This document shows, piece by piece, positions 1 through 64,000 of a stretch of 64,000 bases of DNA. The translations under genes and the position numbers were made by a program. Each line of letters begins with the position of its first letter. Position 1 is the stretch's first letter. Below the pieces are notes generated by a model that saw only the letters and a program-made list of their open reading frames with translations, was not told the DNA's origin and did no database searches. Source of the stretch: Hoeflea sp. Its GTDB lineage: Bacteria; Pseudomonadota; Alphaproteobacteria; Rhizobiales; Rhizobiaceae. The stretch is from contig NZ_NVXQ01000003.1 in the NCBI RefSeq assembly GCF_002733955.1, forward strand, positions 1 to 64,000, given 5' to 3'.

Positions 1-38
1 GCCAGGGAGGCAAGCGCGGTGGAGTGTGTTTGGGCCAT
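1..38 (-). CDS. Possible start of an unidentified gene leaving the window
   Basis: On the minus strand an ATG at 38 opens a frame reading MAQTHSTALASL to the window edge, 43 bases beyond the stop of the gltB-luxR fusion. Only a weak purine stretch (CGGAA) precedes it. With 12 codons visible no function can be assigned; it could be chance. Confidence 0.2.
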   Translation of the reverse strand, partial: MAQTHSTALASL

Positions 39-81
39 GCAGGATTCCGTGCGAAGTGAGGCGCGTCGCGCTGACGCGGGT

Positions 82-3000
82 TCAGGCGGGTTTTCGAGTG
101 GCGTCGGTGCGCACTTGGCTGATCAGCTCTTCCCGGCGGTACACGCCGAGCTTGCGGTAGATCGAGGCACTGTGATTGGCGACGGTTGACGGCGACAGCC
201 CCAGTTGCTGGGCGATGCGCTTGAAGGTTTTGCCTTCTGACAGATGACGCGCCACTTCCTGCTCGCGCGGGGAGAGCTTGTCGATGGGCAGCGCCGCGCG
301 CAGGTGCATCAGCCACAGCGGACCCTGCGGCGAGGCGCGCGCCTGCAGACTGCCCAGAGCGAAGACTTTGTGGGCGCCCAGCGCGCCCTCGTCGAGCGGG
401 ACCGGCTTGCGGCCGGCAGCTTCGGCGGTGCGGATCTCGAACAGACCACGGATGGCGTTCATCCGCAGGGTCGATTCATTGACCATGTCGGCAAATTCGC
501 GATAGCGGTCCTGGGCGTTGCCGCGCACGGCATGCTGCAGGGTTGCCACCGCATCCGGGGTCCAGGCGTGTTCTTCGCCGCGCATCCGGTAGGCATACTC
601 GCCGCCCACTTCCAGCGAGGTGGCAAGCACCGGATCGTTGGAGAACGCCAGACGGTGACGCTCGGCCGTTTCGGATGCGACTTCGGCAAGTCCAACGCCT
701 TCGATCGTCGTTGCCGTGCCCGTGAAATAGGTTTTGACGAACTCGCTCGACAGTCCGATCGCATCGAAGATCTGCGCTCCGCAATAGGACTGATAGGTCG
801 AGATCCCCATCTTCGACATCACCTTGAGGATGCCCTTGCCGATCGCCTTGATGTAGCGCGAGACAACCTCGTACTGGTCGACTTCCGGCGGGAACTCGCC
901 GCGCGCATGCATGTCGAGCAGCGTGTCGAAGGCGAGATACGGGTTGATCGCTTCCGCACCATAGCCGGCCAGGCAAGCAAAGTGATGGATCTCGCGCGGC
1001 TCGCCCGATTCCACCACCAGCCCGACGGAAGTCCGCAGGCCCTTGCGGATCAGGTGATGATGCACAGCCGCCGTCGCCAGCAATGCCGGGATCGCGATCC
1101 GGTCCGGACCGATCTGACGGTCAGACAGGATGATGATGTTGTAGCCGCCGGTCACAGCCTCTTCGGCCCGGTCGCAAAGCCGGTCGAGTGCGGCCTTCAT
1201 GCCATCCGAACCCTTGTCGCTCGAATAGGTGAAGTCGAGCGTCTTGGTATCGAAGCGATCCTCGGTATGGCCGATCGAGCGGATCTTCTCGAGATCGCCA
1301 TTGGTAAGGATCGGCTGACGCACTTCGAGCCGCTTCTTCTTCGCCGCACCCTTGTGATCAAGAATGTTCGGGCGTGGCCCGATGAACGAGACCAGGCTCA
1401 TCACTAGCTCTTCGCGGATCGGGTCGATCGGCGGGTTGGTCACCTGGGCAAAGTTTTGCTTGAAATAGGTATAGAGCAGCTTCGACTTCTGCGACATGGC
1501 GGAAATCGGCGTGTCCGTGCCCATCGAGCCGATGGCTTCCTGCCCGGTGGTCGCCATTGGCGCCATCAGAATCTTAGTGTCTTCCTGCGAGTAGCCGAAT
1601 GCCTGCTGGCGATCGAGCAGCGAGACATCCTTGCGAAGTGCCCGCGGTTCAACCGGCTTCAGGTCTTCAAGGATCAGCTGGGTGCGCTCAAGCCATTCGC
1701 GATAGGGATGCTTTGCCGCCAGCCCCGACTTGACTTCGGCGTCGGAAATGATCCGGCCTTCTTCCATGTCGATCAGCAGCATCTTGCCCGGCTGCAGCCG
1801 CCACTTCTTGACGATCGAGCTTTCATCCACCGGCAGAACGCCGGCTTCAGAAGCCATGATCACCCGCTCATCATCGGTGACGATATAGCGTGCAGGACGC
1901 AGGCCGTTACGGTCGAGCGTGGCGCCGATCTGGACGCCGTCGGTAAAGGCCACCGCGGCCGGTCCATCCCACGGCTCCATCAAGGCGGCGTGATACTCAT
2001 AGAAAGCCTTGCGGTCTTCGGTCATCAGCGCGTTGCCGGCCCAGGCTTCCGGGATCAGCATCATCACCGCATGCGCCATCGAGTAGCCGCCGCGGATCAG
2101 GAATTCGAGCGCATTGTCAAAACACGCCGTGTCGGACTGGCCTTCGTAGGAAATCGGCCACAGCTTGGAAATGTCGTCGCCGAACAGGGGCGACGAGACC
2201 GATGCCTGGCGCGCCGCCATCCAGTTGACATTGCCGCGCAGCGTGTTGATTTCACCGTTATGCGCCACCATCCGGTAGGGGTGGGCAAGCTTCCATGAGG
2301 GGAAAGTGTTGGTCGAGAACCGCTGGTGAACCAGCGCGACAGCCGATTCAAACCGCGGGTCGCTCAGGTCCTTGTAGTAGGCCCCGACCTGGTAGGCCAG
2401 GAACATGCCCTTGTAGACCACGGTCTGCGTGGACAGCGAGACAAAGTAGAAGCCGTCATCGCCATCATCGATCTCGTTGTAGACCCGGTTCGAGATCACC
2501 TTGCGCAGCACGAACAGCTGACGCTTGAAATCGGACTGATCTTCCACGCCGTCGCCACGACCGATGAACACCTGGACATGGCGCGGCTCGGTTGCGGCGA
2601 TCTCGGGCGCCTTCGACAGCGACGAATTGTCGACCGGCACATCGCGGAAGCCGAGCAGGGTCTGGCCTTCGTCAGCAACGACCTCGGCAATAATGCCCTT
2701 GAGGTGCTCGCAAAGGGCCTCGTCCTGCGGCATAAAAATGAAACCCACGGCGTAATCGCCGGCGGCAGGCAGCGTCACGCCCTGTTCGGCCATCTCTTCG
2801 CGGAAGAATCGGTCCGGGATCTGCACCAGCAGGCCGGCGCCATCGCCCATCAGCGGGTCTGCGCCAACCGCACCGCGGTGAGTGAGGTTTTCGAGCATGA
2901 AAAGGCCGTCGCGCACGATCTGGTGAGATTTCTGACCCTTCATGTGCGCAACAAAGCCGACGCCGCAGGCATCATGTTCGTTACGGGGATCGTAAAGACC

Positions 3001-3102
3001 CTGTTTGTGCGGCAATCCAAAGGTCTGCGCGGTGGTCGGCTTGCGATCGGCACGAGCCTCGCAAGCGGTAACGTCCGTCAGAGATGGTGTAAGGTCTGCC
3101 AT
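82..3102 (-). CDS. gltB: Truncated glutamate synthase large subunit fused to a LuxR-type HTH
   Basis: GltB is the NADPH-GOGAT large subunit: it takes glutamine apart through an N-terminal cysteine and passes ammonia to 2-oxoglutarate at an FMN/3Fe-4S site. Seen here: a short propeptide, the class II amidotransferase nucleophile in DACGVGF (about residue 46), the glutaminase domain, the central domain, and only the first part of the FMN barrel. At about residue 905 (base 387) GltB identity stops after RKPVPLDE. About 100 residues follow that end in a LuxR HTH (LSPREQEV, then GLSPSTVANH and IYRKLGV, about 942-997). Full GltB is usually near 1500-1570 residues, so the FMN site, iron-sulfur cysteines and C-terminal helix are missing. 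The ATG at 3102 is preferred over 3108 because GGAGGA lies about 7 bases upstream of it. No gltD is nearby. The product should not be a working GOGAT. A natural deletion fusion or an assembly join are both possible. Confidence 0.85.
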   Translation of the reverse strand: MADLTPSLTDVTACEARADRKPTTAQTFGLPHKQGLYDPRNEHDACGVGFVAHMKGQKSHQIVRDGLFMLENLTHRGAVGADPLMGDGAGLLVQIPDRFFREEMAEQGVTLPAAGDYAVGFIFMPQDEALCEHLKGIIAEVVADEGQTLLGFRDVPVDNSSLSKAPEIAATEPRHVQVFIGRGDGVEDQSDFKRQLFVLRKVISNRVYNEIDDGDDGFYFVSLSTQTVVYKGMFLAYQVGAYYKDLSDPRFESAVALVHQRFSTNTFPSWKLAHPYRMVAHNGEINTLRGNVNWMAARQASVSSPLFGDDISKLWPISYEGQSDTACFDNALEFLIRGGYSMAHAVMMLIPEAWAGNALMTEDRKAFYEYHAALMEPWDGPAAVAFTDGVQIGATLDRNGLRPARYIVTDDERVIMASEAGVLPVDESSIVKKWRLQPGKMLLIDMEEGRIISDAEVKSGLAAKHPYREWLERTQLILEDLKPVEPRALRKDVSLLDRQQAFGYSQEDTKILMAPMATTGQEAIGSMGTDTPISAMSQKSKLLYTYFKQNFAQVTNPPIDPIREELVMSLVSFIGPRPNILDHKGAAKKKRLEVRQPILTNGDLEKIRSIGHTEDRFDTKTLDFTYSSDKGSDGMKAALDRLCDRAEEAVTGGYNIIILSDRQIGPDRIAIPALLATAAVHHHLIRKGLRTSVGLVVESGEPREIHHFACLAGYGAEAINPYLAFDTLLDMHARGEFPPEVDQYEVVSRYIKAIGKGILKVMSKMGISTYQSYCGAQIFDAIGLSSEFVKTYFTGTATTIEGVGLAEVASETAERHRLAFSNDPVLATSLEVGGEYAYRMRGEEHAWTPDAVATLQHAVRGNAQDRYREFADMVNESTLRMNAIRGLFEIRTAEAAGRKPVPLDEGALGAHKVFALGSLQARASPQGPLWLMHLRAALPIDKLSPREQEVARHLSEGKTFKRIAQQLGLSPSTVANHSASIYRKLGVYRREELISQVRTDATRKPA

Positions 3103-3693
3103 CTTCATTCCTCCTTCATGGCCGCCGTAGCGGTTGATCCCGGCCCATCGTTCGCCCCCGCCGGGTGCGGCGACGCTTTACGTTCCGGATACAATTGTCG
3201 TCTGGCCATGCGCGCCTATCAGCTTCACCCGGTGTGTGCGGGCGCGCGGCGTGGTTTTGTATCATGAAGGGGCAGTACGGTCACCATGAACCGCCGCATC
3301 GCATTAATGGCAGATGCTGGTGTCAGCCCCTTGTATCCGTTCAGGCCTTTGCCAGTGAACCCTGTCAGACACAAATAGGACAGCAAGGCTGTCCTATTTC
3401 GATAGTTCTATGACAGAATGCTGGACGTTGCGCAAGATACCGACCTCAAAAAACCGCAGGCGCGCGACCTTAAATGATCAAACAGGTCAACGACGCGCAA
3501 TTTAATTGCTCTGACGCGCATCAATCTGGTGTTTTGCTGTTGCGGGCATGGAATCACCCGGGGGAACTCGGTTCTTCCGGCATCTCTTCAAAGCCGTCCT
3601 TGCTCACCCCCTACAGCCGGTGAGGCTCTTTGAAAGCCTGCCAATTCATGCCATAGCCCAACCACCAATACACCCTATCGGAGACCCAACGGC
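3103..3693. other. Intergenic region between divergent gltB and ltaE
   Basis: About 590 bases without a convincing gene. It must hold the gltB promoter and leader on the minus strand and the ltaE promoter on the plus strand. The only clear structure is the perfect inverted repeat at 3373-3399. The short plus-strand frames here have unusual composition, no ribosome-binding site and no recognisable family. Confidence 0.6.
3373..3399. promoter_or_regulatory. Perfect 12-bp inverted repeat with 3-nt spacer
   Basis: AAATAGGACAGC (3373-3384), AAG, then GCTGTCCTATTT (3388-3399). Outer CTGTCA (3362-3367) and TGACAG (3411-3416) are also complementary, so the dyad extends across about 55 bases. No T-tract follows on either strand, so a repressor operator or RNA hairpin fits better than a terminator. 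It lies about 270 bases upstream of the gltB start. Confidence 0.55.
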
Positions 3694-4743
3694 ATGATCT
3701 TCACCTCGGACAACTGGGCCGGCGCTCACCCTTCCATCGCAGCTTCGCTGACCGCCCATTCGACCGGCTTTGCTCCGGCTTACGGCACCAGCAATCTGGA
3801 TCGCAAGGTAGAGCAGAAGTTCAACGAGGTGTTTGGACAAGAGGTCGCGGTTTTCTTTGTCGGGACCGGCACCGCCGCAAACTCTCTGGCACTGTCGACG
3901 GTCAACCGGCCAGGCGGCGTCTCCTTCTGCCACAGCGAAGCCCACGTCATCGCCGACGAATGCGGCGCGCCTGAATTTTTCAGCCATGGTTCGAGGCTCG
4001 CACCGGTCGACGGGCTGGAAGGAAAGATGGACCCTGCCAGTCTGGAGGCGCAGATCGCGCGCTTCCCGGCGGGCTTTGTTCATGCCGGCCAGCCGATGGC
4101 GATCACGCTCACTCAGGCGACCGAATCCGGCACCATCTACACCGCTGATGAAATCCGTGCGATTTCGGCCATGGCCAAGGCGCATGGCCTGCCGTTGCAT
4201 ATGGATGGCGCGCGCTTTGCCAATGCGCTGGTCGCGCTTGACCTCACACCAGCGCAGATGACAGCCGACCTGGGTGTCGACATTGTTTCCTTTGGCGGCA
4301 CCAAGAACGGATGCTGGTGCGCCGAAGCCCTGGTATTTCTCAAGCCAGAGATGGCCAACCAGACCCCCTTCATCCGTAAACGTGCGGCGCATCTGTTTTC
4401 CAAGAGCCGCTTCATCGCAGCCCAGTTCGACGCCTATTTCGAGGACGGTCTCTGGCTTGAGATCGCACGGCATGCAAACGCCATGTCTGCCCGCCTGCAA
4501 ACGGGCATCAACAGTTCGGCCAACGCGCGCCTGGCCTGGCAAAGCCCCGCAAACGAAACCTTCCCCATTGTCTCGAAGGCGCTTTCCAAAAAGCTTTCGG
4601 ACAAGGGCGCAATGTTTTACGAATGGGCGGCTCCGCGTTCGGTGGCGCACATGGTCGGCCCGGACGACACCATGCTCAGGCTGGTGACCAGCTTCGCCAC
4701 AACCGAGGACCATGTCGATCAGTTCATCGACATGATCGGCTGA
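3694..4743 (+). CDS. ltaE: Low-specificity L-threonine aldolase
   Basis: A 349-residue PLP enzyme of the beta-eliminating lyase fold. It would cleave L-threonine or L-allo-threonine to glycine and acetaldehyde in the cytosol. The Schiff-base lysine is K204 in SFGGTKNG, D171 in HMDGARF should hold the PLP ring nitrogen, and H84 in SEAHV should stack on the cofactor; GTGTAAN near residue 57 forms the phosphate-binding loop. Length is typical. The start is supported by GGAG about 11 bases upstream. It stands alone between the gltB region and the bufferin operon. Closely related beta-hydroxyaspartate aldolases cannot be fully excluded by eye. Confidence 0.9.
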   Translation: MIFTSDNWAGAHPSIAASLTAHSTGFAPAYGTSNLDRKVEQKFNEVFGQEVAVFFVGTGTAANSLALSTVNRPGGVSFCHSEAHVIADECGAPEFFSHGSRLAPVDGLEGKMDPASLEAQIARFPAGFVHAGQPMAITLTQATESGTIYTADEIRAISAMAKAHGLPLHMDGARFANALVALDLTPAQMTADLGVDIVSFGGTKNGCWCAEALVFLKPEMANQTPFIRKRAAHLFSKSRFIAAQFDAYFEDGLWLEIARHANAMSARLQTGINSSANARLAWQSPANETFPIVSKALSKKLSDKGAMFYEWAAPRSVAHMVGPDDTMLRLVTSFATTEDHVDQFIDMIG

Positions 4744-4861
4744 GTTCAGCGTCCAGGGCTCGCCCTCCTACACTAAGCGGTCTCCATCACGTCCGGCTCA
4801 CGCGCAAGTGATGCCGGATAACGTGCGCTTGATTTCCAAGTGATGATTGATGTTGTCATGG

Positions 4862-4893
4862 TTGTTCTGCCGGACAGAAATAGTTCGGAACAA
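4862..4893. promoter_or_regulatory. Nested inverted repeats upstream of the bufferin-like operon
   Basis: TTGTTC (4862-4867) pairs with GAACAA (4888-4893). Nested in it are TTCTG-CCGGA-CAGAA (4865-4879) and GTTC-G-GAAC (4883-4891). The element sits 28-59 bases ahead of the DUF2282 start. It could be an operator or a structured 5' end. No sequence resembling the Caulobacter sigmaF consensus (GTAACC, about 16 bases, CGAA) was found here. Confidence 0.4.
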
Positions 4894-4920
4894 GGTCTAA
4901 GAACATCCAAGGAGAACAGC

Positions 4921-5226
4921 ATGTCACAGAAAACAATTGTCGGCGCATCAGCTCTTGCTGGCGCAGTAGCCATGGCCATTTCAGGCGCCACATTCCTCGG
5001 CTCGACGCAGGGCGCAGCAGCAGCCACTGAAAAATGCTATGGTGTTGCCATGGCAGGCAAGAACGATTGCGCTGCAGGTCCCGGCACCACCTGCGCCGGA
5101 ACGTCCAAGGTCGATTACCAGGGCAATGCCTGGAAAAGCGTCGATGCTGGAACCTGCGCCACGATGAGTGTCGAAGGTGGCCGCATGGGTTCGCTTGAGC
5201 CACTGGATCGCGACCTGCCGGCCTGA
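4921..5226 (+). CDS. DUF2282 precursor peptide, bufferin-type (BufA-like)
   Basis: A 101-residue exported small protein. Residues 1-35 look like a cleavable signal peptide: a basic start, an Ala/Gly-rich hydrophobic core and an Ala-rich cleavage region. The mature part begins near TEKCYG and has four cysteines (C39, C50, C58, C79) in the DUF2282 pattern KCYG, NDCA, TCAG, GTC. In characterised bufferins a DUF692 enzyme converts core cysteines to thiooxazole-type heterocycles that bind copper; that this one is processed so is inferred from the operon. The start at 4921 is chosen over an in-frame ATG at 4840 because AAGGAG lies 8 bases upstream and the signal peptide then begins correctly. It is first in a four-gene operon, 33 bases ahead of the modifying enzyme. 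Confidence 0.85.
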
Positions 5227-5259
5227 TCCGGAGAAACACTGGCAAACGGGAATTTCGAA

Positions 5260-6180
5260 ATGACGCAGGTCGCCCCCACATCGCCGATTGTCACGACGTC
5301 CCGTTTTCCAGACGGCCCGCTCCCGCCACGTGCGGGGGCGGGTCTCAAGCCAGAACACATCGACGCCATCCTGGCCGATGACTACCGGATCGGCTTTCTC
5401 GAGGTCCATGCCGAAAACTACATGGGCGACGGCGGTCCCGCCCACCGAGGACTGGAAGCCATTCGCGTCAAGTTTCCGCTCTCCGTTCATGGCGTCGGCC
5501 TCTCCATCGGATCTGAAAGCGGCATCAATCCCGACCATCTCGAGCGCCTCGCCAGGGTTGTCGAGCGCTATGAACCGGCGATGGTGTCCGAGCACCTCGC
5601 CTGGTCGAGCCATGACGCAGGCTATTTCAACGATCTTCTGCCAGTGCCCTACAATGCCCGGACGCTTGACCGCGTGGTGGCCCATATCGGTCAGATCCAG
5701 GACCGGCTCAAGCGGCCGATCCTGCTGGAAAACCCCTCCACCTATGTGGCCTTTGAACAGACAACCATGAGCGAGACCGATTTCATCCGCGAAATCGCCC
5801 AGAAATCCGGTTGCGGCCTGTTGCTCGACATCAACAATGTCTTTGTCTCCGCCACCAATCATGGCTGGAAGCCGATGCATTACCTGCGCGATTTCCCGCT
5901 GGAACTGGTCGAGGAAATTCATCTCGCCGGCCATGCAGAGGACACCGATGACGAAGGCGACCTCCTGTTGATCGATGCTCACGACCGCCCGGTTTCCAAC
6001 GAAGTGTGGAAACTCTACGAAATCGTCATCAGCCAGGCCGGCGCGCTGCCAACACTGGTCGAATGGGACAATGATGTGCCCGAATGGCCGGTGCTGCGCC
6101 GCGAGGCACGCCTTGCCGACGCCATTCTGGCCCGGCTCGGACCGGCTTCTCTGCTAGGATCCCGTCATGCCGCGGAGTGA
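5260..6180 (+). CDS. DUF692 multinuclear iron oxygenase (BufB-like)
   Basis: 306 residues, a TIM-barrel MNIO enzyme. Family members use two or three iron ions and dioxygen to modify cysteines of a partner peptide. Likely metal ligands and signature segments are visible in order: EVHAENY (H50, E52), SVHGVG (H77), SEHLAW (E111, H112), LLENPS (E157), LLLDINNVFV (D190), HLAGH (H221, H225), DAHDRP (D239, H241) and VEWDND (E268, D270), so the active site looks intact. It follows the DUF2282 precursor by 33 bases and overlaps the DUF2063 gene by 14 bases, which suggests translational coupling and a joint modification complex. The family assignment is firm; the substrate is inferred from adjacency. 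Confidence 0.92.
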   Translation: MTQVAPTSPIVTTSRFPDGPLPPRAGAGLKPEHIDAILADDYRIGFLEVHAENYMGDGGPAHRGLEAIRVKFPLSVHGVGLSIGSESGINPDHLERLARVVERYEPAMVSEHLAWSSHDAGYFNDLLPVPYNARTLDRVVAHIGQIQDRLKRPILLENPSTYVAFEQTTMSETDFIREIAQKSGCGLLLDINNVFVSATNHGWKPMHYLRDFPLELVEEIHLAGHAEDTDDEGDLLLIDAHDRPVSNEVWKLYEIVISQAGALPTLVEWDNDVPEWPVLRREARLADAILARLGPASLLGSRHAAE

Positions 6181-6970
6181 TGCAGTGACCGCAGGCGAGC
6201 AGCACGATTTCGGTGCAGCCCTGCTGGATCCTGACCTGCCGCTGCCCGAAGGCATCGTCGGCCCGCACGGCAAGAAGGCCGAAAAGCGCTTCGCAGTCTA
6301 CCGCAACAATGTCACCGTCAGCCTCATCAACGCGCTGGCGGATATTTTCCCGGCCGTGCAACGGCTCGTCGGCGAGGATTTTTTCCGGGATATGGCGAGG
6401 CTCTACATCGCCAAGGAGCCACCGGGCTCCGCAGTCATCTTCGAGTATGGTGGCGGATTTGCAGCATTCCTTCAAAACTTCGAGCCACTCTCACGCTATC
6501 CCTACCTGGCAGATGTGGCGCGGCTGGAAAAAGCCTGGCTTGCGGCTTTTCATGCAGCCGATGCAGCCCCCTTGCAGCCTGAGACCCTTGCAGTGATCCC
6601 GCCCAACGGGCTCGCTGAAATCCGCTTCACTGCCCATCCGGCAGCACGCATCCTTCAAAGTCCATTTGCCGCGGTATCAATCTTCACGGCCAGTCGCGAA
6701 CAGCGGCCACTTGACGGCATCAAGCCGGCCACACACGAAGACGGCCTCATCACCCGGCCCTTCGACGCTGTCGAGGTGCGACAACTTCCGCCCGGGGCAG
6801 CAAAGTTCCTGGGCGCCTTGATCGCCGGGGACCCGCTCGGCGAGGCCGCCGGCCACACCATGGCCGATCATCCCGGCTTCGATCTGCCGGCCGCAATTTC
6901 AGCCATGCTTGAAGCCGGCGTGTTTTCCGCCTGTTCTGCTAGCCAGCCAAACCCGGAGCACACCCCATGA
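6167..6970 (+). CDS. DUF2063 partner protein of the MNIO enzyme (BufC-like)
   Basis: 267 residues. The N-terminal part is the DUF2063 (DNA-binding-like) domain, recognised by FAVYRNNVTVSLINAL and the following PAVQRLVGEDFF. In MNIO systems this protein binds the precursor leader and delivers it to the DUF692 enzyme; it is not thought to act on DNA. The C-terminal half (about 140-260) is less conserved. It overlaps the enzyme gene upstream by 14 bases and the DoxX gene downstream by 4 bases (ATGA), so the operon is tightly coupled. No signal peptide is seen, so precursor modification should be cytoplasmic, before export. Confidence 0.88.
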   Translation: MPRSDAVTAGEQHDFGAALLDPDLPLPEGIVGPHGKKAEKRFAVYRNNVTVSLINALADIFPAVQRLVGEDFFRDMARLYIAKEPPGSAVIFEYGGGFAAFLQNFEPLSRYPYLADVARLEKAWLAAFHAADAAPLQPETLAVIPPNGLAEIRFTAHPAARILQSPFAAVSIFTASREQRPLDGIKPATHEDGLITRPFDAVEVRQLPPGAAKFLGALIAGDPLGEAAGHTMADHPGFDLPAAISAMLEAGVFSACSASQPNPEHTP

Positions 6971-7548
6971 GATCCGCGATCGATTTTCTGACCAGCCTCC
7001 ATGACCGCGTTTTCGGCTTTCTCGAGCGGATCGGCGACGCGTGGCTGCTCGGACTGATCGCCCGATTCGCATTTGCCGCCGTGCTGTGGGTCTATTTCCT
7101 GAATTCGGCCCGAACCAAGGTTGGCGATGGCTTTCTAGGGTTTTTCTCGATCTCGCCCGGCGCCTATTACCAAATTGCGCTTCCGGCGGTGGAAGCAGCC
7201 GGCGGCGACGTCGATGCGGTGGCTTTCCTGCCCTGGGGCCTCATTGTGGCGATGGGCACCTACGCCGAGTTCCTTCTGCCGCTGCTGATCGTCATCGGCC
7301 TGTTTTCCCGGCTGGCAGCTCTCGGAATGATCGGTTTCATCGCGGTGCAGACCTTTGTCGACATCACCGTTCACCAGATCGGGGCCGAAGCCATCGGCGG
7401 CTGGTTCGACAGGTTCCCCGACAGTGTCATTGCCGATCAACGCCTGCTGTGGATCGTGCCACTGTCCGTGATCATCCTCCAGGGTCCGGGATTGCTCTCC
7501 GTTGATGCCCTGCTCAGCCGCTTTAGACTGGCCACATACCGGGCCTGA
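6967..7548 (+). CDS. DoxX-family membrane protein, last gene of the bufferin-like operon
   Basis: 193 residues with four or more hydrophobic segments: LLGLIARFAFAAVLWVYFL, a Gly/Ala-rich segment near residues 90-115, one near 115-130, and IVPLSVIIL near 170. DoxX proteins are small inner-membrane proteins often found in redox or metal stress operons; a role in quinone-linked or respiratory chemistry is proposed for some, but the function here is unknown. It overlaps the DUF2063 gene by ATGA. The operon ends at a strong hairpin at 7578-7603. Confidence 0.8.
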   Translation: MRSAIDFLTSLHDRVFGFLERIGDAWLLGLIARFAFAAVLWVYFLNSARTKVGDGFLGFFSISPGAYYQIALPAVEAAGGDVDAVAFLPWGLIVAMGTYAEFLLPLLIVIGLFSRLAALGMIGFIAVQTFVDITVHQIGAEAIGGWFDRFPDSVIADQRLLWIVPLSVIILQGPGLLSVDALLSRFRLATYRA

Positions 7549-7574
7549 CCCGGCGAACAGCCCCTATCAATACG

Positions 7575-7603
7575 AAAATGGCGCCCAGTTGCCTGGGCGC
7601 CAT
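7575..7603. terminator. Hairpin terminator between convergent doxX and hsp20
   Basis: ATGGCGCCCAG (7578-7588), loop TTGC, CTGGGCGCCAT (7593-7603): a perfect 11-bp stem. On the minus strand it is followed by TTTTCG, so it is a good rho-independent terminator for hsp20. The T-tract is poor on the plus strand. Confidence 0.8.
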
Positions 7604-7634
7604 AAAGCCTGTTCCACTTTGGGGGAGGATAGGA

Positions 7635-8102
7635 TCAGGCCTGCGTGGCTTCGATCTGCTTCGTATCGGCGCCGGCATCCTTGGTGATGGCGATGCGGCG
7701 CGGCTTCATTGCCTCGGGGATCTCGCGAACCAGGTCGATATGCAGCAAGCCGTTGCGCAGCGATGCGCCGGTCACTTCGACATGGTCGGCAAGCTGGAAG
7801 CGGCGCTCGAAGGCGCGCTTGGCAATGCCGCGATACAGATACTGCGTGGTTTCGGCTTCACCGTCTTCAGCCTTCTCGCCCTTGACGGTCAGCACGTGTT
7901 CACGCGCTTCGATCGAAATCTCGGCTTCGTCGAAACCCGCAACCGCCATGGTGATGCGGTAGGTGCTTTCGCCGGTGCGTTCGATATTGTAGGGCGGATA
8001 GGACTGCGACTGATCGGTTGGAGCCATGCCATCGAGCATGGTCAGCAACTTGTCGAAACCGACAGTGGAACGGTAGAGGGGTGAAAAATCAACGTGACGC
8101 AT
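7635..8102 (-). CDS. ibpA: Small heat-shock protein Hsp20/IbpA family
   Basis: 155 residues with an N-terminal arm (MRHVDFSPLYRSTVGFDKL), an alpha-crystallin domain (about 38-130) and a short C-terminal tail. It would act as an ATP-independent holdase on unfolding proteins in the cytosol. The arm and PPYNIERTGE are typical of class A rhizobial sHsps. The start is supported by AAGGAGGA seven bases upstream, which itself sits in the thermometer hairpin. Transcription from a sigma32-type promoter and translational control by the ROSE-like leader fit the family. Monocistronic. Confidence 0.93.
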   Translation of the reverse strand: MRHVDFSPLYRSTVGFDKLLTMLDGMAPTDQSQSYPPYNIERTGESTYRITMAVAGFDEAEISIEAREHVLTVKGEKAEDGEAETTQYLYRGIAKRAFERRFQLADHVEVTGASLRNGLLHIDLVREIPEAMKPRRIAITKDAGADTKQIEATQA

Positions 8103-8203
8103 AGATGTCCTCCTTCAGAGCGACTAGAGTTTGCGTTGTAGCGATTGGGCTGCCCCGCATTGGGCGGCATCCCTGCCAGCAGACCCGGTTTCCGGCGCCT
8201 GCA
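8103..8203 (-). promoter_or_regulatory. ROSE-type RNA thermometer in the hsp20 leader
   Basis: The last hairpin of the 5' UTR (8107-8124) reads GTCGCTC, TGA, AGGAGGAC, so the Shine-Dalgarno is held by a strand carrying the TYGCT motif diagnostic of ROSE elements. A G opposite G mismatch inside the helix matches the known melting point of ROSE. The predicted leader is about 100 nt with further GC-rich pairing (GGGCAGCC, CAGGCGCC) upstream, the usual size. Family knowledge: rhizobial class A sHsp genes carry ROSE. Confidence 0.85.
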
Positions 8204-8209
8204 GCGATA

Positions 8210-8238
8210 ATGTGGGAACTGTCCGAGGCCTGTTCAAG
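8210..8238 (-). promoter_or_regulatory. sigma32 (RpoH) promoter of hsp20
   Basis: On the minus strand CTTGAA (8238-8233) is followed after 16 bases by CCCACAT (8216-8210). This matches the alphaproteobacterial RpoH consensus CTTGAA with a CCCCAT-type minus 10. The predicted start is near 8203, giving a leader of about 100 nt that contains the thermometer. Confidence 0.8.
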
Positions 8239-8396
8239 ACCTTTTTAACATCGCCAATTCACGTTTTACCGGCCTGAACGCCAGATGAATTGCCCGTTCG
8301 GCGCGGGTTCAGCTGCGCTTCCCTATGCTCCTCCACATCAGGCACACACAGTCTGAATTTGCCCGGAGCATCCCGTCCCTTCTGTTCCAGGCGCCT

Positions 8397-8437
8397 GACC
8401 GGGGCCGCTCGCAATGTGGCTCCGGTCTTTTTCCTTT
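8397..8437 (+). terminator. Orphan plus-strand rho-independent terminator; possible small RNA upstream
   Basis: GACCGGGGCC (8397-8406) pairs with GGCTCCGGTC (8418-8427), one G-U pair, followed by TTTTTCCTTTT. No plus-strand gene ends here: hsp20 upstream is on the minus strand and the hydrolase starts at 8474. Upstream lies another stem, ATGCTCC (8325-8331) with GGAGCAT (8365-8371), whose 5' arm includes CTCCTCC. This suggests a structured transcript of roughly 100-130 nt, or an attenuator in the leader of the hydrolase. No convincing promoter was found. Confidence 0.55.
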
Positions 8438-8473
8438 TGACCAAACCCGGCCGAAGCACTAATCCCGGGTCTT

Positions 8474-9454
8474 ATGAGCGATGATCACCCCCTGCTGATC
8501 GGGACGGATGACAATCCGGTCCCCGGCAATCATGTCACCGGCTGGTTTGACAGCGTCGGCGGCAAGCGTTTGCGCTATGCGATCTTCAAATCCGCTGTCC
8601 CGGTCGCACGCGGGACAGTGGTGCTTCTGCAGGGCCGCAATGAATGCATCGAGAAATATTACGAGACCATCCGCCATTTCACCGCTCGCGGCCTCTGGGT
8701 CGCAACCTTTGATTGGCGCGGCCAGGGACTCTCCGATCGCCTGACAAAAAATCCGCTGCGCGGGCACATTCGGCGGTTTCGTGACCTCGAAGCCGATCTC
8801 TCCACCTTCCTTGAAACCATCGTGTTGCCCGAAGCACGGCTGCCGTTTTGCCTGGTGGCCCATTCCATGGGGGCGCTGGTCGCCCTTTCATTGGCGCCGA
8901 AGCTCACGAACCGCATCGAGCGGATGGTGCTGATTGCGCCCTTTATCGAACTGTCCAACCAGCCTCTGCCCAACTGGAGCATCCGGCTGGCAACCAGATT
9001 GCTGCGCATCACCGGTCTGGGCTGGCTCGGGTCGGGCAAGGACAGCTTCCCCAAACCGTTTGCCGGCAATTCGCTGACGACGGATCTTCAGCGGTATGAT
9101 CGAAACCAGGCCCTCTACGCGGCGCATCCCGAACTTCGCCTCGGCCCGCCCAGCGCCAGCTGGATAAACGAGATGCTGATCGCGATAGACCGCGTCAACG
9201 AGTTTGAACATCTCGACCAGATCAAGGTACCGACATTGATGATCGCAGCCGGCAACGACAGGATCGTTGCTGCACAGGCGATCGAGAGACTTGGAAACCG
9301 CTTCCGCGCCGGTCGCGCCATCACGATCGACGGTGCACGGCACGAATTGTTGCAGGAGGCCGACCGCTACCGCGTTCCGACGCTGGCGGCGATTGATGCC
9401 TTCATTCCGCCGGACCAGGCATCGGAACCGGCCCCAGCCGTCAGCTCCGGTTAA
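8474..9454 (+). CDS. Alpha/beta hydrolase, lysophospholipase / monoacylglycerol lipase type
   Basis: 326 residues of the PldB-like serine hydrolase group. Catalytic triad candidates are S131 in AHSMGAL (a variant GxSxG elbow beginning with Ala), D262 in AGNDRIV and H290 in GARHELL. VVLLQGRNECIEKYYE near residue 50 is the conserved oxyanion region of this subfamily. No signal peptide, so probably cytosolic or membrane-associated. The substrate (lysophospholipid or monoacylglycerol) is inferred from family. The 3' end overlaps the convergent hisN by 14 bases. Confidence 0.85.
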   Translation: MSDDHPLLIGTDDNPVPGNHVTGWFDSVGGKRLRYAIFKSAVPVARGTVVLLQGRNECIEKYYETIRHFTARGLWVATFDWRGQGLSDRLTKNPLRGHIRRFRDLEADLSTFLETIVLPEARLPFCLVAHSMGALVALSLAPKLTNRIERMVLIAPFIELSNQPLPNWSIRLATRLLRITGLGWLGSGKDSFPKPFAGNSLTTDLQRYDRNQALYAAHPELRLGPPSASWINEMLIAIDRVNEFEHLDQIKVPTLMIAAGNDRIVAAQAIERLGNRFRAGRAITIDGARHELLQEADRYRVPTLAAIDAFIPPDQASEPAPAVSSG

Positions 9455-10217
9455 GCAGCTTCAGCACTTCGTCATGCAGCGCGGCAGATCCGCTGGCCAC
9501 GATGGTACCGCCCATTTCCGCGCTATCGCCAGTCCAGGTCGTCATCACGCCACCGGCCTGTTCGACCAGCGGGATCAGTCCGCCAACATCATAGGGCTTC
9601 AGGTCAGCCTCCACGACCAGGTCAATATGCCCGGAAGCGACCATCGCATAGGCGTAGCAATCACAGCCGTAACGCGCCAGCTGAACGCTGGCTTCAACCC
9701 GCTTGTAGGAGGGCTCCAGTTCCGCGGAAAATATGTTCGGCGATGTCGTCATCATGATCGCCTGCTCCAGTGAAATGCCTTTTCGCGTGCTGAGCCTTGT
9801 TGTGTCGCCGTTGCGCGTCACACTGGCCTGCCCCGGCACCGCGATGAAGCGCTCACCGGTGAAGGGTTGATCCATCATCCCCATCACCGCCTTGCCCTTG
9901 TGATAGAGACCGACAAGGGTCCCCCAAACGGGCAGCCCGGAAATGAACGCCCGGGTGCCGTCGATCGGGTCGATGACCCAGACATAATCCCGGTCGAGAC
10001 CGACATCGCCATGCTCTTCGCCCAGAATGCCGTGCTCGGGGTAGCGCTCGGAAATCAGCTTGCGGATCGCCTTCTCGGCAGCACGGTCGGCTTCCGTCAC
10101 CGGATCAAACCCGCTCGCCTGCTTGTTGTCGATGGCAACCGGCATGCGAAAACGCGGAAGCGTTTCGGCTGCCGCCGCTTCAGCGATGGCGTCAAAGAAG
10201 GCGGTATCAGGAAGCAT
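9441..10217 (-). CDS. hisN: Histidinol-phosphate phosphatase, inositol monophosphatase family
   Basis: 258 residues from the ATG at 10217. The metal-binding signatures of the family are present: GEE (67-69), DPIDGT (83-88), and a late segment beginning YDVGGLIPLVEQAGG that stands where the family usually has WDxAAG. HisN would remove phosphate from L-histidinol phosphate in histidine synthesis. The frame stays open to 10340, but the extra 41 residues have no family counterpart and would run into the leader, so the MLPDTAFF start is chosen. An inositol-1-phosphatase role is the main alternative; hisN-type orthologues are usual in Rhizobiales. Confidence 0.85.
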   Translation of the reverse strand: MLPDTAFFDAIAEAAAAETLPRFRMPVAIDNKQASGFDPVTEADRAAEKAIRKLISERYPEHGILGEEHGDVGLDRDYVWVIDPIDGTRAFISGLPVWGTLVGLYHKGKAVMGMMDQPFTGERFIAVPGQASVTRNGDTTRLSTRKGISLEQAIMMTTSPNIFSAELEPSYKRVEASVQLARYGCDCYAYAMVASGHIDLVVEADLKPYDVGGLIPLVEQAGGVMTTWTGDSAEMGGTIVASGSAALHDEVLKLLNRS

Positions 10218-10358
10218 GGGAAATTCCGTGAGCAATAAGGGATGGCGGATAGGTCGATTACAGATTTCGCCGGATTCCTGACCCGGTTGCACCTGAATTG
10301 CAAGGGCGGGCCTGCCGACAGCCGTTTCGCATGCGCACAAAGTTCAAAGCCCTGCCGG

Positions 10359-10387
10359 TTGACTTTTGTGCGATGCAGCATTAGTAT
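10359..10387 (+). promoter_or_regulatory. sigma70 promoter driving an orphan small RNA
   Basis: TTGACT (10359-10364), a 17-base spacer, then TAGTAT (10382-10387). The predicted start is A10394. No coding frame follows; transcription would run to the terminator at 10446-10470, giving an RNA of about 77 nt between two minus-strand genes. Confidence 0.75.
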
Positions 10388-10393
10388 TTGTTT

Positions 10394-10470
10394 ACAGTCT
10401 CCGGACTGTGAATGCCCTCCTTGGGCGTTTCCTCCCTATATTTCACCGCGCCACCAGCGCGGTTTTTTTT
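10394..10470 (+). ncRNA. Predicted small RNA with exposed CUCC motifs
   Basis: A compact unit of strong promoter, about 77 nt transcript and strong terminator. Three hairpins are visible: ACAGTC/GACTGT (10394-10409); AATGCCC/GGGCGTT (10411-10429) with the loop TCCTT; and the terminator CCGCGC/GCGCGG. A single-stranded CCTCCC (10431-10436) lies between the last two. CCUCC-type stretches are complementary to Shine-Dalgarno sequences. The plan resembles the alphaproteobacterial small RNAs with anti-SD CUCCUCCC motifs (cuckoo/CcsR type), but this assignment is by resemblance only. It lies between hisN and the formylglutamate amidohydrolase, antisense to neither coding region. Confidence 0.7.
10446..10470 (+). 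terminator. Rho-independent terminator of the small RNA
   Basis: CCGCGC (10446-10451), loop CACCA, GCGCGG (10457-10462), then eight T. A textbook intrinsic terminator with no plus-strand protein gene upstream. Confidence 0.9.
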
Positions 10471-10541
10471 GCCCCTTGTTTCAGGTCGGTTCCAGCATAT
10501 CCATCCCGAACGAACCATTGCGGTTCAAAAGCTGTGGCCTG

Positions 10542-11462
10542 TCACTCCGCAGCCAGCTGGTCTTCAGCCATACCTTCGCGAACATATCCCATCATCTCAC
10601 CGGCAAACTCGGCAAGATCAGCCTTGAGAAGGTCAAATCCCGTCTTTTTCTCCAAAGTGGCTTCATTGACGTAGAGCCCGCGATTGATCTCGATCTGCAA
10701 TGCATGCAGACCGCGGCCCGGGCGGCCGTAATGCTCGGTGATGAACCCACCAGCATAGGGCTTGTTGCGCACCACGTGGTAGCCGAGCCCGGACAGGAAA
10801 GACACTGCCGCCCGGGACAGGTCATGCGCCGCGCTCGCGCCGTAGCGGTCGCCGATGATGATGTCCGGTCTGCGGCTTCCGCCCGCCACCCGCACATTGG
10901 CCGGCATCGAGTGGCAATCGATCAGGATCGCCTTGCCGAACTGGACATGGGTCTGGGCGATCAGCCGGCGCAGATTGGCATGGTAGGGGCGGTAAACCTG
11001 CTCGATCCGCGAAAGCCCCTCTTCGACACTCAGCCTGCCGCGGTAGATATCCATGTTCTCGGCCACCAGCCGCGGGATCGTCCCCAGCCCTCCGGCCACC
11101 CGCATCGAGCCAATATTGGCAAAGGGCGGCAACGGACCGTCGAACATTCGCGGATCAAGCTCATAGGGTTCCCGGTTGACATCGAGCCAGGCGCGGGGGA
11201 ATTGCGCCGCCAGCATCGGAGCGCCCATTTGCACCACATTGGCGAACAGCTCGTCGACATAGTGGTCTTCCGAACGCCGAATCGCCAGCCGGTCGAGCCG
11301 CGACATGTTCAGGAACAATTCGGGGTAGATCCGGCCCGAATGCGGTGAATTGAACACAAATGGCTCTGTCTGCTGCAACGGGCGACGGATCTCGAATGGA
11401 GCAACCGCCTCGGCGCCGGCATCTGCTGTGGCTGTCGTGCCGGGCCTTTCGGCTTCGCGCAT
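10542..11462 (-). CDS. N-formylglutamate amidohydrolase family protein
   Basis: 306 residues of the HutG/FGase superfamily. The zinc-type motifs are VFNSPHSGRIYP, SEDHYVD, the conserved LIDCHSMP and the C-terminal RPGRGLHALQIEINRGLY. The classical role is hydrolysis of N-formyl-L-glutamate to glutamate and formate at the end of histidine degradation, but no hut genes are nearby, so the substrate is uncertain. The start at 11462 is preferred over 11480 because AGAGGG lies 7 bases before it, inside the longer frame. It is divergent from cpdR. Confidence 0.85.
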   Translation of the reverse strand: MREAERPGTTATADAGAEAVAPFEIRRPLQQTEPFVFNSPHSGRIYPELFLNMSRLDRLAIRRSEDHYVDELFANVVQMGAPMLAAQFPRAWLDVNREPYELDPRMFDGPLPPFANIGSMRVAGGLGTIPRLVAENMDIYRGRLSVEEGLSRIEQVYRPYHANLRRLIAQTHVQFGKAILIDCHSMPANVRVAGGSRRPDIIIGDRYGASAAHDLSRAAVSFLSGLGYHVVRNKPYAGGFITEHYGRPGRGLHALQIEINRGLYVNEATLEKKTGFDLLKADLAEFAGEMMGYVREGMAEDQLAAE

Positions 11463-11637
11463 TTTTATCCCTCTACCCATGCAACTGCTTGAATCACCTT
11501 GCCAGTTGCCCCCACACCTGTCCAGTCCGGCACAAAAGCCGTCGCAAAATCGTCAATATTCACCTGATGTTTACTGGCGCAATCCATAGATAGGGCAGAT
11601 ACAGCTCGACGAGCACGCTGACAGGTCTGGAAAACGA

Positions 11638-12003
11638 ATGAACCCGAAAATTCTCCTCGCTGAAGACGACAATGACATGCGCCGGTTTCTGGTCAAGGCG
11701 CTGGAAAAAGCCGGCTACGAGGTCCGCTCCTTCGACAATGGCGCCAGCGCCTATGATCGCCTGCGTGAGGAACCCTTCTCGCTGCTGCTGACCGACATCG
11801 TCATGCCCGAAATGGACGGCATCGAACTGGCCCGCCGGGCCACCGAGCTCGATCCGGACCTCAAGGTCATGTTCATCACCGGTTTTGCAGCCGTGGCGCT
11901 GAACCCGGATTCCAAGGCACCCAAGGATGCCAAGGTGCTCTCCAAGCCCTTCCATCTCCGTGACCTCGTCGACGAGGTCAACAAGATGATTCTAGCCGCC
12001 TGA
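11638..12003 (+). CDS. cpdR: Single-domain response regulator CpdR
   Basis: 121 residues consisting only of a receiver domain. Phosphorylation residues are E9/D10/D11, D53 in LLLTDIVMPEMDG, T81 and K103 in LSKPF. Sequence and length match alphaproteobacterial CpdR, which in its unphosphorylated form primes and localises the ClpXP protease for cell-cycle regulated degradation; the CckA-ChpT phosphorelay controls it. No output domain is present, as expected. It is monocistronic, with a terminator 50 bases downstream. Confidence 0.9.
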   Translation: MNPKILLAEDDNDMRRFLVKALEKAGYEVRSFDNGASAYDRLREEPFSLLLTDIVMPEMDGIELARRATELDPDLKVMFITGFAAVALNPDSKAPKDAKVLSKPFHLRDLVDEVNKMILAA

Positions 12004-12052
12004 CGGCACCCCTGCCCAAAGGGCACTCGATGCGAACCGACAAACTGCTTGT

Positions 12053-12077
12053 ACCCGGACAAACCTGTCCGGGTTTT
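12053..12077 (+). terminator. Terminator downstream of cpdR
   Basis: ACCCGGACA (12053-12061), loop AACC, TGTCCGGGT (12066-12074), followed by TTT. A perfect 9-bp stem with a short T-tract. Confidence 0.75.
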
Positions 12078-12161
12078 GCTGTTACGGGCAACATTTCCCA
12101 CGTCCGAAGCCAAGCCCTGCACGCTATCCGCAAAAGCGTCAAAAAACCGGTTGATTGCGTA

Positions 12162-12190
12162 TTGACGGCACGGGGGGTTCTGTGGTGTAT
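12162..12190 (+). promoter_or_regulatory. Promoter of tRNA-Val
   Basis: TTGACG (12162-12167), a 17-base spacer, then GTGTAT (12185-12190). The predicted start is near 12197, eight bases before the mature tRNA 5' end. Confidence 0.6.
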
Positions 12191-12204
12191 GCGGCCCATC
12201 GGAT

Positions 12205-12279
12205 GGGCGTATAGCTCAGCGGGAGAGCACTACATTGACATTGTAGGGGTCACAGGTTCAATCCCTGTTACGCCCACCA
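12205..12279 (+). tRNA. tRNA-Val (anticodon GAC)
   Basis: A 75-nt cloverleaf including an encoded CCA. Acceptor GGGCGTA pairs with TACGCCC, D-arm AGCTCAGCGGGAGAGC, anticodon stem CTACA/TGTAG with loop TTGACAT giving GAC, and T-arm CAGGTTCAATCCCTG. Single gene with its own promoter; no integrase or repeated 3' end suggesting an inserted element was seen next to it. Confidence 0.95.
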
Positions 12280-12719
12280 TTCGATCCCAAGCACCCAGCA
12301 CTTTCGTTCGGGACCACGCAGTGGACGACAGTCTCACTGAACCTCCTGTAGCGTGCCGTTCTGTCTCTCACTCAAGCTCAATTCCTGCATTTGCGCCTCC
12401 ACCACATCTTGCAGGCGGTTCGGCATGTGCTTCGATTCATTCATTGCAGAGCAGTTGGCCAATCACCTGCAAGGTGCAAGCCGAGCCAGGCAGACCGCTC
12501 CGCTGGTCCAGAATCGCCTGCCATTTCCGAGCCCGTAGACTTTCTTCGCAATGAACTTTATGTGCGTTCCAGGGCGAGCTTCGGTCCGAAGATGCCGTCT
12601 TCCCCTCGCCCTCTCGCCCCGCAGCCCGCTTACTGCCTCCATGAACACGGCAGACGACATTGTTGCGAACGCTCACCCAACGAGAGCAGGCTGGCGGGAA
12701 TGGCGGTCATTCACCGCCA
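12280..12719. other. Gene-free stretch after tRNA-Val
   Basis: About 440 bases with no convincing gene. Short frames occur on both strands. One on the minus strand (36 codons, ending at 12334, starting MNESKHMPNRLQD) has a protein-like composition and could be the end of a decayed gene, but no family is recognised. No hairpin terminator for the tRNA or for cysG was evident. Confidence 0.5.
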
Positions 12720-14207
12720 TCAACCAACGGCGGCAACCCGGCCGGACGTCACCCCGACATGACTTTCGCTGAGGACTGCGAACACCGACCCCACACCCAC
12801 GAGCACAGGTTCATCGTATCCGATGATTGTCATTCCTTCGGCAAGGTCCCGCAGCGCCCCGGTCCAGCGTTCAAATCCTTCGCGGGCGACGGATCTGGAA
12901 ATCACCACCGGCATCGATGGATCCATGCCGTTTTCGGTGAGCCGGGTCGCGATCTCGCCGGCCGTGCGGCCACCCATGTAGAACACAGTGGTGGTTCGGC
13001 GATCAGCGATACCGGCCCAATCGAGATCCTTCGGCAGCTCGCCGTTGCGGCTGTGGCCGGTGACGAAACGGACCGACTGGGCATGATCCCGGTGCGTCAG
13101 CGACACACCAAGCTGGGCGGCCATCGCCAGGGCCGAGGTGATGCCGGGAACCACCGACACGGTGATCCCCTCGTCCTGAAGCCGGGCGATCTCCTCGCCT
13201 GCCCGGCCAAAGATCATCGGATCACCACCCTTCAGCCGAACCACATGCTTGCCGGCCTTGGCAAGCGCGATCATCGTTGCATTGATGTCGTCCTGCTTGC
13301 AGCTCTCGCGGCCGCCGCGCTTGCCCACCAGCATGCGCCTGGCTTCGCGCCGCGCCAGTTCCAGCACCTCGCCGGAGACAAGATCATCAAACAGGATCAC
13401 ATCAGCCGCCTGCAACGCGCGAACGGCTTTCAGCGTCAGAAGCTCCGCGTCCCCCGGACCTGCGCCAACTAGCGTGACCCTGCCCTCTCCCCGGGGTCCT
13501 GTCGCCTTGATCGCATTCGCCCAGCGCAGCAATTCGTCAACCGCATCGGCCTCAGGTTCCTTGCCAAAAGACCGGTCAACGAAACCTTCCCAGAAAGCCC
13601 TTCGCTGCGGCCCCGGAGCCAGCCGGTCGTTCACCGCCGTGCGGATGGACTGCGCCAGTTGCGCCCAAGTCGCGAGTGCCGGCGGCACCAGGGTCTCGAT
13701 CCGGCGTCTGATCGCCTGGCCGAGAATGGGGGCAGCACCATCGGTCGAAATCGCGATGACGGCCGGCGAGCGGTTGACGATCGATCCGAACTGGAACTCG
13801 CACCAGGCCGGCTTGTCGATCACGTTGACGGCCACGCCTGCGGTCCGCGCCGCACAGTAGAAGGCCTGCGCCTCGCCGTCGCTCTCCGCGTCACAGATCG
13901 CAATCTGCATCGAGGCAAGGCACTGCGCCGACCACGGCCTCTGGTGCCAGACATAGGCACCCGGCACCGCAGTGGCGGCGATGAGATCGGCGAACACGGG
14001 ATCAAGCTGCTCGGCATAGACATGAACCTTGGCCCCGGCGGCAGCCAGAAGCTCCGCCTTCCAGGCAGCAGCCTCGGATCCGCCGGCGATCAGAACCTTC
14101 TTGCCTTCAAGCTTGTAGAACACCGGCAGCGTCGCCAGCGGCGCCATCCGTTCCTGGCGCGACGGCACGCGCCGCGATTTACTCGGCTGCAATGATCTGA
14201 TGTTCAT
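12720..14207 (-). CDS. cysG: Siroheme synthase (fused dehydrogenase/ferrochelatase and uroporphyrinogen methyltransferase)
   Basis: 495 residues. The N-terminal CysG-B part (about 25-230) begins with an NAD-binding segment (VLIAGGSEAAAWKAELL). The C-terminal SUMT domain (about 240-490) has TLVGAGPGDAELLT, the LKGGDPMIFGRAGEE loop and VPGITSA. It methylates uroporphyrinogen III, then oxidises and inserts iron to make siroheme, the cofactor of NirB in the same operon. It overlaps the nasA stop by 29 bases and is the last gene of the nas operon. Position 2 of the Rossmann glycine motif reads GGS rather than GGG. Confidence 0.92.
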   Translation of the reverse strand: MNIRSLQPSKSRRVPSRQERMAPLATLPVFYKLEGKKVLIAGGSEAAAWKAELLAAAGAKVHVYAEQLDPVFADLIAATAVPGAYVWHQRPWSAQCLASMQIAICDAESDGEAQAFYCAARTAGVAVNVIDKPAWCEFQFGSIVNRSPAVIAISTDGAAPILGQAIRRRIETLVPPALATWAQLAQSIRTAVNDRLAPGPQRRAFWEGFVDRSFGKEPEADAVDELLRWANAIKATGPRGEGRVTLVGAGPGDAELLTLKAVRALQAADVILFDDLVSGEVLELARREARRMLVGKRGGRESCKQDDINATMIALAKAGKHVVRLKGGDPMIFGRAGEEIARLQDEGITVSVVPGITSALAMAAQLGVSLTHRDHAQSVRFVTGHSRNGELPKDLDWAGIADRRTTTVFYMGGRTAGEIATRLTENGMDPSMPVVISRSVAREGFERWTGALRDLAEGMTIIGYDEPVLVGVGSVFAVLSESHVGVTSGRVAAVG

Positions 14208-16854
14208 CGAGTATCACCTTGATTTCCGCTTTGCAGGAGCCGCAATTGGTGCCGGCGCTGGTGGCGCGCGCGACGGCGTCGACGCTGCCGCAACCACTGC
14301 GGATAGCGCCGATGATGTCGTTGACGCCGACATTCATGCAGGCGCAGACGATGGCGCCCTTGTCCGGCATGTCGTTGGCCGGTCGGCCGGCAATGATCCG
14401 CCAGCGCGAAGACAGGTTGGCGTAATCCTGCTCGAGCTGATCGGCGGCCCAGCTGCGCGACACCGTGACCGGCTGCCGCGACAGATACACCGCGCCAAGC
14501 AGGGACGTGCCGTCAAAGGCGGCATGGCGGGTCACCCCGTTGGTAGGATCGGTGAAGGACAGCAGCGGGGTTCCTGTATCAATGCCCAAAGCCGCACAGA
14601 TGAAGGGCTGAACTTCATCATGGTCCTCCGCCAAAGCGAATTCGGCACGCCAGCCGCCGGTGCTGCGGGCGATGGCCCAATAGGCAGCGGACTCGAACAA
14701 CGGCTTGTTGCGGCTGACCGCAAATCCGTACTGCGAGGCTTCAAACCGTGTCAGGCTGGCAGCGGTGTTCTTCAAGGCAGGCTGGCCGGAGACCGGATCG
14801 ACAACCGGCGCCACCAACCTGTCGACCCGGGCACTTGAGGCCCACTGATCCGTCCAGTGCATCGGCACGAAGAGAGCGCCTGGCTGCTGTCGGTCGGTGA
14901 TCAGCGCCCGCACGACGATCTCGCCGCGCTCGCTTGCAACGCGGACCAGATCCGCTTCACAGATGCCTAGAGCCCTGGCGTCGGCCGGATGGATCTCGGC
15001 AAAGGGTTCGGCGATATGCACGGAGAGGCGCGGGCTTTTCGCCGTCCGTGTCATGGTGTGCCAGTGGTCGCGAATGCGGCCGGTGTTCAGGGTAAATCTG
15101 TACTCGCGGCTTCCCGCCACCTGGCGAGATGGCGCCACCGCGACAAACCGGGCCAGCCGGTCCGGCGTGAAGTAACCGCCATTGGCGAAGAAGCGCGTGT
15201 CGGGCGTCAGCGACCCATCGTCCGCCGGCCTTGGCCACTGGAATGGAGCCATCTCATCGTAAGCGGCATCGTCAATATCGGCGATCCCGCCAAGATCCAG
15301 ATCGCGCGCGCCATCGTTCTCGAAGGCCGTCTGCGCCGCGTATTCGCGCATCACCGAAGCGGCATTGGGAAAATCAAACGCAGCGGCATGGCCCATGCGC
15401 TTGCCGACCTCGGCCATCTGCCACCAGTCGGCCCGGGCCTTGCCGGGCGCTGGCAGGAAGGCACGCGGGCGCGAGATCCGGCGCTCGGAATTGGTCACCG
15501 TGCCGTCCTTCTCGCCCCAGCCCAGCGACGGCAGTTTCACATCCGCGTGCCGGATGGTGTCGGTCTCCGCCATGATGTCGGAGACCACCACAAAGGGGCA
15601 GGCTGCAAGCGCCGCCTCGACCGCGCTCGCGTCCGGCATCGAATCCACCGGATTGGTGGCCATGATCCAGAGTGCCTTGATCTTGCCGTCAGCCACCGCC
15701 TGAAACAGGTCGACCGCCTTGAGCCCCGGCTTGGCGGCAATCTTCGGCGATTTCCAGAAGCGCTGCACCCGGTCGCGATGTTCCGGATTTTCGATTTCCA
15801 TATGGGCTGCCAGCATATTGGCGAGGCCGCCGACCTCACGGCCGCCCATGGCATTGGGCTGACCGGTCACCGAGAACGGCCCCATCCCCGGCCTGCCGAT
15901 ACGGCCGGTGGCCAGATGGCAATTGATGATGGCGTTGACCTTGTCGGTGCCGGTGGATGACTGGTTGACGCCCTGACTGTAGACCGTGACCACCTTTTCG
16001 GCTCCCGCCCACAGCGCGTAAAACTGCTCGAGCTGGGCGATATCAAGCCCGGTTTGCGCCGCCAGGTCGGTCAGATCCTGAGCCCGGGCAACATCCAGCG
16101 CCTGATCAATGCCGCTGGTATGGGCGGCAACATAGGCCTCATCGAGAAAGCCGTTGTCGGCGAGATGCGCCAGCAGGCCGAGGAACAGGCTGACATCGCC
16201 ATCGGGCGCAATGGCCAGATACAGATCGGCAAGGTCGGCGGTCATTGTCCGGCGCGGATCGATCAGCACGATCCTCATCTCGGGCCGCGCCGCCTTGGCC
16301 GCCGCGATCCGCTGGTAGAGCACCGGATGGCACCAGGCGAGGTTCGACCCGGTCAGCACCACCAGATCGGCAAGTTCCAGATCCTCGTAGGTTCCCGGCA
16401 CGGTGTCCGAACCAAAGGCGCGGCGGTGGCCTGCGACAGAGGACGCCATGCAGAGCCGCGAGTTGGTGTCGATATTGGCCGAACCGATAAAGCCCTTCAT
16501 CAGCTTGTTGGCGACGTAGTAGTCCTCGGTCAGCAACTGTCCCGAGACATAGAACGCCACGCTGTCCGGCCCGTGCTCCGCGATCGCCTTGGAGAAAGCA
16601 GATGCCACGAGATCGAGCGCCGTATCCCAGGATGCGCGCCGGCCTCCAACTTCCGGAAACAGCAGGCGTCCATCGAGATCGATGGTTTCGCCCAGCGCCG
16701 AGCCTTTCGAGCACAGGCGCCCGAGGTTTGCGGGATGGTCCGGGTCGCCCTTGATCGTGACGGCGCCACCCTCCTCAAGAGTCGCCAGGACACCACAGCC
16801 CACCCCGCAATAGGGACAGGTGGTCTTGACCGTACGGGCCGGGCCGGCGGTCAT
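14179..16854 (-). CDS. nasA: Assimilatory nitrate reductase catalytic subunit
   Basis: 891 residues of the molybdopterin oxidoreductase family. The N-terminal 4Fe-4S site is C13, C16, C20 and C48 (CPYCGVGCG, then RLCSKG). The Mo-bis-MGD catalytic region follows, including NTNSRLCMAS, then a molydopterin dinucleotide-binding domain (about 600-720) and a C-terminal BFD-like 2Fe-2S domain with four cysteines (VCACMNVG, NCGSCKAE). It reduces nitrate to nitrite in the cytoplasm; the extra 2Fe-2S domain probably takes electrons from the donor. No signal peptide, so it is not the periplasmic Nap type. It overlaps nirD by ATGA. Confidence 0.94.
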   Translation of the reverse strand: MTAGPARTVKTTCPYCGVGCGVLATLEEGGAVTIKGDPDHPANLGRLCSKGSALGETIDLDGRLLFPEVGGRRASWDTALDLVASAFSKAIAEHGPDSVAFYVSGQLLTEDYYVANKLMKGFIGSANIDTNSRLCMASSVAGHRRAFGSDTVPGTYEDLELADLVVLTGSNLAWCHPVLYQRIAAAKAARPEMRIVLIDPRRTMTADLADLYLAIAPDGDVSLFLGLLAHLADNGFLDEAYVAAHTSGIDQALDVARAQDLTDLAAQTGLDIAQLEQFYALWAGAEKVVTVYSQGVNQSSTGTDKVNAIINCHLATGRIGRPGMGPFSVTGQPNAMGGREVGGLANMLAAHMEIENPEHRDRVQRFWKSPKIAAKPGLKAVDLFQAVADGKIKALWIMATNPVDSMPDASAVEAALAACPFVVVSDIMAETDTIRHADVKLPSLGWGEKDGTVTNSERRISRPRAFLPAPGKARADWWQMAEVGKRMGHAAAFDFPNAASVMREYAAQTAFENDGARDLDLGGIADIDDAAYDEMAPFQWPRPADDGSLTPDTRFFANGGYFTPDRLARFVAVAPSRQVAGSREYRFTLNTGRIRDHWHTMTRTAKSPRLSVHIAEPFAEIHPADARALGICEADLVRVASERGEIVVRALITDRQQPGALFVPMHWTDQWASSARVDRLVAPVVDPVSGQPALKNTAASLTRFEASQYGFAVSRNKPLFESAAYWAIARSTGGWRAEFALAEDHDEVQPFICAALGIDTGTPLLSFTDPTNGVTRHAAFDGTSLLGAVYLSRQPVTVSRSWAADQLEQDYANLSSRWRIIAGRPANDMPDKGAIVCACMNVGVNDIIGAIRSGCGSVDAVARATSAGTNCGSCKAEIKVILDEHQIIAAE

Positions 16855-17183
16855 TTCGCCGGACCAAGGCCGAGAATGACCTCCTCGCCATCAAGCCGCA
16901 CCGGGATCGACAGGGTCTGCCCCTCGTCGGCCCCTTGCGCAACACCGGTCTCGAGGCTGATGACCCAGTTGTGCAAGGGACAGGTGACGCAGCCGTCATG
17001 CACGATGCCCTGGCTCAGCGGTCCGTTTCTGTGCGGACACTTGTCTTCGAGCGCGAACACCCGGTCATCGGCGGTGCGGAAGATGGCGATGCTCATCTCC
17101 CCGCTCTTCACACAACGCGCGCCGCGCCGCGGAATGTCGTTGATGCTGCCAACCCGGACCCATGCCTGTGTCATCGCGTTCAT
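16851..17183 (-). CDS. nirD: Nitrite reductase (NADH) small subunit
   Basis: 110 residues, a Rieske-like fold with the full cluster motif C49-x-H51 (KCPHRNGPLS) and C68-x-x-H71 (TCPLHNW). Some NirD proteins lack these ligands; here they are intact, so a Rieske 2Fe-2S cluster is expected. It partners NirB. It overlaps both neighbours by four bases (ATGA), which indicates translational coupling and fixed stoichiometry. Confidence 0.93.
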   Translation of the reverse strand: MNAMTQAWVRVGSINDIPRRGARCVKSGEMSIAIFRTADDRVFALEDKCPHRNGPLSQGIVHDGCVTCPLHNWVISLETGVAQGADEGQTLSIPVRLDGEEVILGLGPAK

Positions 17184-19633
17184 TCCGCTGCCTCCAGACT
17201 CAGTGTCGCCATCGGGTTGAACTCATGCTTGTCCTTGCCCGAGACCCGTTCCGACCAGGGGTCGACCTGGGCAAATTTCTGGCTGAAGACGAAGCGGTCG
17301 TAATAGCCCTTCCGCTTTTCGGGCTGCTGTATGATCTGGTCGCGGATCTCGTCGAGACCGATGCGCTTGGCCCATTTGTAGATGCGTTCGAGATAGCGCC
17401 CCTGCTCGCGGTACATCTGCGCCAGCGCCACGACATGCTCCATGACCTCGTCTTCGGTCTTTACATGCCCAAGGATTTCGGTGCCCTTGATGTCGAGCCC
17501 GGCGGCGCCGGCGAAATGGATCTCGTAGCCCGAGTCGACACAGATGACCCCGATATCCTTGCAGGTGGCTTCAGCGCAATTGCGCGGGCAGCCCGACACC
17601 GCCAGCTTGAGTTTCGCCGGGGTCCAGGAGCCCCACATGAATTTTTCCAGCTTGATGCCGAGACCGGTGGAATCCTGCGTGCCGAACCGGCACCAGTCAG
17701 TGCCGACGCAGGTTTTGACCGTGCGCAGCCCCTTGGCATAGGCCTGTCCGGACACGAAACCGGCCTTGCCCAGATCCGCCCACACCGCCGGCAGATCCTC
17801 TTTCTTAATGCCGAGCATGTCGATGCGCTGGCCACCGGTGCATTTGACCGCCGGAATGTTGAACTTGTCGACCACATCGGCGATCGCCCGGAGTTCGGTG
17901 GAGGACGTCATACCGCCCCACATCCGCGGCACCACGGAATAGGTGCCGTCCTTCTGGATATTGGCGTGGACCCGCTCGTTGATGAAGCGCGACTGGTAGT
18001 CGTCGGCATATTCATCCGGCCAGTCACAGACCAGATAATAATTCAGCGCCGGTCGGCATTTGGCGCAGCCGCAGGAGGTTTTCCATTCCAGTTCCTGCAT
18101 CACCGCCGGAATGGTCTTGAGTTCCTTGGCCTTGATCAGGCGGCGCACGTCATCATGGCCAAGCTCGGTGCAGCCGCACATCGGCGTCACCGCCGCCGGA
18201 TTGTAGGCATCGCCCAGAGTGAGTGCGAGCAATTGCTCGACAAGGCCGGTGCAGGTGCCGCAGGAGGCCGACGCCTTGGTGTGGGCCCGAACCTCGTCTA
18301 GGCCGGTCAGCCCCTTGGAAGTGATGGCCGTCGTGATCTTTCCCTTGCAAACGCCGTTGCAGCCGCAGATTTCCGCATCATCCGGCAAGGCTGCAACGGC
18401 TGCCATAGGGTCCATGGGGGACCCTCCCTGATAGGCCTGGCCGAAGATCAGGGTCTCTCGCATCTCCGTTATGTCGGTCTGTTTCTTCAGATGATCGAAG
18501 AACCAGGCGCCATCCGCGGTTTCACCATAGAGCACCACGCCAAGGATCCTGTTGTCCTTGAGCACGAGCCGCTTGTAGACCCCCGCAGCCGCGTCGCGCA
18601 ACACGATCTCTTCGCGGTCCTCGGCCTCGGCGAAATCGCCGACCGAATAGAGATTGATGCCGGTGACCTTGAGCTTGGTCGCCGTCGAGGTCTCGACGAA
18701 CCGCTTGCTCGTGTCACCCGCGAGATGCGCGGCGGCAACCTCGGCCATCTGGTAGAGCGGCGCCACCAGCCCGTAGACATTGCCGTTGACCTCGACGCAC
18801 TCTCCCACCGAATAGATGTCGGGATCGCTGGTCTGCATGTGGTCGGAGACCACGATGCCGCGGTTGACCGAAAGCCCGGCGTCTTTCGCCAGCGCAGCAC
18901 TGGGCCGGATGCCGACCGCCATCACCACCAGCGTCGCCGGGATAATGGTGCCGTCTTCGAGCTCGATGCCTTCAACACGGGTGTCGCCAAGGATCTGTTT
19001 GGTGCTGGCCTTGGTGATGACCTTGATGCCGCGGCTCTCGAGTTCCTGCTCCAGAAGGTAGCCGGCGGCCGGATCAAGCTGCCGCTCCATCAGCGTCGGC
19101 ATCAAGTGGATCACGGTGACATCCATGCCGCGTTCCTTGAGGCCCGCGGCAGCTTCAAGACCGAGCAGGCCGCCGCCGATGACCACGGCCTTGCCGCGCG
19201 ACTGGGCGGCGAGCAGCATCGCGTCGACATCATCAAGATCGCGATAGGTCAGCACGCCGGGCAGCTTGTGGCCGGGAACCGGAATGATGAAGGGCGCAGA
19301 GCCGGTGGCGATCACCAGCTTGTCGTAAGCGGCCACCTCGCCATGCTCCGACCTGACGGTCTTCGCCTCCCGGTCGATCCCGACCACCTTGTGGCCCTTG
19401 TAAAGCATGACGCCATGATCGACGTACCAGCCGTCACCATGGATGATGATGTCTTCGAAGCTTTTCTCGCCCGAGAGCACCGGCGAAAGCATGATCCGGT
19501 CGTAATTGACCCGCGGCTCGGCGTTGAAGATCGTCACCTCATAGGCGTCCGGCGCTGTCTCGAACAGGTGTTCGAGCATACGTCCCGGGGCCATGCCATT
19601 GCCGATGACAACAAGCTTTTGTTTCTCAGTCAT
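17180..19633 (-). CDS. nirB: Nitrite reductase (NADH) large subunit
   Basis: 817 residues. An N-terminal FAD/NAD oxidoreductase region (VVIGNGMAPGRMLEHL, then KAVVIGGGLLGLEAAAGL near 150) is followed by a BFD-like 2Fe-2S domain (CGCNGVCKGK, SCGTCTGLV), a second cysteine group (CGCTELG, CGCAKC) and the C-terminal siroheme/4Fe-4S half with TCVGTDWCRFG and GCPRNCAEATCKD. It reduces nitrite to ammonium with NADH. The ATG at 19633 has GGAG 11 bases upstream. It starts only four bases after the nrtD stop, so transport and reduction are one operon. Confidence 0.95.
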   Translation of the reverse strand: MTEKQKLVVIGNGMAPGRMLEHLFETAPDAYEVTIFNAEPRVNYDRIMLSPVLSGEKSFEDIIIHGDGWYVDHGVMLYKGHKVVGIDREAKTVRSEHGEVAAYDKLVIATGSAPFIIPVPGHKLPGVLTYRDLDDVDAMLLAAQSRGKAVVIGGGLLGLEAAAGLKERGMDVTVIHLMPTLMERQLDPAAGYLLEQELESRGIKVITKASTKQILGDTRVEGIELEDGTIIPATLVVMAVGIRPSAALAKDAGLSVNRGIVVSDHMQTSDPDIYSVGECVEVNGNVYGLVAPLYQMAEVAAAHLAGDTSKRFVETSTATKLKVTGINLYSVGDFAEAEDREEIVLRDAAAGVYKRLVLKDNRILGVVLYGETADGAWFFDHLKKQTDITEMRETLIFGQAYQGGSPMDPMAAVAALPDDAEICGCNGVCKGKITTAITSKGLTGLDEVRAHTKASASCGTCTGLVEQLLALTLGDAYNPAAVTPMCGCTELGHDDVRRLIKAKELKTIPAVMQELEWKTSCGCAKCRPALNYYLVCDWPDEYADDYQSRFINERVHANIQKDGTYSVVPRMWGGMTSSTELRAIADVVDKFNIPAVKCTGGQRIDMLGIKKEDLPAVWADLGKAGFVSGQAYAKGLRTVKTCVGTDWCRFGTQDSTGLGIKLEKFMWGSWTPAKLKLAVSGCPRNCAEATCKDIGVICVDSGYEIHFAGAAGLDIKGTEILGHVKTEDEVMEHVVALAQMYREQGRYLERIYKWAKRIGLDEIRDQIIQQPEKRKGYYDRFVFSQKFAQVDPWSERVSGKDKHEFNPMATLSLEAAE

Positions 19634-19637
19634 GAGC

Positions 19638-21398
19638 TTACTCCGCTGCGGTCAGACTGGTGGCCGCGCCTTTTTGGCGGGCGACCCGTGCAGACCGTTT
19701 TTGAGAAATGGATTGCAGCTGAGCCTCGGACGGGTTGGCGCCGCCCTCATAGGCTTCGAGGAATTCAAGCAGTTCTTCGCGGTAGGCGTAGTAATCAGGG
19801 TGGTTGAGCAGCGCCTTGCGCGAGCGCGGGCGCTCCAGATCGACCTCCATGACATTGCCGATCCTCGCATTGGGCCCGTTCGACATCATCACCACCCGGT
19901 CAGCCAGCAGGATGGCCTCGTCGACATCGTGGGTCACGCAGATGGCGGTGACCTGTGTGCGCTTCCACACATCCATCAGCACGTCCTGCAGCTCCCACCG
20001 GGTCAGGCTGTCGAGCATGCCGAAGGGCTCATCGAGCAGCAGCAGCTTGGGCGACAATGCAAAGGCCCGGGCAATGCCAACCCTCTGTTTCATGCCGTTC
20101 GACAGGTCGGACGCCGCGCGGTGCATGGAATCGAGCAGGCCGACGCGCTGCAGATAATATTCCGCCACGTCGTTGCGCTCGGCCTTGGTCGCATTCGGGT
20201 AAACCCGGTCGACGCCCAGCGCCACATTCTCGTAGGCTGTCAGCCACGGCATCAGCGACGGCGCCTGGAACACCACCGCCCGGTCCGGACCGGCCTCGGT
20301 GATGTGCTTGCCGTCGAGAATGATTGCGCCTTCGGTGATCGGGTTGAGGCCCGCCACCATCGACAGCACCGTGGACTTGCCGCAACCGGAATGGCCAATC
20401 AGCGTGGTGAATTCGCCCTTCTTCATCTTCATCTCGAAGCCGTCGACAACGGTCAGCGGACCCTTTGGCGTTGGGTAGACTTTCTTCAGCTGGCTGAACT
20501 CCAGGAAATTGTCGTCCCTCAGAGCTGTAGACGCCTCGACATAGGCCTTTGGCAGTTTTTCCTTGCCGAGCGAGATCGGCACGATGTTGGGCAGGCGGAT
20601 CTCACGCTCGTCCTCGGAACCGCGTTCGGCGCCAACTTCCATCAGGTAGCTGGTGATTTCACCACGCAGCCGGATGAAATCCGCGTCCGAGTTCATGTCG
20701 GCCCGGTTGCGTGGCCGGGCGATGCTGACCGGGAAATCCGGACCAAGCGTGGCGTTCGGGCCGGGTTTCAGCGGGATGATCCGGTCGGCGAGAAGTATGG
20801 CTTCATCGACATCATTGGTGATGAGGATGATGGTCTTCTTCTCCTTCTGGCAGATGTCGGCAAACTCGTCCTGCAACTTTGCGCGGGTCAGCGCGTCGAG
20901 CGCGGAGAGCGGTTCGTCGAGCAGCAGGACTTCAGGCCGCATGGCCAGCGCCCGGGCCACGGCAACCCGCTGGCGCATGCCGCCCGAGAGTTCCGCCGGC
21001 TTGCGGTCGCGGGCATGGCTCAGCCCCACCATGTCGATATAAGTATCGGCGATGGCGGCCCGCTCGGCGCGGGATTTCCCCTTGAAGACACTGTCGACGG
21101 CAAGGCTGACATTGCCGGCCACCGTCATCCACGGCATCAGCGAATAGGACTGGAACACCACGCCGCGTTCGGGCCCGGGGCCATCGATTTCCTTGCCCTT
21201 GTAGATCACGCCGCCCTCATCGGGCTCGATCAGCCCCGCGAGCAGCGAGATCAGCGTTGTCTTGCCCGAGCCGGAAAAGCCGACAATGGCGATGAATTCA
21301 CCCTCGGCCACTTTCAGGTTGATGTTGCTCAGCACGTCCGTGCGGTCAGCACCTTCGCCGTAGGACTTGGACAGGCCGGAGATTTCGAGAATGGTCAT
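19638..21398 (-). CDS. nrtD: Nitrate ABC transporter ATPase with two fused nucleotide-binding domains
   Basis: 586 residues carrying two complete ABC ATPase domains in tandem. Domain 1 (about 1-250) has Walker [10 protein letters not shown], signature LSGGMRQR and Walker [12 protein letters not shown]. Domain 2 (about 285-540) has GHSGCGKST, signature LSNGMKQR and [11 protein letters not shown]. Both follow the NrtC/NrtD/SsuB subfamily. Cyanobacterial systems use separate NrtC and NrtD; here both sites are on one chain, and NrtC's extra binding-protein-like regulatory domain is absent. It energises uptake with NrtB and NrtA. There is a 9-base gap to nrtB and 4 bases to nirB. Confidence 0.9.
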
Positions 21399-21407
21399 CG
21401 CGTCCTC

Positions 21408-22475
21408 CTACCGGTTGGCCGAAAAGGTGAAGGCGCGCTGCAGGGCAAACATCAGCCGGTCGAGCATGAACCCGATGATGCCGATGGTCAGCACCGCGAC
21501 CATGATCTTGGCGAGCGACTGGGACGAGCCGTTCTGGAATTCGTCCCAGACGAATTTACCGAGACCGGGGTTCTGCGCCAGCATTTCAGCCGCGATCAGC
21601 ACCATCCAGCCCACACCGAGCGACAGCCGCAATCCGGTGAAGATCAGCGGCAGCGAGGACGGCAGCACCACCTGGGTAATGGTACGCGAGGTCGGCAGTT
21701 GCAGCACGCGGCCGACATTCATCAAATCCTTGTCGACCGAGGCCACGCCCAGCGCGGTGTTGATCAGCGTCGGCCACATCGAGCAAAGCGTGACGGTGAC
21801 CGCCGAGATCAGCAGCGATTTCGGCATCCAGTCATAGGGTGTGGCATAGGTGGCCGAGATGATCATGGTCACGATCGGCAGCCAGGCCAGCGGTGACACC
21901 GGCTTGAAGATCTGGATCAGCGGATTAATCGCGCCATTGAAGGTTTTCGACAATCCCGATCCGATACCGAGCGGAACCGCGATCAGCGTGGCGATGCCGA
22001 AGCCAAGACCGACGGTGAACAGCGAGGTGATGATCTGGTCGAGATAGGTCGGCTTGCCGGTATAGGTGCGGAACTTCGGGTCCTTGCCGGCGGCGACCAG
22101 CTTTTCGTTACGCTGATCCTGACGTTCGTAGAACTGGGCCGCCTTTTCCCGCTCGCGGACGTGGTCGTCCCACAGATTGCCCGCCTGTTCCCAGACTTCA
22201 ACCGGGCCCGGAACCGCGCCGAGCGAGGTCTGCACCTTTGGCGCCAGCACACCCCAGGCTACGATGAAGGCCAGGATGCCGAGAAGCGGGATAAGCAGGA
22301 CCCGCTTGAGTTCGCGCAACTGTGTCTTCGGGCTGTCGCCTGCGATCATGCGCAGGATCGGAACCAGCCATGAAAAGCCGAGTGCATCGAGCCAGCCGCT
22401 GGCCTTGGTAATGGCGGAGAAGACCTTCTCGCGGCCTGCGAGATCGGTTGGTGCGGTATCGGTGGCGTTGGCCAT
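21408..22475 (-). CDS. nrtB: Nitrate ABC transporter permease
   Basis: 355 residues. A long N-terminal part has one membrane segment (VLLIPLLGILAFIVAWGVL) and a charged periplasmic loop. The usual binding-protein-dependent permease domain follows (about 160-350), with a plausible EAA-type coupling loop near GRVLQLPTSRTITQVVLPS. The start at 22475 (MANATD) is chosen because AAGGA sits 9 bases upstream; the longer frame to 22523 overlaps the intercistronic hairpin. The permease probably works as a dimer with one fused NrtD. Confidence 0.9.
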   Translation of the reverse strand: MANATDTAPTDLAGREKVFSAITKASGWLDALGFSWLVPILRMIAGDSPKTQLRELKRVLLIPLLGILAFIVAWGVLAPKVQTSLGAVPGPVEVWEQAGNLWDDHVREREKAAQFYERQDQRNEKLVAAGKDPKFRTYTGKPTYLDQIITSLFTVGLGFGIATLIAVPLGIGSGLSKTFNGAINPLIQIFKPVSPLAWLPIVTMIISATYATPYDWMPKSLLISAVTVTLCSMWPTLINTALGVASVDKDLMNVGRVLQLPTSRTITQVVLPSSLPLIFTGLRLSLGVGWMVLIAAEMLAQNPGLGKFVWDEFQNGSSQSLAKIMVAVLTIGIIGFMLDRLMFALQRAFTFSANR

Positions 22476-22507
22476 CGTTTCAGATCCTTGTGAGAAGACA
22501 AGCCGGA

Positions 22508-22533
22508 GCGGAGCGCCCGGCAAGGCGCTCCGC
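22508..22533 (-). repeat. Intercistronic hairpin between nrtA and nrtB
   Basis: GCGGAGCGCC (22508-22517), loop CGGCAA, GGCGCTCCGC (22524-22533): a perfect 10-bp stem with no T-tract. It lies 17 bases past the nrtA stop and about 33 bases before nrtB. Such hairpins often protect the 3' end of the upstream message, which fits a need for more binding protein than permease. Confidence 0.6.
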
Positions 22534-22549
22534 AGGGTTGGAACGGGTC

Positions 22550-23929
22550 TCAGCCGCCAGCGACTTCATCGCCCTTGAGGCCGATGGTCAGGCTGTCGAG
22601 ATAGGCGTTGGGTGCCTTGCCGTCATAGGCGACGCCATCAATGATATCGGCGGCAGGCGTCGGCGCACGGTAACCATCGGTGTCCCAGGGGATGTCGGCT
22701 TCGGCCACATGACCTTCCTCGACCAGCATACGTGCTGCCTTGAGATAGATGTCCGGCAGATAGACCGACCTGGCGGTTTCATCGAACCACGCATCCGGCT
22801 TCGCATCGGAAATCTGGCCCCAGCGGCGCATCTGCGTCAGGTACCAGACCGCATCGGAATAGTAGGGGTAGGTCGCGAAATACCGGTAGAACACGTTGAA
22901 GTCCGGCACTTCGCGCTTGTCGCCTTTTTCGTATTCGAAGGTGCCGGTCATCGAGTTGGCGATGACTTCGGCATCCGCCCCGACATATTCGGACCGGGCC
23001 AGGATTTCGACTGCTTCCATGCGGTTCGCGTTGTCGTTCTCATCGAGCCACTTGGCTGCACGGATCAAAGCCTTGGTTAGTGCCAGCGTGGTGTTGGGGT
23101 TTTGCTCGGTGAATTCCTTGGTCAGGCCGAAGACCTTTTCCGGATTGTTTTTCCAGATCTCGTAATCGGTGATCACCGGCACGCCGATGCCCTTGAACAC
23201 GGCAGCCTGGTTCCAGGGTTCGCCGACGCAATAGCCGTCGATGGTGCCGGCTTCGAGCGTGGCCGGCATCTGCGGCGGCGGCGTCACCGACAAAAGCGCG
23301 TCGGCGCCGATCTGGCCGGAGACATCGGACGGCGAATAGAAGCCGGGATGAATGCCGCCCGAGGCCAGCCAGTAGCGCAGTTCGTAATTGTGGGTGGAGA
23401 CCGGGAACACCATGCCCATGTTGAACGGGCGACCCTCGGCCTTGAATTTGTCGACGACCTTTTTCAGCGCATCGGCCTTGATTGGATGCACCGGCTTGCC
23501 GTCCGGACCGTTTTCCAGATGTGGCTTCATCAGCTCCCACACCTCATTTGACACGGTGATGCCATTGCCGTTGAGATCCATCGAAAACGGGGTGACGATG
23601 TGGGCCTTGGTGCCAAAGCCGATGGTCGCTGCCAAAGGCTGGCCGGCAAGCATGTGAGCGCCGTCGAGTTCGCCGGTGATCACCCGGTCGAGCAGCACCT
23701 TCCAGTTGGCCTGCGGCTCAAGCGTGACGAACAGGCCCTCGTCCTCGAAGTAGCCCTTCTCGTAGGCAATCGCCAAAGGCGCCATGTCGGTGAGCTTGAT
23801 GAAGCCGAATTTCAACTCATCCTTCTCGACGTCAAGCATCTCGGCATGGCCCGGTGTCAGCATGGTGGCAGACGCCAGCGCCAGCGCGCTGAGTGCAAGA
23901 GCGGTACGCCGTGTAAATTTCATGACCAT
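22550..23929 (-). CDS. nrtA: Nitrate/nitrite ABC transporter substrate-binding protein
   Basis: 459 residues from the ATG at 23929 ([11 protein letters not shown]). The signal peptide has a twin Arg followed by a hydrophobic stretch ([14 protein letters not shown]), compatible with Tat or Sec export, and no clear lipobox. The mature part is a NrtA/CmpA type II periplasmic-binding fold: [43 protein letters not shown] and [10 protein letters not shown]. It captures nitrate in the periplasm. GGAG lies 7 bases ahead of 23929; an in-frame ATG at 23923 is possible. The frame stays open to 24046, but that extension would cover the leader terminator and is rejected. Confidence 0.92.
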
Positions 23930-23964
23930 TCCCTGTCTCCTTTGGCGGTTTGTGTGACCGCAAT

Positions 23965-24024
23965 AAAAAAAGCCGCCAAATCGAGAGTCCCGCGGGAGGA
24001 TGCGGGTCACTTCGATTTGGCGGC
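23965..24024 (-). terminator. Conditional terminator in the nas leader
   Basis: A perfect 13-bp stem, GCCGCCAAATCGA with TCGATTTGGCGGC (24024-24012 with 23984-23972), with an inner CCCGC/GCGGG helix and seven T on the minus strand (23971-23965). It sits 35 bases before nrtA and about 10 bases after the ANTAR hairpin, so it would block the operon unless antiterminated. Confidence 0.9.
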
Positions 24025-24074
24025 GTTGCCTAAATGGGTCCGTCATTGGACCCTATGTCAGCCTTGGAAAGCTG
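23965..24074 (-). promoter_or_regulatory. NasT-responsive antitermination leader of the nas operon
   Basis: From the predicted start near 24074 the transcript opens with hairpin P1 (24059-24074: CAGCT/GGCTG, six-base loop TTCCAA), a 5-base linker, then hairpin P2 (24036-24053: GGGTCC/GGACCC, hexaloop AATGAC). P2 has the A1 and G4 loop bases of the ANTAR recognition motif; P1 is a hexaloop but lacks A1/G4. A terminator follows at once. Two hairpins plus a terminator is the known target of ANTAR antiterminators such as NasR and NasT, and nasS-nasT lie directly upstream. Confidence 0.8.
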
Positions 24075-24084
24075 TCTTGAGCGA

Positions 24085-24101
24085 TGCAATGAGCGTGCCA
24101 G
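24085..24101 (-). promoter_or_regulatory. sigma54 promoter of the nas operon
   Basis: On the minus strand CTGGCACG, four bases (CTCA), TTGCA: an exact match to the minus 24/minus 12 consensus YTGGCACG-N4-TTGC. The GC at minus 12 is at 24087-24086, placing +1 near 24074 at the first leader hairpin. Nitrogen control through NtrC is therefore expected. Candidate upstream sites are ACTGA-AA-TCAGT (24156-24167) and GCAC-GAATT-GTGC (24180-24192). Confidence 0.9.
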
Positions 24102-24250
24102 TTTGGCAAAACTCTTTTTTATCTTGTAAAAACAATAATATAGAAATCAATTCCCACTGAAATCAGTTTTCGGGAGTGCGCACGAATTGTGCAAAGCAGC
24201 ATGAAGCAAGGGCTAAAAAACAGACAAATCGCAACGCTGCCCCGGACAGG

Positions 24251-25465
24251 TCAATCCGTCTGGCCGGCGATATAGGCATCCAGCCGGTCGGGATCGAAGA
24301 CCGCGCCGTCGAAGAAACCGTCCGGCCCGAGATAGAGAAATTTCGAGGAGGCGCCAACCGCGATGGTTTCGGTCAGAGCGCCTTCCACCTTGGAATTGGC
24401 CGAGGGCACGGGTACGCCGATCCCGGTCATGACCGTGCGGTAGATGTCCGGCCGGTAGCTCTGGCGGGCGGTTTCGGCATGTGCAACAGAATGGTCAACA
24501 TAGCCACTGCGCACCATCTGCGAATAGAACCACAAGGCATGGCTCTGCCAGGGAAAGGTTGCGGCGCGGGCATGCGGCTGGAAGAAATCACGCCCGCCGC
24601 CAGGGGCAGACGCTCCGAGGATGGAGCCGTCCAGCGCCGGCAGAATGAATTCGGCAGGCTGATCCAGATAAGCGGATGAGCCTAGAAGGGTTGCAAGCTC
24701 AAAATGATTGGATGGCTGGCCGCACCATTCAGCCGAGCGGTAGAGCGCGCGCAGCAGGGCATGAAGCGTCTCGGCATTCTCGCGGGCCCAGTCTTCCCGG
24801 ACAGCCAGCACCTTTTCGGGGCTTGAGGCCCAGATCGAGGACTTGGTGGTGATGATCCGCCCGGCACCTCTGGCCACCCCGATCGAATTCCAGGGTTCGC
24901 CGACGCAATAGCCGTCGATCTGTCCGGACGCCAGCGCGTCCGCCATCAGGGACGGCGGCAGGATGACGATCTCGATATCGCTGTCCGGGGTGATGCCCGA
25001 GGCGCTGAGCCAGTAACGCAGCTCGAAATTGTGCCCCGAGAACGGATGTACCACGCCGAATTGCAGCGCTTTACCGCCGCTCGCTCTGCCGGATGCAACG
25101 ACATCGGCAAGCGCCCGCCCCGCCGCCGCCGCGTCCAGGCCGCTGAACCCGCTGCGATCCTGCATTCGGGCCAGCAGCGCAGTGCTGACGGTAATCGCGT
25201 TGCCGCCAAGGCCGAGCGCCATCGGCGCGATCAGCCGCGTGTCAAACGGGGTCAGCCCCAAATTGGCAGCAATCGGCATCGGCGCCAGAGCATGGGAAAT
25301 CTCGAACTGGCCGACGGCCAGCTTGTCGCGGACATTGGCCCAGGAGGTCTCGCGCACCAGATTGAGCGCTATCCCCTCGGCTTCCGCAAAGCCGCGTTCC
25401 TTCGCTGCAATCAGGATGGCGCTGTCGGTCAGGGGCAGAAATCCGGCGCTGAGTTCGGTGATCAT
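24251..25465 (-). CDS. nasS: Cytosolic nitrate/nitrite sensor protein NasS
   Basis: 404 residues, homologous to NrtA ([34 protein letters not shown]) but starting directly at MITELSAGFLPLTDSA with no signal peptide, so it is cytoplasmic. In the NasS-NasT pair, NasS holds NasT inactive and lets it go when nitrate or nitrite binds. Its ATG abuts the nasT stop with no gap, so the two are coupled. No ribosome-binding site separate from the nasT end is obvious, in line with coupling. Confidence 0.9.
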   Translation of the reverse strand: MITELSAGFLPLTDSAILIAAKERGFAEAEGIALNLVRETSWANVRDKLAVGQFEISHALAPMPIAANLGLTPFDTRLIAPMALGLGGNAITVSTALLARMQDRSGFSGLDAAAAGRALADVVASGRASGGKALQFGVVHPFSGHNFELRYWLSASGITPDSDIEIVILPPSLMADALASGQIDGYCVGEPWNSIGVARGAGRIITTKSSIWASSPEKVLAVREDWARENAETLHALLRALYRSAEWCGQPSNHFELATLLGSSAYLDQPAEFILPALDGSILGASAPGGGRDFFQPHARAATFPWQSHALWFYSQMVRSGYVDHSVAHAETARQSYRPDIYRTVMTGIGVPVPSANSKVEGALTETIAVGASSKFLYLGPDGFFDGAVFDPDRLDAYIAGQTD

Positions 25466-26071
25466 CTACTTGCCCTCATCCCCTAGCAACCGCGCCGACA
25501 TCACGAGGCTCTCGGCCACATCGACGATCTTGCGGTTTGTGTTCATCGCTGCCTTGCGCAACAGCTTGTAGGCGGTGTCTTCATCGACCCCGCGCGATTT
25601 CATGATCAGGCCCTTGGCCTGGTCGATCACCTTGCGTTGTTCCAGCGCACCGCGGGCTTCCTCAAGTTCCCGCTCGAGCCGGGAGAAAGCGTTGAAGCGG
25701 CTGATGGCCATATCAAGAATGCTCTTGACGCGTTCCTGGCGAAGGCCGTCCACGACATAGGCAGAGACCCCGGCATCGATTGCCGACTGCATGGCTTCCT
25801 TGTCGGAGCGGTCGACAAACATCGCGATCGGCCGTTTCACCGCCCGCGACAACTGGAAGATGTTTTCCAGCATGTCCCGGTTGGGGTTTTCCAGATCGAT
25901 GACAATGACGTCCGGCTCATGCAGCGCGATTTTGGCGGCGATGCCATGCATTTCATTGATGACAGTGACCTGGCTATGCCCGGCAGCCGACAGCCCCGCC
26001 TCGATGATCGAGGCGCGGGTGGTGTTTTCATCAATGATCAGCACAGAGGGCAGGCGTTCACTCATGGCCAT
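25466..26071 (-). CDS. nasT: ANTAR-domain transcription antiterminator NasT
   Basis: About 201 residues. A receiver-like domain (10-125, D59 in VIVIDLENPN) is followed by a coiled segment and a C-terminal ANTAR RNA-binding domain (about 138-198: LEQRKVIDQAKGLIMKSRGV, then AYKLLRKAAMNTNRKIVDVAE). It should bind the two-hairpin leader ahead of nrtA and prevent termination when freed from NasS. The start is 26071 or 26065, both near GGGCAGAAT; the frame runs open to 26227, but the extension has no family match. A palindrome lies 20-36 bases upstream. Confidence 0.9.
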   Translation of the reverse strand: MAMSERLPSVLIIDENTTRASIIEAGLSAAGHSQVTVINEMHGIAAKIALHEPDVIVIDLENPNRDMLENIFQLSRAVKRPIAMFVDRSDKEAMQSAIDAGVSAYVVDGLRQERVKSILDMAISRFNAFSRLERELEEARGALEQRKVIDQAKGLIMKSRGVDEDTAYKLLRKAAMNTNRKIVDVAESLVMSARLLGDEGK

Positions 26072-26374
26072 ATTCTGCCCACTCCGCGAAATTGTGCAAT
26101 GCACAATGTGCGGCCTTGAGAAAATCGGATCGCAGGATCGGTTTGGGAGACTGGCTCGGTCGTGCCGCATGCCCGCCTGGCCATGCATGCAGTCGTTCCG
26201 CACCCGCCCCTTTGACGGCATTTGCAATAGACACTCTGATTTTTGCCGGAATTGATCAATCTAATGGATTTAAATACTGGATATCCGCACAAAAATACTA
26301 CATTGCTAAATAGCCAAGCGTTTCCGGCGTGACCCGGGCCAGTGCAACCGTGCAGCCGTGCCGCCCCAAGATGA
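26072..26374. other. Divergent promoter region between nasT and glgP
   Basis: About 300 bases. The nasT-proximal end has the palindrome at 26091-26107. The glgP-proximal part (about 26220-26320) is markedly AT-rich for this genome and likely holds the glg operon promoter, but no minus 35/minus 10 pair could be fixed with confidence. No gene seen. Confidence 0.5.
26091..26107. promoter_or_regulatory. Palindrome upstream of nasT
   Basis: ATTGTGC-AAT-GCACAAT, a perfect 7-bp dyad. The ten bases AATTGTGCAA (26090-26099) also occur at 24185-24194 ahead of the nas sigma54 promoter in the same orientation, suggesting a common regulator for nasT and the nas operon. The half-sites GCAC/GTGC recall NtrC sites, but the spacing is not the usual one. 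Confidence 0.45.
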
Positions 26375-28858
26375 ATGGGACCTCAGATGATATCCAAGTC
26401 CGCCAAAGCCGATCTTCCAGCCCCCGAATTGCGCAGCGGCGATCCAGCCACGCTCGCCGCCGACATCATCGAGCGGCTGACCTATTCCATCGGCAAGGAT
26501 GCCAAGGTCGCCAAGCCGCATGACTGGATGACCGCGACCATCCTGGTGATCCGCGACCGGGTGATCGACCATTGGATGGCGTCGACCCGCAAGACCTATG
26601 AGGAAGGCGCCAAGCGGGTCTATTACCTGTCGCTGGAATTTTTGATCGGACGGCTGACCCGCGATGCGGTGACCAATCTCGGCCTGCTTGAGGAAGTCCA
26701 GCAGGCCCTGCAATCGCTCGGCGTCGACTTTGACGCAGTAGCAGCGCTCGAACCCGACGCAGCCCTCGGCAATGGCGGCCTTGGCCGGCTTGCTGCCTGC
26801 TTCATGGAATCCATGGCAACCGTCGACATCCCGGCCTATGGCTATGGCATCCGTTATGTCCACGGCCTGTTCAAGCAGCAGATGAGTGACGGTTGGCAGG
26901 TGGAACTGCCCGAAACCTGGCTCAGCCACGGCAATCCGTGGGAGTTCCCGCGCCATGAAAGTGCCTACGAGATCGGGTTCGGCGGATCGGTGGAGACGCT
27001 CGAGGCGGAGACTGAGGAGACCCAGCGTTTTGTCTGGAAACCGCAGGAACGCATGATGGCCGTGGCCTACGACACGCCGGTCGTCGGCTGGCGCGCCAAC
27101 CGGGTCAACACGTTGAGACTCTGGACCGCCCAGCCGATTGATCCGATCCTGCTCGACGCCTTCAATGCCGGAGATCACATCGGCGCGCTGCGCGAAAGCA
27201 ACAAGGCCGAAGCCCTCACACAGGTACTGTACCCGGCCGACGAAACACCGGCCGGTCAGGAGCTGCGGCTGCGCCAGGAATATTTCTTCTCCTCGGCCTC
27301 GCTGCAGGACATTCTGCGCCGTCACATCCAGCAATATGGCGATCTGACCACGTTGCCCGACAAGGTGGCCATCCAGCTCAACGACACCCATCCCGCCGTC
27401 TCAGTGGCCGAACTGATGCGGCTTCTGATCGACGTTCACGAGATGGAGTTCGATCCGGCCTGGGACATCACCCGCGCCACCTTCAGCTACACCAACCACA
27501 CGCTTCTGCCAGAAGCGCTGGAAAGCTGGCCCGTGCCGCTGTTCGAGCGGCTGCTGCCGCGTCACATGCAGCTGGTCTATGCCATCAATGCCAAGGTACT
27601 CCGCCAGGCCCGCAAGGAACGCGGCTACGACGAGGACCAGATCAGGTCCGTCTCGGTCATCGACGAGGGCGGCGAACGCCGCGTCCGCATGGGAAACCTG
27701 GCCTTCATTGGCTCCCATTCCATCAATGGCGTGTCTGCACTGCACACAGACCTGATGAAGCAGACTGTGTTTTCCGATCTGCATGGCCTCTATCCCGACC
27801 GCATCAACAACAAGACCAACGGCATCACTCCGCGCCGCTGGCTGATGCAGTGCAACCCCGGCCTGTTCTCGCTGATCCGGGAAGCCATCGGCGATGACTT
27901 CATGGATGACGCCGAGGCGCTTTCAGCCCTCGCTTCCTTTGCCGGCGACGCCGAGTTCCGCGCCCGCTTCGCGGCCGTCAAACGCGACAACAAGATCAGG
28001 CTGGCAAATCTGGTCGCGCGCCGCATGGGCATCAGGGTCGACCCATCCGCGCTGTTCGATATCCAGATCAAGCGGATCCATGAATACAAGCGGCAATTGC
28101 TCAACATCATCGAGGCCGTGGCGCTTTATGACCAGATGCGCTCGCACCCCGAACGCGACTGGACACCGCGGGTAAAATTCTTCGCCGGCAAGGCGGCGCC
28201 GAGCTATCACAACGCCAAGCTGATCATCAAACTTGCCAATGATGTCGCCCGGGTCATCAACAATGACCCCGCCGTGCACGGGCTTCTGAAGATCGCCTTC
28301 ATCCCCAACTACAATGTGTCGCTCGCCGAGGTCATGGTGCCTGCAGCGGATCTGTCCGAGCAGATCTCGACGGCCGGCATGGAAGCATCGGGCACCGGCA
28401 ACATGAAGTTCGCGCTCAACGGCGCGCTGACCATCGGCACGCTCGATGGCGCCAATGTCGAGATCAAGGAGTGTGTCGGCGATGACAACATCGTCATTTT
28501 TGGCCTGACTGCATCCGAGGTCGCCGAGCGACGTGCCACCGGCCACAACCCGCGCGGCATTATCGAGGCATCGCCGGAACTCTCGCAGGCCCTGAGCGCC
28601 ATTTCGTCAGGCGTGTTCAGCCCCGACGACCGCAACCGTTACAGCGATCTCATCGCCGGGCTCTATGACCACGACTGGTTCATGGTGGCTGCCGATTTTG
28701 ATGCCTATGCCAGGGCGCAGCGGCAGGTTGACAGTTTGTGGGTTGACGAAGAGGCCTGGAATAGCCGTACTATCCTGAACACGGCGCGTGTTGGCTGGTT
28801 CTCCTCAGACCGCACCATACGCCAGTATGCAAAGGAAATATGGAAAGCCGGCCCATGA
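26375..28858 (+). CDS. glgP: Glycogen phosphorylase
   Basis: 827 residues, full length for GT35. It releases glucose-1-phosphate from glycogen ends. PLP sits on the lysine of GTGNMKFALNG; ALGNGGLGRLAACF, NDTHPAVSVAELMR and IKRIHEYKRQ are present. The start could be 26375 or the in-frame ATG at 26387, which has GGGA six bases upstream. First gene of the glgP-B-C-A-pgm-glgX operon; its stop overlaps the likely glgB start by ATGA. Having breakdown and synthesis enzymes in one operon is usual in rhizobia. Confidence 0.95.
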   Translation: MGPQMISKSAKADLPAPELRSGDPATLAADIIERLTYSIGKDAKVAKPHDWMTATILVIRDRVIDHWMASTRKTYEEGAKRVYYLSLEFLIGRLTRDAVTNLGLLEEVQQALQSLGVDFDAVAALEPDAALGNGGLGRLAACFMESMATVDIPAYGYGIRYVHGLFKQQMSDGWQVELPETWLSHGNPWEFPRHESAYEIGFGGSVETLEAETEETQRFVWKPQERMMAVAYDTPVVGWRANRVNTLRLWTAQPIDPILLDAFNAGDHIGALRESNKAEALTQVLYPADETPAGQELRLRQEYFFSSASLQDILRRHIQQYGDLTTLPDKVAIQLNDTHPAVSVAELMRLLIDVHEMEFDPAWDITRATFSYTNHTLLPEALESWPVPLFERLLPRHMQLVYAINAKVLRQARKERGYDEDQIRSVSVIDEGGERRVRMGNLAFIGSHSINGVSALHTDLMKQTVFSDLHGLYPDRINNKTNGITPRRWLMQCNPGLFSLIREAIGDDFMDDAEALSALASFAGDAEFRARFAAVKRDNKIRLANLVARRMGIRVDPSALFDIQIKRIHEYKRQLLNIIEAVALYDQMRSHPERDWTPRVKFFAGKAAPSYHNAKLIIKLANDVARVINNDPAVHGLLKIAFIPNYNVSLAEVMVPAADLSEQISTAGMEASGTGNMKFALNGALTIGTLDGANVEIKECVGDDNIVIFGLTASEVAERRATGHNPRGIIEASPELSQALSAISSGVFSPDDRNRYSDLIAGLYDHDWFMVAADFDAYARAQRQVDSLWVDEEAWNSRTILNTARVGWFSSDRTIRQYAKEIWKAGP

Positions 28859-31065
28859 CCCAAAAGGGAAACGTGCCCGACGCCGAGACCAGGGTGCCTC
28901 ACCTTTCGGCTGAAGAAGCAGAAGCGATAGCTTCCGGTACGTATGGAAATCCCTTTTCCGTTCTGGGCCTTCAGGAATTCAATGGCGGCTTTCTTGCCCG
29001 CGCCTTCGTTCCCGGTGCCGATACCCTCCTTGCCATGACGCTGGACGGCCAGTCCGTAGGCCAGCTCGACCCCGGCGCCGCTGCCGGGCTGTTCGAGGGT
29101 CCGATTGCCATAACCGGGCGCCAGCCGCTGCGTTACAAGGCGGCAAACTCCCAAGGCGACAGCTGGGACGTTGACGATCCCTATTCCTACGGCCCGGTGC
29201 TGGGGCCGATGGACGACTATTTCATCGCCGAAGGCTCGCATCTGCGGCTATTCGACAAGATGGGCGCGCATCCGATTCAGCATGAAGGCGCTGACGGCGT
29301 GCATTTTGCCGTCTGGGCGCCCAATGCCCGCCGGGTCTCGGTGGTTGGCGATTTCAACGACTGGGACGGCCGCCGCCACGTCATGCGGCTACGCGCAGAT
29401 GTCGGGATATGGGAAATCTTTGCCCCCGGCGTCAAAGCCGGAGCCGCCTATAAATACGAAATCATAGGACCGAATGGCGAAAGGCTGCCGCTCAAGGCCG
29501 ATCCCTTTGCCCGCCGTGCCGAGCTGCGACCGGCCACGGCATCAATCGTGGCATCGGACCTCGATCATGACTGGGGCGACAATGCCCATCGCGCCCACTG
29601 GAGCAAGGTCGACGCCCGCCGCCAGCCGGTGTCGATCTACGAGGTTCATCCCGGATCATGGCGCAGACATGCCGACGGCTCATTCCAGTCCTGGGACCAG
29701 ATGGCGGATGAGTTGATCCCCTATTGCGTCGAGATGGGCTTTACTCACATCGAGTTCCTGCCGGTTTCCGAACACCCCTACGACCCCTCCTGGGGCTACC
29801 AGACCACGGGACTTTATGCCCCTTCCGCCCGTTTTGGTGAACCGGAGGGCTTTGCCCGGTTCGTCGATGGTGCGCACCAGGTTGGTCTCGGCGTCATTCT
29901 CGACTGGGTGCCGGCGCATTTCCCCACCGACGCCCACGGGCTGTCGCATTTCGACGGTACTGCGCTCTACGAGCACGCCGACCCGCGCCAGGGGTTTCAC
30001 CCAGACTGGAACACCGCGATCTACAATTTCGGCCGTAGGGAAGTCTCTTCCTACCTGGTCAACAACGCCCTGTTCTGGGCCGAGACCTACCATATCGACG
30101 GTCTGCGGGTGGATGCGGTCGCGTCCATGCTCTACCTCGACTACTCGCGCAAGGAGGGCGAGTGGGTTCCCAACAAGGATGGCGGGCGAGAGAACCTCCA
30201 CGCAGTCAGTTTTCTCGAGAACATGAACAAGGCGGTCTATGGCAGCCATCCCGGCATCGTCACCATTGCCGAGGAGTCCACATCCTGGCCCAAGGTTTCC
30301 GCCCCGGTCCACGAAGGTGGTCTCGGTTTCGGTTTCAAGTGGAACATGGGCTTCATGCATGACACCCTGACCTACATGCAGCGTGACCCGATCTACCGCA
30401 AGCACCACCACACCGACCTGACCTTCGGCCTGCTCTACGCCTTTTCCGAGAATTTCGTCCTGCCCATCTCCCACGACGAAGTCGTCCACGGCAAAGGCTC
30501 GATGCTGACCAAGATGCCCGGCGACGAATGGCAGAAATTTGCCAATCTTCGCGCCTATTACGGCTTCATGTGGGGTTATCCCGGCAAGAAGCTGTTGTTC
30601 ATGGGCCAGGAGTTCGCCCAGCGCGGCGAATGGAGCGAGGCGCGCCAGCTCGATTGGGATCATCTCGATGACCTGCGCCATCACGGCATGCAGGATCTGG
30701 TGCGCGACCTCAACCGGCTCTACGCCGCAACACCTGCCCTGCATGCCCGCGATTGCGAACCGGAGGGTTTTGAGTGGCTGGTCGCCGATGATGACGCCAA
30801 CTCGGTGTTTGCCTGGGTGCGCTGCGCTCCCGGTGAAAGGCCGGTCGTTGTCATCTCCAATTTCACGCCAAGGGTTCTGACCGGTTACCAGATCCCGCTG
30901 CCTCAGGATGGGCCCTGGCTTGAAATATTCAATTCGGATTCCACCATTTACGGAGGGTCCGGCAAGGGCAACCTTGGCAAGGTGACGACACGGCTGGAGG
31001 ATGGCCGCGCAATCGCCGAACTGACGCTGCCGCCACTGGCCACACTGATGTTCACACCCGGCTAG
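28855..31065 (+). CDS. glgB: 1,4-alpha-glucan branching enzyme
   Basis: About 736 residues. An N-terminal domain and a CBM48 (about 120-210, [18 protein letters not shown]) precede the GH13 barrel. Catalytic residues: the Asp of [10 protein letters not shown], the Glu of IAEEST and the Asp of [14 protein letters not shown]. It makes alpha-1,6 branches in glycogen. The start at 28855 overlaps the glgP stop (ATGA); an in-frame ATG 15 bases earlier with AAGGA close by is the alternative. Length matches the long GlgB class with an extra N-terminal domain. Confidence 0.95.
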
Positions 31066-31094
31066 TCCGGATCGACGCAGAACGGGAGGGAAAG

Positions 31095-32362
31095 ATGGAG
31101 AATAAAAGGGTTCAGCCACTGGCGCGAGACGCCATGGCCTATGTTCTCGCCGGCGGCCGCGGCAGTCGCCTCAAGGAGCTCACCGACCGTCGCGCCAAGC
31201 CTGCGGTCTATTTCGGCGGCAAGACCCGAATCATCGATTTTGCCCTCTCCAACGCGCTCAATTCCGGTATCCGCCGCATCGGCGTTGCCACCCAGTACAA
31301 GGCCCATTCGCTGATCCGGCATCTTCAGCGCGGCTGGAACTTCCTGCGGCCCGAGCGAAACGAGAGTTTCGACATTCTTCCCGCCAGCCAGCGCGTCTCC
31401 GAAACCCAATGGTATGACGGCACCGCCGACGCTGTCTTCCAGAACATCGATATCATCGAAGGCTACGAGCCCAAGTTCATGGTCATTCTGGCCGGCGATC
31501 ACATTTACAAGATGGATTACGAATTGATGCTGCAGCAGCATGTCAATTCGGGCGCGGATGTCACCGTCGGCTGTCTTGAAGTGCCGCGCATGGAAGCCAC
31601 CGGCTTCGGCGTCATGCATGTCAACGACAAGGACGAGATCGTCGACTTTGTCGAAAAGCCAGCCGATCCGCCAGCCATGCCGGACAAGCCTGACATGGCT
31701 CTGGCATCGATGGGAATCTATGTCTTTAACACCGATTTCCTGATGGACGAGCTGCGCCGAGATGCCGCCACCCCCGGCTCGAGCCGCGATTTCGGCAAGG
31801 ACATCATTCCCTATATCGTCGAGAACGGCAAAGCTGTTGCCCACCGGTTCTCGGAATCCTGCGTCCGGGAAACACCGGACAAGGAAGCCTACTGGCGCGA
31901 TGTCGGCACGGTCGACGCCTACTGGCAGGCCAATATCGACCTCACCGACATCCTGCCGGAACTCGACCTCTACGATCGTTCCTGGCCGATCTGGACCTAT
32001 GCCGAAATCCGGCCACCGGCGAAGTTCGTGCACAATGAAGAGGGCCGCCGCGGCATGGCCCTGTCCTCGCTGGTATCGGGCGACTGCATCATCTCCGGCT
32101 CGGAGATTCACCGGTCCCTGCTGTTCTCGGGCGTTCTGTGCCGCTCCTACTCGAACCTCAACGAAGCGGTGGTGCTGCCCGAATGCGTGATCGGACGTCA
32201 CGCCAGCCTTTCCAAGGTGGTGATCGACCGCGGCGTCAAGATCCCCGCAGGTCTCGTCGTGGGAGAAGATCCGGAACTCGACGCCAGCCGTTTCCATCGC
32301 ACTGAATCGGGGATATGTCTGATCACTCAGGACATGCTTGACCGTGCGGGGCTGATTTACGA

Positions 32363-32366
<4 letters not shown>
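31095..32366 (+). CDS. glgC: Glucose-1-phosphate adenylyltransferase
   Basis: 423 residues. Nucleotidyltransferase signature [20 protein letters not shown] near the N terminus, [16 protein letters not shown] and a C-terminal left-handed beta-helix. It makes ADP-glucose, the committed step of bacterial glycogen synthesis, and is normally activated allosterically by fructose-6-phosphate and pyruvate in this lineage. The ribosome-binding site GGGAGGG lies about 6 bases upstream. The stop overlaps the glgA start by ATGA. Confidence 0.96.
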
Positions 32367-35438
<3,072 letters not shown>

Positions 35439-35439
<1 letters not shown>

Positions 35440-37418
35440 TGGGCTCAACCATGGATCTTGGTGTTCCGGGAAACCCCGGCGCAGAACTGACTGCGGAAGG
35501 CGCCCGGTTTACAGTACGGGCTCCCTCGGCTTCATCGGTCACACTCTGTATATTCGATGACCTCGACACCGAGATCGCCCGCCACGATCTTGAAAGCGGC
35601 GATAACGGATTTTTCTCGGCCTTCGTGCCGGGTGTGAAGGCCGGCGCCCGCTACGGCCTGCGTGCCGATGGTCCCTGGCAGCCCGAAGCTGGCCACCGGT
35701 TCGATGCGTCCAAGCTGCTGGTTGATCCCTATGCGATCCGGCTAGACCGGCCTTTTGCCTATGATGCCCGCCTCGGCGAACTTGGCGAAGATACCCAAGG
35801 TATTGTACCGAAAGCCATTCTCGACCCTGCCCTGCCGCCGCTCAATCCCGGACGTCCACGCTTTGCCCCGGGCGGCCTGATTTATGAGATCCCGGTGAAG
35901 GCCTTCACACAGCTGCACCCGGACGTGCCGGAGAAGGATCGCGGCACTCTGCGCGCGCTGGCCCATCCCGCCATCATCGAGCATCTGCGCAAACTGCATG
36001 TCGCCGCCGTCGAACTGATGCCGATTGCAGCCTGGATCGACGAGCGTCACCTCCCGCCGCTCGGACTGACCAATGCATGGGGCTACAATCCCGTGACCAT
36101 GATGGCGCTTGACCCTCGGCTTGCCCCCGGCGGCATCGCCGATCTGCGCCATGCTGTGGAGGCGCTGCATGCTGCCGGCATCGGCGTTCTTCTCGATGTG
36201 GTGTTCAACCACACCGGCGAAAGCGACAATGAGGGCCCCACCCTGTCGCTGCGCGGGCTTGGCAACGCGACCTACTACCGCCACGACGCCCATACCCCGG
36301 GTACGCTGGTCAATGATACCGGTTGCGGCAACACGCTGGCCTGCGATCGGCCGGAGGTTCAGGAACTGGTGCTCAGGACCATGCGCCACTTCGTGACCCA
36401 GGCCGGAATCGATGGTTTCCGCTTCGACCTCGCGCCGATCCTCGGCCGCGATGCAAACGGCTTCTCCCCTGATGCGACATTGCTGCAGCTGATCATCGAT
36501 GATCCTGTGCTGCACGACCGGGTGCTCATCGCCGAACCATGGGACATCGGCCCCGGCGGCTACCAGCTCGGCAATTTCGGCCCGCCCTGGCTTGAGTGGA
36601 ACGACCATGCCCGCGACGATATCCGCCGCTATTGGCGCGGTGATCAAGCCATGACCGGGGCTCTTGCGACACGGCTTTCAGGCTCGTCGGACATTTTCGC
36701 CCGCGACAGCGCCATAAGAACCCGCAGCATCAATTTCGTCGCCGCCCATGACGGCTTTCCGCTGGGCGATCTGGTGTGCTTTCAGGCCAAGCACAACGAG
36801 GCCAATGGCGAGGACAACCGCGACGGTCACAACGCCAATTACTCCTGGAACAACGGCGTGGAAGGGCCAAGCGATGACGAGGACATCCTTGCAGGCCGCG
36901 AGGCCGACGCGCGAGCCCTGATTGCAACGCTGTTTGCCAGCCGCGGCTCCATCCTGATGACGGCTGGCGACGAGTTCGGGCACAGCCAGCAAGGCAACAA
37001 CAACGCCTATGCGCAGGACAATGTCATAACCTGGCGCAACTGGGATGACCTCAACCAGGATCGGCTCGACTACACCCGCGCCTGGGCCGAACTGAGAAAA
37101 ACCTCGCCCTTGCTCGGGCGGGTCGCGTTTCTCGAAGATGAGGACGGCTCCGCCAATCCGGACCAGGTCTCATGGCTGGGCAGCAACGGGCAACCGATGA
37201 CACCGGCCGAGTGGGAAGATCCAGATCGCAACAGCTTCATGATGGTGCTTGGGCCGCCCGGCAAACGCCTGACGATCGTCTTCAACCGCAGCCATCAAGC
37301 CCTGCGCTGTGTGCTTCCCGCCTCGCAAGGGCTGTGGTGCCCGGCGAGCCCGGGGGCCTCGGTTGAAAAACCGGTCCCGCCCCGCTCCGTGGTCTGCTGG
37401 CAGGAGATGCCCGGTTAG
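35439..37418 (+). CDS. glgX: Glycogen debranching enzyme
   Basis: 659 residues. CBM48 at the N terminus, then a GH13 isoamylase-type barrel: NAWGYNPVTMMAL, VVFNHTGES, GFRFDLAPIL (nucleophile Asp), VLIAEPWDIG (acid/base Glu) and VAAHDGFPL. It removes short branches left by GlgP. The start at 35439 overlaps the pgm stop; MDLGVPG at 35451 is an alternative. Last gene of the glg operon. No clear terminator was seen after it. Confidence 0.93.
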
Positions 37419-37551
37419 AACCGCATTGGCGACATGCGACACCCGACCCACCGCTCCTCATCCAGAGCTGACGTCATTAAGTTGATGCATTGATTGGCGT
37501 ATCGCTTTATTGAGTGCACAACCGACACACGTTTGAACTGGGGAGATTTAC

Positions 37552-38034
37552 GTGCAGCGAGTGATTTCAGTCATGGAGATCAAGGATCTCGTCGGAACCG
37601 AACTCGGCGTGTCCAAGTGGATGGATGTGCCGCAATCGCGAATCGACGTTTTCGCCGATGCGACCGACGACCACCAGTTCATCCATGTCGACCCGGTGCG
37701 TGCCGCAGAAACCCCCTTCGGCGGAACAATCGCCCACGGTTTTCTGTCGCTGTCCATGCTGTCCGCCATGCACACCGATGCCGTACCACAGGTGAAAGAA
37801 GACCATTTCGGCATCAATTACGGCTTCAACAAGATCCGTTTCATGGCTCCGGTGCCGGTCGACGCTCGTATCCGCGGCCGGTTCTCCCTCAAGGATGCAA
37901 GGCTTCGCGGCCCGGGCAGAATGATGACCACCTATGAGGTCACCATCGAGATTGAAGGCGGCAAGAAACCTGCGATGACAGCCACCTGGTTGACCATCAT
38001 TCAGTTCGACCCGAAAGACTGGGTAGAAACCTGA
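37552..38034 (+). CDS. MaoC-family (NodN-like) hydratase
   Basis: 160 residues, a single hot-dog domain. The R-hydratase signature reads FADATDDHQFIHVDPVRA, then FGGTIAHGFLSL; the Asp and His of DDHQFIH are the likely catalytic pair. It probably hydrates a trans-2-enoyl-CoA to an (R)-3-hydroxyacyl-CoA, or a related substrate. The GTG at 37552 is favoured over the ATG at 37573 because GGGGAG lies 6 bases upstream. Single gene, convergent with the sox operon. Confidence 0.82.
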   Translation: MQRVISVMEIKDLVGTELGVSKWMDVPQSRIDVFADATDDHQFIHVDPVRAAETPFGGTIAHGFLSLSMLSAMHTDAVPQVKEDHFGINYGFNKIRFMAPVPVDARIRGRFSLKDARLRGPGRMMTTYEVTIEIEGGKKPAMTATWLTIIQFDPKDWVET

Positions 38035-38056
38035 GTCCTCGGAAGGACCCGCACCC

Positions 38057-38611
38057 CTAAGCCAGACAATCCTTCGCGGCTTCGCTCAGCAAGGCGAAAG
38101 CGTAGTCCGAAAACGACCGCCAGCATTCCACCCGGAAGTCATTCTCGCCGGTGCGCAGGATCACAACTTCGATCTTGCCCATCACCGTGCGCGTGGCAGA
38201 TCCCATCGGGAAAGCCTTGTCGCTCAGATTCTGCGGACAGCCGCTCTCCAGCGTTGCCCGCGCGCCGATGCCGGACACCAGGATCGCTGTGTTGCGATGG
38301 GAAATATCGACGGCCGAGTGCAGCACACCTGTCTTGCCCAGATCTGCAAGCGGATCACCTGTCTCATCAATGATCAGCCATTCGTCCGGCCCGAGCCAGG
38401 CAGCCAGACGGCCCTTCCCATTGCTCGCCGAAGTCTTCGGCATCATCGGCAGGTCGAGACCCAACGCGTCCGAAAGAGCCTTGGCATCGCCGGAGCCGGC
38501 TCTCAGAGAGACCCGGTTGGCAGGAGCCGCTGGTGTCAGGCTGACGCCGGCTGCGCCGCCGACGCGCCCGGCAAGCGGTTCGATACGGGTGGCGTGAGCG
38601 ATATCAGCCAT
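38057..38611 (-). CDS. soxG: Sarcosine oxidase gamma subunit
   Basis: 184 residues of the SoxG family. LGPDEWLIIDET and the cluster DISHRNTAILVSG match the gamma subunit, which is related to the glycine cleavage T-protein fold and completes the heterotetramer. It overlaps the soxA stop by eight bases and ends the operon. Confidence 0.9.
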   Translation of the reverse strand: MADIAHATRIEPLAGRVGGAAGVSLTPAAPANRVSLRAGSGDAKALSDALGLDLPMMPKTSASNGKGRLAAWLGPDEWLIIDETGDPLADLGKTGVLHSAVDISHRNTAILVSGIGARATLESGCPQNLSDKAFPMGSATRTVMGKIEVVILRTGENDFRVECWRSFSDYAFALLSEAAKDCLA

Positions 38612-41600
38612 TCAGACGCACTCCCTCTTTGTCGATGAAAACAGTATCCGTGACTTCAACTTCAATGGTCCGCTCCGGCATTGGCACATAGAGCGTCTTG
38701 CCCTTGAGCGCGCGCCCATCGACGACCACGCCCATGGCAATCGACCGGCCGCAATTTTCCGACCAGTAGGAGGATGTGACATGACCGATCATGGTCATGG
38801 GTACCGTCTGGTTCGGATCGGCGACAATCTGTGCACCCTCTTCCAGAACGATGTTCGGATCCTTGGTCATTAATCCGACGAGCTGCTTGCGCCCGCCGCC
38901 CACTAGATCCGGCCGCTTCATGCCACGGATGCCGACAAAGTCAGGCTTCTTCTTCGCCACCGCCCAGTTCAGGCCGGCATCGTCCGGCGTCACCGTGCCA
39001 TCGGTGTCCTGACCGACGATGATGTAGCCCTTCTCGGCGCGCAGCACGTGCATGGTCTCGGTGCCATAAGCGCAGGCACCCAGCGGCTCGGCCCGTTCCC
39101 ACAGCGCCTTCCATACGGCCTCGCCGTAATCGGCAGGCACATTGACCTCGTAACCCGCCTCACCGGTAAACGACATCCGGAACAGCCGCGTCGGCACGCC
39201 GCAGATCTTGCCCTCGCGCACGCTCATATGCGGCATGGCCTCATTGGACAGATCGATGCCTTCCACCAGCGGCGCAATGATCTCACGCGCCTTCGGCCCC
39301 TGCACCGCAATCACCGCCCATTGCTCGGTGGTCGAGGTCAGCCAGACTTTCAGGTCAGGGAACTCGGTCTGCAGATAGTCTTCCATGTGATGCATCACCC
39401 GCGGCGCACCGCCGGTGGTGGTGGTCACGTGAAAACGGTCTTCGGCCAAACGCCCGACCACGCCGTCATCATAGATGAAGCCGTCTTCGCGCAGCATTAT
39501 GCCGTATTTGCAACGCCCCGGCTGCAGCTTGTCCCAGCCATTGGTGTACATCAGATTGAGAAACTGCGCTGCATCCGGGCCCACCACCTCGATCTTGCCG
39601 AGCGTCGACGCATCGAACATGCCGGCAACCTCACGCACCGTCCGGCACTCGCGATTGACCGCCTCATGCATGTCTTCGCCGGCGCGCGGGTAATACCAGG
39701 CCCGCTTCCACTGCCCGACATCCTCGAACACCGCCCCATGGGCTTCTTCCCAGCCGTGTATCGGCGTGCGCCGGGTCGGATCGAACAGGTCGCCGCGCGA
39801 ATGATTGACGATCGCGCCGAAGGTCACCGGCGTGTAGGGCGAGCGGAACGTTGTCAGCCCCACCTGCGGCAAGGGCTTGTCGAGCATCTCGGCGGCAATC
39901 GCCAACCCGTGAATATTCGATGTCTTGCCCTGGTCCGTCGCCATGCCATTGGTGGTGAACCGTTTGACATGCTCGATCGAGTGCATGCCCTCACGCACGG
40001 CGAGCCTGATATCCTTGGCCGTCACGTCGTTCTGGAAGTCCACAAAGGCTTTCACGGTGGTGTCGGCGCCGGCGCCAGCCGCCGAGCCCATCATGCTGCC
40101 GGCCCATGAGGTTTGTGTTTCAGCCTCGGGTGCAGTCCAGGCGGCACCCGCTGTGACACCAGCGGCAATCGCTGCGTCATGACCGGCCTGTGCCGCCCCG
40201 GCAACAGCCTCGCCCAGATCATCGACACCATTACAGGCGCCAATGCTGACGCAATCCTGGACATTGCGGCCGGGCAGAAAGCGCTCGGTTGCCTCATCCC
40301 AGACCACCTTGCCGCGCGACTGCGAATACATGTGAACCGAAGGCGTCCACCCGGCCGACATGATCAGCGCGTCAATCGCAATGTCGCGCGCCGTTCCACC
40401 TGATGACTTGCCGACCTTCATCGACTTGACCCGCAGCTTGCCCGACGTGTCGAGCACTGCCTGACCGGCCAGAACCTCGATACCGAGTTCCTTTGCCCGC
40501 GCCACCAGCGCCGGGTCGGGATCGGGACGCACGTCAACGATCGCCGGAATCGAAACGCCCGCCTGCTTGAGATCGAAGGCTGCGTTCCAGGCTGAATCGC
40601 AGGCCGTGTAGACGCCAACCTTGGCGCCAACTGCAACGCCGTAGTGATTGAGATAGGTCCGCGCCGCTGACGCCAGCATGATGCCGGGCCGGTCATTGTT
40701 AGCAAACACCATGTGCCGCTCGATCGCGCCGGTGGCGATCACCACCTGCCTGGCACGAACCTGCCACAGCCGCTCCCGCGGCAGTGACGGATCCGGGTTG
40801 GCGAGATGCTCGGTCACCCGTTCCAGCAGAGCGACATGGTTTTGTGCCTGGTAGCCAAACGCCGTGGTCCGCGTCAGCACACGGACATTGGACATCGCCC
40901 GAAGCTCGGCTGTCACGGCCTGCGCCCAGTCCCAGCCAGATTGACCGTCGACCGTCGCATCGGTTTCGTGGTGAAACGCACCGCCGGTTTCCGGCTGTTC
41001 GTCACAAAGGATCACGTCTGCCCCAGCATGGGCCGCGGCAAGTGCCGCCGAGAGCCCCGCCGCACCGCCGCCGATCACCAGCACATCACAATGAGCGAAA
41101 TGGTTGGCGTAATGATCCGGATCCGGCTCGGTCGGCGCAACACCCAGACCGGCCGCAGCACGGATCACCGGCTCATAAATCCTCTTCCAGGCCGCTTTCG
41201 GCCACATGAAGGTCTTGTAGTAGAAGCCTGCCGCGAAGAACGGCGAGGCCAGATTGTTGAGCCCGCCCACATCAAAGGCCAGCGACGGCCAGCGGTTTTG
41301 CGACCGGGCCTTCATGCCGTCATAGACTTCCTGCACCGTCGCCCGGATGTTCGGCGTCCGCCGCACTGCATCGCGGCCGACATCCATCAGTGCATTGGGC
41401 TCTTCCGGCCCGGCCGATAGCATGCCGCGCGGGCGATGATACTTGAACGACCGTCCGGTCAGGTGAATGCCATTGGCAAGCAGCGCCGAGGCCAGCGTAT
41501 CGCCCTCGACCGCCGTCAGCAGCTTGTTGTCAAAGTTGAAGCGAACGGTTTTTGCCGGCGTCAGCCTGCCCCTGCCCTTGATCCGGTTCCCGCCGCTCAT
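38604..41600 (-). CDS. soxA: Sarcosine oxidase alpha subunit
   Basis: 998 residues. An N-terminal ferredoxin-like segment with TGRSFKYHRPRGML, a dinucleotide-binding oxidoreductase domain (VLVIGGGAAGLSAALAAAHA near 175) for NAD, and a C-terminal GCV-T (aminomethyltransferase) domain (about 610-990) that binds folate. The holoenzyme demethylates sarcosine to glycine, passing the methyl group to tetrahydrofolate and making peroxide. It overlaps soxD by four bases and soxG by eight. Confidence 0.95.
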   Translation of the reverse strand: MSGGNRIKGRGRLTPAKTVRFNFDNKLLTAVEGDTLASALLANGIHLTGRSFKYHRPRGMLSAGPEEPNALMDVGRDAVRRTPNIRATVQEVYDGMKARSQNRWPSLAFDVGGLNNLASPFFAAGFYYKTFMWPKAAWKRIYEPVIRAAAGLGVAPTEPDPDHYANHFAHCDVLVIGGGAAGLSAALAAAHAGADVILCDEQPETGGAFHHETDATVDGQSGWDWAQAVTAELRAMSNVRVLTRTTAFGYQAQNHVALLERVTEHLANPDPSLPRERLWQVRARQVVIATGAIERHMVFANNDRPGIMLASAARTYLNHYGVAVGAKVGVYTACDSAWNAAFDLKQAGVSIPAIVDVRPDPDPALVARAKELGIEVLAGQAVLDTSGKLRVKSMKVGKSSGGTARDIAIDALIMSAGWTPSVHMYSQSRGKVVWDEATERFLPGRNVQDCVSIGACNGVDDLGEAVAGAAQAGHDAAIAAGVTAGAAWTAPEAETQTSWAGSMMGSAAGAGADTTVKAFVDFQNDVTAKDIRLAVREGMHSIEHVKRFTTNGMATDQGKTSNIHGLAIAAEMLDKPLPQVGLTTFRSPYTPVTFGAIVNHSRGDLFDPTRRTPIHGWEEAHGAVFEDVGQWKRAWYYPRAGEDMHEAVNRECRTVREVAGMFDASTLGKIEVVGPDAAQFLNLMYTNGWDKLQPGRCKYGIMLREDGFIYDDGVVGRLAEDRFHVTTTTGGAPRVMHHMEDYLQTEFPDLKVWLTSTTEQWAVIAVQGPKAREIIAPLVEGIDLSNEAMPHMSVREGKICGVPTRLFRMSFTGEAGYEVNVPADYGEAVWKALWERAEPLGACAYGTETMHVLRAEKGYIIVGQDTDGTVTPDDAGLNWAVAKKKPDFVGIRGMKRPDLVGGGRKQLVGLMTKDPNIVLEEGAQIVADPNQTVPMTMIGHVTSSYWSENCGRSIAMGVVVDGRALKGKTLYVPMPERTIEVEVTDTVFIDKEGVRLNG

Positions 41601-41920
41601 TGTGCTGCTCCCTTGACCTGCAGGACACCATCCTCGCCGCGGACGACCTCGACCCGGGGCTCACCAGCCTTGTAGGTCGTCACGAAGCGGTCGCTGACCG
41701 TATCGCGCACGGCATTGAAGAATCTGGCGCAGCCATGGATGTGCCGCCAGCGCTCATAGGCAACACCTTTCGGGTTGGTCCGGATGAAGAAGAACTTCTC
41801 GAACTCCTCATCACTGATCGCGGCGATGTCTTTCGGCCGTTCGATATGCGCTTCACCCGTGTTGCGGAATTCGAGCTCGGGCCGCTCTTCCTGGCAGTAG
41901 GGACAATGGATCAGAAGCAT
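41597..41920 (-). CDS. soxD: Sarcosine oxidase delta subunit
   Basis: 107 residues from MLLIHCPYC. The small zinc subunit: C6, C9, C64 and a His of RHIHGC are the expected ligands. The frame stays open to 42037 but that extension lies inside the cupin gene and has no family match. The start has GACCAAG-type purines just upstream. It overlaps soxA by ATGA and follows the cupin gene by 14 bases. Confidence 0.92.
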   Translation of the reverse strand: MLLIHCPYCQEERPELEFRNTGEAHIERPKDIAAISDEEFEKFFFIRTNPKGVAYERWRHIHGCARFFNAVRDTVSDRFVTTYKAGEPRVEVVRGEDGVLQVKGAAQ

Positions 41921-41934
41921 CGCTTGGTCCTTGG

Positions 41935-42291
41935 TCAGATCTTGGTTTTGATCACGGCGGTTTCGGGATCGCCGGTATTGGGAGTTCCGGCAGGCTCGAT
42001 GATGACGAGATGGGTTTCCTCGTCGGCCCGCGGGCAATGCTCGACACCCTTGGGCACCACATACATCTCGCCCGGTCCCAGCACGACATCGCCGTCGCGC
42101 ATCTGGATGGTCAGCCGCCCCGACAGCACGAGGAAGAAGTCATCGGTGTCGGGGTGAGAGTGCCAGTTGAACTCGCCATTCACCTTGACCACCATAACGT
42201 CGTGGCCATTGAAGCCGGCGACGATCTTTGGCGACCAGAGCTCGGTGAATGCGGACAGTTTCTCAGCCAGATTGATGGATTTCTCGCTCAT
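41935..42291 (-). CDS. Small cupin protein inside the sarcosine oxidase operon
   Basis: 118 residues, one cupin barrel. Metal-site residues H44, H46, D50 (HSHPDTDDFFLVLSG) and H85 (VPKGVEHCP) are intact. It has no known sarcosine oxidase subunit equivalent. The ATG at 42291 follows GGAGAAG; the frame from 42306 would need a TTG start. It sits 11 bases after soxB and 14 before soxD, so it is co-transcribed. A metal-dependent enzyme or sensor acting on a one-carbon or methylated amine compound is a guess only. Confidence 0.85.
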   Translation of the reverse strand: MSEKSINLAEKLSAFTELWSPKIVAGFNGHDVMVVKVNGEFNWHSHPDTDDFFLVLSGRLTIQMRDGDVVLGPGEMYVVPKGVEHCPRADEETHLVIIEPAGTPNTGDPETAVIKTKI

Positions 42292-42302
42292 CTTCTCCAG
42301 CC

Positions 42303-43556
42303 TCAATGCGCCACGGCCGCAGCCGCCGCCTCGTCAATCAGGCGGCCGGTCTGGAAGCGCTCCAGCGAAAACGGCGCGTTGATCTTGTGCGGCTCGTCGC
42401 GCGCGATCGTGTGCGCAAACACATTGGCCGATCCCGGGGTCGCCTTGAACCCGCCGGTGCCCCAGCCGCAATTCACGTAAAGCCCCTTGATCGGCGTTTT
42501 CGACAGGATCGGCGACCGGTCCGGCGTCACGTCGACAATACCGCCCCAGGAGCGCAGCATCTTCATCCGGGTGAAGATCGGGAACATTTCACAGATCGCA
42601 TCGAGCGTGTGGCTGAGAATGTGCAAACCACCGGTCTGAGAATAGGACGTGTACTGGTCCGTGCCTGCGCCGATCACCAGCTCGCCCTTGTCCGACTGCG
42701 AGATATAGGCGTGCACGGTGTTCGACATCACCACGCAAGGGAAGACCGGCTTGACCGGTTCCGACACCAGCGCCTGCAGCGGGTAGCTTTCGAGCGGCAT
42801 CCGCACGCCGGCCATTTCCATGATCACCGAGGTATGGCCAGCGGCCACCACGCCGACCTTCTTCGCGCCGATGAAGCCGCGGCTGGTATCGACACCGGAC
42901 ACCGATCCGTCATCGGCGCGGCGAACCCCGGTCACTTCACAATTCTGGATGATGTGGACACCCATGTCGGCTGCCGCACGGGCATAGCCCCAGGCCACCG
43001 CGTCGTGACGCGCGGTGCCGCCGCGGCGCTGCAGGGCGGCGCCGACCACGGGATAGCGCGCCGATTTGAGGATATTGAGCGGCGGGCAGTAGTCCTTGGC
43101 CTGCTCGGGCGTCAGCCACTCATTGTCGACGCCGTTGAGTCTGTTGGCGTGGATATGCCGCTTGAACACCTGAGTGTCATGCACATTGTGCGACAGCATC
43201 ATCACGCCACGCGCGGAATACATCACATTGTAATTGAGATCCTGCGACAGCCCGTCCCAGAGCTTGAGCGCGTGGTCATAGAGACCCGCACTTTCATCAT
43301 AGAGATAGTTCGAACGGATGATGGTGGTGTTGCGGCCGGTGTTGCCGCCGCCAAGCCAGCCTTTTTCGATCACCGCGATATTGGTGATGCCGTGCTCCTT
43401 GGCCAGGTAATAGGCTGTCCCCAGCCCGTGCCCGCCAGCGCCGACGATGATCACGTCATAGGACTTGCGCGGCTCGGGCGAGGTCCATTGCGCAGGCCAG
43501 CCCTTGTGACCACGCATCGCCTCGCGGGCAACGGCAAAAGCAGAATATTTGCGCAT
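42303..43556 (-). CDS. soxB: Sarcosine oxidase beta subunit
   Basis: 417 residues, DAO-family flavoprotein. The FAD-binding motif [17 protein letters not shown] is near residue 38. [14 protein letters not shown] and the C-terminal [15 protein letters not shown] segment are typical of SoxB. It oxidises sarcosine; the flavins reach oxygen on this subunit. First gene of soxB-cupin-soxD-soxA-soxG. The usual purU or glyA companions are not seen here. Confidence 0.95.
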
Positions 43557-43891
43557 GGCTGTCTGGCTCCAAACAGGTTAGAAAGGCTTCAATCCAGCAA
43601 GAGCAAATTCATCTGCCCCGCATCGGCTCTTTTGCGACTTCCAGGCGGCCATGAATGTCGCAGTATGTTTTGTCGCACCACCGGTCTTGATCTCAAACCC
43701 AGGACTGTCGTGGTTTGAAGCTCCACGAAAAATACGCGGCAGCGTCCGTTGTCAAGCTGGCGGGGGACTGGACTTCGGCCGTGGAAGCTGTTATCTGCCA
43801 CCCCAATCGTAACGCCCACGGCCGAACGAACGGAATTTTTGTTTGCCAGGGTTGCTTAAGCTAACCGAAAACTCGAAGGAACGGGATCAAC
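43557..43891. other. Divergent region between soxB and rpsU
   Basis: About 335 bases. It contains the TGCGAC repeat group at 43633-43677 and a small stem TCGTGG/CCACGA (43708-43728). A minus-strand frame at 43589-43819 lacks a ribosome-binding site and any family likeness, so it is not called a gene. Confidence 0.5.
43633..43677. promoter_or_regulatory. Repeated TGCGAC motifs upstream of soxB
   Basis: On the minus strand TGCGACA occurs at 43677-43671 and 43662-43656 (15-base period); the inverse GTCGCA occurs at 43638-43633. They lie 77-121 bases ahead of soxB. Sarcosine and glycine betaine operons are often activated by AraC-type regulators that bind direct repeats; this is a candidate site, not proven. 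Confidence 0.35.
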
Positions 43892-44128
43892 GTGCAGGTA
43901 CTTGTCCGCGATAACAATGTCGATCAGGCGCTCCGCGCTCTCAAGAAGAAGATGCAGCGTGAAGGCATCTTCCGTGAAATGAAGATGCGTGATTTTTACG
44001 AGAAGCCGTCGCAGAAGCGTGCTCGCGAGAAGGCAGAAGCTGTCCGTCGCGTCCGCAAGCTGGCCCGCAAGCGGGCTCAGCGCGAAGGCCTTATCGGTGG
44101 CGGCCGTCCGGCAGCACCTGCTCGCTGA
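43892..44128 (+). CDS. rpsU: 30S ribosomal protein S21
   Basis: 78 residues, highly basic: [20 protein letters not shown], then [21 protein letters not shown]. It starts with GTG at 43892 after an AAGGAAC site. S21 sits at the platform of the small subunit near the anti-Shine-Dalgarno. It has an alphaproteobacterial Gly/Pro/Ala tail ([10 protein letters not shown]). A perfect terminator follows 42 bases downstream. Confidence 0.96.
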
Positions 44129-44169
44129 GCAAGCCGTTTTTTCGCCCTTTTAGGGTTGCATGAATAAGA

Positions 44170-44200
44170 GGCGGAGACGAATATTCGTCTCCGCCTTTTT
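44170..44200 (+). terminator. Terminator after rpsU
   Basis: GGCGGAGACGAAT (44170-44182) and ATTCGTCTCCGCC (44183-44195): a 26-base perfect palindrome followed by five T. A textbook intrinsic terminator. Confidence 0.92.
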
Positions 44201-44248
44201 CAGTGTGGTGTCCGGGCCGTTCCCGGAAAAACAGGTGGGGCACAAGCG

Positions 44249-45103
44249 ATGCGGTTGATTTCGGCCATGGAAGCGAAACAACGGGGTACCTTCAACACTC
44301 GTTTTTTGATGCTGGCTGCAGTATCGGCCTTGAGCCTGGCGCTGTCGGGCTGCAACACCACAACGCCGGTGGACACCATCTCCATCGACCGGTCGCAGGG
44401 CACGGAAGAAAACATTGCCTCGCTGACGGACGTCATCCGCCGCAATCCCAGTGATCCCGAGGGCTACAATGTCCGCGGTTCGGCCTATGGCAAGTCCGGC
44501 AAGTACAGCAACGCCCTTGATGACTTCAACCGCGCCATCCAGCTCAACCCGTCCTTCTACCAGGCCTACGCCAACCGTGCCCTGATCCACAGGTCGATGG
44601 GCAACCTGACCGAGGCTGCGAACGACTACAATCGGGCGCTGAGAATAAATCCGCGCTATGATGTCGCCTATATCGGCCGCGGCAACCTTTACCGCCAGGC
44701 CGGTCGGACCAATGAGGCGATGAATGATTTCAACCGCGCCATCAGCCTTCAGACCACCGATCCCCGCGCCTACCACAATCGCGGCCTGATCAAGCAACTG
44801 AACAATCAGCACCCGCAGGCGATCGAGGATTTCTCGGCCGCGATCTCGCTGGCGCCCAATTCGCCCGAACCCTACAACGGCCGGGGCATTTCCTACGTTG
44901 CGCTCAATGACGACGAAAATGCATTCGCCGATTTCAACCGGGCCATCGAGCTCGACCAGCGCATTGCCGAATCCTGGGCCAACCAGGCGCTGATCTACGA
45001 ACGCCGCGGCGAGAAGAGCCGGGCTGCCAAGTCCTATGCCCGAGCAGCGCAACTTGATCCCAAGTACCGTCCTGCCATCGATGGACTGGCCCGCGTTCGC
45101 TGA
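44249..45103 (+). CDS. TPR-repeat lipoprotein
   Basis: 284 residues. Lipoprotein signal with lipobox LALSGC near residue 34, then about six tetratricopeptide repeats with the GYNVRGSAYGKSGKYSNALD pattern, repeating every 34 residues to the C terminus. It is probably anchored to a membrane in the envelope, as a scaffold similar to NlpI. The start at 44249 or 44270 cannot be settled. Single gene between rpsU and the DUF992 gene. Confidence 0.85.
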   Translation: MRLISAMEAKQRGTFNTRFLMLAAVSALSLALSGCNTTTPVDTISIDRSQGTEENIASLTDVIRRNPSDPEGYNVRGSAYGKSGKYSNALDDFNRAIQLNPSFYQAYANRALIHRSMGNLTEAANDYNRALRINPRYDVAYIGRGNLYRQAGRTNEAMNDFNRAISLQTTDPRAYHNRGLIKQLNNQHPQAIEDFSAAISLAPNSPEPYNGRGISYVALNDDENAFADFNRAIELDQRIAESWANQALIYERRGEKSRAAKSYARAAQLDPKYRPAIDGLARVR

Positions 45104-45314
45104 TCGCTCGGCCTCGCGGCTGCATCAAGCGCCAGCACGGTAATTTTCCAGTCCACGTGACCACCAATTTCCTGTCGGGCAGGTTGAAAACCCGCTCCCG
45201 GCCGGGCGTTGACCGCGCCTACCCTTTTGCCCGATTCCACTCTCGGCGCTGCGGAACCATTGACAGATCAGCACGTTGTCATGGCGAACCAACAAGCAAG
45301 AAAGTGAGTTCAAA

Positions 45315-45815
45315 ATGATCGGGAAAACAAAAATCACAGCTGCAGCAGCACTTCTGGCCACCGCCGCAATTGGTGCCACAACGGTCCCCGCCAAGGCAGA
45401 CAGCGTCGAGCTCGGCTTGCTCGAATGCGTCGTCGAAGGCGGCACCGGCTTCATCTTCGGCTCGTCCAAGGACCTGTCGTGCGAATACACGCCTGCCAAC
45501 CAGGATGCAGCCACGGAAGCCTATTTCGGCGTCATCAACAAGTTTGGCGTGGACATCGGCGTGACCGGCGCAACCGTCATCGAGTGGGTCGTCCTCGCAC
45601 CGACCTCCGATTACGAATACACGATCGGTTCTCTCGCCGGTGATTATCGCGGTGTCTCTGCCGAGGCGACTGCAGCCGCGGGCGCAGGCGTGAATGTCCT
45701 CGTCGGCGGTTCCGACGACACCTTCTCGCTTCAGCCCGTCAGCGTTCAGGCGCAGGAAGGCGTGAACGTCGCCGTCGGCGTGGCAGAACTTCAGCTCCGC
45801 TCCGCTGCCAACTGA
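45315..45815 (+). CDS. DUF992 secreted protein
   Basis: 166 residues from MIGKTKI. Sec signal peptide (ITAAAALLATAAIGATTVPAKA, cleavage after AKA near 28), then a DUF992 domain starting SVELGLLECVVEGGTGF with two cysteines (LLEC and LSCEY) that may form a disulfide. The family is common in Rhizobiales and of unknown function; periplasmic or outer-surface location is expected. The frame upstream to 45276 is rejected because the signal peptide then begins internally. Confidence 0.85.
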   Translation: MIGKTKITAAAALLATAAIGATTVPAKADSVELGLLECVVEGGTGFIFGSSKDLSCEYTPANQDAATEAYFGVINKFGVDIGVTGATVIEWVVLAPTSDYEYTIGSLAGDYRGVSAEATAAAGAGVNVLVGGSDDTFSLQPVSVQAQEGVNVAVGVAELQLRSAAN

Positions 45816-45838
45816 TCACGGTACATCTGACAAACAAA

Positions 45839-45865
45839 AGGCCCGGAATTATCCGGGCCTTTTTT
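45839..45865. terminator. Bidirectional terminator between DUF992 gene and pntB
   Basis: AGGCCCGGA (45839-45847), loop ATTA, TCCGGGCCT (45852-45860), followed by five T on the plus strand and TTTTGTTTG on the minus strand. It serves both convergent genes. Confidence 0.92.
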
Positions 45866-45885
45866 GCATTCGCGACTGATTGGGA

Positions 45886-47283
45886 TCAGTGTTCCATGGC
45901 CTTGACGATGTCGTCGGTCATCTTCTTTGCATCACCAAGCAGCATCATCGTGCTGTCCTTGTAGAACAGCGTGTTGTCGATACCGGCATAGCCGGAGCCG
46001 AGCGAGCGCTTGACGAACAGGCAGGTCCGCGCCTTGTCGACATCCAGGATCGGCATGCCGTAGATCGGGGACGACTTGTCATCGCGCGCGGCCGGGTTGG
46101 TCACATCATTGGCGCCAATCACGTAGGCCACGTCAGCCTGTGCGAATTCGGAGTTGATGTCTTCGAGTTCGAAGACCTCGTCATAAGGCACATTGGCTTC
46201 GGCCAGCAGCACGTTCATGTGGCCCGGCATGCGGCCAGCCACCGGATGGATGGCATATTTGACCTCGACACCCTGCTCTTTCAGGCTGTCGGCCAGTTCG
46301 CGGGTAGCGTGCTGCGCCTGGGCGACAGCCATGCCGTAACCCGGCACAATGATCACCTTGGACGCGTTGGCCATCAGGAACGCCGCATCATCAGCCGAAC
46401 CGAGCTTGACGCTGCGATCGATATCGTCGCTGCCGCCGGCCTCGGCCTCTCCGCCAAAGCCGCCGAGAATGACCGAGATGAACGAGCGGTTCATGCCCTT
46501 GCACATGATGTAGGACAGGATCGCACCGGAGGAGCCGACCAGCGCCCCGGTGATAATCAGGGCGAGGTTGCCCAGGGTGAAGCCGATACCGGCCGCAGCC
46601 CAACCCGAATAGGAGTTGAGCATCGAAACCACCACCGGCATGTCGGCGCCGCCGATCGGAACGATCAGCAACACACCGAGCACCAGCGACAGGGCCACGA
46701 TCAGCCAGAACACCGTGTAGCTTTCAGACGCGACCAGCACCGCGATCAGCACGATGATGCCGATCAGCAGGGCCGCGTTGATGACATGGCGCATCGGAAG
46801 CATGATCGGCTTGCCCGACATCCGGCCATCCAGCTTCAGGAAGGCGATGATCGAACCAGTGAATGTGATCGCACCGATGGCAACACCCAGCGACATCTCG
46901 ATGAGTGCCTGGGCGTGGATTTCGCCGACGTCACCGATGCCGAAGGCATGCGGCGCATAAAGCGCCGCGGCAGCCACCAGAACAGCCGCCATACCGACAA
47001 GACTGTGAAAACCGGCAACCAGCTGCGGCATCGAGGTCATCGGGATCTTGCGGGCGATGTAGGCGCCTGCGCCGCCACCGATGGCAAGGCCAGCAACAAT
47101 CATTGCAAATCCGCCGAAGGACGGTTTGGCAAGCAGCAGCGTGGTGACAATGGCGATCGCCATGCCGGCCATGCCGTAGGCATTACCCTGCCGGCTGGTG
47201 GTGGGATGGGACAGGCCCCTGAGAGCCATGATGAAAAGAACGCCTGAAACGAGGTAGGCGAATGCGGCAAAGTTCTCTGACAT
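45886..47283 (-). CDS. pntB: NAD(P) transhydrogenase beta subunit
   Basis: 465 residues from MSENFAAF. Eight or nine membrane helices occupy residues 1-270, then the cytosolic NADP-binding domain III (VIIVPGYGMAVAQAQH, RMPGHMNVLLAEA, YVIGANDVTNP, KRSLGSGYAG). It uses the proton gradient to drive NADPH formation from NADH. The start is chosen at the SD GAGGGCCGGCTG; the longer frame is an overlap with pntAb. Third gene of pntAa-Ab-B. Confidence 0.95.
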   Translation of the reverse strand: MSENFAAFAYLVSGVLFIMALRGLSHPTTSRQGNAYGMAGMAIAIVTTLLLAKPSFGGFAMIVAGLAIGGGAGAYIARKIPMTSMPQLVAGFHSLVGMAAVLVAAAALYAPHAFGIGDVGEIHAQALIEMSLGVAIGAITFTGSIIAFLKLDGRMSGKPIMLPMRHVINAALLIGIIVLIAVLVASESYTVFWLIVALSLVLGVLLIVPIGGADMPVVVSMLNSYSGWAAAGIGFTLGNLALIITGALVGSSGAILSYIMCKGMNRSFISVILGGFGGEAEAGGSDDIDRSVKLGSADDAAFLMANASKVIIVPGYGMAVAQAQHATRELADSLKEQGVEVKYAIHPVAGRMPGHMNVLLAEANVPYDEVFELEDINSEFAQADVAYVIGANDVTNPAARDDKSSPIYGMPILDVDKARTCLFVKRSLGSGYAGIDNTLFYKDSTMMLLGDAKKMTDDIVKAMEH

Positions 47284-47293
47284 CAGCCGGCCC

Positions 47294-47716
47294 TCACTTC
47301 TCTTTTTTCTTGTACATGGCCAGCATCCGCTGGGTGACGAGGAAGCCGCCGAAGATATTGACCGAAGCCAGCACCAGCCCGACAAAGCCGAAGCCCGTCG
47401 CCCAGCCGGACAGCGAAGCGCCGACTGCAAGCAGCGCGCCCACCACGATGACCGAGGAAATCGCGTTGGTGACCGCCATCAGCGGCGTGTGCAGCGCCGG
47501 CGTCACCGACCAGACCACGTAGTAGCCGACAAAGATCGCAAGCACGAAGATCGCAAGCCGGAACACGAACGGATCGATCGCGCCGCCGCTTGCGGCGTGA
47601 ACAGCGGCAGCCACGCCGTCGCCCGCCGGACCGGCGGTTTCCGCAGCCGTACGGACAGCGATCACTGCCTGCTCGAGATTATCAAGAGCGGTATCGAGTA
47701 CAGACTCTGACATCAT
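47294..47716 (-). CDS. pntAb: NAD(P) transhydrogenase alpha subunit, membrane part
   Basis: 140 residues with three or four membrane helices ([50 protein letters not shown]). In Escherichia coli this is the C-terminal part of PntA; the split form is standard in alphaproteobacteria. Its ATG overlaps the pntAa stop (ATGA). Confidence 0.93.
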
Positions 47717-48864
47717 GCTGCTCCCTTGCTGGTTTCACCGCCGAAAGCGGGATGAACAACTGCGCCACCATGGGTCAGTGCGGTAGCCTTGACCAATTCA
47801 TCCTCCATGTCGACCGAAACGGTCGCGGCTTCCTTGTCGATCATGGTGTCGAGGAAGGTCAGGAGGTTCTTGGCGTAAAGCAGCGAGGCACTTGCCGCGA
47901 TCTTGCCCGGCATGTTGAGAATGCCGATCACGGTCACGCCATCGACTGTCACGGTCTCGCCGGCCTTGGAGCCTTCGATATTGCCGCCGCGCTCCACCGC
48001 CAGATCAACCGCGACCGAGCCCAGGCGCATGCTTTTGAGCATGTCGCCAGAGATCAGCTTCGGCGCAGGGCGTCCTGGAATAAGTGCAGTGGTGATGACG
48101 ATATCCTGCTTGGAGATGTGATCGGCCACCAGCGCCGCCTGCTTGGCCTGGTATTCCTTCGACATTTCCTTGGCGTAGCCGCCGGAAGTCTCGGCCGCCT
48201 TGAACTCGTCGTCTTCGACCGCAATGAACTTGGCGCCAAGCGAGGCAACCTGTTCCTTTGCCGCCGGACGCACATCGGTAGCCGAAACAGCAGCACCCAG
48301 ACGACGCGCCGTGGCAATCGCCTGCAGGCCGGCAACACCGGCCCCCATGACGAACACCTTGGCAGCGGGCACCGTGCCTGCAGCTGTCATCATCATCGGC
48401 ATCGCGCGGTCAAACACATGCGCCGCCTCGATGACCGCCTGGTAACCGGCGAGGTTCGCCTGCGACGACAACACGTCCATCGACTGAGCCCGCGTGATAC
48501 GTGGCATCAGCTCCATGGCAAAGCTGGTCACACCGGCCTTGGCAAGCGCAGCGAGAGCTGCCTCATTGCCATAAGGATCCATTTGCGCCAGCACGATGGC
48601 ACCGGATTTCAGCGATTTGATCTCGGTCTCGGAAGGACGCCGTACTCGCAGCACCACGTCCGCCTTCTTGGCATCGGCTGCGGTTCCGGGCTTCGCACCG
48701 GCTGCGGCAAAATCTGCATCGGCGATCCGGGATTTCTCACCGGCGCCTTTCTGGACGATGACATCAAGACCAAGTGCGGTCATCTTCTTCACGGTCTCCG
48801 GCGATGCGGCGACACGCGATTCAAGCGAATCTGATTCTTTAGCTACAAAAACAGTGGCGCCCAC
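47713..48864 (-). CDS. pntAa: NAD(P) transhydrogenase alpha subunit, NAD-binding part
   Basis: 383 residues of alanine dehydrogenase/PNT fold, domain [21 protein letters not shown] at the start, the NAD motif [21 protein letters not shown] near 170 and the [15 protein letters not shown] region are intact. The GTG at 48864 is chosen because GGAGGGG lies 5 bases upstream; the longer frame to 48906 has no ribosome-binding site. Confidence 0.93.
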
Positions 48865-48944
48865 GAGAGCCCCTCCTCTGGCAAACAGAATGGGGCGCGT
48901 CAGCACGGTTCATCAATGACCCGCGCCAACGCGCAGCGAAGGGC

Positions 48945-49169
48945 TCAACGAGCGAGAAGGACGGCGCCGACGCTCAGAACGATAAATGCCAGAATACTGG
49001 TGATCGCGCCGGCACCAGTGAAGAAATAGATCGCCATGGCAATCAGCAAGGTCACGATGTGGATGGTTCCGTATTTCGCGCCGGCAAGGAACAAGTTGTA
49101 GGTTTTGTCGTGCTCGGCGTAATCCATAGCAGCCCCGGTTTCGACAGGACCGTTCATCTGTTCAGCCAT
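48945..49169 (-). CDS. aa3-type cytochrome c oxidase subunit IV
   Basis: 74 residues: a soluble N terminus ending YAEHDKTYNLFLAGAKYGTI and a C-terminal region with two hydrophobic stretches. This matches the small bacterial COX4 family seen in Paracoccus oxidase. It lies 80 bases upstream of pntAa on the same strand, a linkage common in alphaproteobacteria, while the other oxidase genes are elsewhere. GGGGAG lies 7 bases before the ATG at 49169. Confidence 0.85.
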   Translation of the reverse strand: MAEQMNGPVETGAAMDYAEHDKTYNLFLAGAKYGTIHIVTLLIAMAIYFFTGAGAITSILAFIVLSVGAVLLAR

Positions 49170-49317
49170 ATGATAGCTCCCCAATTGGCAAATTCATGGA
49201 GGGATTACACAAACCCCGGCCAATGTGCAATGGACATCAGGTCACAGCACGGTTGCGAAACCCCGATCCAATGCGCAAAGGCGCCATCTCCCGGTCCATG
49301 CAAAGCCCTGGCGGAAC

Positions 49318-50055
49318 TCAGCTGGCCTGCTGAAGCGCGTATCGTGCCGTCGGGCGGATTGTCAGCGGTGGCATCAGCAATTCCTGACGCGGAGCGAACA
49401 TCAGCCGACGCTCGCACAGCTGTGAATTGAAAAAGGGAAAGCGGTCATAGATTTTCTGCAGCTCGACATGTGCATTTGATGCATGCAGCTCGATATTGCT
49501 GTCGTATTTCTCAAAATAGCGCGGCTCCACAAGCGGATGTGAATTGAAGATTCGCTTGTAGAACGCCCGGTGGTTCGGCTTGATCACCGACAGGCAGTAA
49601 TCCGTCTTGAAATAGTCCGTCGCCATCGTCGCGACCCGCAAGGTCAGGTATGGCAGCGCCGGATATTCGCGCATGATATCCGGGTCGGCCGCAAATCTCA
49701 CAGGATCGATGAAGGTCTGCCCCGCATCAAGCAACGGGTTCATGACGTCCGGAAAATGCGAAACGGCAACACTGTCGCGCTCGGCCGACGTCACATGATG
49801 TACGCGAATGGTCGAGACCAACTGTTCGTCAAAGAAGATGCCCATCACGTGAGCATTTGGTTTGAAATCCAGGTCATCAATCAGCAGCGAACCGTTTTGC
49901 GGCGCGAGCCCGACCATGGTGAACGCCTTGTAGCGTATCCGTGCCACATCCTCGAGATCGTCCGCATTGTCGACGCGGCGATACTCAATGTTTTCGAGAA
50001 AACGCATTACACCTGCGCTGAACCCCGAGACTTTGGCTTGGGAGGCGTTGGTCAT
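49318..50055 (-). CDS. FeeM-type N-acyl amino acid synthase
   Basis: About 245 residues. The fold is GNAT-like, related to acyl-homoserine lactone synthases: RRVDNADDLEDVARIRYKAF, STIRVHHVTSAERDSVAVSHFPD, FIDPVRFAADPDI and VIKPNHRAFYKRIF. FeeM enzymes join long acyl chains from acyl carrier protein to an amino acid, giving possible signals or surfactants. Product and substrate here are unknown. The ATG at 50055 is preferred to the TTG at 50064, given GGAG 11 bases upstream. Single gene with CtrA-like sites in its promoter. Confidence 0.75.
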   Translation of the reverse strand: MTNASQAKVSGFSAGVMRFLENIEYRRVDNADDLEDVARIRYKAFTMVGLAPQNGSLLIDDLDFKPNAHVMGIFFDEQLVSTIRVHHVTSAERDSVAVSHFPDVMNPLLDAGQTFIDPVRFAADPDIMREYPALPYLTLRVATMATDYFKTDYCLSVIKPNHRAFYKRIFNSHPLVEPRYFEKYDSNIELHASNAHVELQKIYDRFPFFNSQLCERRLMFAPRQELLMPPLTIRPTARYALQQAS

Positions 50056-50097
50056 TGATGACAAATCTCCATCGTGATCTACGACGAAAGCTTATCG

Positions 50098-50112
50098 TTA
50101 AATTTGCGTTAA
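50098..50112. promoter_or_regulatory. CtrA-like site upstream of the FeeM gene
   Basis: TTAA-ATTTGCG-TTAA, a full match to the CtrA consensus TTAA-N7-TTAA, 43-57 bases before the start codon. A second partial site is at 50141-50155 (TTAA-CTATCTA-TTAG), and another TTAAC follows at 50158. CpdR, encoded in this window, is part of the same CtrA control circuit. Confidence 0.5.
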
Positions 50113-50274
50113 TCAATCGCAGCGCGTACCCAAAGACCGGTTAACTATCTATTAGGGTTAACGAACTCCGAAAATCGGTCGAAAAAACAATGCACCTATA
50201 AGAAAGTGCCGGGTAGAATTCATGATCGTGCTTTGGAGAGAAACCGCCGGCTGGCCCGGCAAGATCGCGTTGGC

Positions 50275-52602
50275 TCAGTTGCCCGACTGACGCGTCTGGC
50301 TTGATTGGCCGACAAGGGTCAGCTTGCGCGGATTGGCCGAAAGCTTGTTCGCCAGCTCTATGAAGGAGCCGTGCGGCATCGGAGTTCCAAAGATATAGCC
50401 CTGAATGATATCGGCGCAATTGTTGTCGCTGATCATAACTAGCTGGTCTTCGGTTTCCACGCCTTCAACAACCACCTCGAGCCCAAGCTCGCGCGCCAGG
50501 TGGACAACTCCGCGCAACAGCTTCAGTTTCTTGGGATCCTTGGTCAGATCCCTGACGAAGGAGCGGTCGATCTTGACCTTGTTGAGCGGCAGCATGTCGA
50601 GGTAGCTGAGGCTGGAATATCCGGTCCCGAAGTCGTCAATGGCAATGGACATGCCCATGGACCTGAGTTCCGTCAGGATTTCGCGCGCGGTCTTGAGGTC
50701 ATCCATGAGACCGCTCTCGGTAATTTCCAGCTGCAGCCTGCCCGGCGCCAGGTTGGCGCGATCAAGCGCATCGGCGATAACGGAAATGATTGCCCGGTCA
50801 TTGAGATCATGCGCCGAGAGATTGACCGAGACCTGCAGGTCACCCTGCCAGTTGGCGGCATCCTGGACAGCGCGGTCGATGACGCAGCGGGTCAGCTCGC
50901 TGATGATGCCCATTTCCTCTGCAAGAGGAATGTAGACGGCTGGCGACACAGGACCAAGTTCCGGGTGAATCCAGCGCGACAGTGCTTCGGCGCCAACGAT
51001 ACGGGTGCCCTGCGGATTGAACATCGGCTGATAGAACAGATCCATGGACTGGGTCCGGATCGCCTCTCGCAGCGCGGCTTTCATGCCCTGCCGTTCGGAA
51101 TAGCGCTGATCCATGGACTCCTCGAACAGGGTCCAGCGGTTCTTGTCACGGCGCTTGGCTTCATAGAGCGCCAGATCAGCCTGAATATGCATCTCTTCGA
51201 GCTGCACGTCGGCCACCGGCGACATGACGACACCACCCGACATGCTGATAAACAGCTTGTGGCCATCGATGATGTAGGTGCCCCGCAATGTATCGATGAC
51301 ATGGTCCATCGTCGCGTGAAGATCGTCGACATCCGTCACTTGCGGCATGAACAGCACGAATTCGTCACCGCCGAAACGCGAGACAACGAAACTCTGCCGC
51401 GAAAGCGACCGAAGTCTGTTGGCAATCGCACACAAAAGCTTGTCGCCGTTGACATGGCCCATCATGTCGTTGACGTGCTTGAAATCATCAATATCAAGAA
51501 CCGCAAGCGCCAGATTATGGTCCGGCTGCGCGTTAGCGACCTTCAGACCCACAACTTCCTTGAACCAGGACCGGTTGGGCAGATTGGTCAAATTGTCAAA
51601 GCGCGCCATGTGCAGGATGCGCTTTTCCGACTGGATACGTTCCGACACATCTTCAAAGATCAGGACCACGCCCTTTTCGCCGCGGAACCGGGCGGTAAAT
51701 TCCAGCCATGTGTTCTTGTCGAAGCGCACCAGCGCCCTGCTGTCCCGGCCAGAGAGCAGGCTCTCGAGGTGCTCATTGATCTGAACTACGTTTTCCTTGG
51801 CGATGACGCCACTACGAGTGCCGAGCCGCAAGGCGGCTTTCATCGCGCGACCCGTCAGGTCGGTGGTTCTGTCAATTCTGAAGAACTCGCGCGCCTTCCG
51901 GTTGGCAACTTCGATCCGGCCGTCACCATCAAGCATGAACAAGCCATGCGACATGTTGTTGAGCGCGGTATCAAATCGCTCGGCGAGCTCCGAGGTTTTC
52001 CGTTCGGCAGTCACTGAGTTGAACAGGAAATCCCGCACGCCGTTCGCCATCGAACGCGTTGTCAGGAACAGCGGCAGCAACAGCACGGCCAGCACCATCA
52101 TGAACGGATCCCGCGCCATCACAAACCCAGCCATCATGGGCAGGCAGGCTGCGAGGATGATCATGTCGACGTTGAGCTTGGATCCGAAATTGCGGCCAAC
52201 CACGGAAATCATTGTCGCCACGGTCACAGATATCGCGGCAAGTTCGGCAAACGGATCCTGCGCCATGACAAGCGCGTGGCCACACACCGTGCCGAGCAGA
52301 AAGGCGGCAACCAGGGAACCCGCCACATAGCGCTTTTCCCAGCGCAACGTGTCCTTGAGCGTGAACGTCGACTTGTCCACCCGGTCGAAGGCCATCATGT
52401 CTAGATTTCGGACAAACCAGGTCGCAAACAGCGCAATCGCGGCGTAGAGATAAAACGGATCATCAATACGCAGATAGATCGCCAGCGTGGTGACAAGATG
52501 CGCGACCATGCCCGCAGCCAGTGTGCCCCGCTTGTGGTAAAGCGAGGCTACAAAGGACAGACGTACTTCGTCTGCAAATGATGTGCTGTCTGCGGATGGC
52601 AT
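50275..52602 (-). CDS. Membrane GGDEF-EAL cyclic-di-GMP protein with PAS domain
   Basis: 775 residues. About five membrane helices (1-195), a PAS-like domain (about 215-320: FDTALNNMSHGLFMLDGDGR), a GGDEF domain (about 335-500, FGGDEFVLF intact) and an EAL domain (about 515-755, GAEALSRW, TESGLM, DDFGTGYSSLSYL, VVVEGVET). Both catalytic motifs look active, so it could make or break down c-di-GMP. The ATG at 52602 has AGGGA 9 bases upstream; GTG at 52608 is possible. Confidence 0.92.
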   Translation of the reverse strand: MPSADSTSFADEVRLSFVASLYHKRGTLAAGMVAHLVTTLAIYLRIDDPFYLYAAIALFATWFVRNLDMMAFDRVDKSTFTLKDTLRWEKRYVAGSLVAAFLLGTVCGHALVMAQDPFAELAAISVTVATMISVVGRNFGSKLNVDMIILAACLPMMAGFVMARDPFMMVLAVLLLPLFLTTRSMANGVRDFLFNSVTAERKTSELAERFDTALNNMSHGLFMLDGDGRIEVANRKAREFFRIDRTTDLTGRAMKAALRLGTRSGVIAKENVVQINEHLESLLSGRDSRALVRFDKNTWLEFTARFRGEKGVVLIFEDVSERIQSEKRILHMARFDNLTNLPNRSWFKEVVGLKVANAQPDHNLALAVLDIDDFKHVNDMMGHVNGDKLLCAIANRLRSLSRQSFVVSRFGGDEFVLFMPQVTDVDDLHATMDHVIDTLRGTYIIDGHKLFISMSGGVVMSPVADVQLEEMHIQADLALYEAKRRDKNRWTLFEESMDQRYSERQGMKAALREAIRTQSMDLFYQPMFNPQGTRIVGAEALSRWIHPELGPVSPAVYIPLAEEMGIISELTRCVIDRAVQDAANWQGDLQVSVNLSAHDLNDRAIISVIADALDRANLAPGRLQLEITESGLMDDLKTAREILTELRSMGMSIAIDDFGTGYSSLSYLDMLPLNKVKIDRSFVRDLTKDPKKLKLLRGVVHLARELGLEVVVEGVETEDQLVMISDNNCADIIQGYIFGTPMPHGSFIELANKLSANPRKLTLVGQSSQTRQSGN

Positions 52603-52701
52603 GAACACTTATCCCTGAATCTGAGACAGCAACATACCAAACGGAGATTAAGAACACATTTACCCAGGCCCCAATTTGAGCTGCAAAGACAACGAACTAC
52701 C

Positions 52702-52713
52702 GATTCCGGAATC
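52702..52713. promoter_or_regulatory. 12-bp palindrome upstream of the GGDEF-EAL gene
   Basis: GATTCC-GGAATC, a perfect palindrome about 100 bases before the start codon, in the short gap between this gene and the indolepyruvate oxidoreductase stop. Operator candidate only. Confidence 0.3.
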
Positions 52714-52760
52714 TGGGTTAACATTCTCAAAATTAGAGGTTGCTAAACGAACAGACGCAA

Positions 52761-55700
52761 TTATTCGGCGGCAACGGACATGGCGTATTGTATATTTTTT
52801 AGAATTGAATGCTTAACAATTTCCTTTTCAGGATAAACCTCTTCAAAATTCCTCTGTTTAACATGCCCGTAACCTTTGATTTTCGCGGGATAGGAGAGAA
52901 ATTCAGCCATTTTCACGGAATTTTCTTTCGTGAGAACCTGACTCATTTGCCCCAATTCATCGACAAAGTCAGCCAGAATCTGCCGCTCCAGACGCCTCTC
53001 GGCGCTGTAACCGAACACATCCAGTGGCGTACCGCGCAAAACCTTGAGCGTCGACAGTAAAGGGAAAAGCATTGCCATTCCGCGCCCGAATGTCGTCTTT
53101 ACGGGATGCCCCTTGCTATCCTTCCGCCCCAGGACCGGCGGCGCCATGTGGTACTCGAGCCTGTCATAGCTCTCGAACTGCTTGCCGAGCTGGCGCTTGA
53201 AGCTGCCATCACTGTAAAGCCTCGCCACCTCGTACTCATCCTTGATCGCCATCAGCTTGAACAGCGACCTTGCCGCGGCTTCAGACACCGGACCGGCCTT
53301 GCCCGTTGCCAACTCTTCAGCTTCGACCAGCGGCCGCAGCTTGTCGCGGTACTTCGCAGCCCATGCCTTGTTCTGATAGTCCTGCAGGAATTCGGCACGA
53401 CGCTCGATAATATCGGCAACCGTTTGCTCCAGCTTAGTCTTTGGCTCGGCATGCTGGTCGGACACAAGAGCCTCCACCGATGCCGGATCATGCGCTGCCT
53501 TGCGACCCCAGCGAAACGCTTCGATGTTCATTTTTACCGACTGGCCATTGAGCCGGATGGCTTCCTCGACCGAGGCCGGCGATAGCGGGAGTGCGCCTTT
53601 CTGCGACGCCATCCCGAGCATGAACATGTTGGCGGCAATCGCATTGCCGAACAGGCGCGTGGCGGCAACCGTCGCGTTGAAGAAACTGGTTTTCTCGGCG
53701 CCCGCCGCCTTGACGATCGCCCGCTTGAGCCGCTCGGTCGGCAAGGAGAAATCCGCGTTGCGGGTAAAGTCGCCGGGCATCACTTCACTGGTGTTGACCA
53801 GGAAAGCGGTTTCGCCTTCACGAACTGATGTCAGCACCTTGCGCGATCCCGAAACCACCAGGTCGCAGCCCAGGATCAGATCGGCCTTGCCGGCCGAAAT
53901 CCGGATGGCCTGGATCTCTGCCGGCGTGCGGGCAATCCGCACATGCGAAAACACCGCCCCGCCCTTCTGGGCCAGGCCGGCCATGTCGATCATGCCGCAG
54001 CCCTTGCCTTCGAGATGCGCCGCCATTCCCAGTATTGCGCCAATGGTGACGACGCCGGTGCCGCCGACACCGTCGATGATCGACGCCCATCCGCTCTCGA
54101 GCGAGGCGATTTCCGGTTCCGGCAATCCCTCCAGCGGATCCGGCGCGGACTTGAGCACGCTCGTGTCGGTCTTGCGGATACGGGCCCCATACACGGTCAC
54201 GAAAGACGGACAGAACCCGTCGGTGCAGGAAAAGTCCTTGTTGCAGCTCGACTGGTCGATCTTGCGCTTGCGACCGAATTCGGTCTCGACCGGTTGGATC
54301 GAGACGCAGTTCGACTTGACGCCGCAATCTCCGCAACCTTCGCAGACCAGTTCGTTGATGATCACCCGCTTGTCCGGATCGGGAAAGGTGCCGCGCTTGC
54401 GGCGCCGGCGCTTCTCCGCTGCACAGGTCTGGTCGTAGATCAGCACGGTCACGCCGGGAACATCGCGCAGTTCGCGCTGCACCGCATCCATTTCCGAACG
54501 GTGATGAACACTCATCATCGGCGGCCAGGCGGTCCCCGCCGGGTACCGGTCAGGCTCATCACTGACCAGCGCGATCCGCTCCACGCCCTCGGCGCGCACC
54601 TGCCGCGCAATCGCGTCAACCGTCAGGCCGCCTTCATGAGTCTGGCCGCCGGTCATCGCGACGGCGTCATTGTAAAGGATCTTGTAGGTGATGTTGGCCT
54701 TTGAGGCGATGGCAAAGCGCAGCGCCAGCACACCCGAATGATTGTAGGTGCCGTCGCCTAGATTCTGGAAAATGTGGTTGCGCGTGGTGAACGGCGCCTG
54801 GCCGACCCATTGCGCGCCCTCGCCTCCCATCTGGGTGAAGCCAGAGGTGTCGCGGTCCATCCACAACGACATGAAGTGACAGCCGATGCCAGCGGCAGCC
54901 ACGGACCCTTCGGGAACCTTGGTCGAGGAATTATGCGGGCATCCCGAGCAGAAATAGGGCGTCCGCGAGGCCACGTCCGACACGCTTGCCAGCATGCTCT
55001 GGAACTGGCGGATGCGCTTGACCTTGGCGTCGATGTCCTCGGCGTGGCCAACCACCTTGAGCACGCGCTCACCGACCGCAACGGCAATATCGTTGGGATC
55101 AAGCGCGCCCTTGACCGGGAACAGCCACTCGCCGCGTTCGTCCCGCTTGCCCACCACCACGGGCTGCCGAGCGGTTCCGTAAAGCGCTTCACGCAACTGG
55201 CTTTCGAGCAGCGAGCGCTTCTCCTCGACGACGATGACCATATCCAGGCCATCGACGAACTCGGTCATGTCGGCCAGGTCGAACGGCCACGGACAGGCAA
55301 CCTTGTAAAGCCGGACACCGATCTGGTTGGCCCGCGCCTCGTCAATGCCCAGATCATCGAGCGCCTGGCGCACATCCAGATAATTCTTGCCCACCGTCAG
55401 AATGCCAATCCTGGCGTTGGCGCCGCCCGAATAGACGATCCGGTTGAGGCCGTTCGCGCGAATATAGGCGCTTGCTGCATCGCGCTTGAATTCATGCAGC
55501 CGCATTTCCTGACCGAGGAAATCCAGGTCATTGGCGCGGATGTTGAGGCCGCCGGGCGGCATGGTGAAGTCCGGCAGGATGATCTTGAGCCGGTCGAGCC
55601 CCGCCTCCACCGACGCCGTAGACTCCACGTTGTCCTTGACGCATTTGAGCGCCGCCCAGGTTCCCGCGAAGCGGGACATCGCAAACCCGTGCAGGCCGTA

Positions 55701-56243
55701 ATCGATCATCTCCTGCACGCCGGCCGGATTGAGGATCGGGATCATCGTGTCAATGAAATTGAACTCGGTCTGGTGCGCGTTGGTCGAGCTTTCCGCCGTA
55801 TGGTCGTCGCCCATCAGCGCCAGCACGCCTCCATGCTTGGATGAACCGGCCAGGTTTGCGTGACGAAACACGTCGCCTGACCGGTCCACGCCCGGCCCCT
55901 TGCCGTACCACAGCGAAAACACGCCATCATACTTGCCGGTACCGTCCAGGCCCGACTGCTGCGTCCCCCAGCAGGCTGTCGCTGCCAGTTCCTCGTTCAG
56001 TCCGGGCTGAAACACGATGTTGTGCTCGCTCAGTGAGCGCTGCGCACGCATGATCTGCTGGTCAAGCCCGCCAAGCGGCGAACCACGGTAACCGGAAACG
56101 AAGCCTGCCGTGTTGAGACCCGCAAGACGGTCTCGCTCATGCTGCATCATCATGAGCCGGACAACGGCTTGTGACCCGGTCACGAATATCCTGTCCTTGC
56201 TCAGGTCGAATTTGTCGTCGAGCGAAACATCATGCAGTGTCAT
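52761..56243 (-). CDS. Indolepyruvate ferredoxin oxidoreductase, fused large form
   Basis: 1160 residues. The pyrimidine/TPP-type alpha half (about 1-640) includes GYRGSPLGGLDQQI near the start and PYFCSGCPHNSSTK. A ferredoxin-type cysteine cluster (CEGCGDCGVKSNC) and further cysteines (CNKDFSCTDGFCP) follow near 650-700, then a gamma-type domain (about 735-930, GVGGTGVVTIGAIL). It oxidises aryl pyruvates or branched 2-oxoacids to acyl-CoA with ferredoxin as acceptor, after amino acid transamination. GGAG lies 7 bases before the ATG. The fused single-gene form is common in alphaproteobacteria and betaproteobacteria. Confidence 0.9.
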   Translation of the reverse strand: MTLHDVSLDDKFDLSKDRIFVTGSQAVVRLMMMQHERDRLAGLNTAGFVSGYRGSPLGGLDQQIMRAQRSLSEHNIVFQPGLNEELAATACWGTQQSGLDGTGKYDGVFSLWYGKGPGVDRSGDVFRHANLAGSSKHGGVLALMGDDHTAESSTNAHQTEFNFIDTMIPILNPAGVQEMIDYGLHGFAMSRFAGTWAALKCVKDNVESTASVEAGLDRLKIILPDFTMPPGGLNIRANDLDFLGQEMRLHEFKRDAASAYIRANGLNRIVYSGGANARIGILTVGKNYLDVRQALDDLGIDEARANQIGVRLYKVACPWPFDLADMTEFVDGLDMVIVVEEKRSLLESQLREALYGTARQPVVVGKRDERGEWLFPVKGALDPNDIAVAVGERVLKVVGHAEDIDAKVKRIRQFQSMLASVSDVASRTPYFCSGCPHNSSTKVPEGSVAAAGIGCHFMSLWMDRDTSGFTQMGGEGAQWVGQAPFTTRNHIFQNLGDGTYNHSGVLALRFAIASKANITYKILYNDAVAMTGGQTHEGGLTVDAIARQVRAEGVERIALVSDEPDRYPAGTAWPPMMSVHHRSEMDAVQRELRDVPGVTVLIYDQTCAAEKRRRRKRGTFPDPDKRVIINELVCEGCGDCGVKSNCVSIQPVETEFGRKRKIDQSSCNKDFSCTDGFCPSFVTVYGARIRKTDTSVLKSAPDPLEGLPEPEIASLESGWASIIDGVGGTGVVTIGAILGMAAHLEGKGCGMIDMAGLAQKGGAVFSHVRIARTPAEIQAIRISAGKADLILGCDLVVSGSRKVLTSVREGETAFLVNTSEVMPGDFTRNADFSLPTERLKRAIVKAAGAEKTSFFNATVAATRLFGNAIAANMFMLGMASQKGALPLSPASVEEAIRLNGQSVKMNIEAFRWGRKAAHDPASVEALVSDQHAEPKTKLEQTVADIIERRAEFLQDYQNKAWAAKYRDKLRPLVEAEELATGKAGPVSEAAARSLFKLMAIKDEYEVARLYSDGSFKRQLGKQFESYDRLEYHMAPPVLGRKDSKGHPVKTTFGRGMAMLFPLLSTLKVLRGTPLDVFGYSAERRLERQILADFVDELGQMSQVLTKENSVKMAEFLSYPAKIKGYGHVKQRNFEEVYPEKEIVKHSILKNIQYAMSVAAE

Positions 56244-56457
56244 TTACAGTCTCCTCAAACTGTTCCCGCCTAGCGCGGAGCTGCCCCCCAACCCCGCCAC
56301 GGACATTCTCCCGGTCCGCAAGCCTTGAGCTGATATTTGAGCCAGATGGCGCAGTGGTCAATCGAATTCATGCGCGATGCGGGACTGCGCAATCAGATGC
56401 CTGGCTGGCCGCCGCAAACGAAACTATCTGTCGCCAACAACGACAGTGGCGACCGAT

Positions 56458-57228
56458 TTAGCGGCCGATGGAGTGGCCGCCGTCGACGACAATCGAACTT
56501 CCGGTCATGAAAGCGCTGGCTTTTGACGCGAGCAGCAGCACAACGCCGTCAAGGTCATGGGCCTCCCCCAGCCGTCCCGTTGGGTTTTGCCCGGCCATCA
56601 CCCCGGCGCCCGGGCCTTTCAGGAAAGGCGCGGTCAGATCCGTGTCAAACCAGCCGGGTCGGATTTCGTTCACCCTGATCCCGTGCTTGGCCCACTCCAG
56701 AGCAAGGCTCTTGGTAATCTGGCTGACAGCCGCCTTGGAGGCGCCGTAAGCCGCCACCTGACGCATCGGAATATCCGACAATATGCTGGATATGTTGATG
56801 ATCGACCCGCCGCGCCCATCCCGTATCATGCGGCGGGCCGCTTCCTGCGCGACTATCAGGACACTGTCGACATTGATTGACAGCACTTTGCGGATGGTAT
56901 CGCGCTCAAGATGTGTCGCTTTGTCGCGATGCGCTATCCCTGCATTGTTGATCAGCACGCTGACCGGACCAAGCGCCGCCTCCACCTTGTCAAACGCCTG
57001 GCAAATGGCCTCGTCACAGCGAACATCCAGCGCAACCGCGATTGCTTGCCCACCCATCGCCACGATCGTGGTAACGGCGGTCTCCAGGCTGGCTTTATCA
57101 TTGTCGGCAAGCGCAATCTTGGCACCGTTTGCGGCAAGCGCCCGGGCCATCGCGAGGCCAAGTCCGGAGCCGCCGCCCGTCACCAGCACGATCTCGTTTG
57201 AAACGTCGAACAACTCGCTCCTGTGCAC
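56458..57228 (-). CDS. Short-chain dehydrogenase/reductase
   Basis: 256 residues of the classical SDR family. Cofactor motif VTGGGSGLGLAMA near 17-29, NNAGIAHRD, the catalytic Ser (NISSILSD), and Tyr and Lys in YGASKAAV. DN at the end of the second strand (ALADNDKAS) points to NAD(H) rather than NADP(H). The substrate is unknown. The GTG at 57228 after GGGGGCAGAG gives the normal length; the frame is open to 57288. It is not clearly co-transcribed with its neighbour. Confidence 0.82.
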   Translation of the reverse strand: MHRSELFDVSNEIVLVTGGGSGLGLAMARALAANGAKIALADNDKASLETAVTTIVAMGGQAIAVALDVRCDEAICQAFDKVEAALGPVSVLINNAGIAHRDKATHLERDTIRKVLSINVDSVLIVAQEAARRMIRDGRGGSIINISSILSDIPMRQVAAYGASKAAVSQITKSLALEWAKHGIRVNEIRPGWFDTDLTAPFLKGPGAGVMAGQNPTGRLGEAHDLDGVVLLLASKASAFMTGSSIVVDGGHSIGR

Positions 57229-57440
57229 CTCTGCCCCCTGTTTCCATCCCGGACAAGCGGTATAGCTGCACTGACCGGCAGAGGCCACAGCCGCCGCTCA
57301 TCTAACTGGTAAAACAAATGCACCACTCGTTGCGTTTCATGTAGTTTTCCTGATATGGGCTGGCGCAACACCATCCAGCTGCTATGGATGATGCAAAATG
57401 GGAACGATGGTTGATCACACTCCGATTTAACGGAGGTGAC

Positions 57441-57479
57441 ATGGCCAGGAGGGCAATATGGGAAGTCTTTTGGCATTGA
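57441..57479 (+). CDS. Short upstream ORF overlapping dctQ
   Basis: ATG at 57441, preceded by GGAGGTGA (57432-57439), a near full complement to the 16S tail, opens a 12-codon frame MARRAIWEVFWH ending at 57479. The dctQ ribosome-binding site (AGGAGGG, 57448-57454) and start (57458) lie inside it in another frame. A translation-control leader peptide is possible; a chance frame is the alternative. Confidence 0.4.
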   Translation: MARRAIWEVFWH

Positions 57480-58042
57480 GCCGTGTCATTGACCGGATCA
57501 ATGAGTTTGTCGGGCGCAATGTGTCCTGGCTTGTGCTGGCCGCCGTACTGATCAGTGCCGGAAACGCAACAATCCGCAAAGTGTTCGACATGTCGTCGAA
57601 TGCCTGGCTCGAGGTTCAGTGGTACCTGTTTGGCGCAGTCTTCATGCTCGCCGCCGGCTACACACTGCGCAAGAACGAGCATGTGCGCATCGATGTCGTC
57701 GCCGGCAATCTTTCCAAGCGCACGCGCGACTGGATCGATCTCTTCGGCCATATCTTTTTCCTGCTCCCCTTCTGCCTGATGATGACCTACCTCGCCTGGC
57801 CGTTCTTCTGGCGCTCTTTCTTCTCGGGCGAAATGTCGAGCAACGCCGGCGGCCTGATCATCTGGCCAGCCAAGGCAAGCATCTTGGTCGGCTTCATGTT
57901 GCTGACGGCACAGGCTGTTTCCGAAATCATCAAGCGAACCGCCATCATCCGCGGTGTGATGGAAGAAGAGATCGGGCACGATCACTCCATGCCGCCGCAG
58001 GTCGAGGCTGCCGCCGACATGAAGGGCCGCTCCGATGCTTGA
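57458..58042 (+). CDS. dctQ: TRAP transporter small membrane subunit
   Basis: 194 residues with four membrane helices (VSWLVLAAVLISAGNATIRK, YLFGAVFMLAAGYTLR, FGHIFFLLPFCLMMTYLAW, ILVGFMLLTAQAVSEI). It belongs to the large-loop TRAP group (mannitol/chloroaromatic or 2-oxoacid type), with the motif NEHVRIDVV. AGGAGGG precedes the ATG. It overlaps dctM by eight bases. It forms the membrane complex with DctM. Confidence 0.9.
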   Translation: MGSLLALSRVIDRINEFVGRNVSWLVLAAVLISAGNATIRKVFDMSSNAWLEVQWYLFGAVFMLAAGYTLRKNEHVRIDVVAGNLSKRTRDWIDLFGHIFFLLPFCLMMTYLAWPFFWRSFFSGEMSSNAGGLIIWPAKASILVGFMLLTAQAVSEIIKRTAIIRGVMEEEIGHDHSMPPQVEAAADMKGRSDA

Positions 58043-59879
58043 TCTTATCGCCCACAATCTCGCGCCGATCATGTTCGTCACCGTCATGGCGATGCTCCTG
58101 CTCGGCTACCCGGTCGCCTTCACCCTTGCTGCCGGTGGCATGTACTTCTTCGTTGCCGGTGTTGAGCTGAGCCATATCTCCCCGGAGATCCGGCTGTTCT
58201 GGCCACTGGCCCAGGCCAACATGAACCGTGTCTTCGATGTAATGCGCAACGACACGCTGCTGGCTATTCCGTTCTTTACCTTCATGGGGCTGATCCTCGA
58301 ACGCTCGCGCATGGCCGAGGATCTGCTCGACACCATCGGCCAGCTGTTCGGCACCATGCGTGGTGGTCTGGCCTTTGCCGTCATCGTCGTCGGCGCGCTG
58401 CTTGCTGCAACCACCGGCGTTGTCGCCGCCTCCGTCATCGCCATGGGCCTGATCTCCCTGCCGATCATGATGCGCTACAACTACCACCCCGGCCTCGCAG
58501 CCGGCACGATTGCCGCATCGGGAACGCTGGCGCAGATCATTCCGCCCTCGCTTGTCCTCATCGTCATGGCCGACCAGCTCGGCCGTTCCGTCGGTGACAT
58601 GTATGTCGGCGCGTTCTTCCCGGCCCTGATCATCGTCGGCATGTATTGCGCCTACATTTTCGTCATCACCCTGATCAAGCCGCAATGGGTCCCGGCGCTG
58701 CCGCCGGAAGCCCGGCCACTGGGCAATGGCGGCCGCTCGCTGTTCATCATCATTGGCCTGGCAATCGCGCTGTTCTTCATCTGCGACTACTTCGTGTTCG
58801 ATGACCTGCGCTATGAAACACGGGTGGTCTGGTCCGCCCTGGTTGCCACGCTCATTCCTTATGGCTTCGCCCTTCTCAATCGCAAGATGAAGCTCGGCTA
58901 CCTGTCGAAAATGGCGGAGCAGGTGGTGATCGTGCTGATCCCGCCACTGGCGCTGATCTTCCTGGTTCTCGGCACCATCTTCCTCGGCATCGCAACACCG
59001 ACCGAAGGCGGCGCCATGGGGGCGACCGGCGCACTTATCATGTCGATCATGAAAGGCCGGCTGGACAGGAAAACACTGCTGCAGGCGCTGGATTCGACCG
59101 CGAAACTGGCAACCTTCGTGATGTTCATCCTGATCGGCGCGCGCGTTTTCGCTCTCACATTCTACGGCATCTCCGGTGACCGCTGGGTGGAAGAGCTCCT
59201 GCTGGCGCTGCCGGGCGGAGAGATCGGCTTCCTTATCACCGTCTCGATCGTGATCTTCATCCTCGGCTGCTTCCTCGATTTCTTCGAGATCGCCTTCATC
59301 ATGGTTCCCTTGTTGGCGCCGGTGGCGGAAAAGCTCGGCATCGACCTGATCTGGTTCGGCGTGCTGCTCGGGTTCAACCTGCAGGCCAGCTTCCTGACGC
59401 CGCCCTTCGGCTTCGCGCTGTTCTACCTGCGATCGGTCGCTCCGATCAAAGCCTGGTATGACAAGACCACGGACCGGATGATCGAACCGATTTCGACCAG
59501 GGCGATCTACACCGGGACCCTGCCTTTCATCGTCATCCAGGTCGCGATGCTGGGCATTCTGATTGCCTTCCCCGGGCTGGTCACGCATTACAAGACCCCG
59601 CCGGTGATCATGGACCAGAGCGACATCAATCAGGAAATCAACAACATCGGTGGCGGCGGATTTGGCCTGCCCGGCTCGGGTCTGAGCCTCGATGGCGGCC
59701 TGAGCCTGCCCGGGTCACCGAGCCTCGGAGAACCCGGCGATGGCATGCCGGCCATGCCGAGCTTTGGCGAACCGTCAGAACCTGCAGGCGACAATGCGCA
59801 GCCTGCTCCCGGTGGGCTTCCCGCACCCGGCGGGCTCCCGGCTCCGGGCGGAGCAACCGGCCTGCCCAATTTCGACTGA
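58035..59879 (+). CDS. dctM: TRAP transporter large membrane subunit with Gly/Pro-rich tail
   Basis: 614 residues. About 12-14 membrane helices through residue 520; conserved VIAMGLISLPIMM, GTIAASGTLAQIIPPSLVLI and TPTEGGAMGATGALI mark the two transport halves. Unusually, the last 75 residues or so form a soluble low-complexity tail (GLPGSGLSLDGGLSLPGSPS, then PGGLPAPGGLPAPGG). Typical DctM proteins are about 430-520 residues, so this tail is extra. It likely faces the periplasm or cytoplasm; its role is unknown. Confidence 0.9.
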   Translation: MLDLIAHNLAPIMFVTVMAMLLLGYPVAFTLAAGGMYFFVAGVELSHISPEIRLFWPLAQANMNRVFDVMRNDTLLAIPFFTFMGLILERSRMAEDLLDTIGQLFGTMRGGLAFAVIVVGALLAATTGVVAASVIAMGLISLPIMMRYNYHPGLAAGTIAASGTLAQIIPPSLVLIVMADQLGRSVGDMYVGAFFPALIIVGMYCAYIFVITLIKPQWVPALPPEARPLGNGGRSLFIIIGLAIALFFICDYFVFDDLRYETRVVWSALVATLIPYGFALLNRKMKLGYLSKMAEQVVIVLIPPLALIFLVLGTIFLGIATPTEGGAMGATGALIMSIMKGRLDRKTLLQALDSTAKLATFVMFILIGARVFALTFYGISGDRWVEELLLALPGGEIGFLITVSIVIFILGCFLDFFEIAFIMVPLLAPVAEKLGIDLIWFGVLLGFNLQASFLTPPFGFALFYLRSVAPIKAWYDKTTDRMIEPISTRAIYTGTLPFIVIQVAMLGILIAFPGLVTHYKTPPVIMDQSDINQEINNIGGGGFGLPGSGLSLDGGLSLPGSPSLGEPGDGMPAMPSFGEPSEPAGDNAQPAPGGLPAPGGLPAPGGATGLPNFD

Positions 59880-59905
59880 CTGGCCTTTGCAGGTTGAAAT
59901 CACCA

Positions 59906-59934
59906 AACCCGGCGGCATCCCACCGCCGGGTTTT
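59906..59934 (+). terminator. Terminator after dctM
   Basis: AACCCGGCGG (59906-59915), loop CATCCCA, CCGCCGGGTT (59923-59932), then TT. A perfect 10-bp stem with a short T-tract. Confidence 0.8.
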
Positions 59935-60153
59935 CTCATGTCTTGCGGCAAGCCGAATTGCGGTGGGGATTTCAAGACGGATATGCAGGCACGGCTGAAA
60001 CACAAGCCATCAATGCCGGACCCTGAGTTGGCTTTGGACTGGTGAAGCCACAGTCCGACGCTCCGCCGCGCTCGTGGCCAACGGAACCCCGTCCCTGTTT
60101 CACCCCCTGGCAATGCCCCCTCCACCTTCGCTTTATCTTGCGCCCTGGACACG

Positions 60154-60184
60154 AAAAAGCCCCGGAACCTTGCGGCGCCGGGGC
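60154..60184 (-). terminator. Terminator after dctP
   Basis: On the minus strand GCCCCGG (60184-60178), 12-base loop, CCGGGGC (60165-60159), then five T (60158-60154). It ends dctP 28 bases after the stop. Confidence 0.85.
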
Positions 60185-60211
60185 TTCGAAAATCAGCTTT
60201 GGAAGCGGAGC

Positions 60212-61615
<1,404 letters not shown>

Positions 61616-62377
61616 ATGCACAGTGGACTGGTCGCAATACCGGCAGATATCCGCGAATTCGACGGATACACATGGCATGCATCGCCGGATCAATACATCA
61701 TGGCGGCGGTCAGAGGCTCGGGCGTTCTGCCGTTGATCGTGCCGGCCCTGACGGAGGGCGCCGACATCGACATGGTGCTCGACCGCGTTGACGGCGTGCT
61801 GATCAGTGGCTCGCGCACCAATGTGCATCCGTCCCATTACGGCGAGGATGAGACCGAGCATCATGGACCCTTCGACCCTGCCCGTGACCAGCTTTCCATG
61901 GCGCTCATCCGCCGCACCATCGAGCGCGGCATTCCGCTGCTCGCCATCTGCCGCGGCATCCAGGAACTCAACGTCGCACTCGGCGGTTCGCTGGCGACCG
62001 AAATCCAGGACCTGCCCGGACGCATGGACCATCGCAAGCCGGAGACGCCCGACCGCGATGAGGCGTTTGCGATCCGGCACACGATCAAGGTCAGGGAAGG
62101 CAGCTGTCTCGCAGCCATCGTCGGCAACGGCGAGGTAAGCGTCAATTCACTGCACCGCCAGGCAATTTCAACGCTTGCGCCCCGCCTCGCCGTCGAAGCG
62201 GTGGCGGAAGACGGGACCATCGAAGCCGTCAGCGTGATCGACGCGCCGGGCTTTGCCCTCGGGGTTCAATGGCATCCCGAATACTGGGTCGGCAACGATG
62301 TGATCTCCGACAAGATCTTTGCCGCCTTTGGCGAAGCCGTTCGCGCCCGCCACGCCCAGCCGGCCGCCGCGGAATAG
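61616..62377 (+). CDS. Gamma-glutamyl-gamma-aminobutyrate hydrolase family protein (class I amidotransferase fold)
   Basis: 253 residues. Catalytic C112 in LLAICRGIQELN, and the His and Glu of GVQWHPEYW near 222-224 complete the triad. The family includes PuuD, which releases GABA from gamma-glutamyl-GABA in putrescine use; no other puu genes are here, so the substrate is open. The ATG at 61616 has GAGGGA 8 bases upstream and gives the family's usual length. Confidence 0.85.
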   Translation: MHSGLVAIPADIREFDGYTWHASPDQYIMAAVRGSGVLPLIVPALTEGADIDMVLDRVDGVLISGSRTNVHPSHYGEDETEHHGPFDPARDQLSMALIRRTIERGIPLLAICRGIQELNVALGGSLATEIQDLPGRMDHRKPETPDRDEAFAIRHTIKVREGSCLAAIVGNGEVSVNSLHRQAISTLAPRLAVEAVAEDGTIEAVSVIDAPGFALGVQWHPEYWVGNDVISDKIFAAFGEAVRARHAQPAAAE

Positions 62378-62404
62378 ACCCGCCATCGTCGTAACCGTTC
62401 AAGC

Positions 62405-62436
62405 AAGCCCGGCCACGCATCTGTGACCGGGCTTTT
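62405..62436 (+). terminator. Terminator after the amidotransferase-like gene
   Basis: AAGCCCGG (62405-62412) pairs with CCGGGCTT (62427-62434), 14-base loop, ending in a short T run. It lies 28 bases past the stop. Confidence 0.75.
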
Positions 62437-62491
62437 CCTTGCCTGGGTTCAGGTCCGTGCCGGCCCCGGGATTTTGATCCTTGGGTCCCGC

Positions 62492-63466
62492 TCAGCTCGA
62501 TCCGCGGTCAAAACCAGCGCACTCGGGAACCGGGGTGATCGCCGGCCGGCCCGCGAGCCACTCCTTCAGATTGTCGACCACCAGGTCGGCCATGCCGTTG
62601 CGGGTCGACACCGAGGCCGATGCCACATGCGGCAAAAGGCAGGCATTGGGCAGATCCAGCAGCGCCTGCGGCACATTCGGCTCATGCGCAAAGACATCTA
62701 GTCCTGCTGCGGCAATGGTGCGGTTAGCAAGCGCTGAGATCAGCGCCGGTTCGTCGATGGTCGTGCCGCGCCCGACACTGATCAGAACGCCTTGCGGTCC
62801 CAGTGCCGCCAGAACATCTGCGTTCACGGCATTCTCCGTCGCAGCCCCGCCAGGCACAATCACGATCAGCGTGTCGACCGCCGTCGCCATGTCGATCAGC
62901 TTTTCATGCCAAGTATAGTCAACGTCGGACCGCTTTGTCCTAGTGTGATAATGGATCGGCAAACCGAAAGCCTCCAGCCGGCGGGCAATCGCCAGCCCGA
63001 TCCGCCCGAGCCCGAAAATGCCGACGGTGCGACCTCTCAGGGTAAGCGAGGTCAGCGGATAAGCTCCCTCGGAGGCCCAGCGCCCGGCCCGCAGATAGGC
63101 CTCTGCTTTCGGCAACTCGCGCAAGGCATTGAGCAGCAACCCGACAGTGGTGTCGGCGACTTCATCGGAGAGCACATCCGGCGTATTGGTGACCATGACC
63201 TTGCGCGTCGCCGCATGGGCGGCATCGACCGCGTCATAGCCCACACCGAAATTGGCAATCACCTCGAGATTAGGCAGGGAATCGATGAAATCCGCCGAAA
63301 TCCTCGTCCCCGACGCCATCCCACGGACCCGGTTCCGGGTCTCGTCGCTCAGCAGGCCGGCATCGGCGGCTTCTATGGAAACGGCGTCGAATTCCGCTTC
63401 GACGCGCTCACGGACACGGGGGTGCACTTTCCCGGCGAGAAGCACCATCGCACGCTCAGCACTCAT
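62492..63466 (-). CDS. D-2-hydroxyacid dehydrogenase (glyoxylate/hydroxypyruvate reductase-like)
   Basis: 324 residues. The NAD motif GLGRIG (152-157) is in the nucleotide domain, and catalytic R233 (VGRGTTID), E262 (AHEP) and H280 (LLPHVAS) are present. HTRTKR after the second strand suggests NADPH. It should reduce a 2-oxoacid such as glyoxylate or hydroxypyruvate. Its ATG overlaps the stop of the LacI-type gene upstream (ATGA), so the two are coupled and the regulator may control it. Confidence 0.88.
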   Translation of the reverse strand: MSAERAMVLLAGKVHPRVRERVEAEFDAVSIEAADAGLLSDETRNRVRGMASGTRISADFIDSLPNLEVIANFGVGYDAVDAAHAATRKVMVTNTPDVLSDEVADTTVGLLLNALRELPKAEAYLRAGRWASEGAYPLTSLTLRGRTVGIFGLGRIGLAIARRLEAFGLPIHYHTRTKRSDVDYTWHEKLIDMATAVDTLIVIVPGGAATENAVNADVLAALGPQGVLISVGRGTTIDEPALISALANRTIAAAGLDVFAHEPNVPQALLDLPNACLLPHVASASVSTRNGMADLVVDNLKEWLAGRPAITPVPECAGFDRGSS

Positions 63467-64000
63467 CGGCCTGCTCCCGGATTGAGCGGCATGGTCGATT
63501 GTCTGATCCGCATTTCCGGCTTGATCAGGTGCAGCCCGTCGGCCTCGCTGGAGCCATTGAGTTTGTCGAGCAAGGCCCGCGCCGCGAAACGCCCGACTTC
63601 CGACTGTCCGTTCCAGACAGTGGTCAGGGCAGGAGTGGCAATCGCCGCTTCCTCGAGATCGTCATATCCAGTCACTGAAATATCCTTCCCAGGCACGAGG
63701 CCCGCACGTGCAATACCGTTCATCAAGCCAATGGCCACGAGATCATTCCAACACACCGCCGCAGTCGGCTTCAACGGATTGGCGAGAAAGTTCACCGCTG
63801 CTTCAAAACCGCTTTGCTTGGTTCTCGGTCCTGGAATTCTGAGCGCCGGATCCACCTCGATACCAGCCTTTTTCAGCGCATTTGCATAGCCCGCATAGCG
63901 GTCCCGGCCCGTCGAGGTATGATCGGTGCCGCCAATCATGGCGATGCGGGTGTGCCCAAGGCTGATCAGGTGATTGGTGGCAAGAGCGGTGCCATAGGCG
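63463..64000 (-). CDS. LacI-type transcriptional regulator, C-terminal part (5' end beyond window)
   Basis: About 178 codons visible. The frame continues past the internal ATG at 63939 to the window edge (AYGTALATNHLISLGHTRIAMIGG), so the N-terminal HTH lies outside. The visible part is a periplasmic-binding-like effector domain: GRDRYAGYANALKKAGIEVD, AVCWNDLVAIGLMNGIARAG, ISVTGYDDLEEA and TTVWNGQSEVGRFAARALLD. It most likely senses a sugar or related small molecule and represses the coupled dehydrogenase gene. Confidence 0.88.
   Translation of the reverse strand, partial: AYGTALATNHLISLGHTRIAMIGGTDHTSTGRDRYAGYANALKKAGIEVDPALRIPGPRTKQSGFEAAVNFLANPLKPTAAVCWNDLVAIGLMNGIARAGLVPGKDISVTGYDDLEEAAIATPALTTVWNGQSEVGRFAARALLDKLNGSSEADGLHLIKPEMRIRQSTMPLNPGAGR

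Follow-up and report, generated by a model that had tools for sequence, protein, structure and literature searches.

The window, by which we mean the whole analysed stretch of 64,000 nucleotides from Hoeflea sp. (contig NZ_NVXQ01000003.1), harbors a run of four genes on the plus strand. The predicted genes and the features associated with them are as follows:

4805..4864, plus strand: conserved 60-base upstream element (motif B), from the alignment of 42 bufA upstream regions, that of the window included
4870..4888, plus strand: candidate 5' leader hairpin CCGGAC-AGAAATA-GTTCGG (fold z of -2.0 for the leader of the window)
4910..4915, plus strand: Shine-Dalgarno-like AGGAGA, from reading of the sequence
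4921..5226, plus strand: bufA, predicted Buf1 bufferin precursor of 101 aa with DUF2282, four cysteines and a signal-peptide-like N-terminus (PF10048, 84.4 bits, cut-off 22.4)
5182..5223, plus strand: codons of the C-terminal tail (BufA residues 88-101), from conservation in the aligned precursors
5260..6180, plus strand: bufB, predicted MNIO-type bufferin maturase (NF050167 MNIO_BufB, 374.6 bits, cut-off 310; PF05114, MbnB_TglH_ChrH, 341.7 bits, cut-off 25)
6167..6970, plus strand: bufC, predicted DUF2063 partner protein of the PME1 type (PF09836, 89.7 bits, cut-off 27.2)
6967..7548, plus strand: doxX, predicted DoxX-family membrane protein, long form of 193 aa (PF07681, 24.0 bits, only just above the cut-off of 23.6)

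The order bufA-MNIO-DUF2063-DoxX, the gene positions and the overlaps of 14 bases between bufB and bufC and of 4 bases between bufC and doxX had all been given in the original prediction, and the open reading frames and Pfam matches agreed with them. One MNIO match and one DUF2282 match were found in the whole genome (E ≤ 0.001). Hoeflea halophila was the nearest named relative found, with an MNIO that is 95% identical. Of the 80 named MNIO loci nearest to that of the window, 70 had all four genes in the same order, and we concluded that the operon is not a product of chance; at the remaining 10 loci at least one of the four matches was missing, in some cases because of a contig end. Since BufB exceeded the cut-off of the curated NCBI model for bufferin maturases (374.6 versus 310 bits), we assigned the four genes with high confidence to the Buf1 (DUF2282) bufferin operons, a known kind with ordinary gene content. 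The gene order and the published definition of Buf1 likewise supported the prediction of a bufferin-type operon (PMC12452194).

Bufferins are a recently described and widespread copper defence. In the available part of the published description, Buf1 precursors contain DUF2282, their central cysteines are converted to thiooxazoles and their outer cysteines form a disulphide; the products chelate copper in the periplasm and support growth when cells are stressed by copper (PMC12452194). The locus of the window resembles the bufABC plus doxX operons described there in its four genes, their order, the standard spacing of the four cysteines and the score with the BufB model. It differs in that its own genome gave no NrsF match, and in an RD-x-P tail of the precursor and a long DoxX, both of which are common to many relatives but not to all bufferins.

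A product of the oxazolin/HvfA type would be conceivable, as the MNIO families are close to one another (PMC12452194) and BufB also matched the HvfB model. The score of 231.5 bits remained, however, below the HvfB cut-off of 360, while the BufB cut-off was exceeded, and BufA lacks the EGKCG repeats and is a DUF2282 protein instead. Membership in the oxazolin (HvfABCX) group was therefore rejected, and we consider a product of this type extremely improbable. Weighing against the bufferin assignment itself, BufC scored 36.7 bits with the HvfC model, under its cut-off of 142, and DoxX only just exceeded its own. The proposed chemistry is shared: in fontiphorin/oxazolin captophorins, as far as described in the accessible part of the report, an MNIO and a DUF2063 partner install 5-thiooxazoles, as we propose for the window, but on precursors with EGKCG repeats and not on a DUF2282 protein (PMC13097082).

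The cysteines of BufA are located at positions 39, 50, 58 and 79. In an alignment of 59 precursors, that of the window included, the four cysteines and G41, G46, N48, A52, G55, G60, D65, V74 and G90 were invariant. The cysteine spacing had been taken as a possible mark of a variant product; this did not hold, as the spacing 11-8-21 is the plain form, present in 103 of 118 DUF2282 matches (the gene of the window being counted three times among the 118), with a minor group of 12 showing 11-7-21. The short tail, proposed as a second mark, fared better. It is conserved, with R97, D98 and P100 each present in 50 of the 59 precursors, and it is missing from some other bufferins, for example at Bradyrhizobium loci and several Rhizobium loci; it is, however, present at other Rhizobium loci and common to many genera. 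The structure model of BufA was weak (mean pLDDT 66.8), so that it supported no conclusion on disulphides or on the position of the tail. By eye, the N-terminus contains K4, a hydrophobic stretch and AAAA ahead of T36, which makes it a candidate Sec-type signal peptide. The protein had been called secreted, and a periplasmic location is most likely what applies, as published for bufferins (PMC12452194).

Tandem precursor genes were seen at seven loci (L072, L077, L078, L080, L082, L084 and L087). One copy of each pair has the 11-7-21 spacing with an HDCAG/HACAG-type centre, and the other copy has the standard spacing.

The metal ligands of the MNIO had been predicted to be intact, and the alignments agreed. 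Nine residues of BufB, which we take to be these ligands (H77, H112, E157, D190, N193, H221, D239, H241 and E268), align with identical residues in 3BWW; TglH matches all of them except H112, and MbnB all except H77, which falls outside the aligned stretch. The DUF2063 match of BufC (PF09836) spans residues 12-102. The BufC model had a pLDDT of 93.2, and Foldseek matches with E ≤ 0.001 were obtained only to TglHI chain A (8hci, 8hi7) and to 3DEE, which has been named as a DUF2063-type partner protein (PMC13097082). RRE matches in the second part of BufC were weak (5v1u, E 3.5). In two Rhizobium loci a protein of about 325 residues is encoded between the MNIO and DUF2063 genes (L051, 5913-6893; L073, 5903-6880), and that of L051 gave no Pfam match at E ≤ 0.001.

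By analogy to the relatives, BufB as a multi-iron oxidase would, together with BufC, oxidise C50 and C58 of cytosolic BufA to thiooxazoles. BufA would then be exported by Sec and cleaved near residue 35, and in the periplasm the outer pair C39-C79 would form a disulphide. The mature protein may sequester copper and possibly other soft metals, with DoxX presumably assisting in some way. Cysteine modification, export and copper binding are all carried over here from what is described for related systems. The main target might instead be another metal or redox stress: the counterpart in Caulobacter is responsive to both dichromate and cadmium (PMC3511200), and fusions to MerC point to further metals (PMC12452194). 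Against this, bufferins are reported as copper chelators that help growth under copper stress (PMC12452194), the gig genes of Cupriavidus metallidurans are induced by copper (PMC10304878), and a Sinorhizobium meliloti fusion showed, in the part of that report available, no response to H2O2, Cd or chromate (PMC6180224). We regard a main role apart from copper as unlikely.

Published Buf1 control, in the accounts at hand, is by a sigma/anti-sigma pair. In Caulobacter crescentus the genes CC3254-CC3257, which form a single operon with the same gene content and order as in the window, are driven by SigF from GTAACC-N16-CGAA and repressed by NrsF (PMC3511200). This promoter was not found upstream of bufA in the window, nor NrsF in the genome. 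The genes SMb20530-SMb20527 of S. meliloti, a four-gene run with DUF692 and DUF2063 genes like that of the window, have a promoter of the RpoE7/EcfR7 type with GTAAC, in an arrangement that resembles SigF/NrsF (PMC6180224); the window has a different upstream element. The search for NrsF in the own genome gave 0 matches at E ≤ 0.001, and the Caulobacter control gave a match. The SigF box GTAAC-N15..19-CG[AT][AC] was absent from the 160 bases upstream of bufA in the window; among the 116 upstream regions compared, 35 contain it.

Cupriavidus metallidurans belongs to another bacterial class than the host of the window. GigA of this species is probably an MNIO, judging from the gene order. Its gigPABT genes, linked to copper resistance, encode a small, probably periplasmic protein with four cysteines, the metal-binding GigA, a DUF2063 protein and a DoxX-like protein; unlike the operon of the window, they are divergent to the sigma and anti-sigma genes rpoQ/rsqA (PMC10304878). 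The metal induction of the Caulobacter operon that the original prediction had cited is borne out by the published work (PMC3511200). It acts, however, via SigF/NrsF, and as the own genome gave no NrsF match, this induction is not simply transferable to the window.

In the place of SigF/NrsF we found the conserved element at 4805-4864, and this element is what is new at the locus, the gene set being of an already known kind. Its pattern is GTGA-N6-GATAACG-N5-TTGATTTCC-N2-[TG]T[GT]A ... A4858, with the core TTGATTTCC at 4829-4837, 92 bases ahead of the bufA start. It recurs ahead of bufA in relatives, with the core beginning 82 to 111 bases from the start codon at 42 sites. These training sites, all distinct sequences, were selected for no more than one mismatch to the core. 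Conservation of the core is thus partly a matter of choice, but that of the flanking positions is not; L049 was left out, its core being 135 bases upstream. Around the core, T, C, T and A positions are nearly fixed, and several columns between the conserved blocks have less than 0.15 bits. The site in the window, itself part of the training set, was the best match of the element model in its own genome (E 1.4e-10). The exact pattern TTGATTTCCNNNTNA had 4 matches in this genome and its reversed control 0. A second TTGATTTCCNNNTNA match, ahead of another DoxX gene (L118), lacks the ATAAC block and has an E value of 0.21, and was therefore counted as chance. No description of the element was found in the open-access literature searched; an earlier mention elsewhere is possible.

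We ran the element model, built from sequence alone, on the 151 genomes of a family sample and compared its sites with the places of DUF2282 and NrsF. Among 89 DUF2282 places, the element without NrsF over cut-off was present at 39, a number that is partly circular, since the training sites include loci of the family (at least L095, L099, L101, L104, L111 and the window), while the absence of NrsF is not affected by this. NrsF without the element was located within 5 kb at 34 places and elsewhere in the genome at 6; 10 places, some of them contig ends or the second gene of two precursors in tandem, had neither, and no place had both. Only NrsF matches over cut-off were counted, leaving out weaker matches in G099, G030, G101 and G129, of which G099 is an element genome with an NrsF-like match of 20.4 bits. 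Of the 39 element places, 37 had E ≤ 0.0122, and two with weaker values (0.0326 and 0.156) were added as they lie ahead of DUF2282 genes. The count omits five of the rows listed, with E between 0.0155 and 0.0317, and most of the weaker ones; inspection by eye revealed no DUF2282 gene on the same strand close to any omitted row of the listing.

An order sample of 249 genomes contained at least 150 DUF2282 places, from which 3 of the family of the window were dropped to give the 147 listed. NrsF was within 5 kb at 30 of these and elsewhere in the genome at 26, in both cases without the element; its positions were entered solely where the genome had a DUF2282 place among those listed, and 89 of the 93 genomes with an NrsF match at E ≤ 0.001 were over cut-off. 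The element was present at 18 places, in a set in which genera of the other training loci may recur, and no place had both. The remaining 73 had neither, which indicates that further regimes exist. Of 17 element sites with E ≤ 0.001, 15 were found ahead of a listed DUF2282 gene, at a distance of 100-600 bases; at E ≤ 0.02, 18 of 39 sites were ahead of such a gene and the other 21 were not. The Fisher p values for element versus NrsF were 4e-16 (family) and 1e-4 (order), on the assumption of independent genomes, which does not hold. At the named locus L026, a SigF-like pattern (148 bases upstream) occurs together with an element core that has a single mismatch. The element thus serves about as many DUF2282 places as NrsF in the family sample (39 versus 34 + 6) and is rarer than NrsF in the wider order (18 versus 56 listed places). 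These comparisons hint at a second mode of control of such operons, via the element and not via SigF/NrsF.

Other traits of the operons went along with the type of promoter in a comparison of 80 named loci plus the window. All 38 element loci with a readable precursor have the tail, and their DoxX is long in 31, short in 6 and was not found in 1. The 18 SigF-box loci have a short tail in 15 cases and the tail in 3, and DoxX is short in all 17 with a DoxX match. The long DoxX of the window clusters by similarity with those of 31 element-type loci and of no SigF-box locus. On the MNIO tree the promoter type changed about 5 times, the tail about 5 times and the DoxX form about 7 times; the association of element, tail and DoxX yielded 2 independent pairs on supported branches and 5 on all branches, too few for significance. 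The neighbour clusters of the window were shared by 33 (Hsp20 side), 32 (hydrolase side) and 30 (lyase side, PF01212) of 37 element loci and by 0 of 19 SigF-box loci, so that part of what is seen is due to shared ancestry.

The shared neighbours and the small number of changes in promoter type would also be expected if the element were a constitutive promoter kept by vertical inheritance of the whole neighbourhood, with the operon under no specific regulation. Conservation within the element is not wholesale, however, as the weakly conserved columns between the blocks demonstrate, and the element is long and specific, with strong matches ahead of DUF2282 genes. A simple scan detected no sigma-70 pattern at the element, or anywhere in 4700-7700. 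We therefore consider a constitutive promoter a rather improbable alternative to a regulatory element.

A regulatory element would be read by a factor encoded elsewhere; clustering the loci by their neighbours revealed no linked regulator. In the alignment, T-x-A triplets recur every ~10-11 bases within the element, a period that would be compatible with tandem binding by a regulator, for instance an OmpR-type response regulator. Taken as a whole, it is highly probable that the locus is a Buf1 operon for a modified, periplasmic, copper-sequestering BufA, expressed via the element at 4805-4864 and not via SigF/NrsF. A wider reading, on which we are evenly divided, is that alphaproteobacterial Buf1 operons fall into at least two mutually exclusive regulatory classes, one under SigF/NrsF and one with the 60-base element and its TTGATTTCC core, without NrsF, read by a probably metal- or envelope-responsive factor; the latter class would carry the RD-x-P tail, possibly as a docking or follower signal. 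If the element is a real switch, the Caulobacter induction data are not transferable to bacteria that bear it, and the element could serve directly as bait in the search for a new sensor of metals or of the envelope state. The tail, as a conserved feature, bears on how bufferin precursors are recognised.

The leader between the element and bufA showed some tendency to fold. The mean fold z was -1.06 for 43 element-type leaders, -1.6 for 33 SigF-type leaders, -0.73 for 36 others and -0.37 for 80 random windows. Among 5 Hoeflea-type leaders, folded in one alignment, a two-sided change was seen in only 1 of 15 predicted pairs, so that there was next to no covariation. No Rfam family matched within 4700-5300 (E ≤ 1).

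A broad regulon of the element was considered and rejected: 9 of the 11 family sites away from DUF2282 genes were inspected and had no common target, and most of the 10 inspected among the 21 order sites away from listed DUF2282 genes had none either. Among these 10, the site of L176 turned out to lie ahead of an MNIO gene after all, the DUF2282 gene not being among the listed places; two sites of one genus were near nadK, and one was ahead of a carbonic-anhydrase-like gene, named by reading. In genus g148 of the same order (L184-L188), an element-like core was present 60-63 bases before a conserved reading frame near nadK in all five genomes searched. The encoded membrane peptide has 35 residues with two cysteines five residues apart, in most cases as MNC...TCFDRRYA. 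No comparable site was found around nadK in 9 family genomes searched. No other repeated second site with a conserved reading frame close behind it was found, and the element may have a second target at this nadK-side site.

Some observations concern other parts of the window. In the gap that separates doxX from the convergent Hsp20 gene, a strong inverted repeat is present at 7578-7603, followed on the minus strand by a T-rich tail; it is likely the terminator of the Hsp20 gene. A glutamate synthase reading frame at 82-3108 on the minus strand has matches in relatives that begin no earlier than about base 378-389, and in L160 at 593, where the L160 stretch ends; within 1-387 the same frame continues into a LuxR-type HTH (GerE, 55.1 bits). 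As the window starts at the first base of the contig, either a chimera at the contig end or a genuine rearrangement may account for this fusion. A nitrate assimilation cluster on the minus strand (12720-21398) comprises, by Pfam, a sirohaem synthase, a molybdopterin oxidoreductase and a nitrite reductase, and, by reading only, an ABC ATPase.
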